DNA of 64,000 nucleotides from Diphasiastrum complanatum (Eukaryota > Streptophyta > Lycopodiopsida > Lycopodiales > Lycopodiaceae): the NCBI GenBank assembly GCA_029204225.1, contig CM055104.1, positions 38,370,527 through 38,434,526 of the forward strand, read 5' to 3'. This document shows, piece after piece, positions 1 to 64,000 of this stretch. Numbering within the stretch: the first letter of the stretch is position 1; each line of letters begins with the position of its first letter. The translations under genes were made by a program, and so were the position numbers. The notes beneath the pieces are model-generated. The model saw only the letters and a program-made list of their open reading frames with translations. It ran no database searches and had not been told where the DNA came from.

Positions 1-1208
1 GCATGGACACATGTGATTGCACTTTTAATGTTGCCTGTCATGGCCTATTGATGTTGTAGGTGCTACTTCTTGTTGAAAACTTCCCTTCTAGGCTATTGCA
101 AAAAATTACCTACCCTTTTGGGTTAATATAATGTCTAGTCACTCTGTGGGCCACTGTTTTATGCCTTATTGCATGTACTAGTCCCAAATGCCTATAAGTT
201 AGTTAAGTTATGGTCCATGTGTAGACAGTGATGCCTAGTATGAGTAGTGGGCCTAGTGCAACCACAAAGAAGTACATAATGCTCTAACCTATAAAGTGGT
301 GATAAGTACCTTCGTGCATTGAGAAGGTATATATTTTGTTTAATGTTGCATGTAAACTTTATGTCAAATCACATCACATCACAGTTGGCGTGCTTACAAT
401 TTTCTGGGAATGATAGTATAGTCTCTTACACAATATCTGAGATACTCTGCTAAATCGACTTTTTTGTACATATTTTGACACACACCAATATTATAATTTT
501 TTGTTTTTTGTATCAAGATTAGTATCGTAAGTATCTAATGTTTAAATGGATTTTCAAAGAAAATCAACTACCAAAACTTCCTCCTACAACCCTCTCAAAA
601 TAATCTTCAACTATGAAATAGAAAAAGTCACATTGTCCTCAAGAAAAAACCATCATACTAACCACAACTAAAATGAAGTAAGTTATCAAAATTGCACTAA
701 TATCTAATAATTTCTATTGCTTTGATGATTTTGAATATCAATAAGTCCATAACATATTCAATTTACAAACCGTGAGACCAAAAAGATCAACTTACCAAGT
801 TCATTCCTTGTACACTATGTTTTTTTGAATTGACTTTCACAAAAACTTTACATACCTCTTATGAAGTAATTTTTAAAATAGGCGTTGTTGCATTGCCTTC
901 AAATAGTGCTTTGTGGTAGAACTTTCAAATTTGTCACATTTCACAAATTATGATTATAAACAAAGAAAAAAGATATAAACTCGAAAAAAAAAACATCCAA
1001 AACTAGTAGTGTCTTGTGATTGACGTCTATGATACCTTCGCAAATGCAAATTCTAGATAAAGTATTCTCATCACATGTAACCTTTTATTAATGATTTTCC
1101 ACACAAATAATTACAATATACATGTTCTAGATTTCTTGACGGACAAAAATCTCTTATTCAATGTTACAATACTAACATTTCTATACAACACTCTAATATT
1201 AATGATCA
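1..1208. other. AT-rich intergenic sequence
   Basis: No open frame, RNA gene or terminal-repeat structure is recognisable here. The sequence is AT-rich with short homopolymer runs and stops in all frames. Confidence 0.5.
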
Positions 1209-2200
1209 TCATATCGACATCCAATAATAATCGATTTCTTCTAGGGATAAGTTGTCCATCCATTTGCTAAAGATGAAGGAACTCCGTGAACCTCCTATTT
1301 CCTCGGATGTCTCCACTACTTCTTGACCCATAGATGTCCCGTTAGCCAACTGCGCAGGCGTCTGGGCATCGTCACGGGAGCTAGCTCCTCTTCCCCTTCT
1401 CCAGAAAGCTTTCATTCTCAGGCACTGCTTACACTAATAATTGAAGTCAAATAAAAATTTGTTTAGGGGCTTAAAACACTCCTTTTAGAAATGCTGAGAC
1501 TATGATATGAACTATATGCTCTATGTCTGCAGAGCGGTCCCTTTGTGATTGCTCAAATGTCATGTATAATTTGGACTCAACTCCCACAAATATTGTTGTC
1601 TATTCAAGTAGTGTTGAGGGACTACTCACATGTAGTTGGATTTCTACATCAGGTGTTTTGTAGGAAGGATGGTATCGTATTTTCTTTTGCACTCTTATTT
1701 ATGATATTCCAATGTTGACCTCAGAACCATTGAAGGTGTTGTTTGAAAAGTAGAAGATGTTTCTACAGGCGAGACTTCTTGAACCAGGTCCGCTACGTTG
1801 CCCATTTTCATTGTCCTACTTTCTACACGAAATAGTGTTATGAGAACCTTATGCTTCGCTTGTCGTTGGCGAGCAACTCTTCTCCTCTTTCCGACCTTGA
1901 TTCCACATCAGGTGTTGAATAAGAGGGGTTGCTTTGTATCTGCTCCGGCGTAACACTTGTAGTGGTTGAACATATTTTCATATCTGGCATATTATCCTTC
2001 TTTTGGCACTTTTTTGTCGTGCAAGCCTCTTTATCAGCTCACATCTTGACTCCATTTCTGGCATTCAATAGGAGGGATTTATATGCATTTCTTCTGGAGT
2101 AGCAAAACCCCTCTTTCGCAATGCATTCCTCGTGCACTCAATATCGGTGCTATCATCCCTCATTCGCTAATTCTCCCGTACAGTACGTCTTTCATATTCT
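1209..2200 (-). pseudogene. Decayed gene with repeated TPE..NPSY.TP..ESR modules
   Basis: Read on the minus strand, three separate pieces carry the same degenerate module. Near 2030-2120 it reads TPEEMHINPSY followed by MPEMESR and a basic stretch. Near 1880-1960 it reads TPEQIQSNPSYSTPDVESR. Near 1625-1670 it reads HPSYKTPDVE. A linker near 1700-1830 reads VADLVQEVSPVETSS. The frame changes between pieces and there are stops, so this is a broken copy. A 68-codon open stretch at 1209-1415 follows in the same direction and may be its distal part. A second, cleaner copy lies at 48181-48510. The family is not identified; basic residues after each ESR vaguely recall the N-terminal repeats of Helitron proteins, but no Rep or helicase motif is present. 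Confidence 0.45.
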
Positions 2201-2279
2201 GGGATCTTATGCGGGCCTTCCATTTTTGGTGGTTCCAAATTAGTCACACTATCGCTTGTTTCTGACATATTCACGTATT

Positions 2280-3040
2280 GTAGGACATTGCAACACATCA
2301 AACCAAACACCCAATTGAATATTTGTATGTGGTCTATTTTTTATACCAGCCAATAAACCACAATTATAGTCATTCACCATTCTAACACACCCAATCTTAC
2401 CACCCAATACCATTGGAAGTATGATAGGACCATAGAATTCAGGTAATTAATGGCTAAGTTGTAGGCAGTGTGAAAATGATATCAACAGGTTACAGGCACA
2501 TTTGGTTTTAGACTTCTAGGCCTACTACGTTCTACGGGTTGTGACCGTGTATTCATATGGTTTTCGATACTTTTGCAGTTCATTTTCTGCAACTTTTCAG
2601 CTTTACAATTGTATAAGTTACACACTTATTTACTTGTTTGCATATGGACTGAGCTCCCACTTTGTATTGTACTGTACATATTTTGTGTGATGTGCCACTG
2701 GTGCCCAACAGGAGATAGGGGATCCGATGCGTATGGATTTGTTAGATATGTATCGATACATCCAACGTTGGATACACGGTATTTGTCAAGCATTGCCCGC
2801 GTTTTGACATGAACACATACACGAACAAATATAAAACATAAACATCAATAATACTTAACAATATTATTTACAGAGGTTTGTTTACGGGAGAGGCCATTGC
2901 ACGCAATGCCTATGGTTTTTTGATGTTGTAAACATATGAGAGTGAAAGAGCTCCCAGCCTATGGGTGATGGGCGCTCTCTGAACATAAGCACATACACGA
3001 AAAACATAAGAAAATGTAAACGTAATTTTTTCCAGCTTTA
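2280..3040. other. Intergenic sequence without recognisable genes
   Basis: Only short open frames without family resemblance are present. Nothing here can be assigned. Confidence 0.45.
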
Positions 3041-3049
3041 GGCGCATAA

Positions 3050-5194
<2,145 letters not shown>

Positions 5195-5304
5195 TCACGT
5201 ACTCCCAACTCAAGACCAAACCCTTTGAACCCTTTAATTTATAGCATAATAGGTATAAAAATACAGTTGTATAAAGTCTTACAATATAGAGTACCTTAAA
5301 GCGA

Positions 5305-6650
5305 GGCAAGTTCTAGGACACCCAGCTGTTACTTACCATCATCCCACAAAACACAACTGCACGAGTTACCTACGTGAGGAAGACAAGTGTCATAGCCGAG
5401 CACATCAGTTGTTATCCATGTCCGAAACAAGAATCACTACCTTATCAGCTTGAATGCAAATACAAATGATACGTCCAATCTTCCCAATCATAAAATACTA
5501 GCAATACATTCTGCCCTATAACAAAAATTGTATTAGGACAGAAGCCATATTGATCAGTGTAAGAGCAAAACGAATGGATTAAGTTCATATTGACATTCTA
5601 CACGTAAGAAACTATCTAGCAAAACTCAGTTTAACCAGGACTTGACATTTGGCATTAATGCAAGGTACTAGGGCAGATCCATGCCATACTAGCCCCAAGG
5701 ACCTCCCAAACAGACCGTTGGGAGTTCCAGCATCTCTAGGCTTGGGCAAATCCATGCCATACAAGGTTGTCAAAGCCAATCCCTGTATGAGTTACCACAC
5801 TTACATCAACCACTATTTTAGTAATGTAAATCCAAACTTGCTATTATTGTTGTAGATCAATCATCATTAATTCAACAAATTGAAATACCTAGATGCGAGG
5901 CGAAGATACATCCGGTGAGCTACCCATCTCCAGTAGCTACTACGAAATCCTCTTTACGTATTAATGATTTCACACTGAAAGTAACGGGTCAATGGTAGTG
6001 TTTATTGTTTCTAGCAAAAGGTAGTAAATAAAGCAGAGGTCCATCATTGTAGTATGGCGGCCCACTAGGCAATCTGCGGGTAGCTGCACTTCATTAAGGT
6101 ATTCATGGAACCAGAATGCGATTGAAGCAAGAGTGCACTACTGGCTTTCCGCTGGCCAGTGGCCTACATGCATTATCAAAGAGGTCTTGAACCGTCCTAC
6201 ATATTAGCGATGAACAATAGGTAGTTGCTCGCTGTCAACCGCCATCAAAAAACACAATGGTATTGAGTGTCATACCTGAACAAAACTTGTCGAGATCGCT
6301 TGAGGCATCGCCCAATTGTAAATGCTTCCAATGTGGTTTTTAGAGGCAAAAGATACTATCACAATCAATGACTATCACAACCCACGTAAGCTTATTCTCT
6401 TCTAACATAGCAAGCAAGTAAACCCTTATCATTCATAAGTAATCATAAATCCAAACAATCAATAGCAATCTTACCTTTCCTTATGGTATCTTCCACACGA
6501 GTCCTCTTCCGATAGCTTTTGCAAGTCCTCTCTTCTCCAGGTGGAGAAGGCAGTAGTAAGGAGGCAAACCGGTAGAGAGCAAGAGAGGGAGAAAGAGAGA
6601 GAGAGTAGGAAGAGTAAAGTATAGGGCTGTGTAATTTTCCTTAGTATAGA
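5305..6650 (-). repeat. Promoter-bearing repeat unit, copy 2
   Basis: The unit starts with a GGACACCCAGCTGTTA-like stretch and CAGTTGTTATCCATGT at 5406-5421, which match the outer ends of the inverted arms at 53.1 and 57.5 kb. It continues with GTCCAATCTTCCC, GCCATATTGATCAGTG and two AAATCCATGCCATAC-type blocks (5676 and 5749). The distal part (6480-6620) is CT-rich on the minus strand, with a short (AG)n run and a weak TATA-like sequence near 6617. The stretch 5535-6005 is repeated in inverted orientation at 8787-9378. No protein is evident. Confidence 0.55.
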
Positions 6651-6799
6651 GATTTCAATACAGTTAGTGCATTGAAGCCTCTTGATGCCCACCGTTGGAT
6701 CATAACCCCATAATGTGCACAGATTATAGCCATTCAACGGAAACCAGATTCCCACCAAAAGCTGATTAGCTGCCTAATTAGACAGTCGTTATTGGAGCG

Positions 6800-7244
6800 T
6801 GAAGACGTAGACAGACTATACATGGAATAATGTGTATTTATGCAGAGTGTCGCCTATGTAGTATCCCGTGTAAAACTGCAGTGTCAGGTTTTTCGCCTTT
6901 TTTGTCGCTTGTCAGAAATTGCATGTAAAAATGTAGTGTCACTTTTTGCCCTAATTGTCTCTTGTCAAAAACTGCATGTAAAAATGCAGTGTCGCATTTT
7001 TTGCAAGAAGTGTCGCTTTTCTGGAAGTGCCTAAATGGCCCAAAAACAACTGCATAAGTGTCGGGTGTCGGGTTTTTCGCCTGTGGAAAAACCTGAGTAA
7101 AAATGTAGACTGTGGGGACAATTAGTTCAAATATGCAGACTGTTGAATAACAGTTCATTTTCTACAGGTTGCATTTAGGAGAGTAAAAATCAGAGAAGGA
7201 AGAAGGGCTATTGGGATGAGTAGGATTTAGATTAAATTCCAACA
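6800..7244 (-). repeat. Copia LTR remnant with ~54-bp internal tandem repeats
   Basis: The right edge, GGGATGAGTAGGATTTAG and then ATTCCAACA ending at 7244, matches the outer LTR edge of copia C (14550-14586), so a minus-strand LTR begins here with TGTTGG. Inside are three copies of a roughly 54-bp unit (about 6868-7020) with core TGTAAAAATGCAGTGTCGC; the same core recurs in the LTR of copia F (44700-44860). No primer-binding site or second LTR was found, so this is a solo or truncated LTR. Confidence 0.6.
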
Positions 7245-8786
7245 AGTAGGCCTACCTCGACCCATAAGTTAATTATTATAATGAGGGGATTGGGGCCCTC
7301 AAGTGCATAAGGTCATAATTAATGGTTGGAGGCCTAAACTCATGATGGTGGAGCTATATGGGTCTATCAGTGAGTCATAGGGGAACTGGATGACATGGCC
7401 CAGTTACGGTGCAGAGGTGTCCAATGAGGTGTCACAGTGCATGACTAGTGGTGGATGGGCCTTGGAGGGTATTAGTATATCCATTGGGCTCTCACTAGTG
7501 CATGTTGATTGTGTGATTGGTAGCTACATGCTGCTGGTGAAATTACTCCTTCCCTTGTGATAGATTGATCCATAGCTTGGGGGCTAGATCCGTAAGATCT
7601 AGGTTTGGTTGGGTCAGTTTGTTCCACCATCTGATTCCCTTGTGTTGCTTGTTTGTCAATTGCTTCGTTTCAAATCCTTGGCTGAGGAGTTTATAGAGTG
7701 TAATGAATTTGACTTGGGATATTCCAAAGGCATGAGAGGATGAGCACATCATGAACATGTATGTCATGGTCATGCCTAGCTCACAAAGTTTTGTTGGGCT
7801 AGGAAGCCTTCATTTTCTTCTTTGGCATATATAGTTAGAATGTTGAATGCCCTTGTGTCAATTGAAATTTATAAATATTTGAGCATGTGCCACACTTGTT
7901 TTAGTGCTTTGTTGTATTTGTTATGATGTTATATTTATTGTTTTATGTACCTTATAGGGTGATGCAATGTCTTTCATGTCGTCTAGGTTGTTATCCTAAA
8001 ATCTTATGTTGTTTTGTGCAAAGAGGGCTTGCCTCGTTAGATAGGTGTCTATTTTGGACTTCTTAGTATGAGAGTTAAATTTTTTAAAGCTAACGAGACG
8101 AATTCTTTTCACTCTTTGGACTTTATTGTCATACATGTGATGTTCAAAATTTCTCTAGTTTCTTTGGTAAATTAGAACTATAGTGAAACAAGTATTTGAT
8201 AACTCCCTATTGAGGAAAGAGTCGCACAAATGACGAGACATGAAAAAAAAGACATTGAGTTGGCAATTAGAATCATCATCTTTTGAGATCACTCAAATTG
8301 CTAGTTGCTAAGTATAATAGAAGTACGCACAATTTTTTTTCTCTCAATTGGGTTTATGAGATGGCAAGTGTATATAGAATCGGGTATCTTTTCTTGGCAA
8401 AAAATTTTAAAAACTAAACAAATTAGTCATTAGTAGTGGGATAGTTTCTCTCGTAACACCTTTTTGGCTCCATAGACAAGATTGGCCATTAGAGATAATC
8501 ATCGTTCTGCTCGTAGAACAAAATGTGCCATGTAGATTGTTTATAATATTAGCAGTGCAAACAGATGTTTCTGGTTATATCTTGAAGAGTTTATGTGAGG
8601 CTATACTGATAGGTATTGATTGTGAGCACAATGAGTAACAAAGTGACCTTTCAATTTTTTAGATATGTTGAAGTGCGGATGATAAACTAGTATACGAGTA
8701 ACTCTATGACACACGAAGAAACTAATACCTCTTGATAAGACAAATCATGCTTGGCTTAAACAAACACCTTTCTTTATGATACTCCA
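7245..8786. other. Spacer between inverted repeat copies
   Basis: No gene is recognisable. The stretch lies between repeat unit copy 2 (with the LTR remnant) and its inverted partial copy. Open frames of 60-80 codons here have no family features. Confidence 0.4.
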
Positions 8787-9378
8787 ATAATGAAAAAGCA
8801 CTACCATTGACCCGTTACTTTTGGTGTGAAATCATTAGTACGTAAAGAGGATTTCTCAGTAGCTATTAGAGATGGGTAGCTCGTAGGATGTATCTTCGCC
8901 TCGCATCTAGGTATGATACTATATAATGTACCACCGGTAGGATACTCTCACCCTAAAATACTATACGGTTCGTGAATTCATGAGGAATTTTACTATATGC
9001 TAAGTGTGATTCAAAGCTTTTTCCTTCGAAATAAATGCTTTCATTTCAATTTGTTGAATTAATGACGATTGATCTATGACAATAATAGCAGGTTTAGATT
9101 TACATTACTAAAATAGCGGTTGATGTAAGTGTGCTATAAACCCATACAGGGATTGGCTTTGACAAGCTTGTATGGCATGGATTTGCCCAAGCTTAGAAAT
9201 GCTGGAACTCCCAACAATATGTTTGGGAGGTCCTTGGGGCTAGAATGGCACGGATATGCCCTAGTACCTTACATTAAAGCCAAATGTCAAGTCTTGGTTT
9301 AACTGAGTTTTGCAAGATGGCTTCTTCAGTGTAGAATGTCAATATGAACTTAATCCACTCGTTTTGCTCTTGCACTGA
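8787..9378 (+). repeat. Inverted partial copy of the promoter-bearing repeat unit
   Basis: The reverse complement of this stretch matches 5535-6005 closely, from GCCATACTGATCAGTG through the two AATCCATGCCATAC blocks and CTAGATGCGAGGCGAAGATAC to AACGGGTCAATGGTAGTG. About 130 bp at 8911-9045 is extra in this copy. It abuts the truncated gag-protease end of copia A at about 9378. Confidence 0.7.
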
Positions 9379-9995
9379 TCAGTATGGCTTCTTCCCTTCT
9401 ACGCTTGAAAATAGCACATAAACACTTATCAAGTTCTTTGTAAGCTTAGGAACAAAAAGAACATTGGAAAGTGATAGAACTTTAGAAGAAGCAAGTTTCA
9501 ATGGAATGTTGCCAATTCCTTCAATAGGACATTCATGATCATTTGCAATGTAAATAGATCTTTTAAGTCCTTTACAAGGTACAATAGAGTCAAAAGACTC
9601 CTTTGAACAACACATATGTGAAGAGGCTCCACTATCGATGTACCAAGCTCCATCTTTCTTGAAGGGTGTTGAAGAAAAGCTTGACACCATGAGTGATCCA
9701 TCTCCATCACTTGCAATAAAGTCTTCTTCTTCTCATTAGAGAGATTTGCTTGATTGAGTTGATTTTTCTTTTTGAAGCAATTAGAGGCATAGTGCCCCTT
9801 CTTGCCACAAAAGAAACACTTGACTTTCTTCTTCTTGGTCTTTGAAGTAGAAGGATGAGATGAGTCATCCTCTTCACCATCTTTGTCTATGCCCTTGGCT
9901 TTGTCTTTGTTAAAAACTTGAGAAAACTGGTTTGGATTGAGGAACATAGACAAGTTTAAATTGAGGAACATAGACAAGTTTGGATTGAGGAACAT
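9379..9995 (-). pseudogene. Copia A gag C-terminus and protease, frameshifted
   Basis: The upstream frame contains a CCHC zinc knuckle (CFFCGKKGHYASNC) preceded by a lysine-rich STSKTKKKKVK stretch. The protease start follows in another frame and contains YIDSGASSHM, the copia aspartic-protease active site. The coding sequence ends where foreign repeat begins. The N-terminus is replaced by a small tandem repeat, translated as repeated MFLNPNLS. The same domains occur in copia D with high similarity. It is non-functional because of the frameshift, the missing gag N-terminus and the missing pol. Confidence 0.85.
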
Positions 9996-10024
9996 ATGGA
10001 TTGAGGAACATAGACAAGTTTGGA
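9936..10024. repeat. Short tandem repeat at a gag deletion junction
   Basis: About four copies, some partial, of a 24-bp unit containing GAGGAACATAGACAAGTTT lie where the gag N-terminus should be. Confidence 0.75.
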
Positions 10025-10553
10025 TTCTACTTTTGGCACGTGTTAGATGCTACAAAAGAAAACACTAATGATTCAAAAAAGGCTCAAAAGTGTTCAATAA
10101 CATCAAATTGTCTTGATCTTCAGTTTCTTGTGTTGGATACTCAAAAGAATGGATTAAGAATCAAGCAAGATTGAATCAAATCAAAAGGTGGTCACTTGGA
10201 TTTTGGACCTCTCCCTACCCTCTTTAAGAGCTTATAACTCTTAAAAGACACATCAGATTGATTTGGGATGCAATGGAAAATACACTTCATAAGCTTCCCA
10301 TCAAGCTATAACATCAATATCTTTGGACCAAATAGCAAGGAATTAAAGAGGTATGAAAATCTTTGATTTTCACACGTGCGGAATTCCAGAATTCCGTACA
10401 ATGTCAATTCTGATCTAAAAATTCAGTTTCTGTCCTCTTTGATCCAAACACTTTTCAAGAAAGGTAAAGAAAAGTGATTAACAACTTTTTTGCTTGAATT
10501 GGACTCACAAATTCTTGAACAATCAGAGATTAAAGCATGCAAAGCTTAATTTG

Positions 10554-10565
10554 GCTCTGATACCA
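10554..10565 (-). other. Primer-binding site of copia A
   Basis: On the minus strand the sequence is TGGTATCAGAGC, the usual copia match to initiator-Met tRNA, directly next to the LTR end TGTCA. Confidence 0.9.
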
Positions 10566-11337
10566 TGACAAAATTTCTAGCAAATTCACACGTGTGGGGA
10601 ATGATCCTCAAGTGTGAATGATCTTATTAAGCTTTATGATTAGCACACAAACTGATTCTAGATTGAATACCAAGATCTAGTACAGAATTTAATGGCTTAA
10701 TCACAATCTAGCATGCTATGAACAAGAGAGAAAAAGTAAAGAAATTTAATGTATTAGCATAAGCCTCAACTCGAGTTAGAGAGAGAAAGAGAGAGCAATA
10801 TTCAAGCGAATGATAGTGTAGATCCAAAATGGCATGGAATAGCTTCAAAGCTTGGTTCTTCATCAAAGATTATGAGAATGTCTACACATATTTATGGAGT
10901 TTGAGGTAGCTCGAGGTAGAACCACATCCATCCAACTTCCATTCACATCTATAAGTGAAAACTAGACTATTAGTGACATTTGTCACTTCTCATGCATGCA
11001 TTTCTACCTACTTTTTCCAAGTGTCATTTTTCCAACTAGAACTGTACAAATCATCATGCATGTGTCCATTTCACTTTTGTGTATGCCTTGCATGTCATTA
11101 TGGATCACTTACAACCATTGCATGTGATATGCCATGAGTTTCTACAAGCATATTATTGACATTTCTAAGTCTACAATCTATATGCAAGTTGTATACTACC
11201 AATTAGACTTGAAGAACCCATGTAGCTCGAGTTCCTCCTAGGCCAAATTTGGCATTTACATTATGAAACAACAAACTCACATAGAAAATTTTGTGACAAG
11301 CCTAAAGTCAAGATAGATGAATTTTTATTTCTCAACA
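10566..11337 (-). repeat. 5' LTR of copia A
   Basis: It is 772 bp, beginning TGTTGAG and ending TGTCA on the minus strand. The end is fixed by the adjacent primer-binding site and the start by homology to the copia D LTR fragment, which follows a polypurine tract. The partner LTR is lost. Confidence 0.8.
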
Positions 11338-12455
11338 ACATGCAGACTCAGGAGTATACCTTGTGGGCTGTGTGCGCACTTGGCTTGATCTTCTGGGAGG
11401 AATTGACTGATGAACCATTCTTGGGACTTGTTGCTGGGTAGCAGCAACGTCTTCATCTGATTCACTATCAAATAGTGGGTCGACAATGGACACGCCTGAG
11501 CCCGAAGCTCTAATTGTCGTGTCAATGGTAGGTGATGAAGGTTCTCCTGGAATAATATACTTGTCTTTGATGTCGACAAACTGATCCTCGATAAAGACTG
11601 TATCTCGGTTGTACAAGACTTGCTGGGTATCAGGATCATACAACTTGTATGTGTTATCAAATGAAGTATATCCAATCAGTATGGTCTTGAGACCTTGGGA
11701 GTCAAATTTCTTTCTCGTGTCTTTCGGGATCTGCGTGTAGGCAATGCATTCGGACACTCTTAGGTTCTTCACAAAAGGCTTAGAGCCTATCCACACCTCA
11801 GGGGTGTTTTGCTTGAGAGGGACTTGGTCGAACATCTGTTCTATATGTAAGCTACAGTGGAGACAACTTCGGCCCAGATTCTCTTGGACAGCGATGCATG
11901 CACTAGCATACATTTGGCTGATTCAACTAGGGTACGGTTGTTCCTCTTGGTAAGGAGGGATGAATTGCTACTAAATGCTTTGGCTCTAGCAGTACTCCTT
12001 AAATTCAGTAGAGATGTACTCTCCACTGTTGTCTGACCTTAAGGCCTTGATCGTCCTTCCAGTCTCCTTTTTTGCATGCTCCTTCAAGATTCCGAAGCAA
12101 TTGAAAGCTTCTGATTTCTTCTTGATAAAGTACACCATAGTCCTTCTGGAGAATTCATCAATAAAAGTTATAAAATACTTTGCATCCTTCAGCGAAGGAT
12201 TTTTCATCAGGCCACAAATGTCTAAATGCACAATGTCTAACAATCCTCTAGTAGTATGTTGATGGCTTGATCTAAATGGTTTCATAGTCTGTTTACCAAC
12301 TTGACAGTCTTGACAGATATCACGAGGATAGTCTAGATCAAGAACAATAGAATGTCTAGACATTTGTTGTACAACAACATGATTCAAGTGACCAACTCTA
12401 TAATATATGATTCCTTTCTTTAGATCAGTAGCCTTTCTCTTATCTTGTAGAAACT
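11338..12455 (-). pseudogene. Copia B integrase fragment
   Basis: The minus strand encodes a GAG-pre-integrase piece (RVGHLN, then CQDCQVGK), the integrase core with HLDICG and FITFIDEFSRR, and LRSDNSGEYIS. After a frame change come the NRTLVE segment and the post-integrase region (PEVWIGSKPFVKNLRVSE). At least one frameshift near 12390 and stops near 12000 break it. Reverse transcriptase should follow but copia A's LTR starts instead at 11337. Its upstream boundary, near 12455, is not defined. Confidence 0.85.
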
Positions 12456-13127
12456 ATTAATTTTTTTTGATTTGGAGCTCTAATGCCCAAGTGATGGCCA
12501 TTTTAGTGAATTCATTCTAATTTTCGTTAGCTATATTTTCTTTTTAGCTTGTCTGTCTCTACTTTCGTCATTGCTTCAACAGATGTCTTGTTGACATGAC
12601 ATGTAGATGAGAGGCCCTCATGCCTAAAGCCTCATTACGTTAATTCAATCTTTTTCTCTTAGAAGGTCGTTGGCCCTATGAAGCTCTTCGCTGGCTTGTG
12701 AAATATGAGTAGGGCGGCCAAGCTACTGTTTACTAGGTTGGAAGGGGTGCGTTGATTCAGAGGTGAGGGAGTTTCTTAACATATGGCTGAGCAACACATG
12801 ATGGGAGATGGGTCACTGCTTATAGCAAGATCACTTCTCAACTTTTTCTATGCACATATTCTTACGGTCACTGGTGCCTCATTTCTCCAAGTTCTGTCTC
12901 TAATAGGTGCATTTTCTAGTAACTAGCATCTTGGTTCGGATGTTTGCCTTCAAAGATGGAATGTAGAGCTTATGATTTTAAGGTGGGCCAGTAGAAAGGC
13001 GGGTACACTCTAGGACCCTTCTTGATGCAATGGCAAACACTTACTGAAACATCATCTACCACTCACTTTCAAGGCATACACCTCACAACTTTGTATTGAG
13101 GTCTTCCTAACGTGCACCATTGATGAC
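12456..13127. other. Unassigned sequence between copia B and C
   Basis: No domain or terminal structure is seen. It ends with the target-site copy TAATC at 13128-13132. Confidence 0.4.
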
Positions 13128-13132
13128 TAATC

Positions 13133-14586
<1,454 letters not shown>

Positions 14587-14597
14587 CTCTCCCTTAA
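14587..14597 (-). other. Polypurine tract of copia C
   Basis: The minus-strand run AAGGGAGAG directly precedes the LTR start TGTTGG, as expected for plus-strand priming. Confidence 0.85.
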
Positions 14598-14605
14598 GCT
14601 TACTG

Positions 14606-17600
14606 CTACGAATCTTGACTCAAGTTGAGATTTAACAATTCTACTAGAGTAGAATGTTTATCCCTTGACAATGGTTTTGTCAGAATGTCAGCCAATATAT
14701 TGTTTGTGTGACAGTAACTTAGTGCAACGTCTTCATTCTGAACCTTCTCTCTGAGAAAATGAAGTTGAACCTCTATATGTTTGGTCCTTGTGTGAGTTCG
14801 GCAGTTCAACGATAGAGCTATACAACTCTAATTGTCGCATTGGAGTATAGTTGGACCAAACTGTGAGAATCTTAGATCCTGTAGTAGTCTTCTAAGCCAT
14901 AAAATCTCCTTCATTGTTGACATAGCTGCGACATATTTAGATTCTATGGAGGACAGAGAAATGCATTTCTGCTTTCCGATATTCCATGAGATGGGTCCTC
15001 CTGCAAGGAAACAAATGTAGCCTGATGTGGATTTTTTGGTATCCACGTCTCCTGCCCAATCTGGGTCTGAATAAGTATTCAAAGAGAGTGCAGCTTCTGT
15101 ATTTCGGTTATAACTCAAGGCATAGTGCTTTGAGGCTTGAATGTACTTCAGAACTCTTTGTAGAGCTTTCCAGTGTTGTAGGCCTAAATTGGACATGAAT
15201 TGTGACAGTGTGCTTACAGCATATGCTAGATCGAGTCATGTGCAAATCATAGAGTACATGAGAGAACCTACAATAGACTGATAAGGGTACTTGCACATTT
15301 CTTGTTGATCTGCCTTTGTTCTAGGGCACATGTCTTTGGACAACTTGCATCCTGGATCCATAGGAGTGTCTATGGGCTTGCAATCCTCCATGCCGTATCT
15401 TTGAAGTACATTAAGTAAGTAGGATTGTTGGCTTATGGTGATCCTTCTGCTCACGCGATCTCCATGAATCTCCATTCCAAGTAGGTAATGGACTGGACCT
15501 AAATCAGTCATCTCAAACTCTGATGAGAGTAAAAACTTGGTCTCTTGCAACAACTGATTTGAATTATTGATGATTAGGGAATCATCAATGTATAGTGCTA
15601 TTATAACATAGCTTGGCCCCTTTGGTTCTAGATACACATTTGAATCTACGGTGCAGGAGGTAAAGTCGTGCTGCAACAAGAACCGATTTATTCTATCATA
15701 CCAGGCCCTTGGAGCTTGCCGCAGACCATATAATTTCTTATGTAATTTGCATAGTAGATGCTCCTTGCCTTGAGGGATGTAACCTTCTGGTTGATAGATG
15801 TAGACATCTTCTTGTATGTATCCGTGTAGGAATGTCGTTTGGACGTCCATCTGGTGAATATCCAGATCTTCTGCCACAAATATAGCCAATAAAGTACCAA
15901 TAGACTAATGTTTTACTACTAGACTAAAGGTCTCAGTGTAGTCTATCCCATATACTTGTTCAAAGCCTTTAACCACCAGTCTAGCTATCCATTTGGATAT
16001 AGATCCATTTGGCTTAAGCTTCAACTTAAAGATCCACTTAGAGTCAATTGGCTTTACACCTGTAGGAGGAATGACAAGACTCCAGGTCTTGTTCTTCATT
16101 AGAGATTGATACTCAACATCCATGGCAGCTTTCCATTTGTCTGCATCAGGCATTGATAGTGCTTCTGCTACGGTGGCAGGTTCATCATGACTGACGAAAG
16201 CCTGAGGGATGAAACGGTCAGGCTGCTGGCGTTGTCTCACAGATCTTCGAACTGTAGGTGCTTGATCAGACAATTCTCCTTGGTGTTTGTAACCGTAGTA
16301 GGCTTCAAACGGTTTCTTAGAATCCACTGCTTTAGTGCTAGAGTAATTTTGCAGATAGCAAGCCATAGAGATAGCTTCTGCCCAAAAGGTTTAAGGCAAA
16401 TGCGAATTTACTGTCATGGATCGTGCAACTTCCAACAGTGTGCGGTTCTTCCGCTCTGCTACTCCGTTCTGTTGTGGAGTGTAGCTCGTAGTAAACTGGT
16501 GGTGCACGCCACATGAAGATAGGTAGTCCTTCATCTCATTTGACAAGAACTCTCCCCTTGAATCAGACCATAGGGCCTTGATTTTCTAACCAGTTTGATT
16601 CTCAGCGTATTGCTTGAAGTCTTTGAAGCAACGAAATGCTTCTGACTTGTTCTTTATGAACATAACTCTGACAAATCGGGAGTAATCATCAATGAATGTG
16701 ATAAAATATAGAGCTTGACCTAATGAAGGTATGCTCATAGGACCACACAAGTCACTGTGTATCAGTGACAAGATGGACTTCGCCCTTTTGGCTTGTCCTC
16801 TAGGAAATCTCATTCTAGGTGGTTTCCCTAGTAGACAATTTTCACAGATAGTCTGATTAGTTGTGGTGATAGCAATTATATTCGTGTCATTGACCATTTT
16901 ATTGTGATGCATATACAAGATTGAACGTATGTTTAAATGACCTAATCTTTGATGCCATAAATTAGCATCTGAACAACTCACAGAAAGTGCAACATCGTGA
17001 CTTAGTATGTACAAATTTTCTTCTTTGTAAGCAGAGAGGATTTCCTTTGAGTTCTCATCTAAAATAGTACATCGGTTGGCAGTGAACAAAGCTCTATAGC
17101 CCTGATCTGTGATCTTGCTAATAGATAAAAGGTTCTTTGTTAATTTGGGTACATAAAGTACTCCATTAAGCTACCTAATGATGCCATCAGAGAACTGCAG
17201 TTGAATAGACCCTTGGCCTTCAACTTGGTGTGAACTGGAGTCACCAAAAAAAATGTACTTTGATTTTGTAGTTGTGAGTGTAGAGAAGAGGTCCTTGCAT
17301 GGCGTCATGTGTTGAGAAGCACCTGAATCGAGATACCTTTGATGGGCATCTCTACTGGATTGATCTTGTACCATCAACGTCTTCTCTTCATCTTGAGATC
17401 CTCTGACTGTGTCAGAGTTGCCTTCTTGGTGTTGCTGCATCTTCTTCTCTGCTTCATTGTGCTTGAGGATGCGACAGTCCTTGATGTCGTGGTTGGTTCT
17501 TTTGCAATATCTGCAAAATAATTTGGTCTTGGACGATGAGTGACTATGTTGCTGCAATTGTGGTTGTAATGCTGATGGCTGTTTTGCCTTTGTCTTTTTA

Positions 17601-18247
17601 TCCTTGAAGCCTTTCTTCTTCTTGGATTGCTGCTTGTTTGAATAGAGTGCCATGGATTTGGTACTCATAGATGTGGACAAGCTTTTCCTCCTAATTTCTT
17701 CATGCAACAAACTTGCTGTCAATTTTTGGAGAGACAGCTCAAGGGTATTGCTTAGAAGCAACACTAAATTATTGTAGGAGGGTGGAAGACTGGCAAGAAG
17801 AGACATGGTAGAGTCTTCTTCTGAGATAGAGGAACCTATTGCAGCCAGTTGGTTCAACAATTGTTTGAACTCGTTCAGATGGTCACTGACTGAGGTGCCT
17901 TCACTCATTTTGAGTGTCAGTACCTTCTTCCTCAAGAAGAAGCGAGTCGAGACATCTGAGGTCTCGTAGATGCTAGTGAGTGTATCCCATGCTTCTTTGG
18001 AAGTAGTGCAGTTGGATACATGGGCAATTTGAGTGTCTTTAAGGTTTAGAGATACAATGGCAAGAGCCTTGCCATCCTTGGCTTCCTAAGCTGGAAGCTG
18101 TTTCGGTTTTGCCGGTCTGGCTATAGAACCGTTGACGTATCCCCATAACTCCTTTTCAATCAGGATCATCCTCATTTTGAACTTCGACATGTGGAAGTCA
18201 TCTCTGTTGAATTTATTGATCAAGCAGATCTCTGAGGTGCCTTCCAT
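14606..18247 (-). pseudogene. Copia C gag-pol polyprotein with seven in-frame stops
   Basis: From ATG at 18247 to the final stop at 14606 is 3,642 nt, exactly 1,214 codons, with no frameshift. Visible in order are gag (MEGTSEICLINKFN start), the CCHC knuckle CRYCKRTNHDIKDC near 17520, the protease motif YLDSGASQHM near 17320, the pre-integrase LWHQRLGHLN and CENCLLGK, integrase HSDLCGP, FSDDYSR-like and NGVAERKNRT, reverse transcriptase with IHQMDVQTTFLHG and the YIDD catalytic box near 15590, and RNase H with DPDWAGD and KSTSGY. Stops lie at 18086, 17171, 16586, 16391, 15905, 15236 and 14828. Each fits a single C-to-T or G-to-A change from a common codon. It encodes the retrotransposition machinery but cannot make it without readthrough. 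Confidence 0.93.
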
Positions 18248-18326
18248 AGTGATAGAAATTATACACAAACAACTTAGAATAGCTTTTGGAAAAAGATCCT
18301 GGACTTTAGTAATCCACTGAACCAAA

Positions 18327-18338
18327 GCTTTGATACCA
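18327..18338 (-). other. Primer-binding site of copia C
   Basis: The minus strand reads TGGTATCAAAGC, four bases inside the LTR end, with one change from the usual initiator-Met match. Confidence 0.85.
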
Positions 18339-18342
18339 CTTC

Positions 18343-18815
18343 TGTTGGTGTATGATGGTGGTCTGCGTGGTCTATGACTGATTGCGATCGCAGCGGAGCC
18401 GTGACGGAAGCAGAACATGAGAGAGACGATTACGATGTAAACGATGTCTCTACCAATAGTACAAAAAAACAATTATGAACACAGTAGTAACTGCGTATTT
18501 TAGGAATGGGATTGATTAGAGAACGAAATCAAAAGCTTGTTGTCCTTTTGGGTTATCAGAGTAGGAGTTTGAGATTGCCGTAACAGTAGGATTGCGAAGC
18601 ATTAGGCATCTTGGATAGCCATGCAATCCTTTGTCTCTGATAATCGTGTTTGTGTGCAAGAGAGTGAGAGAGACAATTGCATTCAATCAAGAACGTAATA
18701 ATTGAACAATAGCAAATCTGTATAAAAGAGAGAATCAGAACACAATACAATAGCTCTGATAAGCGTGTATTCCTACTTACAGATTTTGAAACAATGGCTA
18801 CAGTTCTCGCTCTCT

Positions 18816-18852
<37 letters not shown>

Positions 18853-19711
18853 AAATCACTAACTCTAAAACGCTAGCTACTTAAGACCTTTTGGTCATTT
18901 GATCGCTTTGCTACACATTGTTCAATTCACTACTCTGATTTTCTCTCTAACTCCTTCTCTTCGTTCAGATACATATATATAGCTGTCAGAGTCTTTTGAT
19001 TTATTGTAATTATAGTTTACAAGATGATTAACAGCCGTTTAAACAAGATCCGTAGATCCGTTATTGGAGCGTTGTGAAGGAGGAGAAGTACAGAGCAACG
19101 GATCCTCCGTATGCGTCGTAGTGGAAGGATGTAGGCCATGATGGCCGTAGTCTGTCCGCAGTCATTTGAACAACCGCTGGTCGTTCATTCAGCTGTTGTA
19201 TGTTCGTTCAGTAGGTGATCGTTTGAATCCTTCGTTGGTACCCATGAGTGATAACTTACGTAGCTGATCGATGAGATAGGTCAACTTCGTTGGCTGATAT
19301 CGTAGGAACTCGCAAACCGTTGTCGTCAGTCGACTTCGTTGATAACCGTAAGTAGGTTGCTTATGTTTTCAGACGGTTGAGGAGCCATCGTAGGAGATCG
19401 TAAGAAGGTCACTTACGGTGGTCGACATGATTTTAAGTTTCGTTGCCATTGAAGATTCCGCAAGTGCTCATAGATAGTAACCTACGGGTTTTAACGACTC
19501 TCTACGGTTTGCAGTTCGTCAAGTTGAAGTCGTGTTTCTTCGTTAATGTCATTTTGATGGTGCTCTTCGGTCAGACCGTAATCTGGCGATGGCTTTGCAA
19601 TTCTGCCTGATTCGACTTTGCGTGTATTTTTGCAGACTGATTCAGAGAGAGGGAATTCTTGAGAGTAAAAGGAGGGCAAAGGGATGAGTAGGAGAAGATT
19701 AAACTCCAATA
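18343..19711 (-). repeat. 5' LTR of copia C
   Basis: It is 1,369 bp, about 85 bp shorter than its partner, mostly because of the microsatellite at 18808-18846 (CT then TG). Elsewhere it shares long blocks with the 3' LTR, with scattered, mainly transition differences. Confidence 0.93.
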
Positions 19712-20196
19712 TAATCCGGTATGAGGGAGGTCCTGGGTTCCAATCCTAGTCTGTCCATCCATATTATGATTTATGGATTTCTAACATGGTATCAGAGCCA
19801 AGTTAGACCTAACAGTTCATGGTGTCAAAGCCATGATTAGGTGGCCCAAGTTGTGGGGCAAGTGACAGCTAGGACCCCAACCAAGTGTGGCTTGAGGGGG
19901 GGGGGGGGGGTGTTGGAATATCAATCCACACTCAATTTCTAACATGGTATCAGAGCCAAGTTAGACCTAACAGTTCATGGTGTCAAAGCCATGGTTAGGT
20001 GGCCCAAGTCATGGGGCAGGTGACAGCTAGGACCCAACCAAGTGTGGCTTGAGGGGGGGTGTTGGAATATCAATCCACACTCTAGAGAGAACTATCAAAC
20101 AAGGCGGATAGCTTACTGGTAGAGCATCCCATCCGGTATGAGGGAGGTTCTGGGTTCCAACTGTCCATCCATATTATGATTTATGGATTTCTAACA
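19712..20196 (+). mobile_element. Tandem TRIM element with tRNA-like sequence in its LTR
   Basis: The order is: partial LTR (19712-19786) ending TTTCTAACA; primer-binding site TGGTATCAGAGC (19787-19798); about 95 bp internal; a poly-G tract; a shortened LTR (19911-19944); a second primer-binding site; a second, nearly identical internal region; a polypurine tract (20051-20059); and a complete 137-bp LTR (20060-20196, TGTTGG to AACA). There is no coding capacity, as expected for terminal-repeat retrotransposons in miniature. The complete LTR contains an A box (TAGCTTACTGG at 20109) and a B-box-like GGTTCCAA (20153), 44 nt apart as in a tRNA. Copia C abuts its left edge. Confidence 0.75.
20109..20163 (+). 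promoter_or_regulatory. tRNA-like internal pol III promoter in the TRIM LTR
   Basis: The A box TAGCTTACTGG fits TRGYNNARNGG well and continues into GTAGAGC like a tRNA D arm. The B box is GGTTCCAATCC in the left copy (19736-19746), one change from the consensus; here it has lost its last bases. Box spacing is 44 nt. Whether it is transcribed by RNA polymerase III is not known. Confidence 0.6.
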
Positions 20197-20494
20197 GTGT
20201 CCGGGATGGCCAATGATGGAGAGGGAGAAAGAAAAGAGAATGTATGTTGTTGGAGAGAGAGTAAGGTATTGGAGAGACTTGTTTGCTCATAGATATGAAT
20301 CACTGAGGTTTTGTGATTGAAAAAAGTCTTGATCAATTCATGCTTGATCTATTTGAGTTTCTCTTCTAATTATGTTCGAATTTTGTTGGTTTTTGGTAGC
20401 AAATTATGTTAGCTCTAATTTTCTAAATTAGAGCTAAGGTTAGGGTTACATTTTAGTGTTTTGAGAACAAAAAATAAGTGATAGTGAGGTGGAG

Positions 20495-20496
<2 letters not shown>

Positions 20497-20587
<91 letters not shown>

Positions 20588-20600
20588 TGTGTGTGTGTGT
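20497..20600. repeat. Compound (GT)n(GA)n(GT)n microsatellite
   Basis: About 30 bp of GT, about 58 bp of GA and about 16 bp of GT in an almost symmetrical arrangement. Confidence 0.97.
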
Positions 20601-20859
20601 AGGCTGTTGTAGAGAAAAGGCGTTTCTCATTGGTCCACATTTGCCCTAAAACGTCTTTGAAAAACATTTGATAATCAATTGACAAGTAGTTGAAGTGAAA
20701 GAACACTCTCTTTCTAGAAACTTCTAGAAAGAGAAAATCAGCGTAAAAAATTGAGATCGCGAGATTGAGAAAAAGAGGAACGCGAGAGAGAGTGCGATTT
20801 TTTCATTTTTTAGGGGTTTTTTTTAGGGTGGAGAGAAATAGCGATACAATGAGGTATTG

Positions 20860-20861
<2 letters not shown>

Positions 20862-20916
<55 letters not shown>
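20862..20916. repeat. (AG)n microsatellite
   Basis: An uninterrupted dinucleotide run of about 55 bp. Confidence 0.97.
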
Positions 20917-20918
<2 letters not shown>

Positions 20919-21518
20919 TTGCTTGAATTTGGGACTCCTCTACAACTACTAATGCTATAAACTTTATCTCACCACATGACTTGCAAAATGAGCGTAGTCG
21001 AGCCCATAGTTAGGTGGCCGCTCTTGTGCTCACACATGCAAGGAGAGTTGGAGAGTCCTCACATGTGTGAGAGATTTGGTTCTCAATAGTGGCTCATAAG
21101 AGATCGTTCTGAAAACACGTAGATATGTGAGAGACTTGGGAATGAATATTTGTATGTGTGACACTTCAGTGTGAAAACACTCTCATGCACTTGGACATTC
21201 TTCATCTCTTGGCTACACTTGCAAATGACACATGTCACCTCTTGATTGGTTCGAGTCTCAAAACTTGTTATAAGATGCATGCGAAGGACAAAGTACCGGC
21301 TGTCGACCTCGTGGCATTTAGCCTCAAGACTAAGGATGTTGAGAGTGTGTTGGGCCATGGCATCTATTAGCCAAGTCATTATACCCACTTGTCCAAGGAT
21401 TGGGTCATAGCAATTATTGTCCAAGTGATTGGACAAGTATATCAATCTTAAAAAATAGATGCCCTAATAATCCCATGTATTGATGTTTCCTTGTGCGGAC
21501 TAGGGACTTGGGTGCATG

Positions 21519-21521
<3 letters not shown>

Positions 21522-21560
<39 letters not shown>
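21522..21560. repeat. (AG)n microsatellite
   Basis: About 39 bp of AG just upstream of the MBD gene start. Confidence 0.97.
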
Positions 21561-21568
<8 letters not shown>

Positions 21569-21653
21569 GGCATCATGTTACAAAGAACAGTTCCAATTTT
21601 GATGTTTTTACTGATTTGTGTGTGTGGGTTAGTTGTATGTTGTTGCCCAAAAG

Positions 21654-23525
21654 ATGGAAAATCAGCATACAAAAGAGATGCTTGCAGATAGCTTAGCTAT
21701 CTTGTGCAAAATGGAGGCCACCAAAATGCTTTGGAAGGTGGAAGCCAATGCAAATGCTGGAGCTGAGAAAATCCAAGATGGGTTCAGTAGAGGCAGACTC
21801 AATTTCAACAATCCACAAAGATGTGAAAATGGCGGTTTGCTTCCAAAAGGGCATCAAAGATTCCCTTTTTATCCAAATGTCGCGAGCAGAGGGAGCTTTC
21901 AAGCTGGATATAGGTTTCTGCAGCCCATGCCAGAAACAATGAAGGCTTCGGCTTGTGGCCCCTTTCAAAATAATAGTAATGTCAACAATATCCTGGATGT
22001 TGGTGGTAGTGAGAGATCAATTGGGCTGAATTTATTTCCTTTGAGATCCAAAAACGGGGTTCAGGAGTTGGAGTCACCCAAATGGCTGCCAGAGGGCTGG
22101 TCTATGGAAGTTCATAGACGAGAAGGAGGCAGAAAAGATAAGGTAGGATATTATTGTGTGTTAATAGCAGCGGATGTGGAATTTCTTGTCAAACCCAGCT
22201 TTTTATTAGCCTAACAATTGTAAATTTGCAATGTCATTCCTGCTGCAAAACTCACATATCTTTGCTTTGGAGTTGATGCCTGATTAACTATTATTGAGCT
22301 TTCTGGTAGAACTGTTTCAACATCCCTGGCTACATGTTTGAATTAAGTTTGGTTAGATTAGCTCTTGGATGGATGTGATGATGCAGTATTATACAGAACA
22401 TGCCTCAGGGCAGAGGTTTCGTTCAAAGAGCCAAGTCTTGCGTTACCTGGACGGCAGAGCAAGTGCCAAGGAGTGGGTAGCTGCAGAAGCTTCACCTCTT
22501 CAACATAATTTTGCTTGCAAAGATGCGTCTGATTTGGGCGATTCTGCCGGAAGGCCCTATGGGACAGTGGAACCTAATTCAGAATGTGGGTTTACTAACA
22601 CGCCGATGACTTCTTCTAGTAAATTCTTTAGGAGGACAGATAAGTTAGCTGCCATTGGCAATATGGAGGATGGGTGCTTTACTGCTGGACTACAGCGAAG
22701 TTATATAGATCTAGGTACAGCAGCATTTTTCATAGTTTTCTCAGTTTTTCACCAAAGTCAATTCCTAAATGCCTCAAAAATCGTGCCCTTGAACAAATAT
22801 CTTGCATGCATGATGCTGGTTATCAGAAATGAATAAGGATTCACAATAGATACGTTTTCCTTCTAGAATTTGTAACTGCTGGCTTTTCTGTTCTTCAAGT
22901 ATGTTTGGGAATCCTATTGACATGGTAACCCCTGCACTTCCTGATACAATTGCCCCCAAAGACCTATGTGCATCATATTCTAAGCCCACTTTTTATTTTT
23001 TCAGTTCCATCATTGTTTTTAAACGTGGTTATGAAATGAGCATTTACAGAGGAAGGGCCTGAGGGAAAGCAATCAGCAGTGTGCAAAAAGGCTCCTTATT
23101 CCATAATGTACAAACATCATCAGAAGCGTGATCTCAAAGGGGAGGAGACGCTCAGGTATTTGGAACATGTAGGCGTCAAATTTCCACCAACATTCTCAAA
23201 CAATCTGTTACATGGCTGGTGCATTTCTCCAATTAATGCCTCTCTATGGAAAGAAGAGCATCAGAGAGATCCTCATTCTGGCCTATCTGATTCTTTGAAT
23301 ACTACTTTGAGATGTAGGAAGGCAGGTGACCCAAATTTGGGTAGCACTGTAAGAACAAATAAAACCACTCCCAAGCTCTATAATAAAGAACTCGGGGACT
23401 GTGAAAGTAGAAAGAGGAAAAGGGTTCGTCAATGGCAACAAAAACAACAGCTTTCCTGTTTAGGAAAAAGTTTGTGCTTGCAGTATATCACTTTTTTGAG
23501 AAATTGCCAAAATGCCAGAGTCTAG
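21654..23525 (+). CDS. Methyl-CpG-binding-domain (MBD) protein, three exons
   Basis: Exons are 21654-22142, 22387-22714 and 23050-23525; introns of 244 and 335 bp start with GT and end with AG, and the spliced frame is open for 430 residues. The MBD spans about residues 139-185: WLPEGWSMEV..R.GGRKDK from exon 1 joins YYTEHASGQRFRSKSQVLRYL from exon 2, the typical plant MBD core. MBD proteins of this type act in the nucleus, reading CpG methylation or linking it to chromatin proteins; methyl-DNA binding by this one is inferred. The C-terminal half carries a basic SRKRKRVRQWQQKQQ stretch, a possible nuclear signal. The start at MENQHTKEML is the second ATG in the frame; a further upstream ATG at 21633 or an upstream exon is possible. 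No subfamily is assigned. Confidence 0.82.
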
Positions 23526-25705
23526 CTATCCATGACTGTTTTTCAGTTCAAACATGATTGCTCAGCTAGGAGGGGAACGCGATATTTTGCAATTGTAATG
23601 ATAATTAGACATGGCTCACCATTTTTCAACGGCGATCGGTTTCTTCATCAAAGATAGGTACTGAAGTACTGTTGGCTGAAGGGACAGTAGCACATAAAAT
23701 TATGGCAGCGAAGCAGAGGGCATATAACCGAGAAACAGTTGCCTTGTTATGCTGCCCGGTAATCCTGTCTTGCAGATGAAGTCAATAATTTCAATGTAAC
23801 GTCCTGTGGAGTATAGGATTATTACATTTCCTATCTGGTAGTTCTTCGAATGCCCAAGCTTTCATTCAATAACAGTGAGTTCCTTTTCTTATGCAGGCAT
23901 ATTTTGTTTTTTGCCATATCTATGTGATCGCAGTTAAACATCATATATGCAGGAAATGCCCAATTTGAAAGTATGCCTTATTGCCATTCACTATTCCATA
24001 TTCCTAGTCGATTCAAATCTTTTTTAAAGTTCAAATCAATTCACTGCAAAACAAATCTACAAAACCTGAATTTTTTTTTGAAATTTTGAAAAGAAACATG
24101 AAACAAATCAAGAGTTTGTGGAAATCTTTTCTTTGAATTATGATTCTTTGGAACTGTGCACTATTGTAAGATACGTGTGTGAAGATGGTGACAGATGCCT
24201 TTCCTGGGTAACACTTTAAAGACTGAATGAAAGGCTCTTTGCTAGTCCAGGAGCTAAGCTTGACCAATCTCATTTTGCCCAATAACATGTTGATGCAGAG
24301 GCAGATGTAGAATTGGAAATGATTGTGACTCCTATTAGAAAAGCTTTTCTTGTAAGATCTGCTATTCGAATAACACGTCGATGCAGAGATACATGCACAA
24401 TCAACAAGCAAGTGCCACTTTTCCCCCACCACAAACGATTCTTGCATGATGATCTGTGATTCCTTGAACTTTTTATGTATCTCTTTATGTCCAAGCAATC
24501 TTCAGTTTCAAGGACAAGTGAACATCAAAGTAGCAACCGAATGTGTTCAGAAGTGGGTCTAAATCCATTTCAACATGTGGAAATTTGAAATGCATTTCCA
24601 ACCTCCAATTCTCAAACTTTTTTTATGTGGTACTGGGATCAAGAAGGTTTCGGAACCTTCCTAACTAAATTGAAATGGCGCCGTTTAGGGGTCGTATAAG
24701 TGCAATCTCCAGTTGTGGATATAAGGTTATTCATAAATACTCTGAGCTGTTCATGTTTATGAGCTTTTTAATTACTGTTTAATGGTTGTATAAATCATCA
24801 ATGGGCATTTCTTTATGTATAGTAGTAACGTGTTAAAGATTGACCCACTTAAAAGTGGGGGAAGTGATACAAATGCATGTCAAAGGTTTCATATTTGGAA
24901 GTTTGGAATGTCCGGTTGCGACTACAGCACGTTCTTTGAAAATAGTTTGTTAGCATAGTGTATGTCTTTTGCGTTTGAAAAGCATGTTATAGGTTTTAAT
25001 GCTCTTTCATTTAGTCGATAAGTACAGGTATAACCAGTATGAATATTCATGGGACATTACACAAGATGGAGACATCTGCATAATCTGTTACCAAAAAGTA
25101 TGAAAAGGGGGTAAAAATTCAGGCTCCACAACATCAGAAAAAAAATTGCCATTGGAAATCTACCCTACTTCTTGTCATACACAAAGACCCATTGCTTCGA
25201 TTCTGGAGATATCTCACATCCCAAGTTGAGGAATTAAGACTGCAATAGATGACTGTCCACTTAGTTGATTTGAATTGTGCATGATGGTCAACATGAAGCT
25301 GTTCTAGCACTGAAAAGGCGGCCAGATTATTGTGTCATAATTAGCAATGCATTTGGGCAAAGAACTCCATAATCTGCCGCCATGTAACCTCATTGATAGT
25401 TATTTTTTCAGGATTTGATCAAATCCACTGGATAGTGATACTTGGTCATCTAGTTTTTGGGTAAGAGAGCCATTGTAACTTGAAGTCTTAGGGTTACATT
25501 GATGGGCACTAGGCCCAATACAACAGCCCCAATGGGCAGCCAAAATTGCTGAAAACAGTTGCGTTTTTCAAGAAGCTTTGAAACACAGAAAACCTTAAGG
25601 AGGCGGAGTACTTTCACAACAAGATTGTGCTAAGCCAGTGCTGAGGCACTAGTTGAGCCTTTTTGAAGAGCAAGATGAGGCAAACTCCTATATTTGTTAC
25701 GAATT
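23526..25705. other. 3' flank of the MBD gene and intergenic sequence
   Basis: The first few hundred bases are probably the 3' untranslated region. Open frames on the minus strand at 24031-24498 show no domain. Nothing else is supported. Confidence 0.45.
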
Positions 25706-25825
25706 ATGGAAGTCACTGGGCACACAACATTCTGCCCAATAAGGACTGCAAAATTTTCAGGCAAGGCCCAAAGAAATTTTGGGTGTCTGATCCAGGCAGA
25801 ATATTGTGTGCCCGATGACTTCCAT
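25706..25825 (+). ncRNA. Hairpin, candidate microRNA precursor
   Basis: The 31-nt arms 25706-25736 and 25795-25825 pair along their full length with two C-A mismatches and one G-U wobble. The 58-nt loop contains a further inner pairing of CAAAATTT (25749) with AAATTTTG (25774). The arms include GGGCACACAACATTCTGCC and its near complement. The size and near-perfect stem are like plant MIR precursors, but I recognise no known microRNA, and a very small inverted-repeat transposon is an alternative. It could form in either strand's transcript. Confidence 0.45.
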
Positions 25826-26558
25826 TCAGTTGGAACTTGGAACTTGGAGCAATGGAGTATGCCTTTAGGATTTGCCACATTACATAGTACCTACTGCTTA
25901 AGATTGTAATTTTGTTTCAAAGTTCAAACTTATTTGTAATGTCGAGATCGGAGAAAAGACTAAACAAGAAGGTTATGACAATGTTTGAGAAAGGCTAAAG
26001 CCAAAAAAAATTAGGTTAGATTCATCATTCAACATTGAACATTCTGTATGTAACATTTAACATAGTGCATAGTACATACTACACTGTGATAAGCAATTGC
26101 CAGTAAGCCACAGTTGTAACTTCAAACTTGTCAGTCATTATGTAATATGTCTACATAGTACAAAGTTCAAACTTCAAAGTAGTCAGGAATATCAAAAATT
26201 CAAAATGGCAAATGGCAAATACATATTACATAAGTATTAAAATCAAAATTGTAAAACCAATGACCGTTAGTAATTACTAAAATTAGAATCTAGATAATCG
26301 ACTAACATTTAACTTCAGGAATCAAAAATTAGAATTCATAATATATCATAACATAATACATATGATAGGTGCCTGATGAGTCCGGTCACCAATGTAATGT
26401 CACATGTGATATGTCTGAGACTATGATGATATGTAAATAGCTCAAGAGTCGATGCTCATCAATACTATATAGTTACAACTACTATAGTCTATGATCTATG
26501 ATCTATCATCTATCTACAGAGAGTACTAGTAACTGATCTACAGTGTACACTGAGCATT
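25826..26558. other. AT-rich 3' flank of the hAT remnant
   Basis: No gene is seen. The stretch has many short CAAAGTTCAAACTT-like repeats around 25915-26190. Confidence 0.4.
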
Positions 26559-27502
26559 CTAAGCTCTCCTAGGTCTGAGTCTCCTCCTGCTCGTTGGTGC
26601 TATGGAGCCTGTTGTGGTCTCTCGAGTGGTAGCGACGAAATCGTCATCGAAGGCAGAGGTATGATGCCCCTCATTCTCATCCCCGCTCTCCTCGAACTCC
26701 TCAACCACATACTCCTCCTCTGAGGACTCTGACCCTGATGATGCCTCAGACTCAGACTCATCGTCAGGGCTATGAGCACGAGAGCTCGTACCCTCTCCTG
26801 TCCTCCTCCTGCTCTGCTCGAGTGACAAGTCCTGCACACAAGGAGGGACAAACGTGTTATTGCCCGCAAATTAGTAAATTATAGTAATTAGTTCGAACTT
26901 CAAAAATTTATTTCAAGACCTTAGACAAGTGACACACTGACAAGCTTGAAGCATACAACGTCAAGTTGTCAACCGAGTAGTAAGAGCTAAATCCTAAATT
27001 CTCACTTGCACTCTACATGGCCTCATGGATAAATGCATACACGTCCTCCTCTGCCTGGTCCCTTGGTGGCAAATTTGGAACCTTTGCCACATCGATCTCA
27101 TCCAGATTAACCTATGCACATGTCACAATGCACATTGAAATCAAGACAAAATTTGGAGGACTGACAAAAGTTAAAATTTAGCTACAGTCTACGATGATCT
27201 ATCTAGTATCTACTATATAGGATCACATGTTAGAAATTATAAGTTATGGCTTACCTGGATAGCCTCTGCAGTGGTCTGGAGTCTATCCAAAAGTCTCAAG
27301 TTGGTGTGTACGTACACCAACCTCTCCAACTGTGCAAAGGAGAGTCGATTCCTCTTTTTTGTGTGAATCAGGGAATGAACACTCCAGTTTCTCTCACAAG
27401 TGACTGCAGTGCAGTCCTGTGAGAGGATCTTGATGGCAAGGCGACGCAATTTGGGGACATCAATCCCAAACTTCGACCACCATGACACGGGACGCAGCTG
27501 GC
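26559..27502 (-). pseudogene. hAT transposase, three C-terminal exons
   Basis: Exon-like blocks on the minus strand are 27502-27255, 27111-26920 and 26831-26559, each bounded by AG and GT and joined in consistent phase. The first encodes the hAT dimerisation domain: VSWWSKFGIDVPKLRRLA, then CERNWSVHSLIHTKKRNRL and LVYVHTNLRLL, with the conserved CERNWS. The second reads NLDEIDVAKVPNLPPRDQAEE and contains one in-frame TAG (27013-27015). The last is a highly acidic Ser/Glu tail ending RRRLRPRRA. The BED zinc finger and catalytic part are absent upstream, where gypsy sequence lies instead. It is probably a dead transposon fragment, although the good splice structure is worth noting. Confidence 0.82.
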
Positions 27503-27780
27503 CTGAATCACAGTTCAAGGGGGAGTTAGTAGTTGCAAGTTATAGCCATCTTGGGACCTGATACCCATGCAAGTTATGCAAGTAAATAAATGCAGCTACC
27601 AAGTTAGTAGTTTCTAGTTACTTGTAGTCAGCAATGTGATTGAGTAACTGTGTAGTAAAATGTAAAGTTTAAACTGTAATGGTCAGTTTATTATTGTCTC
27701 TCAAAAGGGTCGCGAACTCCAAGGTCTCCTGCCAACACCTCAGTTGTCCAAATAGGTACAATGGTCAACTTGTATATAGG

Positions 27781-28731
27781 TCATGCTAAATCCGCAAAAA
27801 GAAAAGAATGAATATCGGATAGTAGTTTGCATGACCATAAAAATGTATATTCCTCGAATTGTTCCAGTGGCGGTAGCTCCACAATGACTTTGATTTTGGA
27901 ATAATCCATAGCAATGCCATGTCTTGATATCACATGTCCAAGAACAACTCCATGAGTAACCCAAATTTGACACTTTTTTGGACATAAGGAGATTTGGTAT
28001 TTGAGACAACGTTCAAATAATTTTTCCAAATGATCCAACTGGTCTGTATCAGCACTATGAACTCCGAGATCATCCAAGTAAATTTCAAAGAATTTTTGCG
28101 AGTAGTCTTTGAAGGTGGACTGCATTACCTTTTGAAATGAACTAGGTGCATTACAAACTCCATACGACGTAACTTTATATGCATAAGATCCCCATTTTGT
28201 TGCAAAAGTTGTTTTATGGCGATTCGCAGGTGCGATCTTAACTTGATTGTAACCACTAAATCCATCCAAAATACTGTAGGCTTCCGCTCCAGCAAGGCGG
28301 TCCAATATGCTTTCAGTAAAGGGTAACAGAAAGTGAGAGTTTCATGTCACTTTGTTCAAAGCTTTGAGATTCACACAAATTCTCATCTTCTCACTCTTCT
28401 TAGGAATGACAACAATTGGCGAAACCCATTCAATATGCTCGATCTCGTAAATGAAATCAGCTTCAAGTAAACTCTGTAGCTCTTTCTTAATAAGATCAAT
28501 AACATTTGGATTACAGCGGTAGAATCTTGTGACTTTTAAAAATGTATCAGGCATCAAGAAAATTGTATATTCAATCACAGATGTTGGAATCCCTTTTAAA
28601 TCCTTGTATGTCCAAGCAGAACAAGATTGATACTTAACCAACAACTTCCTTAGCGCTTGAAACTGCTCTGGGGTAAGTTGCGTTTCAACTTGCATAATCT
28701 TTTCTGGTTCTCCTGGTTTAGCAAGATTCAT
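27781..28731 (-). pseudogene. Ty3/gypsy reverse transcriptase fragment
   Basis: One minus-strand frame runs through the block with a single internal TGA at 28342. Before the stop are the pre-RT and fingers (WVSPIVVIPKKSEKMRICVN). After it come AYSILDGFSGYNQVKIA, TSYGVCNAPSSFQ and the catalytic box YLDD. The end (FGYV-like thumb) is lost and replaced by unrelated residues after VIVELPPLEQF. The stop fits an Arg CGA changed to TGA. No LTR, protease or integrase of this element was found nearby. Confidence 0.9.
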
Positions 28732-28936
28732 AGGATGTGTCCTAGCTGGTCCATCATAAATATCTTTCGTTTATGGTACTTGTTCTTCTGGTTTACGATG
28801 AGCTTTTGGTAACATAATGACAAATTCATCAGAGTATAGCGTTTGAAATGTTTGACATATCATGCTATACTTTATCTGATTGTTCCTCCTCAAAAGGATT
28901 GACCTTGGCTCTTTGCATGGCCATCATCATGTGCCA

Positions 28937-28978
28937 TCATCTGAGTGCATAGCTGATATCTTAACCAAGCCTTTGGTT
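28937..28978 (+). pseudogene. Tail of a plus-strand copia RNase H
   Basis: The plus-strand frame reads SSECIADILTKPLV, the conserved C-terminal end of copia RNase H. It is joined head-on to the truncated LTR of copia D at 28978, showing a rearrangement junction. Confidence 0.6.
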
Positions 28979-29128
28979 GTTGTATATGACCAACTAGACT
29001 CAAGAAACCATGTAGCTCGAGTTTCTTCTAGGCCAAATTTGGCATTTACAATATGAAACATTACATACACATAGAAAAAACTTTGCTAAAGCCTAAAGTC
29101 AAGATAGACGATTTTTCATTTTTCAACA
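28978..29128 (-). repeat. Truncated 3' LTR of copia D
   Basis: It starts TGTTGAAAAATG after the purine run AGGAGGAG (29129-29136 on the minus strand). It matches the first 150 bp of the copia A LTR, including GCCAAATTTGGCCTAG, and stops at the junction with the plus-strand RNase H tail. Confidence 0.8.
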
Positions 29129-29146
29129 CTCCTCCTAAAAATTAAT

Positions 29147-29762
29147 CTATGTTGACTTGAACATGGATATTGGAATTACTCCAAGATTGGCTCTATGCTT
29201 GATGAAGGAATTTTTGCTCAAAGGTTTGGTGAGCAAATCTGCAATACAAGATGATGTGTCGATGTGCTCCAAGTAGATTTCCCCTCCAATGAGCTTCTCT
29301 CTCACGAAGTGATGTGCAACTTCGATGTGTTTGGTCCTTGCCTGAAATATTGGATTGTTGGCAAAGGCTTTTGCTGAAATATTGTCACACATGATCAATG
29401 GTAGATCATCTTCCTTGATAGTCTTTAGCTCCAAAAGCAACCTCTTGATCCAAAGCACTTCTTTTGTTGTAGTAGTAAGTGCCTTATATTCAGCTTTACA
29501 AGATGAGAGTGATATGGTATCTTGCTTTTTAGAAAGCCAAGATATTAAATTTCCTCCAAGGTATATGACATACACACTTGTAGATTTTCGATCAACATTA
29601 TCACTAGCAAAATCCAAGTCAGAATAGCCAACAATAGAAAGATCTTCACTTTTGTATAACAAACCATAATCATAAGTTGAAAATATACCTAAGTATTTTT
29701 TTGGCCATTTTGCAATGATGAATAGTAGGATTTTGCATAGCTTGGCTCAACTTATGAACAAC
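29147..29762 (-). pseudogene. Copia D RNase H and reverse transcriptase C-terminus
   Basis: The open part contains SDLDFASD, RKSTSVYVIYLGGNLISW, SSCKAEYKAL and TKHIEVAHHFVREK, the classic copia RNase H signature ending ADLLTKPLS. Upstream, near 29670-29750 in shifted frames, LSQAMQNPTIHH and KMAKKILRYI give the end of the reverse-transcriptase region. rRNA begins immediately beyond. Confidence 0.9.
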
Positions 29763-29963
29763 TTGGGCGCCGTAACCCGGCTTTCGGATCATCCCGCATC
29801 GCCAGTTCTGCTTAGCAAAAATGGCCCACTTGGAGCTCCCATTCCGAGCCGGGGTTCAACGGAGCAACTCCGGCAGCTTACCTATTTAAAGTTTGAGAAT
29901 AGGTCGAGGGCGTTTTACCCCCGATGCCTCTAATCATTCGCTTTACCTGATAAAACTCGACGA

Positions 29964-30019
<56 letters not shown>

Positions 30020-30540
30020 AGTCTTTCGTCCCCATACCCAAGTCTGACGAACGATTTGCACGTCATTATCACTACGAGCCTCCACCAGAGTTTCCTATGG
30101 CTTCGCCCTGCTCAGGCATAGTTCACCATCTTTCGGGTCCCAGTAGGTATGCTCACACTCGAACCTTTCACAGAAGATCACGGTCGGTCGATGGTGCACC
30201 CCCACGAAGAGGGATCCCACCTGTCAGTTTCCTTGCGCCTCAATGGGTTTGCCACCCATCGGCTCGCACACATGCTAGACTCCTTGGTCCGTGTTTCAAA
30301 ACGGGTCGGATGGAAGGCCCGAAATCGCCAGCGTCCCGAGTGCGCAGGTGCCCGAAGGCCCGCCACAAGTGGCGCGCGCTTGCAGTCCCCGACAGGCGCC
30401 GCGGCATCGGTGGGGTCATCGCAACCCCGCTTTTGTCCCGCCAAGCCTGCCCACGCTGACCAGCACCCCGCATTGAGCGGCGGACCAGCTCTTGCCGTTC
30501 CGCATCCAACCGGGGCGCACCCGCAGCCTAGCACATTCAC
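29763..30540 (-). rRNA. Nuclear 26S rRNA fragment (5' third) inside copia D
   Basis: The minus strand reads the plant 25S/26S rRNA domain around GAAACACGGACCAAGGAGTC, CGAACCATCTAGTAGCTGG, GTTTCCCTCAGGATAGCTGG and CCAAGTGGGCCATTTTTG, ending at GCCGGGTTACGGCGCCCAA. It is only about 780 bp, so it is a fragment and not a functional gene. At the highly conserved GGGTATAGGGGCG position this copy reads GGGTATGGGGACG, two changes that suggest decay or copying error. GC content is much higher than the flanks. It lies in the same sense as copia D. Open frames through it are meaningless. Confidence 0.95.
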
Positions 30541-31725
30541 ATAGAGATCGATTTTTTCTTTTGGCAACCCCATTTTGAGATGGGGAATAAGCACAAGAAA
30601 GTTCTCTCTTAATCCCTTCAACCTCACAATAATCATAGAACTTGTTGGAGATGTATTGACCTCCTCCATCACATCTCAAAGCTTTAACTTTTAAAGAAAA
30701 TTGTTTCTCAACATAAGCTTTGAAAACTAGGAAGTGTTCAAACACCATAGCTTTTGAAGAAAGAAGGTACAACCAAGTATATCTTGTAAAATCATCAATG
30801 AAGGTAACAAAACAAGTTGCACCACCAATACTTTTTGAGGAAGAAAAGTGAACATCCGAGTGAATTAATTCCAAATGATGAGTAGTCTTAATAGAAGACT
30901 TTTAATATGGCTTTCTGTGTGATTTTGCAATAGCACAAGCCTCACATGGCTTGATATCTTTGGAAAGTGATCTTGGTAGGCCAATAGCCTTATCATTCTT
31001 GACCATAGAAAGCATAGATTTAAAGTTGAGATGCCCCAAACTCCTATGCCATAACTCCTCCTTAGACATAAAAGCAATTTCACAAAAGTTTGCATTCTCA
31101 TAAGAATTTAACTTGAAGATGCCACCATATATAGATCCATTAGCTAGGATCTCATCACCTTTCTTAATAAAGCAAGTATTGGCATTGAATTTCACATCAC
31201 AACCACAATCAAGCAACTTTCCAACACTTATCAAGCTCTTTGTAAGGTTAGGAACAAAAAGAACATTGGAAAGTAATAGAACTTTAGAAAAAGCAAGTTT
31301 TAATGGAATATTGCCAATTCCTTTAATAGAGCATTCATGAGCATTTGTTGTATAAACAGACCTTTTAAGTCCTTTATAAGGTACAATAGAGTCTAAAAAC
31401 TCCTTTGAACAACACATATGTGATGAGGCACCACTATCGATATCCCATGCTCCATCCTTCTTGAAGGATGTTGAAGAAAAGCTTGACACCATGAGGGAAC
31501 CTTCTCCTTCACTTGCAATAAAGTCTTCTTCTTTCTCATTAGAGAGATTTGCTTGTTTGAGTTTATTTTTCTTTTTGAAGCAATTAGAGGCATAGTGCTC
31601 CTTTTTTGCCACAAAAGAAACACTTGACTTTCTTCTTCTTGGTCTTGGAAGTAGAAGGATGAGTTGAGTCATCCTCATCTTTGTCTTTTTCCTTTGTTTT
31701 CTCTTTGATGAATTGCTTCAACTTG
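30541..31725 (-). pseudogene. Copia D gag-protease-integrase
   Basis: The zinc knuckle starts CFFCGKK in one frame and finishes HYASNC in another, so a one-base change near 31605 shifts the frame. The protease motif is DIDSGASSHM. The pre-integrase has ELWHRSLGHLN and CEACAIAKSHRKPY, followed by a stop near 30902. The integrase core has ELIHSDVHF, FVTFIDDFTRYTWLY, LRCDGGGQYIS and NGVAKRKNRSLCE, and is cut there by rRNA. The sequence closely matches copia A in the shared part. Confidence 0.9.
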
Positions 31726-31729
31726 TTGT

Positions 31730-33431
31730 CTGTCTGCTTCTTAGCCCAATTTGTATACTCAACAAATTTCTTAAAAGCTTCTAATTTTTCCACAAATATC
31801 TGAATGTACAATTTCCAGTACCTTGGTTGCTTTATAAACAACTTTACTAAATGGTGTTCGAATCATTTTGCCTTTAAGACAAGATTCGTAGGTAGTTCAA
31901 ATATCTCGACTCTTGATTTCGACTCCTTCAATTCTTTGACTCTTGTTGGCTTGGTACAAGGCTTCCATGTTCATGTGACATAGCCTCTTGTGTAGTGAAA
32001 ATTGCCCCAAGCAAGACGATTTGTTTGCTCGACTCAAGTTTGAATGCTCAAGTGATACAAATTACCATCTTTGTTACCTTTAGTAACTAGGTTATCAGAA
32101 TATTCATCGAACAATTTACAAGAGTTCCTTGTGACGGTTACTGACATTCCTGTGTCGACTATCCTCCAGTTTTTTGTCACCCTGATTCGTGTCTAACCAT
32201 AGTACACCAGTTCCATCAACTTCATATTTAGAACCATCTCCAAGTATAATGAATCTCAAAGAATTCATCTTCTTATAGTCAGATAAATTTTTTTCCTAGA
32301 AAACAAAATGTGAGGTGGCTCCCGAATAAGGTACTACTTCTCGAATTTTCGAATTCAATGAACAACATAGATCAGCACAAACATATGCTGCTGAGTTTCT
32401 TGTCGTCTTCTCTTCTACTACTCTGGAGCATTCTGCTTTGTCTTCGACAAAATTTGAATCTGAAGGTTCGTTTCGATTCTGCTCCTTCTTGTTCCTGGGA
32501 TTTTGATAACAATCTACTACTGCATGATCCCGTTTATGACAATGAATACAATCAATCTTTGGATTCAACCAACACTTGTCTTTTGTATGACCTGATCTTT
32601 TGCATCTGTTGCAAATCTTCCTATCACCAGAATCTTTCTGTTGTTTTTCGGATTGTCGACGATCATTTGTCTTGCATTCGTCTAAATGATTTCCATTCTT
32701 TTTAGACGACTCCCTCTTAGACTTAAACTTCTTCAAAGGTTGATTCTTTTGAGTAAATAGAGCTTTTTTCGAATCACCATTATCGTCATATTGTTCACGA
32801 GCTTCTACTTCCTCTTTGACTCCATCTATCACCTTTTGAGTGTCATAGACGAATCTTTTGCCAGTAAAGTTCGAGTTGTGTGGAATGACCTGGGTAGGCT
32901 TGAAGAAAGTAGCTAAGATGTTTTTCCTTTGAGATTGCATTTTCAGTGCTAGAATTCTACAAAGAAATAAACATATCCTTTATCTTTCATACGAAAATGG
33001 TCATATCTTTGTTGTCCCATTGTAGGTAAGTCAGTTGGTCCTCCAAAAAAATGATTTGATTTCATAATCAAGTCTCATTCTTGGTTTGCAATTCTTCCCA
33101 TGATTCTTTTGCGTTCGAAATCGATGAAAGATCTAGCATTATGCTGTCATTCACTGAAGACGCAATAATTGCTATAGCTTTGTCATTTTTTTCCCTCCAT
33201 TCATGAAGTTCTTTGCCAGAATTAATTGGCTTCTCTTCTGTTCAATCTACCCATTGCCAAAGATCTTTGCCCTTCAGTATGAGTGAAGTCTTTAACTTCC
33301 AGACTAAATAATTCGAACCTTCTATATCCAAGATTATATTGATCTTAGACTGAATGCTGCTGATCGAAGACATCTTCTAATCGAATAAGCTCCAGATAGG
33401 GTTGTTGATGGATGTGTCAGTTTTGATACCA
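31730..33431 (-). mobile_element. Truncated copia element E (PBS, gag, protease, integrase start)
   Basis: From the primer-binding site at 33431-33420 (TGGTATCAAAAC) gag starts at ATG 33373 with SSISSIQSKINIILD and WKLKTSLILKGKDLW. After frame breaks come two zinc knuckles and a protease start. Beyond a decayed stretch, CESCLKGKMIRTPF and VHSDICG mark the pre-integrase and integrase, ending near 31730, where copia D gag begins. Stops and frameshifts are frequent. Confidence 0.8.
32296..32940 (-). pseudogene. Copia E gag with two zinc knuckles and protease start
   Basis: A 214-codon open frame rich in Lys, Asn and Asp holds CNRCKRSGHTKDKC and a second knuckle CIHCHKRDHAVVDC, both CX2CX4HX4C. 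Near its end VVPYSGATSHF aligns with the protease active site, but the catalytic Asp of D-S-G is Tyr. This would inactivate the protease. The frame stops just after. Confidence 0.88.
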
Positions 33432-33921
33432 CTATAGGAAAAATACTAGGAATTCTTCTTCAGATAACATGATACAAGTTCGAATAAATCAATTTCCAAG
33501 ATGAATTGAAGAGTCTTGATTCTTCCTTGCACCTTTGCACTTGATTTCTTCACTAAGCAATGCACAAAACTTGTTGTGTGCATTAACACTTAATGCCTTT
33601 GTGAATATATCTGCAACCATGTCCTGCGTTTAGGGAAGACTGGACTATATAATCTCATTAATACTGCAAGCTGTCAAGTTGGTAAACTTATTTTGTACAT
33701 GGATATGAGTGCTTCCCATAGATGCAGGATTCACAAAAGAGAGATTTCCTATCTAATGAAGAAGGAAAATACAATCCATCAACTAAATTATTACAACGCA
33801 TATAAGAAAATGATCTTGTATTCACGTGTCCAAATCGACTATGCCCATAGTCTCTCTTTTTGTATTCTCCTATCCTTATCTTAAGGGAAATCCTTTAGGG
33901 TCTTTACATTGGTATCAGAGC
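33432..33921. other. Two outward-facing LTR ends with primer-binding sites
   Basis: The left side (33420-33431) is the minus-strand primer-binding site of copia E. The right side has a plus-strand site TGGTATCAGAGC at 33910-33921, one base after an LTR-like end TTTACA. About 470 bp between must contain the 3' ends of two opposed LTRs; their junction cannot be located by eye. The sequence after the plus-strand site has an open stretch to 34065 without clear gag similarity. Confidence 0.5.
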
Positions 33922-36149
33922 CCGGCTAAGATGCGATCTTGGATGGGAGTGAAGTCAAGCTCTACATCGGACTTGGAAGATCGAAGCACTTGGATTAGCA
34001 TCCCGGTTTGGAGTGCTGTTTTTTCTCAAAGAAATTATGGAGTTGGATTCACAAATTCCGGATAAGTAGCATATTTTTCGAAATTACGATAGAATGCACT
34101 TCTACAAGGATTTTTTGGTGAAAGATGCGAATTTGTAGGAATTTATATGTAATTTCATAATTTTTTGAGGGAATTTTCCAATTGGTGTTCAAAAATTTGT
34201 AATGGTTGATTTAGTTACTGATTTCATTGCTAGATTTTGCTCAATTAAGTTCTGAATAGCCTGCATCAGTCCACAAGTGTGTTGAATCATGTTGTTTTGT
34301 TCAAGTCCATACATAATTGATTGTAAAATCAGTATGTCCAATTTTGTATGGACTGTTTGTAACATAAACGCTTGATTCCAGTTAAAGCATGGAGAGGTTA
34401 TGGATTTCTTTGTAAATATGTAAATCTGCATGTTGAGTACATTTGGTGGAATTGCAATATTGCTAATACTTGATTTTGAGATGGAAAGGAAGCTATGAAA
34501 GGAAGTTTACATCAATCGTCTTGTTGGAAATAAAGTTTCTAGCAGATTTTTGCTGAGCTTTTGTTTACCTGCAATTTTTGAGACATGCATGAGGTTGAGA
34601 ATAGAGTTATAACCCTGTAACAAGAGAAAACCTATAAAGCATGCTATTAATCCTCCTTTCAGACTCGTTCTTGGAATTCTGAGATTCCAGAACAACTGCT
34701 CAGAGCCATTAAACAGTCACTTGGAGTTTTGAGGTCATTTTCCAGAGTCTGATTTGCTTGGTTTGTGTTGCAAATGAGGGAAAACTAGTCGTGGCACAGT
34801 GGCTGAGATTCTGGTCAGGTGATGCTAGAGAGATAATGCTAAAACTCTTAAGCACCTGTGAACATAGAGTCTATATGGCCATCGAGCAAGCTTAAAAGCA
34901 TGTGTTCGGCCTATAAAATTGCTCATAGTCAAAATGTTTACATGGGCACAAACTCCCATGATGTGAACACAAACTTGGACAACATTGAACATTTCTATGT
35001 GGCATTTCTTACGGGGCCCTTTTTCAATCCATAGTTCTTCTAATGGGAGGGAATATGAGGGATGTTGTTGTAATGTGCACCTTCGTTTATTCTAAGTATT
35101 CTCTCCATCCTGTTACACCTAAAATTATGTACATTTTATGCGTTTAGTAGTATAGTAGGCTTGTTATTGCAATTAACATCCCCTCATCCGTAGTCATTTG
35201 AGTAAAGTAAAACTCCACACCTTGTAAAGATAAAAGGTGTTCACCAACACACCATCACTTGAGGATGAAGTTGAGTGGAGTCAAACTTCACAATGTGCGG
35301 AGAGGAAAGGAGGTCTACATAAATACTCTATACATTGTATCCACGTTCAACATCCTAGTAGTTGAAAATAAAGACTTCGATTGTGTTCAAGAGCCTAGTA
35401 GTTGAAAATAAAGACTTCGATTGAGACAACCTAAGTAGGGCAAGATCAAAACTAGCAAACTATGTACAACTTTTAAAAGTATCTAATGTTAGGTTGACAT
35501 AATTGCTTGGAAGGAGTTGTAGCATCCTCAAAGGGCCATCTCCAAACTTAGTCCAAGCATCAATGTCATTTTCAAAATTTTCAAAGGAGCAACAACACTA
35601 AGAGCACCCTTCAAACTTTGGTCCAAGTAGCCACAACCTTTAAACATTTGTCCAAGCATCAATGGCTCAAAGAGATCTCCAACTTTCGTCCAAACATCAA
35701 CACGCCTGAAATGATGGCCTTCATGAATACAAACCCACATAGTAACCTTGTTTTGGATGGATTGGGTAAGAGGGAAACTTTTGTTACATAGTTGCACACA
35801 CATACTGACACGCTTGAAACCTTGTGCTTTCATATTAGGATTCGAGTAATATTAGGGAACCCTCTGCTTTCACGTTAGGGTTTGAGTAACATTGTACATT
35901 TGTGCATAAAAAATGAGTAGGTCTTGTATTTTTTGCATTGTGCTGAAGTCCAAAAGGTAGCAACCGCAAGGCAGTTCACTGTCATGTGAAGGAAAGCTGT
36001 GCTCGCGCACCATTTCCCCCTTCTTTCTCCCTCTCTCTTACTCCCTCCCTCCCTTGCTCTGCCACTCAATTGATCCTCTACAGACAAAACCCATCTCAGA
36101 AATTAGACAGTTATTACATGGAAGCCACAAAAACATTAAGATCTGCTGA
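33922..36149. other. Intergenic sequence
   Basis: No domain is recognised. A short direct repeat, CCTAGTAGTTGAAAATAAAG, occurs twice near 35353 and 35393. CT-rich pyrimidine runs lie around 36010-36060. Confidence 0.4.
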
Positions 36150-36418
36150 ACCTAGAGAGAAGGGTTTCATCGCTGAAGTAAAATTTCTGCAAACAGATGC
36201 AGAAATGACAGCGTGGAATTTTCAGCCATAAACTGCCAAGATCTGTTGGTTATGTTCAAATTGGTGGAATGATGCCAACCTAGGGAAGGGTTTCATACCT
36301 GACGTGAAATTGTTGCTGGCAGCTGCAGAAAAGAATCACAATGTGGAAATTTCAGCCATAAAATCTGAAGATTTGTTGGTTTGTTTTTTAGTATGTCAAA
36401 ATTGGTGGAATGATCCCC
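36150..36418. repeat. Diverged ~135-bp tandem duplication
   Basis: The blocks 36150-36275 and 36282-36418 share AGGGTTTCAT, then GAAATT..TGC, GCAGAAA, TTTCAGCCATAAA, AGAT.TGTTGGTT and AAATTGGTGGAATGAT in the same order. Confidence 0.75.
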
Positions 36419-38839
36419 TAGAGTAGCCCAGTTGGATAAGAGTGGTTGCTCGAATTTCAGCCATTGCAGAGAAGGATACCTATGAGCTACCTTGTGCTCC
36501 GATCTTGGCAAGGCCCAATGTGCTGATTTAGAGTGTCTATATTGTACATAATAAAAGCTAGCGCTATCAAATACCGTTGCAAAATATAAACCAATTGGTG
36601 GAATTTGATCATCCATGCATTCTCCATAGCCTATGTTGACTTTGGCATGTGTCATATGACAATAGTAGTTTGATCTAGGTGACTAGATATTCCTCAGGCA
36701 CACTATTCTTTAATTACCTGCCATCAATCTAGTTTACAAAGCTTTCAAAGTTTCCTAGATTTTGTGATAAAAAAATCACCTCTCCATTCTACCTCTTAAG
36801 TTTGTTAGATACTCTTGGAGAATGTGACTCCATCGTTGCCTCTATCTCCTATCTCTACTACCCTTTAGCATGGCATATCTGGTCCATTTTATTGACCTAA
36901 ACATTCTCATTATCTACTTTGCCTTGCAACATTTGTACTTGATTTCTTACCACCTCTCGCCACTTATCCAAAATGTCCCCCTTCACCAGAACCTATTTTG
37001 TTGCCTTATCTTCAAGGATCTTTCACATGCTCATTGTCTACTTTGCCTTGCAACGCTTGGTGCTTGATTTCTGACCACCTCTCTCCACTTCTCCGATTAG
37101 CACCATCTCAAGGGGAGCATGCAAAGGGTGGGTACTTGCTGAAAGAAGCTATCAAAGTTACAAAAGGCTCAAGAAGAAAAAATCATTGATGCTTTTTGGA
37201 TTTCAATCTGAGTATCTATGAGCTTTGACTTCCTTGCTAGAACATGAGTGTGAGAATTAGTCACGGGCTCCTTCATATACACTTTAGGTAGGATCTTAGA
37301 AGCCCGTTCCCACCAAAATGGGTCGGAACGATTTTTTGTGAGTTAAAAAAAAAATGTAAAACGACCCTGCTGGCCCGCGCATTCTGCATTTGCGTTTCAT
37401 CGATGACTGACATATTTTCTAATTTTACCTGTTGCTTCAAAAAGCAATTGCTTTCATGAAGAGATTGACATTCTTGCTTGAGATCGCCCTCTCCTGAATT
37501 CATCAAGAAAAGATGAATTGAATACTGAAGAATGGTCTATAATAATCTACAATGCAGCTCAGTCAAACTGACTATATAGCTGGAAACTGGGGCAATTGTT
37601 CTGGAACGCGTTCCGTTCCGGAACGCGGGCAACTAAGGGTAGGATTAAACCTTTCAGTCAATAAGGGATTGGATTCGATTCAAAATTCACTGCTCTTGAG
37701 CCTTTTCAATATTCTAGAGATCTTATGTAAAATGGGTGAGGTGTGTATTTATGGAGTTCGATTTCCTTGCAAAAACATGATTACGAGAAGCGATTTATGT
37801 GCTCTGTCACACACATTCTAGGCCTTGAAATTTGATAAAGAATTTGGATTCAATTCATCTCCCCCTCGCCCTTTTCAATATTCTAAAAATTTTCATTGTA
37901 AAAGGTGAGAAAAGTATGACTTGAATGGCTTTATGACCATTTTCTAGAAATTCTCCGCAACTACAGCACTTTAAGTGTCAAAATAGGCTAAAAATCCTGT
38001 TTGTAAAAATTCACTCAAACATCATAAAAACAACTTCACGCTCATAATTCATTTCATGCTACAGAATGTTGTGGTTAATAAATTCAACCAAATTCATTTA
38101 TGCAACAAAGTTGCTAGTGCTTATCTTAAATGTTAAGTAACTTGCTCATTTATGAGTTCATAAAAAAATATTAGACCATCATTGGTACTTGGCATCTCTA
38201 CTAGAAAAAAGAACTTTTCAGAGGTGCTCTGGCCTTTGAATGCTAAACCCTAAACCAAAAATAGACATTCAAACTACAAAAGTAAATAAATTACCAGTTG
38301 ATTACTCAAATAAAAAGAGGAACACAAGCCAACTAAGAACATCTTAACATGATGTGCAACATGGGTTTATGTAAATATCCTATGTGGGACCTTTCAGTGA
38401 ACAATGTAGTAGGATCAAAATTTGGATCTGTTTTAGAGTTGAAGATGGATGTGATGAGTTGCGAACATGATCAACTTTTATGATCCTTTCTAACTTGGCC
38501 CAAATGCCTCCTCTAATCTTAGATGCTCCATAAAACAGTTCCCAGGCAATTACAATTGAGGAGATTCAAATTCAGATTTGTATCAATTCAAAAAAGTTCT
38601 AAGGTTCCTGACTCCATCTCCTGCCAGTCAATTCCAAAAAACTACAAAAGAGCTGGGAATTTTCATAAACTAGTTGATGATTCAAATCTAGAACTTATTT
38701 GAATCGATTCAAAAGTAACAATTGAAAATTAAATCATGAAGGGCGGTGTGATTCATAAATATAAATAGTAGCAAGCTGCATAACATCAAACATTTATTAA
38801 GTTTTATTATTTTACAGATGTTCTAAAGAAATTCAAGAT
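36419..38839. other. Intergenic sequence downstream of AMT2
   Basis: A second diverged duplication (about 130 bp) is visible around 36895-37100, with CTACTTTGCCTTGCAAC and CCACCTCTC.CCACTT repeated. A CpG-rich palindromic stretch, GGAACGCGTTCC next to GTTCCGGAAC, lies at 37602-37624. No gene is supported. Confidence 0.45.
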
Positions 38840-39040
38840 ACAAGAATGCATGCTGGCATGAATTTTGTACACATGGTCCTCACTCTAATATTTCAAGGTT
38901 TTATGTTTCTACACTAACCTGTTTTACAAAATATTGTATAGAAATTTAGGGTATACGACTGCATGCTGGCATGAGTTTCTGTACACAGTCCTCACTCTAG
39001 AAATTCGAAGCTTATATTTCTACAGTGACCTGTTTGGATT
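38840..39040. repeat. Tandem duplication covering the AMT2 stop codon and 3' UTR
   Basis: The block 38840-38935 repeats 38945-39040: GCATGCTGGCATGA, TTTGTACACA, GTCCTCACTCTA and TTTCTACA.T.ACCTGTTT occur in both. The copy nearer the gene holds the last codons of AMT2, the other lies in the 3' flank. Confidence 0.8.
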
Positions 39041-40992
39041 GTGTCTCATAGACGGTTTCTTCATCGGATTTGATTCTTTCTTCCACACCATGCTTCGTCA
39101 TGTCAAACTTTTCCCCATCACCCCAAAGAGCATATGCCTCCTCTCCATGCACAGCATCATCTCCTACGACAAGTTGCTCATCTGGCATTCTCAGTGAAAC
39201 AAAAATCCCAATTACCACCAGTATGATACTTGTCACAACTATGTTCCAGCCAATGATGAAAAGGCCCCCCACAAGCTGCCTGCCAAACTGCTGACCACCG
39301 CCCGATCCATAAATAGCACCCCGAGAGTTTGTAACAACAAGAAAAAAGCTGCAAAGTGTTGGCTCTGCAAAAAGCCCCGTCAGCAATCCACCAAGGAGAC
39401 CTGCAACAGCATGGGTATGAAAGACCCCCAATGTGTCGTCAACTTTTTGAAACAGGCTCACTCTTTTATGGACCACCATCATGGTGAACCATGGTATGCT
39501 TCCAGATGCTATTCCCATTATAAGTGCTGCCCATCCTTGCACAACACCTGTAAAACACAGTAAAGAGGTGCGAATATGCATGGCAATTATCCAGATTTCA
39601 TGAGCGAGTGATCAGAATGTGAAAATGCAAACTCATACAGCGATCGTGAATACACATTTGGACGAGTATGCGCATCACCGCATCAAATTTTCAAATTCAG
39701 TAATATGCATATATATAGCAGAAGAAACAAGTAGTTTTTTCTAGTTTCTGGAGCATATGGCCAAGAAAACAGCTGGAAAATGTATGCATTTGGCAAATTG
39801 GAATTTCTTCAGATTGCTGACCAAAAACATTTTCAATCAAGAAAATTCATGGAGGTCTTTGAACTTCGAAACTTACTTCACTAATCCTGAGTTTATTCTT
39901 AAGTACTGTTTCGAAATTGTATCCTTCCCATGCCATATATGTGTAATACATTCTCTACATGCAGTGGACAAATCTACTACATTTCAACATCCAAAATAAA
40001 AGTTTAACTTTTCTTCTGATACATGATTCAAAGCAAGCTAATACTGAGAATGGAAAAGTAGCACATGTCTTACCTGCACCAGGAGTGATGCACACAAGGC
40101 CAGTTATCATACCCTGCACTGCACCAATTACTGAAGGCTTTCCAAACACAAGCACATCAATTATAGTCCAGGTAAGTAGACTGGCTGCAGCAGCGATGTT
40201 GGTGTTCAGGACAGCCATTGAAGCATCTATGTTAGCTGAATAAGGATCCCCCCCATTGAAGCCAGCCCAGCCCAGCCAGAGCAACCCAGCTCCAGCTAGA
40301 GTTAGAAGTATATTGTTTGGGGGAAATCTCTCCCTGTCCTTTGTCAACCTTGGGCCAACCCAGTAAGCAGCTGTGAAGCCAGCCACACCAGATGAGAGAT
40401 GGATCACATACCCACCAGAGTAATCAATCACCCCCCAATGGAACAGGAATCCACCCCCCCAAAGACTGAATGCCCCCACTGTGTATGAAAAGGTGAGCCA
40501 CAGGGGTACAAAGATCATCCACGCTAGAATGTTCATTCTGCCCAGTAGTGAGCCAGCCAACAGAATGAGAGTGATGGCTGCAAACACAAATTGGAAGTAG
40601 ACCATGGTGGCGATTGGGTAGGCAAGTTGCAACATAGGGGTTTCGATCATGCCGGCGTGCGCACCGTGCTTGAAATAGTGTGCAGTAGAGGGAAGAGTTG
40701 CCTGATCTACCAAATATTTCTGATACAGAGCAGGCCCTGCCTTGCCCCAGAGAGGCAAGAGCCTCTTGCCAAATGCCATCTTGTATGCCCAAGCAACCCA
40801 GCAGATGAGGACAGCAGCGAATGCATATAGAGCCATGAAGGCAGAGTTAACTGCCCACTTCTTCTTCACAATGCTGCCATACAGAATGACTAGACCAGGG
40901 ACACTTTGTAGTCCTACAAGTGTCGCAGCAGTCATCTGCCATGCATTGTCACCTTTGTCAAGCCACGTTGGGGTAACTGGAGTAACACTCAT
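39012..40992 (-). CDS. AMT2: Ammonium transporter, AMT2/MEP type
   Basis: Two exons, 40992-40074 and 39547-39012, flank a 526-bp GT-AG intron and give 484 residues, close to angiosperm AMT2 (about 475). The frame joins as GAG then VVQGW. AMT proteins are trimeric membrane channels importing ammonium, usually at the plasma membrane, with about eleven helices. Residues 1-30 ([20 protein letters not shown]) are AMT2-like rather than AMT1-like. The family signature [16 protein letters not shown] lies at 190-205. The twin pore histidines are H198 and H352 ([11 protein letters not shown]). The cytosolic tail [21 protein letters not shown] (436-456) is the AMT2 form of the regulatory C-terminus. The start [10 protein letters not shown] is chosen by alignment to AMT2 N-termini; an in-frame ATG lies at 41103. 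No damage is seen, so it is probably functional. Confidence 0.93.
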
Positions 40993-42618
40993 TGTGGCAA
41001 GCTGGAGTAAATGAGAGACTACACCGTCAAATGGCTTTGGCAACAGTGTCGGACGCAGCAGACAGCTAGTTGTATGTGAGTCCCATCTGCAAAGACCTGC
41101 CACAAGTTCTTATCAATCCTGCACAGGAACAGAGAAAAGCTTATTGCATAAACAATGGGTACTTGGTCAGGCTCTAACAGGTGGTAGCAGACATTTCTTC
41201 ATATTTTCTCTTCAAGCAGCTATTATGAGCTTACATACTCATACAGGAAGCTGTTGCAGATCAATCTAAAAGAAGTAACTGCAGCAGCAATAACACATGT
41301 ATAGTCAGATTTGTGCAATAAAACCTGCAGCCCCATTAAAAATTTAGGAAACAGACCACAACCCTTTTATCCAAGTCAATGAAATCAAAGAGACTCCGAG
41401 TTACAGCTACCTTCAAATAATTTTATGCCACAGTCATAACTACAAAGATTTCAACTGTTCAGCTTTCTTTAACTGTCAAGAAGCATTCGTTGAAGAAGGA
41501 AGATGGAAAGCAGACCTGTTCAAGTGGAACTAGCAGCAGGCCACCCTCCTCCATGAAGAAATTCTTCATCATATGCACTCTCAACCCAGCTGCTAATCAA
41601 GCTGAAAATACAAAATCTGGAAATAGGATCACTAAAAGGAATGAATGAGAGAGAGAGTGAGAGCCACACACCACGACACACCTTGGACTTTTGAGTGAGA
41701 GAGAGAGAGAGAGATGCAATAGCCACATGTGTGTTTTTGCCCACATGCACTGAAATCATTTGCATCCATTGCATCCATTATCTCAAAAGATGCACTGGCC
41801 ATTTGAAAGTCTCTCAAAACTTCTAGCTAACATGACCCACCACCACCACACACTCTTGCATGTTAATCATGGTGACTTATAGAAAACTCGGGTTAGATCT
41901 CGGCTCCAATGGAAGTGCATATCAAATGGAGGTTTACACATCTTTTCCCTACATCATCTCCAGCCTGCTACTCAGCTCATTCCACATCCCCAGGTTGGTG
42001 CACAGCAAGATTTTTGTTGCATGTGACCAACACATCTTTACATATACGCACACACACTCACACACACACCCCTTTTGGGATGCGTCATGTGCCTTAACCT
42101 CTTACGTTGTTTTATATTCTTTTGCATACTTACCCATGTCAGCATTTTTTAGCCAAGTCATCTGCCACACAGGGGACCTCACTTTTGTATGTGAAATGGG
42201 ATAAGGGCCTTCCTATTTTTTCATTGAGTTTATTCACAAATAGACATGCCCTACTAATATGTGTGAAAATACACTTATTAGCTGGCCACATGAATTATTT
42301 TTCAGCTAAATTTCTCGTAGATCTAAATGTGCACATTTCGGAGCTAAGCCAACTTCCTATATGTCAAAAAATAAAGCTCTTGGGATGTGCACAACTTCCA
42401 ATAACTCACTTAACTAGAGTGATAATTATTTAGCCAACATGCAAGAAAATCTAGTTCTTGTGTACCACATTGGAGAACCATGGTGATCATTAAGTGTTAA
42501 ACAACATCCAAGAAGCCAAAACAATAGCACACATGTGCAAAGCATGCACTTTGGGGGGCATGTTTTGAATTACACACTTTATAGTGGGCTCGCTTTTGAG
42601 ACGTTTAGCACAAAAATC

Positions 42619-42620
<2 letters not shown>
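40993..42620 (-). promoter_or_regulatory. AMT2 5' region, possible leader intron and promoter
   Basis: A leader intron is possible on the minus strand, from a donor AACAG/GTCTGC near 41518 to an acceptor TTTGCAG near 41090. CT-rich runs (41641-41715 on this strand) lie upstream, typical of plant leaders. The block ACACCTTGGACTTTT at 41679-41693, next to an (AG)n run, recurs at 55297-55350. An (AC)n-like run lies at 42047-42069. No TATA box was assigned. Confidence 0.35.

Positions 42621-42671
<51 letters not shown>
42621..42671. repeat. (GA)n microsatellite
   Basis: About 50 bp of uninterrupted GA. Confidence 0.97.
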
Positions 42672-42672
<1 letters not shown>

Positions 42673-43879
42673 CAAATTTTCAACCTTACCTTTGACTTTC
42701 TCACATGATTAAGAACACAATGACCTCAAATTAGGTGGTAATAAGTACTCCTTTTTTCTTGAATTTGCATTTCTCTCCCATTATACAAATGCTACTAGTC
42801 TCCATGTGCCTCAAGTGTGAACATGTTTTAACATTTATATATAGAAGCCTCAAGTGCAAATGAATTAGTGTATTCTTAACCAGTATGAATGTATTCTTCT
42901 CATAAGATAGTGAGTTCCAAGAAATAATTTATCATGATCACAAATGGAAGGAAACTTCTAATGTGTTCAAGGAATGAACAATTTGGTTTTGCATTTGCCA
43001 GCTTGATGGTTTGACGATAAAAAAAAGTATGATTTTAAAAGTAGTCATTTTGGCCCACAAAACACCAAAGTCAACCACAATAACATATATGATAACATGT
43101 GCATATTCTCAAACAATGGACCTTGCTTTATGGCTGAAGACTCTCTCTTTCTAAATGATGTGAAGTTGAGAAATAGTATACGCCTCCAAAAGAATATCAA
43201 GTCATATGCTCACCTAGAAGAGGACATTTGACATGTATTTGGAAACAATTCACCTTTAGGTTTGATGAATCTGTCTAGCTATATAGAATGAACTTGAAAA
43301 AGAGTGAACTCTTGGCATAGTTTATTTCCAAGGATGTTGACTTGTACAAATGGATGTTAGTGCCTTTCTCAACAAGGATATTATACATATCTTTGGTAGT
43401 AATTGTGAAATAGACCTTTTTGTTTGAGCTAATTTTACTTACATTTTTGAGAAAACTAATTGAAAATATACCCTTGGCATGTGTGGACGAGGTTGTATAA
43501 TGTGGTGGCATGTGTGGACGGGTTGTACAATGTGATGGCATGGTACTTCTAAATGCATAATGTGGCCAACGAAAGAGAAGATGACACTTGTATTGTAATC
43601 ACTTGCATTCTCAACTTGAAGCTAATGACAACAATTTATGTAATTTTCTTCAAATAAAAATACTTACAAATAAATAGAGGGATGAGCCTTTTGATGACCT
43701 ATGAGCAAGTAATAGAGTATTGACATATGCAAGAAGTTGTTACCGTTTTTTTTTACCTATGAGAGATATTTGAGCTTTATTAGTCTCGTTGATAAGTATA
43801 AGGAAATATCTATCTAGTGATAACTATAGCATGTAGTAAGGGATCGATCCTATAGGGAGGAAGGTGATATAGATGTTGA
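42672..43879. other. Intergenic sequence
   Basis: No gene is seen. A 31-33-bp tandem pair, GGCATGTGTGGACG..GTTGTA.AATGTG, lies at 43477-43540. Confidence 0.45.
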
Positions 43880-44492
43880 AACTCCATAACTGCCATGTAG
43901 GCTTGAGTGGACCTAGAGAGAGAGAGAGAGCATGAGCCCCACGTGGCAAGCCACATAGGTTTGCCACATGGAAAACCATGTATGGTTGGTACTTCCCATG
44001 TCATAAGCCACGTAAGACTACCATAGGCTTGTGTAGTAGGCCACATAAGCACGTCATAGATCTACTATCTGCCAATCATGTCGCAGGTTGCCACGTGGAA
44101 AGCCACATAGGTCTACCACGTGGCAAGTCCTGCAAGCTTAGGGTTTGCCATATGGCAAACCACGTAGGCTTCTATAGCAAGCCAACCAGGCTTTGCCACG
44201 TAGGCCTGAGTGGACCTAGAGAGAGAAATAGGTGGGCTAAACAGTTGTCACATGGCAAGCCACGTAGGCCTACGTGAGGCTTGTGTGGCTTGCCACATGG
44301 CCTACTATAGGCTTGTGTAGCAGGCCACATAGGCTTGCTATCTACCAAGCATGTCATAGGCTACCATGTGGCAAGTCACGTATGGTAACCACGTTGCAAA
44401 TAATAGTCTGCTATCTGCCAAGCATGTTGCACACTCCTATGTGACAAGCCACGTAGGTCTGCCACATGGCAAATCATGCAGGCTTGAGGTTT
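43880..44492. repeat. Complex GCCACGTAGGCTTGCCACATGG array, left part
   Basis: Degenerate copies of GGCAAGCCACGTAGGC and GCCACATGGCAAGCCA alternate through the stretch, with frequent near-palindromes such as GCCACGTGG. A landmark, GAGTGGACCTAGAGAGAGA, recurs at about 43907 and 44210, giving a higher-order period near 300 bp. Copia F interrupts the array at 44493. Confidence 0.8.
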
Positions 44493-45608
44493 TGTTGGAT
44501 TATTCTCCTTCCTACTAATCGACTAATCGGTTTTAATTCTCATTCATTGTTTATAATCTGTGAATTTTCCTGTGTTTTTATACAATCTGCAGAATTACAA
44601 GTGTTTTTATACATCTTGTAGAAATACATGGAGTTTGACAACAGTGTTGAGTTTTCTCTCTCTACAAAATCCGACAATGTTGCCTTTTGCCACAATCAGT
44701 CAACAATGTCAAAAATTACAAGTAAGATTACAGTGTAGTCTTTTTCGACACTCTTGTCAGGAATTACGTGTAAAAATGCAGTGTCGTCTTTTTTGTATTT
44801 TTTGTCTGTCAGAAATTATGTGTAAAAATGAAGTGTCGCATTTTTTGCATTTTTTAAAGTGTCTCAAATGTTAAGGAAATGACTTTGGCAAAGTGTGGGA
44901 CTACTTCAACGTTAAGGACGAGATTTTGCGACACTATCGCATTTTTTCAGAAGCTGACACTGTCGCCTGTAACAATTTACGTTCATTTCTACAAAGTGAC
45001 AGTTTACGTTTATTTATGCAGACAGATTGTTTACGGCCAATTGTCACCGCTTATCAACAATCAACGTCTGAGAAGGAACTGGATGAATGCCGGCGAACTC
45101 CAGCCAACTGGCAGTCGCATTCAATGACCTAATTACTTAGTATAAATCAACTGTTCATACATCTCATCAATTAACGAATCAATGTTGTGAATTGTGAAGG
45201 AGTTGAAAGTTATTACACGACGCTTCTTGCGCTTTCATCAAGCTGATCGTTCACAACTAGAAAGTATTGTAGATAGCTCTCTATCAAGCATTTGAGCTTG
45301 AACACTCTTGAGCATTCTAGCTCAATCTTTTAGAGTTTATTTTAGAGTTGCTATTGTGCTACTGCTTATCAACAGAGTTGCTTATTATTAGACTTATTCT
45401 CAGTTCCTCAGAGATAGCTTAGAGTGCACGGTTTCTATCCGCTATTGTTTTGCGCTCATTAGCATCTAATTTTGTTTTTCTAAATCAATACTATCTTCTT
45501 ATTGTGTTCAGTATGCCATCACTACTGCTTTGTTCGATTTTTTATAGGCGTAGTCATGCATTGGAAGTAGGAAGTTTTCGCTATTCCTTATCTATCCTAT
45601 TTTTGACA
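44493..45608 (+). repeat. 5' LTR of copia F
   Basis: 1,116 bp. It has three diverged ~52-bp repeats (44700-44860) with TGTAAAAATGCAGTGTCG cores, shared with the LTR remnant at 6.9 kb. The last 60 bp are repeated at 47318-47376, which identifies the 3' LTR remnant. Confidence 0.9.
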
Positions 45609-45620
45609 TGGTATCAGAGC
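45609..45620 (+). other. Primer-binding site of copia F
   Basis: TGGTATCAGAGC immediately after the LTR end TTGACA matches the initiator-Met tRNA 3' end. Confidence 0.92.
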
Positions 45621-45894
45621 ATTCTAACATTATATCAGAACATACTATTATAGTATCAGTGCTAGATCACTACTTCTTTATCTATATGTCACGGTATCAG
45701 ACTTGTGATCTCTATCAGGGCCTAGTACTATTTTGATAGAGCGAAAAGCTCTAATACTTGATATCTTTTGTGATATCAAATTGATATCATATTCTTCAGT
45801 TTCTTTCATCCTTTCAGTATCAGAGAATTGATTTCCTATTGTTGGCATCACTACATCTTAGCGTCATCGATACAATCGACAAACTAAGTTCCAG

Positions 45895-47140
45895 ATGGAT
45901 TCTCAAAGTAAAGCCGGTCTTATCAAGCTGAATGGATCCAATTATTATTTGTGAAAATTTAAGATGAAGACCTTGCTAATCACCAATGAGTTGTGGGATG
46001 TTGTTATAGGTATCGAAGCGAAACCTGAAGATGACATAGAAGACTCAAAATGGAAATCAAGGGATGGTAAAACTTTCGTGTTTATTATCCTCAATATATT
46101 AGATACTCAAATTGGACACATAGCTGAAGCTAAAACTTCGAAAGAAGTTTGGGACATCCTGAGCTCACGATATGATGTGAGAGACGTAACTACTAAGTTA
46201 CATCTACGAAGAAAACATTAGAGGAGTTTTGAGCTCCAAAAAGACCCTTTAAGAATTCGTGCAAGATGTAGTTTATATTATTGAAATATTATAGCACTAA
46301 TACTTTTGACTTGCCACAACTTTTTAATCATAGCCAGAATATCTCATGTAACATATCATTGGAAAGCCCTTGTTGAGCGCTTTCCAATGCACCAAACTTC
46401 GCTAAATTTCGACTTACCACTAAAAAGTTATGCCATTTTTAGTGTGGAATCAAAATGTGGATTCAAAAAGTTACGTTACGTAGATTTCAAATTTGAGTAA
46501 TTTGATTGGTCCATGTGTAAGAAAAAATTGAGAAAAAATATAAAAAGAATCTTTGCAAAGGGTCTTTTTTGGATTTAGAACTCCTCTAATGTTCTTCACA
46601 CTCAAGATGTCAAATGGTGATTCTCTTCATAATCATATTAACCAATTTAAGAATCTCTTGCAACAGATGGCCGTTGTCAGAGATCAGCATAGATGATCAA
46701 GATGCAATCATGACATTGCTTTCAAGCCTACCCTCTACATATGAGAAATGGGTGATGATCATCACAACCCACTCAGATTTAACTCTTACCAGAGTTACCA
46801 CTATGTTGTTGCAAGAAGACAATCAAAGAAGTCAGGACATTTCATCTACTTCCTCCTCTCATGCTCTATATGTCAACAAGGGCTTGAAACGATAGAAGCA
46901 AAAAAGCTCCAAGAAGGCTGCATCAAATCAAAAACAGACTCTTATCAAATCCACATTTGTCAAAGAAGAAGATGTTTTGCAGGTATTGCAAGTGCAATAA
47001 CCATGAGATCCAGGATTGCCGAATTCTCAAAGCGAAGAATGCAGCCAAGCAACCTAATCAACAAGCAAATACAGTTACAGCATCTCCTCAAGTCGAAATG
47101 GACGAAGGTGCTTTTATGGTCAAAGACAAATATCTTCTTA
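45895..47140 (+). pseudogene. Copia F gag, interrupted by a MITE
   Basis: Gag starts at ATG 45895 (MDSQSKAGLIKLNGSNYY), with a TGA at 45952 where related elements have Trp. It continues KMKTLLITNELWDV to SSRYDVRDVTTKLHLRRK, is interrupted by the MITE (46217-46590), and resumes TLKMSNGDSLHNHINQFK. After frame changes it reaches the zinc knuckle CRYCKCNNHEIQDC near 46980. It ends where LTR sequence begins. Confidence 0.88.
46217..46590. mobile_element. MITE inserted in copia F gag
   Basis: This 374-bp block interrupts the gag frame. Its ends are inverted: ATTAGAGGAGTT..GA.CTCCAAAAAGACCCTTT on the left and the complement of a similar stretch on the right (about 35 bp with a few mismatches). It has no coding capacity. 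TA or AT next to both ends may be part of the target site, so a Tc1/mariner-like or other superfamily cannot be decided. Confidence 0.75.
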
Positions 47141-47376
47141 TTGCGTTCAGTATGTGTTAGAATGCATGCATCTCTGTATTGCTTTTGTAACTAATAGAAA
47201 TTGTCTGAGAATTCAATACTTTATGTTTGGCTACGTAATCACTTAGTGTATAGCGATCTCAAAGTTAGTTGGTAAAGATTGAACATGATTTCCATCACTA
47301 TTGCTTTGTTCAATTTTGTAGTCATGCATTGGAAGTAGGAAGTTTCCGCTATTCCTTATCTATCCTATTTCCGACA
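47136..47376 (+). repeat. 3' LTR remnant of copia F
   Basis: The stretch starts ATCTTCTTATTG.GTTCAGTATG, matching 45492-45512. It is broken by about 137 bp of foreign sequence (TGTTAGAATG to GAACA) and resumes CCATCACTA to the LTR end at 47376. Confidence 0.75.
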
Positions 47377-48060
<684 letters not shown>

Positions 48061-48510
48061 AAGAGGAGTATCATTGTCAACACTCGAAACAGTGGCTGAA
48101 CCAACTACATCACTATGAACACCCTGCTGAACCTGCTCCAACTCACGAGGGAGAAGCCTCCTTCGCTCTTCTCCTCTGTTCTAATCTACTCTTGCTCTCC
48201 GACCCCTGGACTCCAACTCTGGCGTTCTATACATGGCATTGCCATGCACATGCTCTGGCGTGACAACTCCCCCTAAACTACCCACACCACCGACACTAGC
48301 AGTCAACATGTGCTCGACACTTTGCAAGTTTGAGACATAACTTGCGGTCGAATATGTCACCTCCTCAACGACACGACCTACAGGTGCAAGCGACAACGCC
48401 CTACGCACTACTTGTCGCTTCCTATTCAACCTCCTTCTTCTTGCAGACTGGCTCTCATTGTTTGGAGTGATGTATGAAGGATTGCTCCGCACACACTCGG
48501 GAGTGTCCAT
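48061..48510 (-). pseudogene. Second copy of the TPE..NPSY.TP..ESR repeat gene
   Basis: A 109-codon open frame starts MDTPECVRSNPSYITPNNES, followed by the basic stretch ARRRRLNRKRQVVRRAL, a linker VGRVVEEVTYST, and a second module TPEHVHGNAMYRTPELESR ending RRARVD. Order and spacing match the decayed copy at 1.6-2.1 kb. The short length, missing flanks and neighbouring repeats suggest an exon or a fragment captured in repeats. Function is unknown. Confidence 0.5.
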
Positions 48511-50240
48511 GTTATGGAATCACTTCGTCAAATGCAAAACACCCGCAAAAATTGGAACAAAAACCATCAGGTTTTATGTCAAACATTGGGAAACAATCAA
48601 ATACATGAAAACTAACTTAAGTAGAATATAAACTTGTATTAAGAGAGTGAGAGACAGATTAATGGTTCGGGGGTGAAGGTTACGTATAAGCAGATTAGGG
48701 ATTAGAAATAATGGCGTGTGATTTTAGGCCATTTCATACACATAGTCTTTAGGCATTATGCATCAACATTAGGCTTTACGCATTAAGCTTCACACATTAC
48801 ATTTTAGGTAGTAGGCTTTAGGATTTAGGCATTATGTTGCAGGCATTAGGTTTTAGGCATTACACATTAGGTTCTAGGCATCAGGTTTTAGGCAGTAGGG
48901 TTTCATCAATGCTATTTTTATGATCAGTTCTAGTTTGTCATATCAAACAATTACACATTACATTCATTTTTAGAAATGTCCATGTTTTATGTTAAGATTA
49001 TTATTCCAATGGATTTGCTACTCACATACAATCAATTTTTCAATGACGATAAAATAGAGTTCAAATCTCAACATCTATTTTCTATCTAACAAATGTACTT
49101 GGCAATCATGAGATTTTTCTAGAATACTAACACTGAGATGTAATTGTTTGAAAATGACTTTACTATGAAAACCTATGTACTAGGTCATTTAATAGGAAAT
49201 TATCGTAACAATAACAAATTATCAAACCCATGTACTAAGTCATTCAATAACAAATTATCATTCAACTGTCATTCAATTATAACAATAACAAATTGTTGAC
49301 TTGCGTAATAAACATGAATGCCATAGTAGAATTAATGTCTATGGACCAATATTTATAAGTGTTGCTCTATCCATTACTTAGCCATGACATTTTCTCTATA
49401 TATGATTTTGGTTTTGGAAGGACCAATTAGATTGAGTGTCCCCAATAAGTCTTCTTGCATGTTCAATTTTCATTGTCTTAGAAGGTGAGTGTGGAGAGTG
49501 GAAAAAATAATTCCTCTCAACCAACCAAATCAAATAGTCAATATTGATTCATCAAATGTATCATTATTCATGTGTATTGTGTAGGTACAAAAATATATGG
49601 AAATCTATGAACATATGTTGTTCCTTGAGCTTTTAATGAAGTTCTATTCCACAAAAATAGTTGTATTGTAGAGCGTCACATGATTATCGACACATAATAA
49701 TGTTAGGATATTGGTTATGGCTAGTTTGAGGCCTAACAATCGGATCCAATTATTTTTTAGCAAGGTCCACCAAAAATGTAATGCAAAAAGTGGTCTTTTT
49801 CTCAATAATTACTACTAATTTAGTAATATTGCTAGTTACGGCAAGCACATGAGAATTGATCAAAGTAATTTCGCCATGTGGACATTCAAATGCAAAGTCA
49901 ACGAAGGTATATTCTCATAAAGTAGATTAGGACGTGAGGTAAGACACATATTAAGAATGGGTTGTTATTCTCTATAAGGGCACTTGCTCAAGTCCCAACT
50001 ATTCCATTATGTCAACATAAGTTTGTGAAAAGAAGCCTGACACAGAAGCATGCTATTTTTTTTTAAAGAGAAGCAACATCTCTAAACATGAGTCATTGTT
50101 TTGAAACTATATATGCAAGCTCAGATTGCGAATAGAACTACGTTCCTGGATTTGGGATCGCTCCTAAAAGGAACCCAAACACTACATTTTTTTTTAGCAT
50201 TTTCAGATTTGCACGAAGAGGGGTTTAATTGTGGTCAAAG

Positions 50241-50245
<5 letters not shown>
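48511..50245. other. AT-rich intergenic sequence with a TTTAGG-like degenerate repeat
   Basis: From 48723 to 48905 the motif TTTTAGGCATTA and variants (TTAGGCTTTA, TTTAGGATTTAGGC) recur about a dozen times. The rest shows no gene. Confidence 0.5.

Positions 50246-50320
<75 letters not shown>
50246..50320. repeat. (GT)n microsatellite
   Basis: About 75 bp of uninterrupted GT. Confidence 0.97.
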
Positions 50321-50323
<3 letters not shown>

Positions 50324-50582
50324 TCGCATATCAGCGTGCAAGTTCTATTCACTATTGTGTAGCGAAATCAGCTTCTGATTTTTATGTCTCTCCTATTCTC
50401 TATTTTTGCACTGCATAGGTACATTGTTATATATTCTTTTCTTATATCTTCTTGTAAGTTTTCTTGTAAAATTAATGGTTGCGTTTAAGCACCAGATTAG
50501 TTGCAGTTGTCTGCATCCTTTTGAATAGACTATACTTGTAGCCGTCTTTCTGTGAGATCAGATCGTCCCACGTGGAAGTCCT

Positions 50583-50800
50583 TTGGGCCTGAAGGAAAAT
50601 GAAGTCATTTCTCAACACAAGAAAGGTGGAGCTGCGAGAGCCAAGAAACCACTGAAACTCATTCACAGTGACTTGAGCGGCCCATTGAAGACCATGTCGA
50701 TAGGGGGAGCCTATTATTTTATGACTATCATACATGATTACTCGATATATTTCTTGAAGAAGAAATTTGATGCTTTTGCTCACTATTTTTTTTTTAGTTT
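50583..50800 (+). pseudogene. Copia integrase fragment, plus strand
   Basis: The frame reads KKPLKLIHSDLSGPLKTMS and then GGAYYFMTIIHDYS and KKKFDAFAH, the start of the copia integrase core with the first catalytic Asp (HSD). Nothing else of the element is nearby on this strand, so it is an isolated fragment. Confidence 0.8.
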
Positions 50801-52990
50801 TTGGCATTATCTATGAAATGAACTTAGATTGTTATCTCATGTTTACCACCATCTAGGTCAATAGACAAATCTACAATAAGTCATGAGAGATACAAGCAAA
50901 AACTAAAAAACCATCATAACCTGGCTAATATCTACTGCATAAAACCTTGGAAAATGTCGATAATGATGGATCTTTGTGACATGCAAGTGAAAATGCTAAG
51001 AGGACACCTACTTGGAAGCTTGTTCTCCACTAGGAAGAGAAAACGGATCAATCTCTACCAAAGAATCGGTGAAAAGCCTCACAACTCCAAGCCCTTCGAT
51101 CTTTGTTAGCCTTGCTCTTGTAGCACTATAAGGGAAAGAACATAAAGATCCTACTTACAGGACAAACACAATTCTTCATAACATTCATAATGATCAACCT
51201 TACGAAGACCCCATTGTATATTAGATCTGTACATGAGAATGTATCATATTAAGAGAATTTAATTTCACTAAAGTATTTTCATTGGAATTTTTCTTTGAAA
51301 TGTCTATTTAGTAACCTAGAAAGGTTTTCTTGTTCTTTGTTGAATTTTTAACTAAAAGAATTAACCAATGAGAAGCCATCGATCAATCTCTAGTAGCATC
51401 ACCTCCGAGCCATAGGATAGAATGTAGGTGTAGAGAGAGAAAATTGGTAATGAAAACCACAAACTAGATGGTAGTAGGGCGAGTTCCATATATAGCCTCA
51501 ACTTTTCTTGTGCATGCCCCCCATGCAAACCAAGAATATTTTGAAAAGTGCTTTTCATTATGATTGATACTCCACACGTGCCAATGGTTGTCCTAACCCA
51601 TGCACTAGCTCCACATATGTGATCGGACAAGGTTATTAAATACATTTATGGCCTAGGTCAAAATAACGAGGAGTAACCAATTATCTCATGTATTGGAGTA
51701 CTATGCATCCAAGTCTAGGATTATGATGGTTCCTATATGCAGGACGTTCACATAGCAAAACCCAAGTGATTTACTTGCTCTACCCTGTCCACTTGACAAG
51801 GAATGAAACATGGGATGTACTCTCTTACATCTCATTGGAGTCTTGGCTCATCTAGTGCCTTTAAGTCAATTCACCAAGCCTATCCTTACTAGGGTTCCCT
51901 TTAGAATGGTGTATCTGGCATGAACTCTCTATATTATCTTCAACATACATCCATTCATGGTGTACACTAAGTAGATGCATGACGAAAAAGCTATAGGTGA
52001 AGCTAATTCTTCCACATGATTGTTCATAAACATTAGCAACGTGGATCTCATCGAGTATCTTGGGTCTCCATCCTAGGATTATTATCTACTCATAGTACTC
52101 TTATCATACCTTATACAAGATAGTGCATCAGCTAACCCATTGTCTTCCTTTACTATTGGTTCATCTTGATGATGTCTATGTTCATCTAGGACAACACTAT
52201 GATTGTATTCTTTGGCCATGATGTCCAACTATATATACTAGTATAAGTGTATATTGACTACTTGCTATGACTTTTTTTGTTCTACAAGTGTCATCGTTGC
52301 TTCTTGTTATGTCTATCATATTAACTATGACATCGTATCTCTTGTTGTCATGTTATAATCGCCTATCTCTTTATAATTTGGTGATTCACTATGATGATAA
52401 TCTATAATCATCTTTCTATACTAGCCATGAGCATTAGTTGGTGCCATATATCTAAAAAATTGTAGTTTGAGCTATTTTTATTGGTTTGTTAATTGAATTG
52501 AGCTTCTAAAGCCTAATGCTTTTCACAATTTTTTATTTTTTGAAAATAAAAAATAGGTCCAGAATGAATAGTAATGTCTTGAATTTACAAAGTACAATAT
52601 GAGTTTTGAAATTTTCTGGATGACTGTTTTTTATATATAAAGTACATTATAAACATCATGAATAGTGCATCAAACCAATGACAAAGTCACTTACATTACA
52701 ATTAACAAAAATAGAACTAATTACAAGTTGTAATGGCATATCATTTTGGTATGAAGTTATGTTCATAACTTCTATAGAGCTGATGACATCGATATGGATG
52801 TTCACATGTCCAACAATATATATGTATGTTCACAGTGATAGGTTTAGTTGCAGCTTCATTTTTATTTTAGATTTATCTAGCTTCAAATTTGTTAAGTAGA
52901 CACTATTGGCATATGCAACAACAAGTTTGGCTACTATTAGCCAACATTCTTATTAATTGCATATTTCATGGACTCCCCTTGTATGACCCA
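50801..52990. other. Intergenic sequence
   Basis: No domain or structural feature is recognised. Short open frames lack family resemblance. Confidence 0.4.
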
Positions 52991-53099
52991 CACCATTTTC
53001 TCTCATTGTGACATGCAGCTATCTACTACTCTTCTAAGCTTTAATCAGTTCTTATGATTCGCTTGGAGTACACCACCATTCTTCAATACTATTCCATGG

Positions 53100-54800
53100 T
53101 GTACACTATATATCTGGCCACAAGAAAGACAACTTTCAACGCTAAATGTCAGTTGTTATCCATGTACAAAATACGTTAAGCTCAACTAATCAGCTTGCAA
53201 TGTAAAATAATGTTTTTTTGTAGTCCAATCTTCCCTTACTATCAATTATTACACATGATCAGCCAAACCATACTGGTATTGTATCAGGGCATCCGCCATA
53301 CTGATCAGTTTGCTGGTTTTTGGTCCGTATCGTTAATTAATACGACAATACGCATTTGAAAGCAAGCCATATAAACAAACATAGAAAAATGTGAGTGTGT
53401 AAGCAATTTGAACCAATTCATGAGTTTTGCAGCAAATCCATGCCATCCCATCACTCTTGTCTGACAATGTATAGTGCTCATGACTTCTTGAGCAAATCCA
53501 TGCTATGCAAGAGTCTGCAAACTAACTTATCGTTCTTAAGATATTAAGCCATAATAATGATTTAGTCACTACCCAAGAAACTGTAAGTGCAAAGTGTGAA
53601 AGTAGGAATTTGCGAATGCACACTCATACTAAGACTGGGGCAATCCTATGCCATTCCGACCTTATGAATGTATATGTTTTTAGCACAAATCCATATACTT
53701 AAAAGAACTTACAACAAGTATGCAAATCCTTGTTTAGAAAATCATCAAAAGACTGTTAAAAGCTATAGAGTTATCATCATTCCTATAGTAAGCACTGATA
53801 TGTTAGCAATAATTGCGTGAAACGGAGATGCATTTATCGTACTACGATTACAAGTCATACTACTTTTTTTTCGCATATTTTTATCAAACGTCGTCGTTTA
53901 CTTACTCCATCACCCTGCATTTTGAGCCTTATCAATTGAAAAAATGTAAAATTCATGGATTGACCTTCCGTATCCATTTCTAAGAATAGTCATTGCGTGG
54001 TTACACGTATACGAGAAGTCCAATTAGTCTATAATAGATTCCAAATGGGTTTACGGTCTTCTTCATACAGAGTAATCTAGAGCATAGATGTTATGAGTGT
54101 CATACGTACCTTATATTTGCTGTCAACTAGAGTATACCTAAACCCTTCATGCACTATATGTTGTAAAACTATATGAGACAAAGATAGTAGTGAGTATTAT
54201 CACCTGTCCATTTCTGTAGAGAGTTCTTTACTGATCACAAGACATGTACACACGTATAGCATTCTTTTAGCATCATTTCTACCATTAACCATCTCTAGAG
54301 TGTGGCTATGGTATCTCCATAGAAAAATTACATATAAGATTGTGAGGAATTAGTGAGTATATCACTTTCATAAAAGCGAGCAATGGTATCTATTATGATC
54401 AACAACGCTGAACAACACTTTTTGCCCACATAAGTCAATGCTGGCAGCGCTATCAATCTCTCCCGGGGTCGGGCAGTAGTATTCATCACAAAGACAGAAG
54501 TTGTAACAACCATTTTTAGCTGTTTATTAGCGTTACCATATGCCTACGTTGCTATTAATGCGCATCATATATGTTTTCACAAAATCAGCCAGCACTGGCT
54601 TCTACCAACAGTGTGCTTGAAACACGAATTCAATGCAATCATAGATGCCATAATGGGTGCTTAAACCTCTTGCATGCAATCAAAACTTTCAGATATATAA
54701 CAATGATGCCAAGGATTGCAATCGAATCTATCATTTCCATTGCTATCAAAGTGTTCATAGCAAAAGTAAATCATTGTGAAGGAGACTTACCAGAGTATTT
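53100..54800 (-). repeat. Left arm of the large inverted repeat (unit copy 3)
   Basis: The outer edge near TCAGTTGTTATCCATGTAC (53149) and the inner edge near GCAAAAGTAAATCATTGTGAA (54760) have close inverted matches at 57500 and 55800. Blocks with AAATCCATGC recur at 53433, 53495 and 53686, with divergence. Apart from the inverted match, the outer part is shared with unit copies 1 and 2 at 3.0-6.0 kb. Confidence 0.85.
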
Positions 54801-55130
54801 TGGAGTTAGCTTTTTTATTGTCATAACGTAAGCATCCACACAGCAACCTTTGGTATGCCAGAGAGAGAAGTAGAAGAAGAGAATAGAGGAGAGAGGGCGT
54901 GGAGAAGGTCTGAACCCCATTCTCTCTTTTTATAGATACAACTAATTAAAAAGAGTGTGCAAGAAGCAAAGAATCGTGTTTGTAGGATATTACTCTGACG
55001 ATCTTGACCATTGACGTGGCATTCAATGCATTTGGTGGTTTTCAAATTTCCCTCCAAAAGTCACAAAGGACCATATAACTGAGTACTAAGAACCAAGTGT
55101 AAAATAAAGAAGTTGGGTAGCATTCATGCG
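54801..55130 (-). promoter_or_regulatory. Promoter-like region for outward transcription of the left arm
   Basis: A minus-strand TATA-like box (TATAAAAAGAG, complement of 54924-54934) is followed by a CT-rich leader (54850-54910) ending at GCTTACGTTATG, then the left arm. The layout resembles unit copy 1 at 4760-4872. Activity is inferred only. Confidence 0.4.
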
Positions 55131-55785
<655 letters not shown>

Positions 55786-57597
55786 TTCACAATAGTTTAC
55801 TTTTGCTATGAACACTTTGATAGCAATGGAAATGATAGATTCGATTGCAATCCTTGGCATTGTTGTTATATCTCTAAAAGTTCTGATTGCATGCAAGAGG
55901 TTTAATTGTCCATTATGGCATCTATGATTGCATTGAATACGTGTTTCAAGCACACCGTTGGTAGAAGCCAATGTTGGCTGATTTTGTAGAAACATATATG
56001 ATGCGCATTGACAACAACGTAGGCATATGGTAGCACTAATAAATAGCTGGAAATCGTTGATACAACTTCCGTCTTTGTGATGAATACTATTGAGCGACCC
56101 GAGAGAGGTTGATAGCGTTACTAGCGCTGACTTATGTGGGCAAAAAGTGTTGTTCAACGCTGATGATCATAATAGATACCATTGCTCGCTTTTATGACAG
56201 AGATATACTCACTAATTCTTCACAATCTTATGTGTAATTTTGCTATGGAGATACCGTAGCCAAATTCTAGAGATGGTTAATGGTAGAAATAATGCTAAAA
56301 GAATGCCGTATGTGTGTACATGTCTTGTGATCAATAAAGAACTCTGTACGGAAATGGACAGGTCATAATACTCACTACTATCTCTATCTCATACAGTTTT
56401 ACGACATATAGTGCACGAAGGGTTTAGGTATACTTCAGTTCACAACAAATATAAGGTAAGTATGACACTCATAACATCTATGCTCCACATTACTCTGTAT
56501 GAAGAACACCGTAAACCCATTTGGAAGCTACTATAAACTAATTGGACTTCTCGTATACGTGTAACCATGCAATGACTATTCTTAGATATGGATACAGAAG
56601 GTCAATCTTCTCAACTGCAAACTGCAAACATGATCGCCTCACAAGAATCGGTTTCATCTACCATTCAGGTCAGTGACGTATGAATTTTATGTTTTTCAAT
56701 TGATAAGGCTCAAAATGCAGGGTGTCGGAGTAAGTAAACGACTACGTTTGATAAAAATACTCAAAAAAAAGTAGTATGACTTGTAATCATAGTATGATAA
56801 ATGCGTCTCCGTTTCATGCAAATAATGCTAACATATCAATGCTTACTATAGGAATGATGATAACCCTATAGCTTTTAACAATCTTTTGACGATTTTCTAA
56901 ACAAGGATTTGCATACTTGTTGTAATTTCTTTTAATTAAGTACATGGATTTGTGCTAAGAACGTATACATTCATAAGGTCAGAATGGCATAGAATTGCCC
57001 CGGTCTTAGTATGAGTGTGCATTCACAAATTCCTACTTTCACACTTTGCACTTACAGAGTCTTGGATAATGACTAAATCATTATTATGGCTTAGAATCTT
57101 TAGAACGATAAGTTGTTTTGTGGACTCTTGCGTAGCATGGATATGCTCAAGAAGTCACAAGCATCGTACATTGTCTATCTACACACAAGAGTGATGGGAT
57201 GGCATGGAATTGTCGCAATACTCATGTACTGGTCCAAACTGCTTACACGCTCACATTTTGCTATGTTTGTTTATATGGCTTGCTTTCAAATGTGTATTGT
57301 CGCATTAATTAACGATATGTACCAAAAATCAGCAAACTGATCAATATGGCGGATGTGTAATAATATATACGATACCAATATGGTTTGGCTGATTATGTGT
57401 AATAACTGATAGTAAGGGAAGATTGGACTGCAAAAAAATATTATTTTATATTGCAAGCTGATTAGTTGAGCTTAACATATTTAGTACATGGATAACAACT
57501 GACATTCAACGTTGACACCATTCTTCCTCACTATGCTAACTTGTGCGGTTTTGTGTGGTGGGATGGTGGCAGGTACCAACTGGATGTCTTGAAATAT
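55786..57597 (+). repeat. Right arm of the large inverted repeat (unit copy 4)
   Basis: The reverse complement of this block follows the left arm almost base for base over about 1.7 kb, with small indels. Its outer end continues to about 57597 into sequence shared with the start of unit copy 2 (GGACACCCAGCTG-like), beyond the end of the left arm match. Confidence 0.85.
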
Positions 57598-57711
57598 GTT
57601 TTGCTTTATGGTGTTTTTTTTAGTATTGTATACTTTTTAGCTATGTTTTACCTTGTTGGTCTACGAATAAAGGGTTTTGGCCTTGACTTGTCAAGAGGAG
57701 CTTTGTTCTGT

Positions 57712-57838
<127 letters not shown>

Positions 57839-57868
57839 ATCTCTGTGTGCTTAGACACGAACTGTTTC

Positions 57869-57880
57869 GCTCTGATACCA
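57869..57880 (-). other. Primer-binding site next to the copia G LTR
   Basis: On the minus strand TGGTATCAGAGC follows the LTR end TTCATCA by one base. Its position downstream of an LTR that is also preceded by a polypurine tract is unusual. Confidence 0.8.
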
Positions 57881-57881
57881 C

Positions 57882-58848
57882 TGATGAAGAATTTTACAGA
57901 AACAAACTCAGATGGAATTTGATTCTATCCTCGGGTCTATTGCCCTCTGTGATAGGATCTACAATTCTCCAAGGTGAGGACAGACGCTGCTGACCTACGT
58001 TTAATTTACTTATGCATTCAACAAGGTAAAACCAATGTGCGAGAATAAGATTGAACCAGCTGACTACAAACATAGAATTATTAGACAATAAATCATTCAA
58101 TCATATTCAAGACAAGAAACTCATCTGCATAAACATCTACTGTATTATCAAAGAATTCCTTAAGCGATGTTGTGACAGACCACACAACACGTTGGCGCGA
58201 AAGAAACTTTGTCTTTCGTGATGCCTGCACATGCATCTCCACATCTAGAAGAGCCCTATCTATCATAATTTAACTCACAGTAACGGTCTCACATGTTATT
58301 GGCTATCCTAACTCCTCCGCATAATCCTCTACTAAATGGGGTGTATACTCTTCCAAAGATCTAATGGATTACAAGGGGTGTCATAAAACAGTGGTTGTGA
58401 GCGCAGTGGAGGCTCGGTTGCTCAAAGCGTAGGCGTGTAGGAATGGAAACGCAACAGTTAGCAGTAGAAATATTCAAGTAGAAGAATTTGTACAGTTTGC
58501 GCAAATGAACGATGCAGTAGTGAGACAAAATTGCACTTTGATAAAATATCAACGGTTTTAAGGCATTCTGGGTTTAGTGTCACATTTTTTGCAAAGAGGC
58601 GAAAAAGACAAAGGTGGTCCAGAAATGGTTTTTAAGTCATTCTGGCTAGTGTGTTGCTTTTTTCCTGTGAAGGCACAAAAAAGGGCGAGGAAGGCAAAAA
58701 GCAAAGGTGCCTTACATCGTTTTAAGGCATAAATGAAAAAACTTTGAAGGGAGAAAAATGTGAAGGTCCAAAATCATATTGTTAGTCTTCTGTTTTCCAG
58801 ATGTTCATTACTTAACAATTTCTAAGATTGAGCATAAGAAATCTAACA
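57882..58848 (-). repeat. LTR of copia G
   Basis: 967 bp, TGTTAG to TTCATCA on the minus strand. A polypurine run (AAGGGAGAG, 58849-58857) precedes it and a primer-binding site follows it. Internal repeats with TTTTAAG.CATTCTGG lie at 58554-58640. Confidence 0.8.
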
Positions 58849-60945
58849 CTCTCCCTTAATGAGGATCTTGAAAAACGTTGATGTTCAGATTTAACATATC
58901 GTTAAATCTGAGATGTTGCTCTTTTGATAGAGCCTTTGTGAAGTAATCTGTTGCCAATAGTTTGTTCTACAGAAAACCAGTTCTACTTCCTTGTTGTGTA
59001 CTTTCTCTCTAAGGTAATGATACCTGATTTCTATATGTTTGCTTCGAGAGTGAAATCTCAGATTGAGAGAAAGTGCTATTGTGCTTTGATTGTCACAATA
59101 GATTGTTGTATGAAGCGGTTGTGCAAGGTTTAGGTCTGCGAGAGGTTTCCTTAACCAAATTGCCTCTTTAGTTGCATTTGTGGTAGTTATGTATTCAGAT
59201 TCTGTTGATGATAATGCAACTGAGGTATGCTTCCGGTTGTTCTATGAGATTGGGCCTTGGTTGTATAAAAATACAAATCCAGAAGTTGATTTTCTGGTGT
59301 CGACATTTCCTGCCCAATCCACATCTGTGTAGACTTCAAGGATGTTGGCAGTTTGGTTGTCTCCGTAGTAGATGCTGAGAGTTTTCGTTGCTTGGATGTA
59401 CTTCATGACCTTTGTTAGCGCTTTCCGATGAACTACGCCTAGATTTGACAAAAATTGGTTGAGTGTACTGATCAAATATGCAAGGTCTGGTCACGTGCAG
59501 ATCATTGCGTACGTCAGTGAGCTGATGATGGATTGAAATGGGTAGTGCTTCATTTTCTCCTTTTCTACCTCAGTTTGAGGAGACTCTTCCTTTGATAGCT
59601 TTAGTCCAATGTCGAGTGGAAAGAAACCGGGTTTGCGGTTGGCCATTCCATACTTTTTCAACACGTTGTTGAGATACCGTTGCTGACTGATAAAGATCAG
59701 TCCGCTGGGTCGATCTTGTTGAATTTGGATTTCGAGGCAATAGTGGGCACTGGACCCTATCAACAGTCACCTTGTATTCTTGGGCCAGCATGCATTTTGT
59801 ATCCTTCATCAGATTCAGATTATTACTGAATAAGAGTGTATCATCAACATAGAGAGTGATGATGAAGAAGTATTCTGATACAGATTTGATATAAACATTC
59901 GAGTCTGCTGCGTTGGAATAAAATCATTCTCTATCATAAATGCGTTGATCTTCTAGAACCAAGCTCCAGGTGACTATTTCAGTCCGTAGAGCGCCTTGTG
60001 AATTCTGCATACAAGGTGTTGTTGTTTGCCGTTGAGTTCGTATCCCTCTGGCTGTGTCATATAGATTTTCTCTTCGATGGTTCCATTGAGGAAAGCAGTC
60101 TGGACATTCATCTGATGGACTTTGAGATCTGCTGCAGCTGCAAAGGAGAGGAGTAGGCGGAATCGAAGCATGTTTGACGACTAGGCTGAATATTCCAAGT
60201 GATTTCTTGGCTCTTGTAGTTGTAATGTTGGTAACCTAATCACCATCTTTAGTTTTACCATCAATCTCAGGCTCCCATAGTTCAAGTGGCTTAATCTTCT
60301 GTGTCACAACTCAGATTGTGATGCTGTTGAGGTGGCTAGATCATATTGTCCTAATTTTGCAGCATCTAATTTGTAAAGGCCATAGTTACTATCTTTATAC
60401 CCTTTCGTCAGCACTTTGTAATTGTGGTCCATATCCTTTATTAGACATCCATCCTTGACAAATTCAACTTTCAAATGTTGATTTGCCATCACACCAGCAA
60501 AAAAGCAAACTCTTTTTGAGTCCATGAACATAAATGACATTTGGAATATTCTTGATCTTACCATCGAGAAACTGGACATATAAATTATCGACATCTTGGA
60601 TTTGGCATTCCTCCTTATTGGCCTGTATGACCTTGTCCCCATCATGGATTGGCGAGAAGTTCTCAAACCAATCACGTTTCCCGATCATATGCCTCATGGT
60701 GTCTGAATCTGTAAATCACCTGACACCTTTGATGACGACTATCCCTCGTCCTCATCATCCTTGCCCTTCTTTGGAATTTTCTTCCAACCTTTTTGCTTGT
60801 TTTTGGCTAGCAATACTTGATCCTCTTGTGGAGTTTGCCTTGACTTCACTACCTTTGGAAGCCCCATCATGGTTTGCTTGCATCGCCCAAAATTGCCTCA
60901 TTGATGTTGGCCACCTCCAAATTGTGTGAAACAACACCTATAGGC
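58849..60945 (-). pseudogene. Copia G gag-pol remnant lacking integrase
   Basis: On the minus strand, gag C-terminus and protease remains (60304-60940, with VDNLYVQFLDGKIKNIPNV and HGLKKSLLF) are followed by pre-integrase-like KVLTKGYKDSNYGLYKL. Then the reverse transcriptase starts directly at VHQMNVQTAFLNG with EEKIYMTQPEGYE and LYGLK (59974-60171), continues in another frame with QRYLNNVLKKYGM and YPFQSIISSLTYAMIC, and ends in RNase H with YTDVDWAGNVDTRKSTSGF (59242-59475). The integrase core is missing, and stops and frameshifts are frequent. It is a dead element. Confidence 0.88.
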
Positions 60946-63734
60946 AATAAAGAGTATGTCGTGACCAACCGTCATGTCAGAAGTAAAAAATAATGACCTG
61001 CAATTTTTGGCTTACCAGGCCACCTGCCGCTTCGCCACCAAATTGGATGTCAAGATGCCTTTGCTTTCCGAAATGCTCCTCGCCATGAACTTGCAACTTC
61101 GTGCCAAATAGAATGGTGAAATTGCTTTTGACGTTCTCCAAACACTTTCTTCATGAAAATCACTATGTTTTGTCACACTGTATTTGCAAGTACAATTAGG
61201 GTGCCCTTTTTTTGGAGGCTATAGCCCTTCATTTGTCCAAAATAGGCTAAAGGAGGTGAAAATAAGGACTTTTCTTGTTTTTAGCTATTTCTTCTTCACG
61301 AAATAACTTCAAACTTCAAATTCTTTGGGACCCAACTCCTATTTCATTCCGAATTTTTTTAATGAAGTTGAAGTGACTTATGCACTTCGGGCTTTTTCAA
61401 GTGAAGTTCATAATGGATTTAAGAATATCCAATGGCTATCGAATATCCGATGGCTCTTATTCCTTCAATCTCTACCATCAATCTGGCATGGCCCAGATCC
61501 AATGGTTGCACTCGTTTCTATGCGTTGAAATGACTTCCTACGGTCGTTGGACCTTTGGCATGCTACAAGAAGTGAGAATTAGCCAAAGAATATTTGGATG
61601 AAGCCAATTCATCATTGCCATGAGAGGATCTCCTTGATAATAATTCAATACCACCTTCCTTGATGATCATTCCACCATTCCTTCCATGCTTGCAAAAGAC
61701 CTCTGATTTGGAAGCTCATTCCCTTTGAACATGGCTGCACCATGATGGAAATTTGAGACCTCCATGCCTCATAATGACCATGAAGATTAAGATCACAAGA
61801 TAGGCAAGAAGGTTGATTGCCAAGATTTGGTCTCTAGCTTGACTAGTCCACATACTATGAACTTTTTCCATGATAGATCTCTTGAAATCAACAAATATCT
61901 TGATCTTATTGAGGCTACATATTTGCTCAATGATGTAATTGTCCTTTGTGGATGATTCACTTAATCTCAAGAGAAGTTTACAATTTGCCTCACAAAATGA
62001 AAAAATAAGATTTTTCACACTATGAGGGATTATCTTATACTTGCCCTTACAAGATCTAAAAGCATACATTTGATGACACAACCACTTGCTTTCAAAATGA
62101 TTTGGAAACATATCTAAGACATTAAAGACATGAAATATGTCCATACAAGAGGCATCATACAAGACTAGAATTGCCTCACTTGAACTTTGGGATGTAGAAA
62201 TCTCAATAAAACATAGATGATACATCAAATAATGGAAGATAAACAAAAGTGGATATGTTGGAGTAGATACCACCTGAAAATTTTCCCTCTTTGCCATGAA
62301 TTGTGATACATAGACTCGGCCTTGCCTCTTGAAGATCTCCTTGGAACCATGAGTTGAGAAGACTCCTCCTCATGCCTTGGCAACTCTCCATCATGCACTT
62401 GGATTTTGGTAGATATGAGGATTCTACCATCATCTTCTTGATTGAGAATGAAGAAGTCACATAAAAAAGCACCATCTTTGTGTTGTACTTTTAGTATCTT
62501 CTTAGGTTCTATTATGGCGGTCTCCCATCTAATAGATTTAGGTTGATACTAAAATGCATTGTGTAAGGTGAGTTTGGATAAGATCCACTCAAATCATTGT
62601 TCACTATTGGTTATCTAGATATCTTCTAAGGCGGTCTCCCTACTAGAAGATGTAGCAAATTAGGAATGAATTGCTAAGTTCACTATGGCGGTCTCCCAAC
62701 TAGTGATTTCCTACTTAAGAAACAAAGCAATACTAATTAACTCCACAAGGGAATGATAAACAAGGTGAGAGAGAGAGAGAGAATAATCCTATAAGCACAT
62801 TCACCATAAAACATAAACCAATGGGAAAGCCTAGTGGGGCTCGAGTACCTACCACAAGGTATTCATTCACCAATGGGAACACAAGTAAGCATAGAATGAT
62901 GACACAAAAAGTGTTTTTTTAAATCAATAACTTGTACAAGTGTTGTTGAAGGCACTCATCCACTTCCATCTATGGCAAAAGTGGTGGGCCTATGCTCTAA
63001 CATGCTTATGGGGACTAAGTCCAAGCTTAATGCTAATTAACTTGTAAGGTTACAATAAACTTAGAACTAAACTTGAACTTAGGAATTAAATCTTAAACTT
63101 AGACTTTCTAAGTTGAACCATTACAAATGGTTGTTTGTAATAATTAAACTTAAAATGGTAAAAGGATTAAGTATAAGATTTTTCCTAAACCTTTACTTGA
63201 ATTTACTTGTGGGCTTACAAAACACATGCCACAATAAATTTCTAAAACTTTAGAGGACCTTGGACCACCCTGCGAAGGTTCTACGAGGGTTCAGACACTC
63301 TACAAGGGTTCAATCCTTGCAGGAAGTGATCTCTCGCAAAACTTGCTCCAGACATTGGATTTTCAAGATCAGACCCTGTAGGCAGGCTAATTTACTACTC
63401 TAATTTCATTTATGCCCCTTGCGAATGTTGGTTTACTGATCTTGATGCTCTGCGAAAACACTCAAATTTGATGATTTCTCCATCAGTAACTCTTGCAGAG
63501 ATTTTTATAGATGCATCTAGGTCAATCTGATGACTGTCAAAGTTTCAAGAGCTAACTCCCAAGGATCTCCAAAAATCATGAAAAAAGTGCTCTTTTTGAG
63601 TGTTTTTTTAAGAAATCTCGAGATTCTCTAATCCTTAACTCCTGTAAAATGGTATTCCATTGCATTCAAGTTGGATCTGACTATATCTAATAGAATATTG
63701 GTAGCTGATCCATCAGCTTAGGTGAATTTTGCCT
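60946..63734. other. Unassigned sequence with a GGCGGTCTCCC repeat
   Basis: The motif ATGGCGGTCTCCCA.CTA recurs at 62514, 62631 and 62686 with variants. A 193-codon minus-strand frame at 61716-62297 is open but shows no known domain and may be chance or a decayed element. A short (GA)n lies at 62766-62782. Confidence 0.4.
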
Positions 63735-63998
63735 TTATTTTGCCATGTTTTCTTGAGATCGATGTCTCTGATTTGCAAGAATGAAGGCTGATTGATGCAA
63801 TGCCATTCGTGGTGCCCTTTGAGCTACTTGCAATGGTGCGACAGGTACATGTTGACCCATTGAATCCATTGGTGTTGGTTTTGGTTCTGTCTCAATTTGT
63901 GCAACTACTCTGGGAAGGTGTGGTGCTTGATTTATTGCTCTTCTCGCGATTGATCGTCGGATCTCAGATTCATTGTAGGGTCCAAGGTTGTCGTATCT
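63735..63998 (-). CDS. Unidentified partial open frame at the window edge
   Basis: An open frame of 87 residues enters from beyond the window and stops at 63735. It starts RYDNLGPYNESEIRRSIARR and contains HVPVAPLQVAQRAPRMAL. Composition (Ala, Arg, Gln, Pro) is protein-like and unlike the flanks. It may be an exon or a retroelement gag; no family is recognised. It has no ATG start inside the window. Confidence 0.35.
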   Translation of the reverse strand, partial: RYDNLGPYNESEIRRSIARRAINQAPHLPRVVAQIETEPKPTPMDSMGQHVPVAPLQVAQRAPRMALHQSAFILANQRHRSQENMAK

Positions 63999-64000
63999 TG

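Follow-up and report, generated by a model that had tools for sequence, protein, structure and literature searches.

Within the 64,000-bp stretch of Diphasiastrum complanatum DNA analysed here (the window), a truncated Ty1/copia LTR retrotransposon carries 769 bp of nuclear 26S rRNA sequence at the place where its relatives carry ~1.45–1.47 kb that includes the reverse-transcriptase domain. The rRNA is fused to copia sequence on both sides and in the same sense, at junctions that can be placed to the base, and no second copy of the hybrid was found among the best-scoring candidates in the genome. In our assessment there is an even chance that template switching during reverse transcription made this chimera.

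The rRNA sequence matches the Rfam model of the eukaryotic large-subunit (LSU) rRNA (RF02543) on the minus strand with E-values of 5.6e-140 and 1e-145, which excludes a chance match, and it is the only rRNA in the window that reaches the Rfam gathering score. The sequence-only reading that preceded this work had recognised 26S rRNA at 29763–30540; the identification is correct, and alignment moves the edges to those listed in Table 1. That reading had also held that the rRNA shares the sense of the element and stands in place of the reverse transcriptase (RT), and both points are borne out: the integrase core lies upstream of the RF02543 match and the RT end downstream of it, all on the minus strand, and the two flanks belong to one copia family whose relatives hold the RT there.

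Table 1. Features of the chimeric element and of the sequences adjoining it (positions in the window)
Feature	Position	Strand	Basis
Nuclear 26S rRNA sequence, 769 bp, in copia sense	29761..30529	-	RF02543; edges from alignment
Integrase-side junction, 1 bp common to copia and rRNA	30529..30530	-	Alignment of copia loci and rDNA copies
RT-side junction, 0 bp common	29760..29761	-	Alignment of copia loci and rDNA copies
Copia D 5′ part, with disrupted frames: gag end with a zinc knuckle (by eye), beta barrel of the protease region, GAG-pre-integrase and integrase core	30530..31712	-	Pfam; genome copies
Copia D 3′ part: reverse transcriptase end and RNase H, by eye	29150..29760	-	Same family in genome copies
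Polypurine tract AGGAGGAG	29129..29136	-	Read from sequence
LTR start TGTTGAAA..., first 150 bp, then cut off	28979..29128	-	Sequence; comparison of loci
Piece E, from another copia-like element and in the same sense, spanning gag (zinc knuckles) to part of integrase; by eye	31713..33434	-	
Piece of a gypsy reverse transcriptase, downstream of where the LTR is cut	27784..28770	-	RVT_1 on 27784-28341; 28345-28770 by eye

The host copy, here called copia D, runs on the minus strand from ~31712 to 28979, with all of its parts and the rRNA in the same sense. Pfam finds the Pol beta barrel (Pol_BBD), gag_pre-integrs and the integrase core (rve) in it, the last directly upstream of the rRNA; a Pfam search of the 3′ frame (RT end and RNase H) gave no match. 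Together with these domains, the position of integrase before RT, an order read with the aid of the relative L055 (RVT_2) as the window keeps the RT end only, identifies the element as a Ty1/copia LTR retrotransposon. Its downstream part resembles 25 loci in the genome (L013 and L015–L038, some of them duplicates) at 84–94%. A tblastn search of viral contigs gave no relatives, and the junction has no exact match there. The idea that the two halves came from different families was rejected, L013 (the same place as L061) having both in one copy at 95.0 and 93.4%.

The sequence-only reading had further described an order intact from gag to LTR. The copy is in fact truncated at both ends: homology to the family begins inside gag, at ~31712, and the LTR stops after 150 bp, beyond which all 13 loci examined (11 distinct) continue with sequence common to them, up to ~650 bp. 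No second occurrence of the LTR start was found within 24–37 kb, so that 150 bp of one LTR stand where a complete element would have two bounding LTRs, and the chimera, joined at both ends to other elements, lacks an LTR-bounded structure with a target-site duplication. Upstream it meets piece E, the gag frame of which gave no Pfam match; beyond the cut LTR, the minus strand carries a hAT C-terminus as well as the gypsy fragment. Elsewhere in the window, a second piece of the copia D family (9382–11337) has a protease region 89.8% identical to 31223–31707 and an LTR start 84.2% identical to 28979–29128, and is adjoined by the integrase and SH3 frames of another copia (11335–12453). Direct repeats at 13120–14584 and 18330–19709, 90–94% alike, flank minus-strand copia frames (14609–18085) and are probably, from their arrangement, the two LTRs of another copia element. 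Over the whole window (1–64000), 27 of 30 copia-, gypsy- or hAT-related frames lie on the minus strand, overlapping frames being counted separately.

Both junctions were resolved by comparison with copia loci and rDNA-derived copies. At the integrase side, 30 of the 31 aligned copia loci read GAATGTGCTA (L031 is off by one base), with the continuation AAGCAA in 26 of the 31; the rDNA-derived copies have, for instance, GCGAATGG followed by AGGCTGCGGG, and the window has GAATGTGCTA followed by GGCTGCGGG. Thus GAATGTGCTA belongs to copia, and base 30529 alone is common to the two. The microhomology proposed earlier for this side had taken GAATGTGCTAG as rRNA; GAATGTGCTAG is copia, and the claim falls with it. 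At the RT side, the rDNA reads CCCAAGT then GCGC, copia reads GTTTTAG then TGTTCAT, and the window reads CCCAAGT then TGTTCAT; the window's base preceding this join is present in none of 30 copia loci, and there is thus no overlap. A search for microhomology at both joins yielded overlaps of just 1 bp and 0 bp. The motif GAATG occurs a few bases before the integrase-side join in both partners, out of register, and was given little weight. Because the window piece is internal to the 26S gene, spacer or mature ends cannot tell an RNA template from a DNA template.

The extent of the replaced stretch can be estimated from relatives. Both flanking sites are present in ten loci besides the window (L013 and L061 being one place), separated by 1445–1467 bp in four loci and by 1091–1291 bp in the other six, which we take to be deletions; in twenty more loci with ~1500 bp of room, no second flanking site was found. 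On these comparisons the full length of the replaced stretch was probably 1467 bp or slightly more. In L055 it encodes the greater part of RVT_2, together with the SH3-like domain of integrase.

We searched the 1.745-Gb assembly, in which the window lies on contig C13, with 200-bp queries across each join and scored the 40 best of 1091 and the 40 best of 1000 candidates, respectively. Among these, neither junction occurred anywhere besides its own locus. Another chimera with the same join should rank at the top of such candidates. The dispersed copies with shared junctions that the sequence-only reading had envisaged did not appear, and the comparison gives no sign that the hybrid was remobilised. 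We also counted private bases of the window copy, after setting aside the own loci, three duplicates and all columns with fewer than 8 copies or less than 75% agreement. Of the scored positions they account for 20 of 1162 in the integrase-side copia part (1.7%; 35 loci), 12 of 744 in the RT-side copia part (1.6%; 33 loci) and 7 of 703 in the rRNA (1.0%; 20 other fragments). These rates would fit a fusion made around the time of insertion, and the rRNA may have entered somewhat later than the copia inserted.

The rRNA query gave 42 matches (best 40 of 103 candidates) and a query of downstream 26S sequence gave 41 (best 40 of 51), from which we assembled a tally set of 54 rRNA-fragment loci other than the window. 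Duplicates (L007, L011, L064, L077, L085 and L091) were removed beforehand, equal or near-equal scores being assumed to mark duplicates at 2 of the 42 places for the rRNA query and 8 of the 41 for the downstream query; L093, whose flanks are those of L006, is probably a duplicate as well, and neither of the two has a copia match. An 18S query (40 matches, best 40 of 97 candidates) was kept out of the tally. With frames from the window and from genome copies, tblastn was used to find copia coding sequence within 400 bp of each rRNA edge, a limit chosen after some loci had been viewed. Such sequence was found at 13 of the 54 loci, in the rRNA sense at 11 (L003, L014, L041, L069 on both sides, L072, L078, L083, L092, L102, L108 and L112) and in the opposite sense at two (L010 and L111; one-sided binomial p = 0.011). 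Adding the window gives 12 of 14 (p = 0.0065), and counting the inverted second L041 piece, which lies near copia-like sequence, as opposite gives 11 of 14 (p = 0.029). In many of these loci 40–380 bp of unassigned sequence separates rRNA from copia; among joins within 20 bp, as judged from homology to copia DNA or protein, three are of the same sense (L041, L069 and L072) and one is opposite (L010). The least significant matches counted were those of L014 (E = 7e-5) and L092 (E = 9e-6). Outside the tally stand L071 (same sense; a gypsy-like protease frame by eye, with no Pfam match), L087 (a weak RVT_1 match, opposite), L080 (hAT, same sense) and, with copia more than 400 bp away, L086 and L090 (both same sense) and a copia SH3 piece ~800 bp off L078 on the other strand. 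The closest parallel to the window is L069, in which 323 nt of sense rRNA lie between gag and gag, with a short gag stretch missing by eye; in L072, 18S/ITS1 and 26S sequence is joined to a D-family RT at adjacent bases.

rDNA sequence has also been dispersed in this genome in forms that include spacers. Seven of the eight fragments examined that reach the 26S 5′ end continue into ITS2 (L002, L004, L041, L065, L066, L074 and L075), and L004 holds 18S, 5.8S and 26S with both spacers between them. Such fragments indicate that DNA or precursor RNA also served as template, and DNA-level capture of rDNA has evidently taken place in this genome. Several fragments have unusual arrangements. L073 (C5:9467447-9469708), the eighth of the fragments that reach the 26S 5′ end, contains three contiguous 26S parts, permuted and one of them inverted, and starts within 2 bases of the mature 5′ end. 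In L041 (positions 611–1731; C3:16778221-16781321), rDNA in inverted orientation abuts rDNA in direct orientation, head to head; the direct piece starts within 2 bases of the 5.8S/ITS2 border and runs into copia gag. In L080 (C23:25392193-25394305), a hAT DNA transposon, 113 bp of sense rRNA separate the DUF659 region from the C-terminal region. At about position 1001 of L083 (C19:41643127-41645229), rRNA directly follows, by eye, a purine run, AGATTAAGGGGGGG, which resembles a copia polypurine tract, the rRNA standing where an LTR would be expected. A sense rRNA piece adjoins, again by eye, a gypsy-like protease frame in L071 and L077 (C8, ~44.56 and 44.25 Mb), which are copies of one another in opposite orientation (99.8% alike across 2308 bp).

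If template switching made the window chimera, reverse transcriptase would have switched at the end of the RT region from copia RNA to LSU rRNA, mature or precursor; after 769 nt it would have switched back to copia RNA where the integrase core ends, so that ~1.47 kb were skipped. The chimeric cDNA would then have entered the genome, and the truncation of both ends of the copy would have preceded or followed this entry. The RNA nature of the template, the assignment of both switches to a single event and the way in which the cDNA integrated are inferred. A single same-sense case favours template switching by a factor of two only, and the weight therefore comes from the wider, still small tally, to which the architecture of L069 and the private-base rates may be added. 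Against template switching stand the near absence of overlap at the joins, the lack of an LTR-to-LTR structure, the mosaic of joined pieces and the ratio of 3:1 within 20 bp, and against an RNA route in particular the run-through into ITS2, the 18S/ITS1 sequence of L072 and the sense piece in the hAT element L080. Thus the earlier proposal of template switching keeps the argument from shared sense, here and at 11 of 13 loci elsewhere, and loses the one from microhomology.

The spacer-containing rDNA fragments scattered through the genome make DNA-level capture a serious rival. A double-strand break in a resident copia, loss of ~1.47 kb and the copying or capture of a 769-bp rDNA filler, oriented by chance, would explain the nearly blunt joins and the lost target sequence, both of which the window shares with filler DNA at repaired breaks in plants; the rearranged pieces of L041 and L073, the rRNA inside a hAT element and the mosaic surroundings of the window copy also fit. 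Such filler is expected to show no orientation preference, however, and repair predicts half of the pieces to be antisense, whereas 2 of 13 were found so, or 3 of 14 with the inverted L041 piece (11 of 13 or 11 of 14 in the same sense, and three of four within 20 bp). We judge repair to be somewhat less than an even bet. Ligation of rRNA and copia RNA pieces before ordinary reverse transcription would likewise yield same-sense joins without homology, and is named beside template switching for LINE-1/28S chimeras (PMC13174262); it needs two ligations, with the right copia pieces on both sides, and appears very improbable. Misassembly, which the sequence-only reading had raised, is less probable than any of these: the locus lies within a 57.6-Mb contig, no other match listed is more than 97% identical to its rRNA piece, and its 7 private rRNA bases are absent from all 20 other fragments compared.

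Fusions of this general kind have precedents. Chimeras of 28S rRNA and LINE-1 are described at 18 loci, 83% of them in sense, with template switching or RNA ligation proposed (PMC13174262). They resemble the window chimera in that LSU rRNA is fused to a retroelement, mostly in sense, but LINE-1 is a non-LTR element with the rRNA at its 5′ end, whereas here the rRNA lies in the middle of pol of an LTR element, with copia on both sides. Switching between LTR-element RNA and host RNA, as template switching would have it here, is known from LTR-mediated retroposition and gene capture, e.g. maize Bs1; there, however, the captured RNAs are mRNAs, the products are LTR-bounded and microsimilarity is said to guide the switch, which is absent at the window joins (PMC5408686). 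Cassandra, too, pairs rRNA-related sequence with an LTR retroelement, but there a whole family has amplified, with 5S rRNA sequence in its LTRs (PMC10853983), whereas the window has LSU rRNA inside pol of one copy and no 5S rRNA in an LTR. A search of titles and abstract openings in part of the literature found no description of 26S rRNA inside copia pol.

The tally raises the wider possibility of repeated recombination in this genome between element RNA and rRNA, mature or precursor, during copia-type reverse transcription, leaving sense-biased chimeras that would be an LTR counterpart of the LINE-1/28S chimeras, with the window and L069 as internal double-switch products; we advance this tentatively, as slightly less probable than not. 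If the sense bias fails genome-wide, the window would be one more rDNA filler in a decayed element. The hybrid hints that such elements can splice rRNA into themselves during copying, and if the bias holds, the reverse transcriptases of LTR retrotransposons would meet and copy rRNA in living plants, and the rate and places of switching would be measurable from genome sequence.
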